Positions 1 through 33,060 of a stretch of DNA of 33,060 bases are shown piece by piece. Each line of letters opens with the position of its first letter. Position 1 is the first letter of the stretch. The stretch spans positions 1-33,060 of the forward strand of contig NW_003105218.1 in assembly GCF_000003605.2 (NCBI RefSeq), in the 5' to 3' direction. The position numbers and the translations under genes were made by a program. The notes below the pieces were generated by a model. The model saw nothing but the letters and a program-made list of their open reading frames with translations. It had not been told where the DNA came from and did no database searches. The stretch comes from Saccoglossus kowalevskii (Eukaryota > Hemichordata > Enteropneusta > Harrimaniidae).

Positions 1-3000
1 CTGACAGGTCGGTACGAGCCGAAATCACACTCTCGGTGGTGAACTTAAAAGAAAATATATGTAATACTAGTATGAACTGGCGGTCGATGGAAATAGGTGT
101 TGTACGTAGTAATGACAAATAAAGAGATCGACCAATGAGGGCGAGATTTCGGTACGAGCCGAGTGGCTTATTCAACATATGTAAGACAGCTACTAAATAT
201 CACACGTTTGATAAAGAAAGAACTTCAATCGTATTGTGCTTGATAAATTCACCTGCAAAATATTGCGTTGATGTTAATTATAGATCAAAATTATGCAGAA
301 TGACTTGTTCCTGCGAAATACCAATATGATTACGTGTTTCTCAGTCGTACTAAATCTAAGCTCGTGACGTTACTTTTCGGTTGGTAATTTATTGTTAGTC
401 TTACAGAGTTTCGCATGTCCATTCAAAGCACAATATTTTGCTGAGAAAAAATCTGCTCTCGTGATGATAGTAGGCAGTTATAGAATGGCAAGTGCTCTGG
501 GTTTTGACCTCGGTGAAAACAAAGGTAGAAGCTCTCAGGAAACTGTTCTTTGGGTCTGTCTCTTTCGAGTCTCTCCTGAACAGTACTGAGCATATCTATG
601 CCCACTGAAACGTCTGGACTGGTTGACAACAAAGAATTGAAATTTTACTAAAATATAAAACTGCACATGTTAGACTTAAAAGCAATGGCAAATTTCTATT
701 TGATGATAGCTACCAGCTATCAGGACAGAAATCGTTTTTTTTTCGGCACGCGCCGATTCGGTCCTCACCGTTCACATACACGTTAACGCCACTATAGACA
801 AACACACCATTTCCACCAATGCCTTGCAAATTTCATATAAAATACACAAATATGTTGTGAATAATTAAACCATACATTCGTCGTGCATTTATAACACTAA
901 ATATGAACACTTCCAACTATAATTTATACCAGAACTGTGACGACCAACCTGTCTAGGGCCATGATACCCAAAAGCAGGACCGTAACGCCCAGCAATCAAT
1001 CTAATATCCCTTTCCCCGAATAACCGTCGCAAGAGTGGATATTTAGAAGTACGCATAATAAAAGTTGAACGGAAATCGATGTTTTCTCAGAAATTTCCGT
1101 TTTTTTTAGGTTGGACCCAATGAAAGGAAATGTAGTTATTCCGCTGACGGTTACGCGACGGTTAGACTTCCGGTTATCTGACGGTTACGCGACAATTAGG
1201 CACGCTTTTTCTTTCTATCCGATATGTAACCGGAGTCGGAAACACGTGATTCCAAGCAGTGTATCAAAGTGAAGTGCATGTACACCACATTTTGTCACGT
1301 GATATATTGTTTGACCACTGCTCTTATCAAGGACGTCAGGCAAAAGTGTTGGGTCAGTGATACATTCTGTTTTGAAATATTTGTGGAATAATGGAAATGT
1401 AAGTGTATTAGTTACATGTTCCTGCTTCCACGGGTAACTAGCTAAAATAATAATTAATAATAATATACTTAATAGATACACACACAAACTGTGTCACTAT
1501 ATCTGTAATTAATTTCTTCCCCAATTTGACACGTACGGGGTGAATAGAGAAAGCCGTTAGTTATCAATATTTAACAGCGCCGTCACCGACGGAGAACAAT
1601 TGCGCGTGCTTCTCCTGCGGGATTGCTTGTGTGTCTGTGTTCCGCTATACAGAAGAAACTCCGCCAAAGGACTATAAAATACTAGTACACGGGGTATGAC
1701 ACACCGCGTACCAGCCTTCTCTTTCGTGAACATTATTTATGGTATTCGTTGAGGACGGTCGAGCACCAAATAACCAAAGCTTCGTTATTTTAGCGTAAAA
1801 TAGTACATAATTTGTATGTGCTGGTAAAAAAATCGTAATGAAATACAGTAATAAATTACTCATGTACATACTGAAAAACATTGCTTGATCGATCCTATTG
1901 TTCAAGTTATCACACTCTGACGTCGGCGTACAAATATTGTTAAAAATCGCAATTACTCGGGGAGTTGGTTGTAAACAAGATACAATGTATAGATAGCTGC
2001 AGTACTGCGACGGTATATCTGTTTTTTATCGCCGTAAGAATATTTCACCTGTCATCGAAAACATAAATATTTAAATATGCACAAAACGGCCTCTACGCTT
2101 CTGGTGACAGCGATACTTCATGAAAAGTGACCGCACAGTAGCGATTATTGAAGTTTCTAGATTGAACAACAAACACTCGATATTGATAGTGAATTTTCGA
2201 ATAACTTAAGATTGTGTGTACCTTGTTCTATAAACGGCAAAATACACTATAACACGAAGAAGAGCATGGTACACGTAAACAACGTTACGAGCGAACACCT
2301 ATTGGTCAGCTTGAGTCGTGTCATACCCCGTCTATTTATTTTGAAGAGCCGGTTAAAGCGTACCACAATTCGAACGTTTTTAAAAAGCATTGCAGTCTAA
2401 ACAGGGCGCAAAACCAATACGGTGCGAAAACATGGTACCACAGTTATGCGTGTAGTACTGCTTTTTTTCGTATTGTAATATAATATTACTAATAACTTAT
2501 TCTAGCCAAGAAGGACAATATTCATGTATTATTTCTAGTATTATATTGCCTGGTATCCATGTATTTATGCTAATTGTAAAACTGCAACCGAGTATGCAAG
2601 TAAATCGGCAATGTATTTGCTATATAGTCTTGCATAACTTGTAAACTAGCATTATAATAGTACATGTACTACATAACCGTATATTACTTCTAAATGGGCA
2701 TTGTAGTAGTATATAAACGTGCATTACTTGTAAACGGGCATTGTATTACTACATAACCGCACAATGATTGTAAAAGAACGTGTATTACCTGCATAACCAT
2801 GTATCAATTAATTGTATTGGCTAAATAATACGTTATTTATAAATAATACTTTACGCCAAGCGGATTAAATAAAAATACTACATTCTTGTACAAAAAGAAA
2901 GGAATACAGAATAAGGTACAATTTGATACAAAAGTGATAAAAAAGTTGACAAACCTGCTTCACAAAACTTGACAAAGATTGGAAGCTAATACATTTAATT

Positions 3001-3089
3001 TGCATAGTTGCCACATCAAATATATTTATATGTTACGTGAACAGGTGTAAGTGCTTCAAAACGATCGTACCGAATTGTTGCCTTTTTAG
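1..3089 (+). other. Distal intron 1 of UGT-A
   Basis: No convincing gene is seen here. By comparison with UGT-B, this is the 3' part of intron 1 of UGT-A, whose first exon must lie left of the window. The stretch ends in a pyrimidine tract and AG at 3088-3089. It holds three copies of a quasi-palindromic 14-mer (9-22, 149-162, 743-756), a pair of direct repeats built on gacggttacgcgac (around 1144 and 1181), and a roughly 40-bp minisatellite near 2637-2810. Confidence 0.75.
2637..2810. repeat. About 40-bp minisatellite in UGT intron 1 (unit 1)
   Basis: About four degenerate units start with variants of acttgtaaacgggcat (2637, 2686, 2726, 2766). Most then carry a stretch resembling ttactacataacc. 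Spacing is 49, 40 and 40 bases. The equivalent block is in unit 2 at about 19815-19990. Confidence 0.7.
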
Positions 3090-4368
3090 GAATGGACCGA
3101 ATTCGTCGAATCGGCTGTAGAAGGAATTGTAGTATTTACACTGGGTTCACAGGCTAACATCGGCGAAGACTTGGAAAAAGCAACAAAGTTTGTTAAAGCG
3201 TTTGCCAGATTGCCGCAAAAAGTTATTATGAAATACGAGGGGAATCCACCAAATGGCCTTGGCGAGAACACCAAACTTAGCAGTTGGATTCCACAAAATG
3301 ATCTTCTAGGTAATAAATAGACAATATAACTTTATTAGTTTAGCAGTTTTTATTTCTTCAAACCAACACAGGAATCAAAATTTGCGTATTCAAGGCACGT
3401 TTAAATGCCACAGTAATCTATTCCAACATATATTTATTTGTATGTTGATGTAAAATCACAGATACATATATTCTTCGCTGTAACATTGGTAAAAGGTTGT
3501 GCGATCATTTCACATATTTTCAATATTGAGACTAAGAACAAGTAACACGTGGATATATCGTCTAACGACTATTCGTTATTGAATTCATTACATAGAATAT
3601 ATGCAATATGCAGAACGTATCAAGGTGATATATTCTATACATATTAAAAATTATCAGCTAGCCATTTATAGATTGATCAAACACCATTATGATTGTTCTG
3701 ACTTACACCATATGTTCAATAGGTCACCCAAATACCAAAGCATTTATAAGCCACGGAGGTATCAATGGAGTAAACGAGGCTATCTACCACGCAGTGCCTT
3801 TTATTGGCATGGCGTTATTTGCGGAACAGTTGGAGAATGTAGAAAGACTCGTTAACAAAGGAATGGCAATTTCTTTAGATTCAAAATCCTTCACAGAAGA
3901 TGATGTCTACAATGCTGTAAAAAGGGCGATTGAAGACCCTAGGTAAGAGGTTCTTACTGACCGACTGTTAATCAATAATATGTTATAATTAAAATTGTAA
4001 CTCCATGGGTCTTTTTGAAAAAAGGATAACTTGAAGATTGCACACATACTGATTTCTAGCACAAATTATTTTTTCGTAGGTACAAAGACAATGCCGCTAG
4101 ATTATCCAGTATCCAGAGAGATACTCCAATGCCTCCAGGAGATACAGCTGTATATTGGGTTGAACACATTTTGAAGTTTGGCGGTGATCACCTCAAACCA
4201 GCATCCCTCGAACTAAATTTAGTCCAGTATTTACTTCTCGACATTGCCGTGTTTTTACTGATTGTAGTAGCCATTGTCATTATTATTTCAAAGCTAGTAA
4301 TGAAGCAGATATTTAAAATCTGTTGCAAACTAACGGATGTCAAATTGAATAGAAAAAAACAACAGTGA
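3090..4368 (+). CDS. UGT-A: UDP-glycosyltransferase, exons 2-4 (5' end off window)
   Basis: This is the C-terminal half of a UDP-glucuronosyltransferase-family enzyme (GT1), which transfers a sugar from a UDP-sugar to small lipophilic acceptors in the ER lumen. Exons are 3090-3309, 3723-3942 and 4080-4368, all with AG acceptors and GT donors and matching phases (1, then 2). The spliced product shows the donor-binding signature WIPQNDLLGHPNTKAF, then SHGG, NEAIYH and FAEQ. A hydrophobic transmembrane segment and a short basic tail ending RKKQQ follow. That end is a KKXX-type ER-retrieval motif. The first exon must lie upstream of base 1. By analogy with UGT-B, intron 1 is about 4.8 kb. The stop is TGA at 4366-4368. 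Family assignment is very sure; the sugar and substrate are unknown. Confidence 0.93.
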
Positions 4369-4676
4369 TAAAATTAATTAGGAACGCGATATGCAACTAG
4401 TTATATCAGAGTGAGCGTAAGGTATACATATTTCCAAACTATATGAGAATGGTTTCTAATATTATATATTCGCCATTGGCCGCCGAGATTTTAGCAAGAG
4501 AACCACGTGACTTGTTTTTGTCCCAACCCTATATGGTTACAATCATGAACACCATCGCGCCTACCGTTACAAATACCATGGTTACATGGGTGAAACGAGA
4601 AGTTGCCTTGTTCACAATAAACGGAAAGAAATAAGACAACATTGGTGAGAAAAAAAAGTTGCGTGGCCCTCACGCT

Positions 4677-4765
4677 TTTCAACTAGAACTCAAACAATGT
4701 ATATTTCAACAAGAACTTAAAATAGGTCTATTTCAACGAGAATTCGAACAATGTCTATTTCAACT
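4677..4765. repeat. 27-bp tandem repeat, three units plus a partial
   Basis: Units start with tttcaac at 4677, 4704, 4731 and 4758 (partial). The first three are exactly 27 bases apart and differ at several positions. It lies about 310 bases after the UGT-A stop, possibly in the 3'UTR. Confidence 0.8.
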
Positions 4766-4918
4766 TGACATCGTCTCATTTGCCACGTGAGAACAATTTG
4801 ACGGTAAAAACAGCTCTTGTCTTTACAAATATCTGCTGTATTCATGATTTTAAATAATATGGTTACATTCCAGGGATATCTCATGCACTTCAAAGCAATA
4901 TATGGCCGCTGAAAAAAA

Positions 4919-5188
4919 GCTTAAATTTAAACAGCAGATCAGAACGGTTGGTCCAAATTTAAGCCCTTGAAACTAAATAAAATGCTTATCCTTGCTTAAA
5001 TTTAAGATTTGAAATAAATGCTCGTCCATGTTTGAATTTAAGCTACATAATAATTATATAAATATATTAGTTTAAATGCTTAAATTTAAACATTCAAACA
5101 AACAAAAATCAACTCATAGAAGCTCAATAGCAAGCCTTACAATGGTCACATTTGCAATATTTCTATGTTCTAATGTTTAAATTTAAGC
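4919..5188. repeat. Cluster of ttaaatttaag-type motifs
   Basis: Six copies of a near-palindromic core lie in 270 bases: gcttaaatttaaac (4919), aaatttaagc (4955), gcttaaatttaag (4994), tttgaatttaagc (5031), gcttaaatttaaac (5078) and gtttaaatttaagc (5175). The first and last are in opposite orientation. It may be a decayed foldback element or only AT-rich repetition. Confidence 0.6.
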
Positions 5189-5799
5189 ATTGCTCAAGAA
5201 CAATGTTAATTGTTTGGGGAAAGATTCCTGTTGATAATCTTAACTAACAGAATATATTTTCAACAAAACAAATAAAATAAATAATATAAATAATTAAGAT
5301 AGAAAACCTAACTAATAAAAACAACACAACATAAGAAGTTAACAAATCAAATGAAAAATTCGATTGAACATCTAAGGGGAGAATTATTATGTGTAATTAT
5401 TACAACGTTCTATGCACCAAATTTAATTAAACTTTGTTAGCGTCCCCTGAGAATTTTGTAAACAGCTACATCAATTATGTGATTCTTATATTGTTATAAT
5501 TTAAATATATGAATCAGTTATCATTGGAAGCTCTAACTTCCACTTAAAAATTGTCAATCTATTCTCCGACTTTTGTTTATTAGTTACACCCATAGCAATG
5601 ACAAACCAAGTAAAAAAAGTATATTTTTCACTTTATATGAAGAGATTTGATTGCTGTGATGAGTCGTATTAGTTTATCTTTCGTTTCATCAAATAGACTT
5701 ATATCACAGTGTCAAACGTTTCCTAATACAACATGAAACAGAACAAAATATAATCGTTAATGAACAGTATATTTATACGGCAGTTTATTTGTGTTCATT

Positions 5800-6296
5800 A
5801 CCCATTCATTCGATGGGTAGTGTATTATATGCCATAAAATATAAATGACGCATGGAATGGATTCACATTAAATAACATGATACAAACCACGACATGTTTC
5901 ACCGTCCCACTCTTTCGATTTGTAGCTGAATATATGTCACAGAAACACGAATAACACATAGAGTGGCTTCATATTAAAGGACAATATATTCACTTGAATG
6001 AAGCATTGAATGGTTTCACATTAATTGATGGCATGACATTAACGACTACATGGTTCACATTTCTCTCTTTGATGAGTAGATGAATATACGCCGTAACAAC
6101 ATAATGGACGCACAGAACGGCTTCAAATTTAAATAACATTACATGACATGGTTCACCGTCCCACTCGTTCGATGGATAGTTGAATATATGCCATAACCGG
6201 TAAATGACGCATGGAATAGCGTCACATTACACGAAATGACATGAACCACGACATGATTCACCGTTGCACCGATTTTATGAACAGTTGAATATGATC
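5800..6296. repeat. About 104-bp degenerate tandem repeat (unit 1)
   Basis: Successive units carry a gacgcatggaatgg-like start (about 5847, 5951, 6000, 6104, 6207), then cacatta, then catgac, then a segment like caccgtcccactc followed by ttgaatata. Most spacings are near 104 bases. The short 5951-6000 step marks a partial unit. Confidence 0.7.
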
Positions 6297-7417
6297 AGTC
6301 ACCAATGCGCTTTTGGTAGAAATTTGACGCTTGGCAAAACTCTGCAGAAAACCTTCATAGACTGAGCAAATCATTCCTCTTTATCTTTTTCACCTGTGTT
6401 AGAAACCTGTTTTTATCAGATGTTTTTTATTCATGATTATTTTTGGAAGACATCAGGGGATTGTGTTGTCGCTTCAACTCAGGACACGCTATACACGGAT
6501 GATCCATGTTCGATAAATTGCACAAAAACATGCAGATCACAAGATTATATCTCCAAAATACAGCCTCCTTTCAAACATACTGAAAAGAAAAGAAATTAAA
6601 TAAATTGCTTTGCACAAGAAATTGGACGTAATTCAAAACAGATCAAAGTAAAACGACATAGCCAAAATGGTTTCCGAAATCCACAACAAACTAATTTTGG
6701 AGAAACAACATTTTGAGATAAAAGTAAAAAAACTTTTCACCACCAGCTGTGTAGAAGTAATAAATGCTGAGCAGGTACATATTTTTAGTCAATAGAATAG
6801 TAAATAGGGATTTACGGATGACTTCATTTTGTTGGGACCAAGTCTTTAGATTGACAATTTTGAATTGGTGCTAGTCCTTTGGCCTGGCAGTTTTTTTTCG
6901 GCATGTACGAGGTTGCTTAATTATGAAGGACAATCTTATTGAGATGTATTCGATACTAAAATATTGAATGGTGCAAAGTGTATTGAAGTATGACTGAGTG
7001 TAGTAAAATATGCTCACAAAACACTGAGATTTAAGGATTTAATTCAATCTCTTTTTAAATAGTATGACACTATTGCATATATACTTCATGCATGTAGACT
7101 TTTTGATGAGAATTAGCTATGGATACGGGTTGGTTACAAGAAACACACTTTATTTAAGAAAAATGAAGGCCATACCAAGTATGAATTACGTATTAAGTAT
7201 GAATTTAAACTAAATTTGTTCACACACATTTGAGATTCGATTCTGGAATGGTGAAAATATGTGATTTTAATGCACTGTGGGACATAAAATGAATGCCATT
7301 CAGCCACCTTGATTAGAATCATGAAATAAATATGTGTGCATATGTCTGATATAATGTGAGAAGTTTGAATCTGTTATGTATATGATGTGATACATATGTA
7401 TGAATGAACACACAGTT

Positions 7418-7453
7418 GGGTGCATGCCAATAAGCCATTTTCCGTAGTTTGCG
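7418..7453 (+). repeat. Left terminal inverted repeat, copy 1
   Basis: The best-matched core is 7436-7453. Outward of it the match to the right end continues with a gap (gggtgcatg against gggactcatg). The exact outer limit is uncertain by a few bases. Confidence 0.65.
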
Positions 7454-7464
7454 TGACCCACGGT

Positions 7465-7481
7465 CACGTGACACAGGTCAA
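7465..7481 (+). promoter_or_regulatory. Subterminal motif, left side, copy 1
   Basis: cacgtgacacaggtcaa. The complement of 13576-13592 is the same 17-mer with one change, so the motif lies just inside both ends in inverted orientation. It also lies about 100 bases upstream of the transposase ATG. It could be a binding site for the THAP domain or a shared promoter element; this is inference. Confidence 0.5.
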
Positions 7482-8167
7482 GCTATCCTCGCTAAAGCAT
7501 AGCAACGCCATTGTTACACGCGTGAAAGCAGCAACAATACGACTATTACTTCGGCTGATTACTTCTTCAATGGGAGCTAAAAGATGTGCCTACGGAGAAT
7601 GCAAGAGCGATTCCCTATATCCAGATGGATGTTCGATGGCTGGAATATATTTTATTCGATTCCCAAAGTCGAAAACGCAACCCGATAAATGCGACCGCTG
7701 GATCACCGCATGCTCCAGAGCAGACGATTTTAGGAGGCATCGTATCACTCAGGATACATACGTGTGTTCTCTTCATTTTGTTGGCGGAAAAGGACCTACA
7801 GATGAACAGCCAGACCCAATTCCTGCAACAGCAAGAAGTGTAGACCTTCGACTATTCGAAACGAAAAAAGTTCGACCACCACCGAAAGACAGATCTAGTA
7901 CCGGAAATGCAAAGAAACGACAACGTAATCAAGCTTCGGTAAGCACTTTCTTTCCGACGGAAATCGTCAAGACATTGTTTCATTGTTTCGTTACTCTTTT
8001 AATTATCAAAATTTCTTTCAACAAATTTGTTTTTCAAATGTCAATCAGAAGCCCAGGGCTGTTATTTGTTTTATTCAGTGCGTTTTATTTTAAATACGAA
8101 TATACATGTTTTGCAGCGTCGAGATTTATTTTTATCGCGAGATACATGAAAAACAAAAAGACAGTTT

Positions 8168-8200
8168 AACCATGGAGGTCTTTTTTTTACCTCCATGGTT
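8168..8200 (+). repeat. Hairpin with poly-T loop in transposase intron 1
   Basis: A perfect 12-bp stem (aaccatggaggt 8168-8179; acctccatggtt 8189-8200) encloses a C plus eight Ts. In unit 2 (about 24605-24637) the stem has one mismatch. It sits in the first intron of the transposase gene. Confidence 0.75.
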
Positions 8201-8242
8201 TAACAAACCTAGATGTGAACAATGGATACTTATCAATGTTCG

Positions 8243-8275
8243 TGTCTGAGGTGTCTTTTTTACACATCTCAGACA
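8243..8275 (+). repeat. Second hairpin with T-rich loop in transposase intron 1
   Basis: tgtctgaggtgt (8243-8254) pairs with acacatctcagaca (8262-8275) with a two-base bulge, around a C plus six Ts. Its design resembles the hairpin 43 bases upstream. Unit 2 keeps it at about 24680-24712. Confidence 0.65.
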
Positions 8276-10294
8276 ATGGTTGTCTGACGACACACTTAAT
8301 TCTTTCATAAATACAAAACTTATTTCCTGCCAGTGGGCTTTTTTTTAATTCAAAGAATTACCGGTATGTCAGTATTTTTTTGGAAAAAACATTTATGATT
8401 ATTAACTAGTTTATTATGGTACTTTTTTTTTATAAATTGAGAACCTGAATTGTTTATGTGCACTTACTTTTCCAGCCATGTAATGAAAACAACAACAACT
8501 TTAATTTATTATACCATGCTACACAATCTCCCAGTGAATCCTTAGCAGAGTCTACAAATATTTCACTAATGAAAAATTCCAGGAAAGATGCTGTAATTAT
8601 TGGTAAGTTTTTATGGGTTTTAGTAATTTTGACTATTATATTTAGATTGTTTCTGGACTACATGCCTTCACATATTTTTTTTTCTGCTTGTGGGAAGATG
8701 AAAAATATAAGACAAGCCAAAGCATTTCTTCCTTGCATACACACCCATTTTGTTCTCAATTTATTTTCGGTTGAAGTCAAGTAAGAACATTGGGTAGATT
8801 TTTTTCAGGCCTTTAAATTCCATACTTTTTTTTAGATGTATCAACATATACTCCAGAGATTGCTCAGTGCAAACCAATGAAGACTGTGCCATCCCATTGC
8901 AGTTTATCAACACAGACTGATTTAACTATAGAACACATGGAACCCTACAGTGACAGGGCACTCACAGATAGAAATTATATGAAAAGAGAACTCATTATAA
9001 AGGATATTGAAAGAAATGCTAATCTGCAATTTTACACAGGTAATTAAACTAATGTGTTGTTATTTATTTATCTTTATTTAAAATATGTGTTTTCACCTTT
9101 CTGCTGTAAATAAGCTATCCTTTTCATTTAATATTCCTATTATTTTTTCTAGGGTTAGCATCACTGCAACTATTATACATTTTTAAATGGATCAAATCAA
9201 AGGGAGATAGACTTACAATTTGGAAAGGACAAGACACTCTTGTAAGTTTTGATTCAAATTCTCTATTGTGAAAAAATATCAGCTACTGGTATATTTACTG
9301 CACACATAAAACTTTGTCATCTGTCACTGGTTTAGTGTCCATTTTCCAACAATAGAATCATCATCATATTAACAACTGAAAGTACCAGACTTCAATTTTT
9401 ATACATGACAAATTTATATATTTTGGTATGGTAGTTCAACATACTTCAGCAAGAAATGGTTGGCATAATTTAATGTTTCAATCATATTTTAAAAATCATT
9501 GTATTTTATTGTAATTTGTGTTTTGCTACTTAGGATAATCCAGTCAGTCAGGGTGGTCACTGTCGCGCTCTTACAAAAAATGAAGCCTTTTTACTGGTAC
9601 TTGTCAGACTACGAAGAGGAATGCATATAGAACATTTAGCCGACTCATTTGGCATTGCACCTGCCACAGTCAGTCGCTACTGTACAACATGGATTGAGTT
9701 TCTGAGTAAAGAGTTGTCATTTTTAATAAAGTGGCCTAAACAAGATTATATTAGATCATCAATTCCATCGACATTTCGTCATTTTAAAAAGACAGTTGCA
9801 ATTATAGATTGCACAGAATTCTTTATCCAGAAACCTTCCATACCATCATCACAAAGGATTACATGGTCTAGTTACAAACACCACAACACCTTGAAGACCC
9901 TTGTGTCAATATCGCCAACTGGTTCCATATCTGGTTGTGGTCTGATTCCATATCTGATCGCAAACTTGTGCAGGAAAGTGGGTTCCTTGACAATGTCAAC
10001 CATGGGGATGATGTCATGGCAGATCGCGGATTTTTAATACGTGATCTTTTGGCGTTGCATGGAGCCACACTAAACATACCGCCATTTGCACATGGTAAAC
10101 AACTCAGTGCAAGAGCAGTGACCAAGACCAGGAGGATTGCAAGTGCCCGAATATATGTTGAACGAGCAATTGGACGTTTGAAAAATTTCAAAATTCTTCA
10201 AGGTATATTTCCACTGAAGTCCAAAAAAATACTGAATCAAACTGTCCAACTCTGTGCTGCATTGTGCAATATTGACAGTATGTTGGTCAAATAG

Positions 10295-11008
10295 GCAAGT
10301 CTAAGATGAAATTATGCCTGTAATTCTGCATTGAAAACTGATTCATGTACAGTGCTTATCAACACATTTATTTATATTTAATCTTATTAATTTACACTGG
10401 CCATTATTTTTATTTTTTTTATTTTTATTTCAATGAATTTATTTACATTTCATTGTTGTTTTTCATTTACAAGTTACAGTGTGCATACCTAGACATTCAG
10501 TACTTATTCAAATTTACTTATTTCAAACGTTCTTTTACTTGTTTTCATGAGTATTATTGCCATTGTAAAATACTATTTTTGATGATAGTGTTATCATGTG
10601 ATGTGTAAACAGGTAGCTTGGCAATAATTTCCACACACTGTGCAGCAATATTTGTTATCAGTACATTGACATTTAAGACAGAATATTTTTTTTATTATTC
10701 TTTATTATGAAATGTGCATTCATTACAGAAAAATAAATATTTTTAAAAAATATATATATAAAACAAGTTTAATGGCAGTACTTATTTTTTTCTATCACAG
10801 TACAAAGGGTACACAGTGTGAAATGCATAAAAAGTGAAAATATTTTCTAGTTAGCTACAACATACAGGCCTCAAAACTTATAAAGATTTTTGTACCAGTA
10901 TGTCATAATACAGAGCACAAATCATCTTATAATATGGCATAAAGCCTCGGTAAAACATACTCCCTGTGAAAAAATGACAATTTGTCCACAATACTAGTAA
11001 AGTACTGT
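10295..11008. other. Convergent intergenic region inside transposon copy 1
   Basis: No gene is seen. This is the AT-rich space between the 3' ends of the two transposon genes. An aataaa near 10733 is a candidate poly(A) signal for the rightward transcript. Runs of T and A produce a low-complexity open frame at 10345-10608 that resembles nothing known. Confidence 0.65.
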
Positions 11009-13474
11009 TCATTGAATGGCACAGTAATTATTAACAGTCCTTTTTTTCGTATAAATAACTAGGTCGCATTCCATCAAACCATAAATACCTAACTGGCCTT
11101 GTATTTGGACATAGTAGCCTGCACTTTCAGAAAGATGCCAGTTTCTACCTTCCTCAAGCACCCCCTCTCTTTAGCAGCATCCTTTGGTGACTTTAGTCGC
11201 AAAGGATAGGGACAATTAATTTCTAATAGCAGGCAAAAAAATGGCTTCTCAATGTAAACTCTAAGTCCAGGTACTTTGATTTTTAGGCATCTGTGTTTTT
11301 TTCTTTCAACCATAAGATACATTTCCCTGCCCTTACTTTCCTTTCTTCATCCCCACTCTAGAGCAGGCAAATCCCCCGACGGTGGAACAGCACAACGAAT
11401 GATTAAATCAACTACCTACCTTAGATGGGTCAGCAGATGTTTTTTTTGTCAATGTTGTAGCCCTACTTGCAACACGTTTAAATGCAGATGCTGTCAAGAT
11501 CCCATTCCGCATTGAACGCCAAGTAGGGTTTTCAGACTGCCCAACAGTCTCTGTGCCAATGAAATTTACCTCTTCAGGTGTGTATGTCAGGTTTCTAAGA
11601 AACATTTCAATCAGGTCTTGAATAGAAGAAACTAAATTTTCTGGCAAATGAATCTTTAAAAAATTCTGAAACTTCACTGTAAGTGATAAGTTTAGGCAGT
11701 CTTGATTTGGGTCTTTTTTAACATCTTTTGGCACATCTGTTGAGGGCAGCATTTGGTATTATCTGTAAGAGTACAGAAAAAAATGTTTGCAAAAACAAAG
11801 ATATCACACATTTCTCATTAAATAAAGAGCTCAAAACATTAACCACTGACAAAAATTGGCTTATATGATATATCCCCACCATACTAGGTTCCCTATTCAC
11901 AATGCTGTAAACATGTTTTTTCATATACTGAGGTTTCTTATGAAATAATAACTCTGTTCTGCCAATAAGGAAATAGTAAATGCTATTTACAATCAGTTAT
12001 GAAGCCATTAAATCAAAATGATTTTGCGGCCATGATGAATGAAACCTGTGGCTATGACCTCTGAACTTTTGGATTGTGTAAAGAAATGCAAACAACATAC
12101 GACTAACCTGTGAGAGTCCTTGAGCAAATGATTCTTCCTGCTTCTATGTCAATGGTTTTCTGTCTAATGGGTCTCTTGGATCAAAATCTTCCTGGCCTAT
12201 GTTATTTTCTTTCTGGACGCCATAGCTGGAAAATAATAATATAAAACAAAATACTGCTGTAAAACATGTTGAAAAAGCGACATGCAATTTTAACAAATTG
12301 TGGTAAAATGACGTAATAGCGAAATTTTGATTTAGCGAATCTCTCTTGTCATTGTTGTTTGCGGTTTTCACAATACATTTGTACTTGTCTGTCGCATGCC
12401 AAATGTGCAGTTAACACCTCCATAAAAAATGTCAAGTGTAATTAGGAAGTGCCCCAGATTTGTATGTTCCGGATTACTGTTTTACAGTATATTGCACAAC
12501 ATCAATGGATGTAAGCCTATTTCCTATTTAGCCTATTCATTTTGAGATAAACATATTATTATGAAAAAAAAAACATACCGTGCAAATAGTATCTTGAGAC
12601 GTTTAACAGAAACAGGTTCATCGTGTTCCATTGGTCTTCTTTTCCACTGGCAGGAACCATCAGTTACTGATGTTTTATTAAATGCCTCACGTTCATAAAG
12701 TGTTGCAGCCACATGACGACATGCTCCATCTGCACTGTAAACATAAAATTATCAAAATTAAAATATTTCAGTTAAGCAACTTGGGAAATTATACCTCATC
12801 CATTTACTTAAATTTCCACTTTGCTCATTGTTTCACAGCAGTAAAATACTTATTTATGGAATTCCTTGTACTTTGTGGATATAGATAATACAACTGCACA
12901 CTGAGACTATTGCATGTATTATATTTTATTTAAAAAATGATTTCTTGTAAATTAAAAATGGTATATGATATCATAGAAAAATAAATAACATTGTACCTTA
13001 CCCTCCAGGACATTCACAATATGCAGTCATAACTTCAGAGTGTTCTTTTGTCAGTAGAAACCACAAACTGTATGTTGACTTGTTAAGATATGTTTTGTCT
13101 TTTTGAGTAGGTTTAACCTGGGCTCGAAATGCACCAACAGAGCTACTCTCAGATATCGCGGTGTATTCCATATCCAACACATGACCATCGTAATATAACT
13201 TATGGTCTTCATAAGACTTGTATGCCCTGAGTTTTTTCCAGTCATAATCCGATCGGTGACACATTAAGTAGTTAAACACATCACACAGGCCGAAATCGGG
13301 AACGCTAGTAAAATCAGAAGAATAATTTGGAAGACTCGGAGGGTCAAGGTTCAGGTTTCGGACTGCCTTTGCAAGCGTTACGAGAATATTCTTTCTGTAG
13401 TTGGAAGTTGACACGCCGAATTTCCTCAAAAAGTCCTTGAGCTTTGGAACTGTCAATTTATCGATGTTATCCAT
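11009..13474 (-). pseudogene. SAP-SWIM-YqaJ protein of the transposon, copy 1
   Basis: Minus-strand gene with exons 13474-13002, 12734-12579, 12225-12108, 11762-11420 and a residual 11290-11009. The ATG complement of 13472-13474 begins MDNIDKL. A SAP-like DNA-binding helix pair follows (LTVPKLKDFLRKFG). A SWIM zinc finger spans the exon 1/2 junction (CECPGG then ACRH). Exon 4 carries the YqaJ entry motif WRSMRNGILTASAF. The last piece shows GLRVYIEKPF, LLEINCPYPLRLKSPKDA and, in another frame, YYVQIQGQLGIYGLMECD. YqaJ is a lambda-exonuclease-like fold; its role in transposition is unknown. Lesions shared with unit 2 are an in-frame TAG after RKPLT in exon 3 and a frameshift after ETGIFLK. The YqaJ core, including the SPDG-type segment, is largely missing. 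Private lesion: a 20-bp deletion near 11748 that shifts the frame. Confidence 0.78.
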
Positions 13475-13575
13475 TGATTTCGTACGCGGCAAACGGTGAA
13501 AAGGCAGAATGTTTTCGTCGATTTACACGTTGCGTGAATGGACTCATGGAGCGACGCCATTAAAAGCTTGAATGT

Positions 13576-13592
13576 TTGACCTTTGTCACGTG
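13576..13592 (-). promoter_or_regulatory. Subterminal motif, right side, copy 1
   Basis: Reads cacgtgacaaaggtcaa on the minus strand, 16 of 17 identical to 7465-7481. It lies about 100 bases upstream of the YqaJ gene ATG, matching the position of the left motif relative to the transposase ATG. Confidence 0.5.
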
Positions 13593-13637
13593 CTTAGCAA
13601 CCTGTTGTTAAGGTGAAATCTCACTCGCGCAAGACCT

Positions 13638-13672
13638 CGCAGACTTCGGAAAATGCACTATTCATGAGTCCC
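13638..13672 (-). repeat. Right terminal inverted repeat, copy 1
   Basis: Complement of the left end. The core at 13638-13655 pairs with 7436-7453 at 16 of 18 bases, and the element appears to end in CCC at 13670-13672. Confidence 0.65.
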
Positions 13673-14586
13673 TTATTTTGAACTGCGTACAACCTAGGAC
13701 TAATAATTATGGACATTCTTGTATTACCATGCATTGTGATTTCAGACAATTTCTAAAATTGATAATGAAGATCCCACTTTATAACAATCTATAGTTTTTG
13801 TGAACAATTTAATATTCACAATTCATCTTTAAAGATTCAATCCTGTACGACTACTAACCAAACGCACTGATAATGTTCATATATTCTGTTGGCTAATTAT
13901 GTCAAAATATATTAATCACGATGGTTACAGTGAAATCATTGAATTATTGTATTGGTAATAAATGGGGACAAATGGATTATTCATATACAGTGACATGCAC
14001 CAAATACCCAAGTTATTTTTATACAGTTATATATATATATTTATGTTTCAAATGGTTGATTAAATATGTCAATTTAACCTAAATGTTTCAAGCAGAAAAA
14101 GTAATTTACAAAGCTAGTTCTTTCTTGTGATTATGTCCAGCTCGTTATTAGTTCCAGCGACACTTATTGACGAGTTCAGAGGCGTCGACAGGCATCCTTT
14201 CAACATCTTGGATGCGTCACACAAAACTCGACAAGCTTCTGCCATAGCGCGACATTTTGATGACGCAAGGCCCCATAGGACAGTAACAATTATTTAATCA
14301 CGTATAGTAATTGTGATTTGGACAACATTCACTTTCTCCTACATATAGTAGCTTATCTGATGGGTACAAACTAGACATATCCTGAGATTAATGTCATAAT
14401 ACAGCCACATATCAATTCACTGCTAATGTTCGGGATATTATATTACCTTGGCTAGGGTGTTTTGTTCTGCATGAATTATGATAATGCGATACAAGACAAA
14501 ATTAGAATACTGAGCTCATATCATACCACTAAAGGTAAGCCTTTTGTTTTGTGCATTGGACTGGGACTTTGATTGACGTCGTCAAA
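13673..14586 (+). promoter_or_regulatory. UGT-B upstream region
   Basis: About 0.9 kb between the transposon right end and the UGT-B ATG. It should hold the UGT promoter and 5'UTR. No certain TATA box was identified. A TGACGTCG, one base off a CRE, lies at about 14574, just before the ATG, and is changed in unit 2 (tgacgccg). A short TA run lies near 14024. Counted by eye, it differs from the unit 2 equivalent (30242-31155) at about seven positions, fewer than intron 1 does. Confidence 0.55.
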
Positions 14587-17500
14587 ATGGCCGCACTTTC
14601 TAATACCCGATGGATCGGTGCTATTGTTATAGCGTGTGTGATCTGCCCAGTCTTGTGCAGCAATATCCTAATTCTCCCTGGCGCCCCGTTCGGGAATTTC
14701 TACATTACTATATCGAGATTTGGAGAACTGCTGGCCATGAGAGGTCATAACGTTACCGTGTTGATAAATGATCTCTACTACCAAAGATTTGCAGGACTGA
14801 TCAAAGAACAACGAACATTTATGAATTTTGAAGACTATGAATCCGGCTTCAATGAATTCCCCGATGCATACAACCGAGTCACAAAAAGTGCACATATTGC
14901 ACTAACAATTTCTGAAATACTTCGCATTTTTTATGTTTTGGCAGATGAGACGGAGGCTTTTATTCAAGACAGTAACAGCATAAAACGCTTGAATGCCGCG
15001 AACTTTGATCTAATTCTTGCTAATGCCTTTAACCCAGGCTTCGCTCTAATTGTTGATACACTGCGTGTACCGTTCGTCAGTGTCTCCACCATGAGAGCTT
15101 TACCGATGATAGACGATTTACTTCATGGTTTGACTTCAAACCCTGCATATGTACCAGCGGTAAAAACAGGATACTCAGATGAGATGACGTTTCCTCAGAG
15201 ACTGGGCAATACATTTGCATACCTTGCATCGGCTGCAATGTTTGAGTTTCTTTTGCTAAAACCATTCAAAAGTATACAGCAAAGGCATAACATCCGACCA
15301 GAGCTTTCATACAGGAGTTTATGTAGAAATTCGGAGTTAGTACTTTTCTGTTCTGATTTTGCATTCGATTATCCCCGCCCTATGATGCCGCATGCTATTT
15401 ATATTGGTTCATTAACAGCAAGAACCCCAGACCCTCTTAGTCAGGTGAGTTTCTTGAAAATGTTTATTGTTATATATATATATATATGAATTTCGATATA
15501 TTCATGAATGTATTTCTTTTATCGGATATCGGTTAGGTCCACTCGAAAACGGAAACTGCGTAAATTTCGAAGTGCTACGTATGATATGTTCTGTGTGAAG
15601 AACAGAAATTCCCAAATTTGCAGTCGTTTTACGCCGAACTTGGAGAACTGATACACTAAGTTGCTCTTTTCATACTTTCAGCTGAGAGTTTGTTGTTGTT
15701 TTACTTTCAATTTAGTTAGCGTAAATCACGCACAGTGAACTACATAGGTGTAACGCTACTGGTTTGATATGATAGATTTCATTTACTTTTTCATATAAAC
15801 CTGCTTCCGAGGCCCGGTTTAATGACTCGGAAACCATATTTCAAAATAACCAGCTTTAACTTACTAGTTTATGGCAATCGTCCAATGCATGCGACAACTT
15901 TATATTTTTTGTTGTGTGCATATATTCGTACTGGTGTCGTATATGCTGTATAGAACTAACTTGCATTATTTTACATCTGTCACCGTAACGCCACAAGTTA
16001 CAGCGTGCCGTAATTTTGCGGTATTTTACGGGGTATTTTCATACTACCATATTTGGAAATGCGAATTCCAAATATGGAATGATTACGCCCGTAAGCGTCC
16101 TCTAATAATAAAAACAAACATGGCTGCCACCAGGATTTGACCGGACTCCATGCAAAGAAGTTCGCTGATTCTGTTCTAAACCTTTTGAATTTCGGCATTT
16201 CCATGATGTATCCTTGAAGGGAAAAGATGTATAATAATTAGGTTATTACGAAGATACCTCAAAGTATGCACGAAGACAGTACTTCGGCAGTATCGACCGA
16301 TGCGCAGCGGAGGTCGATGTGACAGCGTATTATTATTATCTTCGTAATAACCTTATATTAATTCGATCATGCCGGAGTGCTTGTCTACCGATTGTGATTA
16401 TTCATTACATGAACATGCCAATTTAGCGGTAAACTATTATTTATTATACACTTATTCGCAGTATCCGAACTCAGTATTATATCTGTTATTGCGCCCTCGC
16501 CGATCACATGTTAGATTATATTAAACGTTAGGTTATATTAAATAAATATTTTGACGTGGAAGTACTTTGTAGATGACAAGCCTAGAGTAACTAACATATT
16601 TAGATTCAGCAAACACGGCATTGCTGCAATAGTTGCGAATCTAAGTTACATTTACAGAAATGTGGTTTTAGTTAGATTACAAGTCTACTAGATTATTTAT
16701 TTTATTAAACATGTGTTATTGCGATAGCTGATAGCCTAATTCATGCTGATCGATTTTGTGTTCATGATAGATGATCTAAATTACATATATATCACAGTGT
16801 AAACAAAATACTATAAATAGTAAGTAGTGAAATGCAATACTTGATATGATGGCCCATGTAATTTTCAGAGAGAAATTTCAGATCTTGTTTGTTTATAAAG
16901 ATCATGTGCACTCATGGGTTACTGCATTGTTCTGAAATGGTGCGTATCGACCGAGTTTCTTGCGAATGGCAAGTCGGTGGAGGGTAACTAGTAAAATTTC
17001 ACTAGTCTGGGATTCCGACCCTGGATCTACTACCTTCTGACAGTCTGGAACGTGTCGGCACGTACCGAAATGTGTGTGTGAGCGGCCGGAACGAGACGCC
17101 ACGTGCCAATAAAAATCGATCTAGTTCCTCATATAAAGTCGGGCCGAGATTTACTGCCTGACAGGTCGGTACGAGCCGAAATCACACTCTCGGTGGTGAC
17201 TTAAAAGAAAATATATGTAATACTAGTATGAACTGGCGGTCAATGTAAATAGGTGTTGTACGTAGTAATGACAAATAAAGAGATCGACGAATGAGGGCGA
17301 TATTTCGGTACGAGCCGAATGGCTTATTCAACATATGTAAGACAGCTACTAAATATCATACGTTTGATAAAGAAAGAACTTCAATCGTATTGTGCTAGAT
17401 AAATTCACCTGCAAAATATTGCGTTGATGTTAATTATAGATCAAAATTATGCAGAATGACTTGTTCCTGCGAAATACCAATATGATTACGTGTTTCTCAG

Positions 17501-20500
17501 TCGTACTAAATCTAAGCTCGTGACGTTATTTTTCGGTTGGTGATTTATTGTTAGTCTTACAGAGTTTCGCATGTCCATTCAAAGCACAATGTATTGCTGA
17601 GAAAAAATCTGCTCTCATGATGATAGTAGGCAGTTATAGAATGGCAAGCGCTCTGGGTTTTGACCTCGGTGAAAACAAAGGTAGAAGCTCTCAGGAAACT
17701 GTTCGTTGGGTCTGTGTCTTTCGAGTCTCTCCTGAACAGTACTGAACATATCTATGCCCACTAAAACGTCTGGACTGGTTGACAACAAAGAATTGAAATT
17801 TTACTAAAATATAAAACTGCACATGTTAGACTTAAAAGCAATGGCCAATTTCTATTTGATGATAGCTACCAGCTATCAGGACAGAAATCGTTTTTTTTTT
17901 CGGCACGCGCCGATTCGGTCCTCACCGTTCACATACACGTTAACGCCACTATAGACAAACACACCATTTTCACCAATGCCTTGCAAATTTCATATAAAAT
18001 ACACAAATATGTTGTGAATAATTAAACCATACATTCGTCGGGCATTTATAACACTAAATATGAACTCTTCCAACTATAATTTATACCAGAACTGTGACGA
18101 CCAACCTGTTTAGGGCCATGATACCCAAAAGCAGGACCGTAACGCCCAGCAATCAATCTAATATCCCTTTCCCCAAATAACCGTCACAAGAGTGGATATT
18201 TAGAAGTACGCATAATAAAAGTTGAACGGAAATCGATGTTTTATCAGAATTTCCGTTTTTTTTAGGTTGGACCCAATGAAAGGAAATGTAGTTATTCCGC
18301 TGACGGTTACGCGACGGTTAGACTTCCGGTTATCTGACGGTTACGCGACAATTAAGCACGATTTTTCTTTCTATCCGATATGTAACCGGAGTCGGAAACA
18401 CGTGATTCCAAGCAGTGTATCAAAGTGAACACGTACACCACATGTACATGCATGTACACCACATTTTGTCACGTGATATATTGTTTGACCACTGCTCTTA
18501 TCAAGGACGTCAGGCAAAAGTGTTGGGTCAGTGATACATTCTGTTTTGAAATATTTGTGGAATAATGGAAATGTAAGTGTATTAGTTACATGTTCCTGCT
18601 TTCACGGGTAACTAGCTAAAATAATAATTAATAATAATATACGTAATAGATATACACACAAACTGTGTCACTATATCTGTATTTAATTTCTTCCCCAATT
18701 TGACACGTACGGGGTGAATAGAGAAAGCCGTTAGTTATCAATATTTAACAGCGCCGTCACCGACGGAGAACAATTGCGCGTGCTTCCCCTGCGGGATTGC
18801 TTGAGTGTCTGTGTTCCGCTATACAGAAGAAACTCCGCCAAAGGACTATAAAATACTAGTACACGGGGTATGACACACCGCGTACCAGCCTTCTCGTTCG
18901 TGAACATTATTTATGGTATTCGTTGAGGACGGTCGAGCACCAAATAACCAAAGCCTCGTTATTTTAGCGTAAAATAGTACATAATTTGTATGTGCTGGTA
19001 AAAAAATCGTAGTGAAATACAGTAATAAATCAAATTACTCATGTACATACTGAAAAACATTGCTTGATCGATCCTATTGTTCAAGTTATCACACTCTGAC
19101 GTCGGCGTACAAATATTGTTTAAAATCGCAATAACTCGGGGAGTTGGTTGTAAACAAGATACAATGTATAGATAGCTGCAGTACTGCGACGGTATATCGT
19201 TTTATTTATCGCCGTAAGAATATTTCACCTGTCATCGAAAATATAAATATTTAAATATGCACAAAACGGCCTCTACGCTTCTGCTGACAGCGATACTTCA
19301 TGAAAAGTGACCGCACTGTAGCGATTATTGAAGTTTCTAGATTGAACAACAAACACTCGATATTGATAGTGAATTACGTTTTCGAATAACTTAAGATTGT
19401 GTGTACCTTGTTCTATAAACGGCAAAATACACTATAACACGAAGAAGAGCATGGTACACGTAAACAACGTTACGAGCGAACACCTACTGGTCAGCTTGAG
19501 TCGTGTCATACCCCGTCTATTTATTTTGAAGAGCCGGTTAAAGCGTACTACAATTCGAACGTTTTTAAAAAGCATTGCAGTCTAAAATGGGCGCAAAACC
19601 AATACGGAGTGAAAACATGGTACCAGAGTTATGCGTGTAGTACTGCTTTTTTTCGTATTGTAATATAATATTACTAATAACTTATTCTAGCCAAGAAGGA
19701 CAATATTCATGTATTATTTCTAGTATTATATTGCCTGGTATCCATGTATTTATGCTGATTGTAAAAATGCAACCGAGTATGCAAGTAAATCGGCAATGTA
19801 TTTGCTATATAGCCTTGCATAACTTGTAAACTAGCATTATAATAGTACATGTACTACATAAACGTATGTTACTTCTAAATGGGCATTGTAGTAGTATATA
19901 AACGTGCATTACTTGTAAACGGGCATTGTATTACTACATAACCGCACAATGCTTGTAAAAGAACGTGTATTACCTGCATAACCATGTATCAATTAATTGT
20001 ATTGGCTAAATAATACTTTATTTATAAATAATACTTTACGCCAAGCGGATTAAATAAAAATACTACATTCTTGAACAAAAAGAAAGGAATACAGAATAAG
20101 GTTCAATTTGATACAAAAGTGATAAAAAAGTTGACAAACCAGCTTCACAAAACTTGACAAAGATTGGAAGCTAATACATTTAATTTGCATACTTGCCACA
20201 TCAAATATATTTATATGTTACGTGAACAGGTGTAAGTGCTTCAAAACGATGTACCGAATTGTTGCCTTTTTAGGAATGGACCGAATTCGTCGAATCGGCT
20301 GTAGAAGGAATTGTAGTATTTACACTGGGTTCACAGGCTAACATCGGCGAAGACTTGGAAAAAGCAACAAAGTTTGTTAAAGCGTTTGCCAGATTGCCGC
20401 AAAAAGTTATTATGAAATACGAGGGGAATCCACCAAATGGCCTTGGCGAGAACACCAAACTTAGCAGTTGGATTCCACAAAATGATCTTCTAGGTAATAA

Positions 20501-21563
20501 ATAGACAATATCACTTTATTAGTTTAGCAGTTTTTATTTCTTCAAACCAACACAGGAATCAAAATTTGCGTATTCAAGGCACGTTTAAATACCAGAGTAA
20601 TCTATTCCAACATATATTTATTTGTATGTTGATGTAAAATCACAGATACATATATGCTTCGCTGTAACATTGGTAAAGGTTGTGTGATCATTTCACATAT
20701 ATTCAATATTGAGACTAAGAACAAGTAACACGTGGATATATCGTCTAACGACTATTCGTTATTGAATTCATTACATAGAATATATGCAATATGCAGAACA
20801 TATCAAGGTGATATATTCTATACATATTCAAAATTATCAGCTAGCCATTTATAGATTGATCAAACACCATTATGATTGTTCTGACTTACACCATATGTTC
20901 AATAGCTCACTCAAATACCAAAGCATTTATAAGCCACGGAGGTATCAATGGAGTAAACGAGGCTATCTACCACGCAGTGCCTTTTATTGGCATGGCGTTA
21001 TTTGCGGAACAGTTGGAGAATGTAGAAAGACTCGTTAACAAAGGAATGGCAATTTCTTTAGATTCAAAATCCTTCACAGAAGATGATGTCTACAATGCTG
21101 TAAAAAAGGCGATTGAAGACCCAAGGTAAGAGGTTCTTACTGACCGACTGTTAATCAATAATAGGTTATAATTAAAATTGTAACTCCATGGGTCTTTTTG
21201 AAAAAAGGATAACTTGAAGATTGCACACATACTGATTTCTAGCACAAATTATTTTTTCGTAGGTACACAGACAATGCCGCTAGATTATCCAGTATCCAGA
21301 GAGATACTCCAATGCCTCCAGGAGATACAGCTGTATATTGGGTTGAACACATTTTGAAGTTTGGCGGTGATCACCTCAAACCAGCATCCCTCGAACTAAA
21401 TTTAGTCCAGTATTTACTTCTCGACATTGCCGTGTTTTTACTGATTGTAGTAGCCATTGTCATTATTATTGCAAAGCTAGTAATGAAGCAGATATTTAAA
21501 CTCTGTTGCAAACTAACGGATGTCAAATTGAATAGAAAAAAAAACAGTGATAAAATTAATTAG
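14587..21563 (+). CDS. UGT-B: complete UDP-glycosyltransferase gene, 532 aa
   Basis: GT1-family enzyme of the ER membrane. Exons are 14587-15444, 20274-20493, 20906-21125 and 21263-21563 (stop TAG), with GT-AG borders and phases 0, 1 and 2. The ATG in caaaATGG is chosen because the signal peptide starts there (residues 1-25, ending VLCS). Residues 26-286 form the acceptor-binding domain, with RGHNVTVL at 52-59. The donor domain has W352, Q355, SHGG from 369, E378 and FAEQ at 392-395. A membrane anchor lies at about 482-504. The length matches typical UGTs. Oddities: the catalytic His position holds Phe38 and the catalytic Asp position holds Asn146. The usual GHP of the signature reads AHS at 360-362. 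The tail ends KKNSDKIN, without the KKXX of UGT-A. Intron 1 (4.8 kb) crosses the tandem-unit border. Family is sure; activity is open. Confidence 0.92.
16047..16077. promoter_or_regulatory. Inverted pair of CArG-box consensus sites (unit 1)
   Basis: CCATATTTGG at 16047-16056 and CCAAATATGG at 16068-16077 both fit the SRF/MADS consensus CC(A/T)6GG. They sit in a perfect 12-bp inverted repeat with a 7-base loop, about 600 bases into intron 1 of UGT-B. It may be a regulatory site or only a hairpin. Confidence 0.5.
16240..16353. repeat. 114-bp foldback or MITE-like unit (unit 1)
   Basis: A perfect 17-bp inverted repeat, aggttattacgaagata (16240-16256) and its complement (16337-16353), encloses 80 bases. 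This resembles a tiny non-autonomous DNA transposon. No clear target-site duplication is seen. Confidence 0.6.
19815..19990. repeat. About 40-bp minisatellite in UGT-B intron 1 (unit 2)
   Basis: Same degenerate units as 2637-2810, with the same unit number and several base changes. Confidence 0.7.
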
Positions 21564-21877
21564 GAACGCGATGTGCAACTAGTTATATCAGAGTGAGCGT
21601 AAGGTATACATATTTCCAAACTATATGAGAATGGTTTCCAATATTATATATTCTTAAAAATATAGCCTATTCGCCAATGGCCGCCGAGATTTTAGCAAGA
21701 GAACCACTTGACTTGTTTTTGTCCCAACCCTATATGGTTACAATCATGAACACCATCGCGCCTACCGTTACAAATACCATGGTTACATGGGTGAAACGAG
21801 AAGTTGTCTTCTTCACAATAAACGGAAAGAAATAAGACAACATTGGTGAGAAAAAAAAGTTGCGTGGCCCTCACGCT

Positions 21878-21966
21878 TTTCAACTAGCACTCAAACAATG
21901 TATATTTCAACAAGAACTTAAAATAGGTCTATTTCAACGAGAATTCGAACAATGTCTATTTCAACT
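21878..21966. repeat. 27-bp tandem repeat in unit 2
   Basis: Counterpart of 4677-4765, with the same three units and partial fourth, starting with tttcaac at 21878. It lies about 315 bases after the UGT-B stop. Confidence 0.8.
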
Positions 21967-22119
21967 TGACATCGTCTCATTTGCCACGTGAGAACAATTT
22001 GTTGGTAAAAACAGCTCTTGTCTTTACAAATATCTGCTGTACTCATGATTTTAAATAATATGGTTACATTCCAGGGATATCTCATGCACTTCAAAGCAAT
22101 ATATGGCCGCTGAAAAAAA

Positions 22120-22390
22120 GCTTAAATTTAAACAGCAGATCAGAACGGTTGGTCCAAATTTAAGCCCTTGAAACTAAATAAAATGCTTATCCTTTCCTAA
22201 ATTTAAGATCTGAAATAAATGCTCGTCCATGTTTGAATTTAAGCTACATAATAATTATATAAATATATAAGTTTAAATGCTTAAATTTAAACATTCAAAC
22301 AAACAAAAATCAACTCATAGAAGCTCAATAGCAAGCCTTACAATGGTCACATTTGCAATATTTCTTTGTATCTAATGTTTAAATTTAAGC
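22120..22390. repeat. Cluster of ttaaatttaag-type motifs in unit 2
   Basis: Counterpart of 4919-5188. Both outer motifs are preserved, while the third has drifted (cctaaatttaag). Confidence 0.6.
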
Positions 22391-22769
22391 ATTGCTCAAG
22401 AACAATGTTAATTGTTTGGGGAAAGATTCCTGTTGATAATCTTAACTAACAGAATATATTTTCAACAAAACAAATATAAATCAGTTATCATTGGAAGCTC
22501 TAACTTCCACTTAAAAATTGTCAATCTATTCTCCGACTTTTGTTTATTAGTTACACCCATAGCAATGACAAACCAAGTAAAACAAGTATATTTTTCACTT
22601 TATGTGAAGATATTTGATTGCTGTGATGAGTCGTATTAGTTTATCTTTCGTTTCATCAAATAGACTTATATCACAGTGTCAAACGTTGCCTAATACAACA
22701 TGAAACAGAACAAAATATAATCGTTAATGAACAGTATATTTATACGGCAGTTTATTTGTGTTCATTACC

Positions 22770-23350
22770 CACTCATTCGATGGGTAGTGTATTATATGCC
22801 ATAAAATATAAATGACACATGGAATGGATTCACATTAAATAACATGATACAAACCACGACATGTTTCACCGTCCCACTCTTTCGATTTGTAGCTGAATAT
22901 ATGTCACAGAAACACGAATAACACATAGAGTGGCTTCACATTAAAGGACAATATATTCACTTGAATGAAGCATTGAATGGATTCACATTAATTGAAATGA
23001 CAAAAACTGCAACAAAACTCATCGTCCCACTATTTTGATGTACAGTTGAATATATATAAATTACGCATATAATGACTTCACATTAATTGATGGCATGACA
23101 TTAACCACTACATGGTTCACCATTTCTCTCTTTTGATGGGTAGATGAATATACGCCGTAACAACATAATGGACGCACAGAACGGCTTCAAATTTAAATAA
23201 CATTACATGACATGGTTCACCGTCCCACTCGTTCGATGGATAGTTGAATATATGCCATAACCGGTAAATGACGCATGGAATAGCGTCACATTACACGAAA
23301 TGACATGAACCACGACATGATTCACCGTTGCACCGATTTTATGAACAGTT
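22770..23350. repeat. About 104-bp degenerate tandem repeat (unit 2, one unit longer)
   Basis: Same repeat as 5800-6296, but with one more unit around 22980-23080. The extra unit is bounded on both sides by cacattaattga, which fits loss or gain by slippage or unequal pairing between neighbouring units. Confidence 0.7.
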
Positions 23351-24005
23351 GAATATGATCAGTCACCAATGCGCTTTTGGTAGAAATTTGACGCTTGGCA
23401 AAACTCTGTAGAAAACCTTCATAGACCGAGCAAATCATTCCGCTTTATCTTTTTCACCTGTGTTAGAAACCTGTTTTTATCAGATGTTTTTTATTCATGA
23501 TTATTTTTGGAAGACATCAGGGGATTGTGTTGTCGCTTCAACTCAGGACACGCAATACACGGATGATCCATGTTCGATAAATTGCACAAAAACATGCAGA
23601 TCACAAGATTATATCTCCAAAATACAGCCTCCTTTCAAACATACTGAAGAAAAGAAATTAAATAAATTGCTTTGCACAAGAAATTGGACGTAATTCAAAA
23701 CAGATCAAAGTAAAACGACATAGCCAAAATGGTTGCCGAAATCCACAACAAACTAATTTTGGAGAAACAACATTTTGAGATAAAAGTAAAAAAACTGTTC
23801 ACCACCAGCTTATGTATATGATGTGATACATATGTATGAATGAACACACAGTTGGGTGCATGCCAATAAGCCATTTTCCGTAGTTTGCGTGAGCCACGGT
23901 CACGTGAAACAGGTCAAGCTATCCTCGCTAAAGCATAGCAACGCCATTGTTACACACGTGAAAGCAGCAACAATACGACTATTACTTCGGCTGATTACTT
24001 CTTCA

Positions 24006-26767
24006 ATGGGAGCTAAAAGATGTGCCTACGGAGAATGCAAGAGCGATTCCCTATATCCAGATGGATGTTCGATGGCTGGAATATATTTTATTCGATTCCC
24101 AAAGCCGAAAACGCAACCCGATAAATGCGACCGCTGGATCACCGCATGCTCCAGAGCAGACGATATTAGGAGGCATCGTATCACTCAGGATACATACGTG
24201 TGTTCTCTTCATTTTGTTGGCGGAAAAGGACCTATAGATGAACAGCCAGACCCAATTCCTGCAACAGCAAGAAGTGTAGACCTTCGACTATTCGAAACGA
24301 AAAAAGTTCGACCACCACCGAAAGACAGATCTAGTACCGGAAATGCAAAGAAACGACAACGTAATCAAGCTTCGGTAAGCACTTTCTTTCCGACGGAAAT
24401 CGTCAAGACATTGTTTCATTGTTTCGTTACTCTTTTAATTATCAAAATTTCTTTCAACAAATTTGTTTTTCAAATGTCAATCAGAAGCCCAGATCTGTTA
24501 TTTGTTTTATTCAGTGCGTTTTATTTTAAATACGAATATACATGTTTTGCAGCGTCGAGATTTATTTTTATCGCGAGATACATGAAAAACAAAAAGACAG
24601 TTTAAGCATGGAGGTCTTTTTTTTTACCTCCATGGTTTAACAAACCTAGATGTGGACAATGGATACTTATCAATGTTCGTGTCTGAGGTGTCTTTTTTAC
24701 ACATCTCAGACAATGGTTGTCTGACGACACACTTAATTCTTTCATAAAAACAAAACTTATTTCCTGCCAGTGGGCTTTTTTTTTAATTCAAAGAATTAGC
24801 GGTATGTCAGTATTTTTTGGAAAAAACATTTATGATTATTAACTAGTTTATTATGGTACTTTTTTTTATAAATTGAGAACCTGAATTGTTTATGTGCACT
24901 TACTTTTCCAACCATGTAATGAAAACAACAACAACTTTAATTTATTATACCATGCTACACAATCTCCCAGTGAATCCTTAGCAGAGTCTACAAATATTTC
25001 ACTAATTAAAAATTCCAGGAAAGATGCTGTGTAATTATTGGTAAGTTTTTATGGCTTTTAGTAATTTTGACTAATTATATTTAGATTGCTTCTGAACTAC
25101 ATGCCTTCAACATATTTTTTATTCTGCTTGTGGGAAGATGAAAAATATAAGACAAGCCAAAGCATTTCTTCCTTGCATACACACCCATTTTGTTCTCAAT
25201 TTATTTTCGGTTGAAGTCAAGTAAGAACATTGGGTAGATTTTTTTCAGGCCTTTAAATTCCATACTTTTTTTTTAAATATATCAACATATACTCATATAT
25301 ACATACATATACAGAGATTGCTCAGTGCAAACCAATGAAGACTGTGCCATCCCATTGCAGTGTATCAACACATACTGATTTAACTATAGAACACATGGAA
25401 CCCTACAGTGACAGGGCACTCACAGATAGAAATTATATGAAAAGAGAACTCTTTATAAAGGATATTGAAAGAAATGCTAAATCTTGCAAATTTTACACAG
25501 GTAATTAAACTAATGTGCTGTTTATTTATTTATTTATTCATTTATTTAAAATATTGTGTTTTCACCTTGTCTGCTGTAAATAAGCTATCCTTTTCATTTA
25601 ATATTCCTATTATTTGTTCTAGGGTTAGCATCACTGCAACTATTATTATACATTTTTAAATGGATCAAATCAAAGGTAGATAGACTTACAATTTGGAAAG
25701 GACAAGACACTCTTGTAAGTTTTGATTCAAATTCTCTATTGTGAAAAAATATCAGCTACTGGTATATTTACTGCACACATAAAACTTTGTCATCTGTCAC
25801 TGGTTTAGTGTCCATTTTCCAACAATAGAATCATCATCATATTAACAACTGAAAGTACCAGACTTCAATTTTTATACATGAAACATTTATATATTTTGGT
25901 ATGGTAGTTCAACATACTTCAGCAAGAAATGGTTGGCATAATTTAATGTTTCAATCATATTTTAAAAATCTTTGTATTTTATTGTAATTTGTGTTTTGCT
26001 ACTTAGGATAATCCAGTCAGTCAGGGTGGTCACTGTCGCGCTCTTACAAAAAATGAAGCCTTTTTACTGGTACTTGTCAGACTACGAAGAGGAATGGATA
26101 TAGAACATTTAGCCGACTCATTTGGCATTGCACCTGCCACAGTCAGTCGCTACTGTACAACATGGATTGAGTTTCTGAGTAAAGAGTTGTCATTTTTAAT
26201 AAAGTGGCCTAAACAAGATTATATTAGATCATCAATTCCATCGACATTTCGTCATTTTAAAAAGACAGTTGCAATTATAGATTGCACAGAATTCTTTATC
26301 CAGAAACCTTCCATACCATCATCACAAAGGATTACATGGTCTAGTTACAAACACCACAACACCTTGAAGACCCTTGTTTCAATATCGCCAACTGGTTCCA
26401 TATCTGGTTGTGGTCTGATTCCATATCTGATCGCAAACTTGTGCAGGAAAGTGGGTTCCTTGACAATGTCAACCATGGGGATGATGTCATGGCAGATCGC
26501 GGATTTTTAATACGTGATCTTTTGGCGTTGCATGGAGCCACACTAAACATACCGCCATTTGCACATGGTAAACAACTCAGTGCAAGAGCAGTGACCAAGA
26601 CCAGGAGGATTGCAAGTGCCCGAATATATGTTGAACGAGCAATTGGACGTTTGAAAAATTTCAAAATTCTTCAAGGTATATTTCCACTGAAGTCCAAAAA
26701 AATACTGAATCAAACTGTCCAACTCTGTGCTGCATTGTGCAAAATTGACAGTATGTTGGTCAAATAG
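24006..26767 (+). pseudogene. THAP-DDE transposase, copy 2 (frameshifted, splice sites damaged)
   Basis: Equivalent exons are 24006-24374, 24912-25040, about 25276-25500, 25623-25714 and 26007-26767. The THAP exon is intact, with small changes from copy 1 (Ser to Pro, Phe to Ile, Thr to Ile). Exon 2 has lost its AG acceptor (now AA), and a 2-base insertion creates a stop near its end. The exon 3 acceptor is also lost, and about 17 AT-rich bases are inserted nearby, which supplies a possible new AG in front of agattgctcag. Exons 3 and 4 each carry a 3-base insertion. The DDE exon has the same frame break as copy 1, around 26403-26408. The first half has decayed more than the catalytic exon. 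Confidence 0.82.
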
Positions 26768-27480
26768 GCAAGTCTAAGATGACATTATGCCTGTAATTCT
26801 GCATTGAAAACTGATTCATGTACAGTGCTTATCAACACATTTATTTATATTTAATCTTATTAATTTACACTGGCCATTAATTTTTTTTTTTTATTTTCAT
26901 TTCAATGAATTTATTTACATTTCATTGTTGTTTTTCATTTACAAGTTACAGTGTGCATACCTAGACATTCAGTACTTATTCAAATTTACTTTTTTCAAAT
27001 GTTCTTTTACTTGTTTTCATGAGTATTATTGCCATTGTAAAATACTATTTTTGATGATAGTGTTATCATGTGATGTGTAAACAGGTAGCTTGGCAATAAT
27101 TTCCACACACTGTGCAGCAATATTTGTTATCAGTGCATTGACATTTAAGACAGAATATTTTTTTTATTATTCTTTATTATGAAATGTGCATTCATTACAG
27201 AAAAATAAATATTTTTTTAAAAAAAATATATAAAACAAGTTTAATGGCAGTACTTATTTTTTTCTATCACAGTACAAAGGGTACACAGTGTGAAATGCAT
27301 AAAAAGTGAAAATATTTTCTAGTTAGCTACAACATACAGGCCTCAAAACTTATAAAGATTTTTGTACCAGTATGTCATAATACAGAGCACAAATCATCTT
27401 ATAATATGGCATAAAGCCTCGGTAAAACATACTCCCTGTGAAAAAATGACAATTTGTACACAATACGAGTAAAGTACTGT
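26768..27480. other. Convergent intergenic region inside transposon copy 2
   Basis: No gene is seen. It is the counterpart of 10295-11008, AT-rich with A and T runs of altered length. Confidence 0.65.
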
Positions 27481-30043
27481 TCATTGAATGGCACAGTAAT
27501 TATTAACAGTCCTTTTTTTCGTATAAATAACTAGGTCGCATTCCGTCAAACCATAAATACCTAACTGGCCTTGTATTTGGACATAGTAGCCTGCACTTTC
27601 AGAAAGATGCCAGTTTCTACCTTCCTCAAGCACCCCATCTCTTTAGCAGCATCCTTTGGTGACTTTAGTCGCAAAGAATAGGGACATTTAATTTATAATA
27701 GCAGGCTAAAAATGGCTTCTCAATGTAAACTCTAAGTCCAGGTACTTTGATTTTTAGGCATCTGTGTTTTTTTTCTTTCAACCATAAGATACATTTCCCT
27801 GCCCTTACTTTCCTTTCTTCATCCCCACTCTAGAGCAGGCAAATCCCCCGACGGTGGAACAGCACAACAAATGATTAAATCAACTACCTACCTTAGATGG
27901 GTCAGCAGATGTTTTTTTGTCAATGTTGTAGCCCTACTTGCAACACGTTTAAATGCAGATGCTGTCAAGATCCCATTCCGCATTGAACGCCAAGTAGGGT
28001 TTTCAGACTGCCCAACAGTCTCTGTGCCAATGAAATTTACCTCTTCAGGTGTGTATGTCAGGTTTCTAAGAAACATTTCAATCAGGTCTTGAATAGAAGA
28101 AACTAAATTTTCTGGCAAATGAATCTTTAAAAAATTCTGAAACTTCACTGTAAGTGATAAGTTTAGGCAGTCTTGATTTGGGTCTTTTTTAACATCTTTT
28201 GGCACATCTATTGAGGGCAGTAGTAAGCTAAGTGCTGCAGCATTTGGTATTATCTGTAAGAGTACAGAAAAAAATGTTTGCAAAAACAAAGATATCACAC
28301 ATTTCTCATTAAATAAAGAGCTCAAAACATTAACCACTGACAAAAATTGGCTTATATGATATATCCCCACCATACTAGGTTCCCTATTCACAATGCTGCA
28401 AACATGTTTTTTCATATACTGAGGTTTCTTATGAAATAATAACTCTGTTCTGCCAATAAGGAAATAGTAAATGCTATTTACAATCAGTTATGAAGCCATT
28501 AAATCAAAATAATTTTGTGGCCATGATGAATGAAACCTGTGGCTATGACCTCTGAACTTTTGGATTGTGTAAAGAAATGCAAACAACATACGACTAACCT
28601 GTGAGAGTCCTTGAGCAAATGATTCTTCCTGCTTCTATGTCAATGGTTTTCTGTCTACTGGGTCTCTTGGATCAAAATCTTCCTGGCCCATGTTATTTTC
28701 TTTCTGGACGCCATAGCTGGAAAATAATATTATAAAACAAAATACTACTGTAAAACATGTTGAAAAAGCGACATGCAATTTTAACAAATTGTGGTAAAAT
28801 GACGTAATAGCGAAATTTTGATTTAGCGAATCTCTCTTGTCATTGTTGTTTGCGGTTTTCACAATACATTTGTACTTGTCTGTCGCATGCCAAATGTGCA
28901 GTTAACACCCCCATAAAAAATGTCAAGTGTAATTAGGAAGTGCCCCAGATTTGTATGTTCCGGATTACTGTTTTACAGTATATTGCACAACATCAATGGA
29001 TGTAAGCCTATTTCCTATTTAGCCTATTCATTTTGAGATAAACATATTATTATGAAATAAACATACCGTGCAAATAGTATCTTAAGACGTTTAACAGAAA
29101 CAGGTTCATCGTGTTCCATTGGTCTTCTTTTCCACTGGCAGGGACCATCAGTTACTGATGTTTTATTAAATGCCTCACGTTCATAAAGTGTTGCAGCCAC
29201 ATGACGACATGCTCCATCTGCACTGTAAAAATAAAATTATCAAAATTAAAATATTTCAGTTAAGCAACTTGGGAAATTATACCTCATCCATTTACTTAAA
29301 TTTCCACTTTGCTCATTGTTTCACAGCAGTAAAATACTTATTTATGGAATTCCTTGTACTTTGTGGATATAGATAATACAACTGCACACTGAGACTATTG
29401 CATGTATTATATTTTATTTAAAAAATGATTTCTTGTAAATTGAAAATGGTATATGATATCATAGAAAAATAAATAACATTGCACCTTACCCTCCAGGACA
29501 TTCACAATATGCAGTCATAACTTCAGAGTGTTCTTTTTTCAGTAGAAACCACAAACTGTATGTTGACTTGTTAAGATATGTTTTGTCTTTTTGAGTAGGT
29601 TTAACCTGGGCTCGAAATGCACCAACAAAGCTACTCTCAGATATCGCGGTGTATACCATATCCAACACATGACCATCGTAATATAACTTATGGTCTTCAT
29701 AAGACTTGTATGCCCTGAGTTTTTTCCAGTCATAATCCGATCGGTGACACATTAAGTAGTTAAACACATCACACAGGCCGAAATCGGGAACGCTAGTAAA
29801 ATCAGAGGAATAATTTGGAAGACTCAGAGGGTCAAAGAAATCACAACCCAGATCAATAAGACGTTGTCTAACGTCATCTTTTGGATCATACCGTGATTAA
29901 TCTGGGTCTTCGTCAAGGTTCAGGTTTCGGACTGCCTTTGCAAGCGTTACGAGAATATTCTTTCTGTAGTTGGAAGTTGACACGCCGAATTTCCTCAAAA
30001 AGTCCTTGAGCTTTGGAACTGTCAATTTATCGATGTTATCCAT
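27481..30043 (-). pseudogene. SAP-SWIM-YqaJ protein of the transposon, copy 2
   Basis: Exons on the minus strand: 30043-29490, 29222-29067, 28716-28599, 28253-27892 and a residual 27761-27481. Domain order is as in copy 1. Exon 1 is 81 bases longer in frame (27 codons starting EDPD) but contains a TAA in that extra part. Exon 3 has the same in-frame TAG as copy 1. Exon 4 keeps AAALSLLLPSID, lost from copy 1, but a one-base loss in an A run shifts the frame after TTLTKK. In the last piece the ExK-type motif has lost its Glu to a stop while keeping the Lys; copy 1 shows the opposite. The late frameshift after ETGIFLK is shared. Confidence 0.78.
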
Positions 30044-30241
30044 TGATTTCGTACGCGGCAAACGGTGAAAAGGCAGAATGTTTTCGTCGATTTACACGTT
30101 GCGTGAATGGACTCATGGAGCGACGCCATTAAAAGCTTGAATGTTTGACCTTTGTCACGTGCTTAGCAACCTGTTGTTAAGGTGAAATCTCACTCGCGCG
30201 AGACCTCGCAGACTTCGGAAAATGCACTATTCATGAGTCCC

Positions 30242-31155
30242 TTATTTTGAACTGCGTACAACCTAGGACTAATAATTATGGACATTCTTGTATTACCATG
30301 CATTGTGATTTCAGACAATTTCTAAAATTGATAATGAAGATCCCACTTTATAACAATCTATAGTTTTTGTGAACAATTTAATATTCACAATTCATCTTTA
30401 AAGATTCAATCCTGTACGACTACTAACCAAACGCACAGATAATGTTCATATATTCTGTTGGCTAATTATGTCAAAATATATTAATCACGATGGTTACAGT
30501 GAAATCATTGAATTATTGTATTGGTAATAAATGGGGACAAATGGATTATTCATATACAGTGACATGCACCAAATACCCAAGTTATTTTTATACAGTTATA
30601 TATATATATTTATGTTTCAAATGGTTGATTAAATATGTCAATTTAACCTAAATGTTTCAAGCAGAAAAAGTAATTTACAAAGCTAGTTCTTTCTTGTGAT
30701 TATGTCCAGCTCGTTATTAGTTCCAGCGACACTTGTTGACGAGTTCAGAGGCGTCGACAGGCATTCTTTCAACATCTTGGATGCGTCACACAAAACTCGA
30801 CAAGCTTCTGCCATAGCGCGACATTTTGATGACGCAAGGCCCCATAGGACAGTAACAATTATTTAATCACGTATAGTAATTGTGATTTGGACAACATTCA
30901 CTTTCTCCTACATATAGTAGCTTATCTGATGGGTACAAACTAGACATAGCCTGAGATTAATGTCATAATACAGCCACATATTAATTCACTGCTAATGTTC
31001 GGGATATTATATTACCTTCGCTAGGGTGTTTTGTTCTGCATGAATTATGATAATGCGATACAAGACAAAATTAGAATACTGAGCTCAGATCATACCACTA
31101 AAGGTAAGCCTTTTGTTTTGTGCATTGGACTGGGACTTTGATTGACGCCGTCAAA
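30242..31155 (+). promoter_or_regulatory. UGT-C upstream region
   Basis: Counterpart of 13673-14586, nearly identical. The CRE-like sequence just before the ATG has a C in place of T. No other regulatory element is certain. Confidence 0.55.
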
Positions 31156-32013
31156 ATGGCCGCACTTTCTAATACCCGATGGATCGGTGCTATTGTTATA
31201 GCGTGTGTGATCTGCCCAGTCTTGTGCAGCAATATCCTAATTCTCCCTGGCGCCCCGTTCGGGAATTTCTACATTACTATATCGAGATTTGGAGAACTGC
31301 TGGCCATGAGAGGTCATAACGTTACCGTGTTGATAAATGATCTCTACTACCAAAGATTTGCAGGACTGATCAAAGAACAACGAACATTTATGAATTTTGA
31401 AGACTATGAATCCGGCTTCAATGAATTCCCCGATGCATACAACCGAGTCACAAAAAGTGCACATATTGCACTAACAATTTCTGAAATACTTCGCATTTTT
31501 TATGTTTTGGCAGATGAGACGGAGGCTTTTATTCAAGACAGTAACAGCATAAAACGCTTGAATGCCGCGAACTTTGATCTAATTCTTGCTAATGCCTTTA
31601 ACCCAGGCTTCGCTCTAATTGTTGATACATTGCGTGTACCGTTCGTCAGTGTCTCCACCATGAGAGCTTTACCGATGATAGACGATTTACTTCATGGTTT
31701 GACTTCAAACCCTGCATATGTACCAGCGGTAAAAACAGGATACTCAGATGAGATGACGTTTTCTCAGAGACTGGGCAATACATTTGCATACCTTGCATCG
31801 GCTGCAATGTTTGAGTTTCTTTTGCTAAAACCATTCAAAAGTATACAGCAAAGGCATAACATCCGACCAGAGCTTTCATACAGGAGTTTATGTAGAAATT
31901 CGGAGTTAGTACTTTTCTGTTCTGATTTTGCCTTCGATTATCCCCGCCCTATGATGCCGCATGCTATTTATATTGGTTCATTAACAGCAAGAACCCCAGA
32001 CCCTCTTAGTCAG
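31156..32013 (+). CDS. UGT-C: UDP-glycosyltransferase exon 1 (rest off window)
   Basis: This exon is the same length as UGT-B exon 1 (858 bases, 286 codons) and ends at a GTGAGT donor in phase 0. It encodes the signal peptide and the acceptor-binding domain. Against UGT-B only three base changes were found by eye, one of them altering the protein (EMTFPQ to EMTFSQ). Phe38 and Asn146, at the usual catalytic His and Asp positions, are the same. Its exons 2-4 should lie about 4.8 kb downstream of the exon if another unit follows, which would be beyond the window. Confidence 0.92.
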
Positions 32014-32615
32014 GTGAGTTTCTTGAAAATGTTTATTGTTATATATATATATATATGAATTTCGATATATTCATGAATGTATTTCTTTTATCGGATATCG
32101 GTTAGGTCCACTCGAAAACGGAAACTGCGTAAATTTCGAAGTGCTACGTATGATATGTTCTGTGTTAAGAACGGAAATTCCCAAATTTGCAGTCGTTTTA
32201 CGCCGAACTTGGAGAACTGATACACTAAGTTGCTCTTTTAATACTTTCAGCTGAGAGTTTGTTGTTGTTTTACTTTCAATTTAGTTAGCGTAAATCACGC
32301 ACAGTGAACTACATAGGTGTAACGCTACTGGTTTGATATGATAGATTTCATTTACTTTTTCATATAAACCTGCTTCCCAGGCCCGGTTTAATGACTCGGA
32401 AACCATATTTCAAAATAACCAGCTTTAACTTACTAGTTTATGGCAATCGTCCAATGCATGCGACAACTTTACATTTGTTGTTGTGTGCATATATTCGTAC
32501 TGGTGTCGTATATGCTGTATAGAACTAACTTGCATTATTTTACATCTGTCACCGTAACGCCACAAGTTACAGCGTGCCGTAATTTTGCGGTATTTTACGG
32601 GGTATTTTCATACTA

Positions 32616-32646
32616 CCATATTTGGAAATGCGAATTCCAAATATGG
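32616..32646. promoter_or_regulatory. Inverted pair of CArG-box consensus sites (unit 2)
   Basis: Exact counterpart of 16047-16077, in intron 1 of UGT-C and without a change in either box. Confidence 0.5.
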
Positions 32647-32808
32647 AATGATTACGCCCGTAAGCGTCCTCTAATAATAAAAACAAACATGGCTGCCACC
32701 AGGATTTGACCGGACTCCATGCAAAGAAGTTCGCTGATTCTGTTCTAAACCTTTTGAATTTCGGCATTTCCATGATGTATCCTTGAAGGGAAAAGATGTA
32801 TAATAATT

Positions 32809-32922
32809 AGGTTATTACGAAGATACCTCAAAGTATGCACGAAGACAGTACTTCGGCAGTATCGACCGACGCGCAGCGGAGGTCGATGTGACAGCGTATT
32901 ATTATTATCTTCGTAATAACCT
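32809..32922. repeat. 114-bp foldback or MITE-like unit (unit 2)
   Basis: Counterpart of 16240-16353, with both 17-bp arms intact and at least one change in the interior. Confidence 0.6.
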
Positions 32923-33060
32923 TATATTAATTAGATCGTGGCGGAGTGCTTGTCTACCGATTGTGATTATTCATTACATGAACATTTTAGCAGTAAACTA
33001 TTATTTATTATACATTTATTCGCAGTATCCGAACACAGTATTATATCTGTTATTGCGCCC

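Follow-up and report, generated by a model that had tools for sequence, protein, structure and literature searches.

Gene and repeat organization of the locus

The window, which spans contig C38 in full (33,060 bases), carries three UGT genes on the plus strand, UGT-A, UGT-B, and UGT-C (also C38-A, C38-B, and C38-C). UGT-B is complete and consists of four exons with AG/GT splice sites, which encode 532 amino acids. Its exon 1 (14587-15444) is an open frame of 286 amino acids that covers a signal-like N-terminus and the acceptor (N-terminal) domain, including Phe38 and Asn146, and it closes with a GT donor that joins it to the other three exons. The donor-binding domain begins in exon 2 (20274-20493), the 29-residue UGT signature lies in exon 3 (20906-21125) and departs from the published pattern at one position (P to A), and exon 4 (21263-21563) encodes the end of the donor domain, a hydrophobic stretch resembling a membrane helix, and the tail RKKNSDKIN. 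The preliminary description had regarded the UGT-B frame as intact, which the open exon 1 and the four-exon model bear out. It had also assigned the same two residues to UGT-C, and we indeed read Phe38 and Asn146 in UGT-C exon 1 (31156-32013); the remaining exons of this gene would lie past the contig end at 33,060. UGT-A is represented by exons 2 (3090-3309), 3 (3723-3942), and 4 (4080-4368), and its exon 1 would lie off the contig, upstream of the start of C38.

The tail of UGT-A ends in KKQQ, a KKxx of the ER-retrieval type, and two genes on contig C2076 (C2076a and C2076b) end in KKEQ. UGT-B lacks a C-terminal KKxx. Its frame continues beyond the KK pair and ends in NSDKIN (21500-21563, compared with 4310-4368 in UGT-A), apparently through an indel at an A-run.

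PF00201 matches UGT-B over residues 39-516 of 532 (profile positions 13-494 of 499) at 350 bits, with a cut-off of 19.5, and exon 1 alone matches in the N-terminal part at 91 bits. Among solved sequences, the best matches are to the C-terminal domains of four human enzymes, UGT2B17, 2B15, 2B7, and 2B10, at 159-164 bits, that of UGT2B7 (2O6L) giving 161 bits. Searching the PDB by phmmer with exon 1 alone returned a single chance match (E = 0.44). The similarity to the solved UGT C-terminal domains and to GT1 enzymes suggests a GT-B fold for UGT-B. The hydrophobic stretches at the N-terminus and near the C-terminus were read by inspection of the sequence.

The contig is made up of two consecutive units, each about 16.5-17 kb long, which are 97-99% identical with small indels. 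This layout could be either a true tandem array or haplotypes assembled in tandem. Contig C975 carries another copy of the UGT part. Both units carry a plus-strand open frame with a THAP domain (7408-8169 and 23844-24605; the first copy matches PF05485 at 34 bits, and the second is nearly identical to it). Both also carry a plus-strand transposase of the DDE_Tnp_4 kind, presumably Harbinger-like, whose frame is broken into two overlapping frames (9534-10294 and 26007-26767; the first copy was scanned and the second has the same layout). On the minus strand, an open frame at 27888-28487 has a weak Viral_alk_exo match (PF01771, 24.6 bits) and a shorter counterpart at 11408-11758; this frame is perhaps a mobile-element nuclease.

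Replacement of both dyad residues

The preliminary description placed Phe38 at the position of the catalytic His of animal UGTs and Asn146 at that of the partner Asp. When the N-terminus of human UGT2B7 was aligned with ten genes of this genome, Phe38 fell on His35, Asn146 fell on Asp151, and a separate pairwise alignment repeated this placement. The UGT2B7 sequence used has His at position 35 and Asp at position 151. In addition, a profile built from nine exon-1 proteins, which come from eight contigs, was compared with the plant GT1 8INP, and the His of GMGH fell on the Phe38 column in a weak match (E = 0.05). The assignment therefore agrees with UGT2B7, with the His/Asp paralogs of the same genome, and weakly with 8INP, which rules out a misplaced alignment as the cause of the Phe/Asn pair. 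The N-terminal catalytic His and its partner Asp are absent from UGT-B, where His54 of the RGH motif is the sole His within residues 1-54. UGT-B does not match the pattern of the UGT1A4 and UGT2B10 kind, with His replaced and Asp retained, because its Asp is replaced as well.

Dyad residues among the other UGTs of the genome

A PF00201 search of the 572-Mb assembly (4,830 contigs) gave at least 74 exon matches. We examined 20 stretches, some partly masked (N), which yielded 15 exon-1 sequences that extend to the His column, counting those of UGT-B and UGT-C. His occupies this column in nine of the 15 (C2787a, C2787b, C1049, C1265, C3895, C349, C4731a, C4731b, and C4066), Phe in four (C38-B, C38-C, C975, and C2076), Thr in C1911, and Arg in C4657b. 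The Asp column was readable in 14 of the 15, with Asp in nine and Asn in five (C38-B, C38-C, C2076, C1911, and C2787a); Asn likewise occurs there in C975, as read from a separate 3' piece. The normal His/Asp pair is present in eight of the 15 exon 1s. Genes with dyad places masked or not found were left out of the count, namely those of C1645, C2626, and C4257, the second genes of C4657, C349, and C2076, and also C2784. Exon 1 of C127, the start of which is masked and which was read by eye, shows Glu in the Asp column.

The C2076 gene lies on a separate contig and is intact, with open exons, AG/GT sites throughout, and the KKEQ end. It carries the Phe/Asn pair in an exon 1 that is 76% identical to that of C38-B, and the two genes were grouped at 100/100 in all three trees. 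C975 is broken by deletions of 52 bp and 33 bp in exon 1, so that some of these copies do decay. Close paralogs with normal residues would, according to the preliminary description, have pointed to one decayed locus. The close paralog we found, C2076, shares Phe/Asn, whereas the His/Asp paralogs are distant from UGT-B, with 25-30% identity over the matched parts. A single decayed locus is ruled out, as C2076 also carries Phe/Asn and is constrained. Judged from the sequences, the Phe/Asn loss is common to a maintained pair of loci.

Other dyad combinations were observed as well. C1911 (L012, C1911:1123200-1126300) is a distant, intact-looking four-exon UGT with Thr/Asn at the dyad and a full donor signature. 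It adjoins C38-B/C2076 at only 51.6/57 in the all-exon tree and does not do so in the exon 1 tree. Single dyad changes were found in C2787a (L010, C2787:73900-78500), with His/Asn, and in C4657b (L020, C4657:151500-161200), with Arg/Asp. The tree indicates that the Asn of C2787a arose independently, its near twin C2787b having Asp.

The donor site

The UGT signature, as quoted in the accessible part of PMC7781194, spans 29 positions of which 15 are specified. UGT-A and UGT-B fit 14 of the 15 (P to A), C2076b also 14, and C2076a 12. Ten other genes had 0-2 mismatches, and the three of C2076a are the most among the 14 genes tested. Before the last Gln of the signature, C38 has Glu in place of the usual Asp, which is found in C2076; Glu is permitted by the signature. 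The UDP-sugar motif appears to be largely kept in C38-A/B and C2076, and UGT-B is likely to bind UDP-sugar. Several paralogs (L009, L010, L011, and L017) have DH for DQ at the end of the signature. In plant UGTs, this replacement goes with galactose donors.

Selection on the Phe/Asn genes

The comparison of C38-B with C2076 over all exons gave dS of 0.41 and dN of 0.12, with dN/dS of 0.29 (p = 1e-18), and exon 1 alone gave 0.37 (p = 1e-7). The ratio was 0.08 in exon 2, 0.21 in exon 3, and 0.30 in exon 4, the donor-side exons 2 and 3 being under tighter constraint than exon 1. A control pair with normal dyads, C349 and C4731a, had a dN/dS of 0.42 in exon 1, and C2787a and C2787b had 0.40 over the comparable part of exon 1. 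The values for C38-B and C2076, taken together with the 0.42 and 0.40 of these pairs, therefore argue against neutral drift after the dyad loss, and the dyad-less proteins look as if they have been maintained by purifying selection. C2076a and C2076b gave 0.19 over exons 2-4.

The recent copies were less informative. Exon 1 of UGT-B and UGT-C differs at 3 of 858 bases, two changes being synonymous and one non-synonymous (P203S), compared with 22 of 2291 aligned sites (0.96%) in the non-coding flanks, a difference that is not significant (p = 0.11). Divergence of 2-3% holds in other parts of the repeat unit, away from the exon 1 flanks. Exons 2-4 of UGT-A and UGT-B differ by one synonymous and five non-synonymous changes. 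Neither comparison of recent copies (A/B exons 2-4 and B/C exon 1) gave a clear sign of constraint, and we dropped the conservation of exon 1 between them as evidence of it. The preliminary description had concluded that the protein is kept from slow change in exon 1 against about 2% in introns. The count of changes stands and the protein does seem to be maintained, but this follows from the comparison with C2076 and not from the contrast with the flanks. Residues around the dyad sites were conserved at 51 of 62 positions versus 165 of 224 in the rest of exon 1, which is not significant (p = 0.18), and local over-conservation of the dyad regions was also discarded.

Possible sugar transfer without a general base

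The His-Asp pair of GT1 enzymes is thought to deprotonate the acceptor, according to the available text of PMC12728629. Because Phe38 and Asn146 occupy the dyad places, acceptor deprotonation would be impossible at that site. We consider the best reading, with a probability of roughly 45%, to be that UGT-B and its kin are transferases that need no general base and act on already-nucleophilic acceptors. They would still bind UDP-sugar and acceptor in the ER membrane, and the sugar might be transferred without a general base to an already-nucleophilic acceptor held in line with the sugar C1. Candidate acceptors would be carboxylates (with an acyl ester as the product), tertiary amines, N-heterocycles, or thiolates. 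Phe38 would give the pocket a hydrophobic acceptor side, and Asn146, which no longer has a His to orient, would serve as a neutral hydrogen-bond partner.

Published GT1 enzymes, as far as the accessible portions of the papers go, bear on this reading in both directions. The ester-forming QsFucT and SvFucT retained about wild-type activity at high enzyme load after His-to-Ala or Asp-to-Asn changes, one variant being slightly lower. The authors suggest that it can be enough to hold a predeprotonated nucleophile in position, but they conclude that the His is important for efficient transfer at physiological conditions (PMC12728629). Plant UGT76C2 and UGT76C3, with Cys for His, prefer N-glycosylation, and changing either dyad residue to Ala lowered N-glycosylation in UGT76C2 or UGT76C3 (PMC12246196). 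Human UGT2B10, with Leu for His, seems specialized for N-glucuronidation, whereas the His-to-Leu change in SfUGT33F28 greatly reduced or abolished O-glucosylation with no gain of N-glucosylation, so that His loss by itself does not yield N-glycosylation (PMC7781194). The dyad loss shared at a dS of 0.41, the donor-side exon constraint, the near-intact signature, the intact C2076 gene, and the GT1 precedents count in favor of base-free transfer. The results with SfUGT33F28, those of PMC12728629 and of the Ala variants of UGT76C2 and UGT76C3, the signature mismatches, the recent copies without clear constraint, and the p of 0.18 at the dyad regions count against it.

Selection alone is no proof of catalysis, and a protein kept by selection with both dyad members gone and the RGH His as the sole His in residues 1-54 might also be a pseudoenzyme. 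It would keep the fold and UDP-sugar binding without catalysis, and either act as a partner of catalytic UGTs at the ER membrane or sense or hold UDP-sugars or lipophilic ligands. Mammalian UGTs, according to the accessible part of PMC5075577, assemble into hetero-oligomers and thereby alter each other's activity, which would suit such a role. Strong constraint in donor-side exons 2 and 3 (0.08 and 0.21) and a near-intact signature would be less expected for a pseudoenzyme, although a sensor could need both, and we regard this explanation as rather unlikely. Since some GT1 enzymes that lack the His or carry Asn in place of the Asp are active at high enzyme load (PMC12728629, available text), the double loss is in itself no proof of a pseudoenzyme. 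Catalysis could otherwise be of the ordinary kind with a relocated base, in which His180 from the loop preceding the YVP motif, perhaps together with Asp177 or Asp176, would enter the acceptor pocket. His180 and Asp177 are common to C38-B and C2076 and absent from eight other aligned genes, His180 is the only His among the shared and distinctive residues listed, and position 180 is Leu in the broken copy C975. However, these are two of 19 H/D/E/C/K/R/Y sites exclusive to both loci, as expected of a divergent pair, and could have arisen by chance; the place of His180 in the fold is a putative one, and we find a relocated base improbable.

Loss of function appears more improbable still. The genes might be copies dying out in a tandem array, or a duplicate produced by the assembly, and the exon 1 deletions of C975, the five non-synonymous changes against one synonymous between UGT-A and UGT-B in exons 2-4, the UGT-B tail overrunning the KK pair, and the composition of the 33,060 bases as two near-identical units would all fit. 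C2076 speaks against this, being separate, intact, and constrained against C38, and so does the dN/dS of 0.19 between C2076a and C2076b in exons 2-4. We propose, more tentatively than base-free transfer, that these genes might represent a maintained UGT subfamily with both dyad halves replaced, in which distinct chemistry or a moved base at His180 has taken over, as a natural double-replacement GT1 able to function in the absence of the canonical dyad.

Comparison with known systems

The preliminary description had suggested a clade not yet described, and this fits the literature searched, which covered few subscription journals and papers in excerpt, and in which we found no animal UGT without both dyad residues. 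Insect UGT50, considered as a possible dyad-less family, is not described as such in the accessible parts of PMC6407175, PMC6429375, PMC10963899, PMC11122625, and PMC13272398, and was set aside. A search for viral relatives gave three pattern matches, none of which encodes a relative. The Phe/Asn group is known from this one animal genome. UGT annotation papers treat the His and the Asp as hallmarks of a functional enzyme (e.g. PMC6429375, in the part available). Maintained genes without either residue, beside paralogs with His/Asp, His/Asn, Thr/Asn, and Arg/Asp, could serve as a natural series on the role of each residue, which bears on whether UGTs can abandon base catalysis or turn into pseudoenzymes. 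A PF00201 match alone is no safe ground for inferring glucuronidation.

UGT-B shares with the animal UGTs of GT1 (UGT1/UGT2, e.g. UGT2B7) the PF00201 domain, the hydrophobic N-terminus, the near-complete UGT signature, and the hydrophobic stretch near the C-terminus, and UGT-A and C2076 share the C-terminal KKxx; unlike UGT2B7, with its catalytic His and Asp, UGT-B has Phe and Asn. Human UGT1A4, which is N-glucuronidating like UGT2B10, has Pro at the catalytic His, and both enzymes keep the Asp, as the preliminary description also stated, whereas this residue is Asn in UGT-B. UGT2B10 resembles UGT-B in having a non-His residue at the catalytic His, as given in the accessible part of PMC7781194. 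Plant UGT76C2 and UGT76C3 are, like UGT-B, natural GT1 enzymes without the catalytic His (PMC12246196, in part), but they are plant enzymes with a Cys-Asp dyad in which the Asp is kept. The QsFucT and SvFucT variants come close in that GT1 enzymes lacking the His, or with the Asp changed to Asn, can carry out acyl transfer at high load (PMC12728629, available text). These variants are single laboratory changes, whereas UGT-B presents a natural double replacement.
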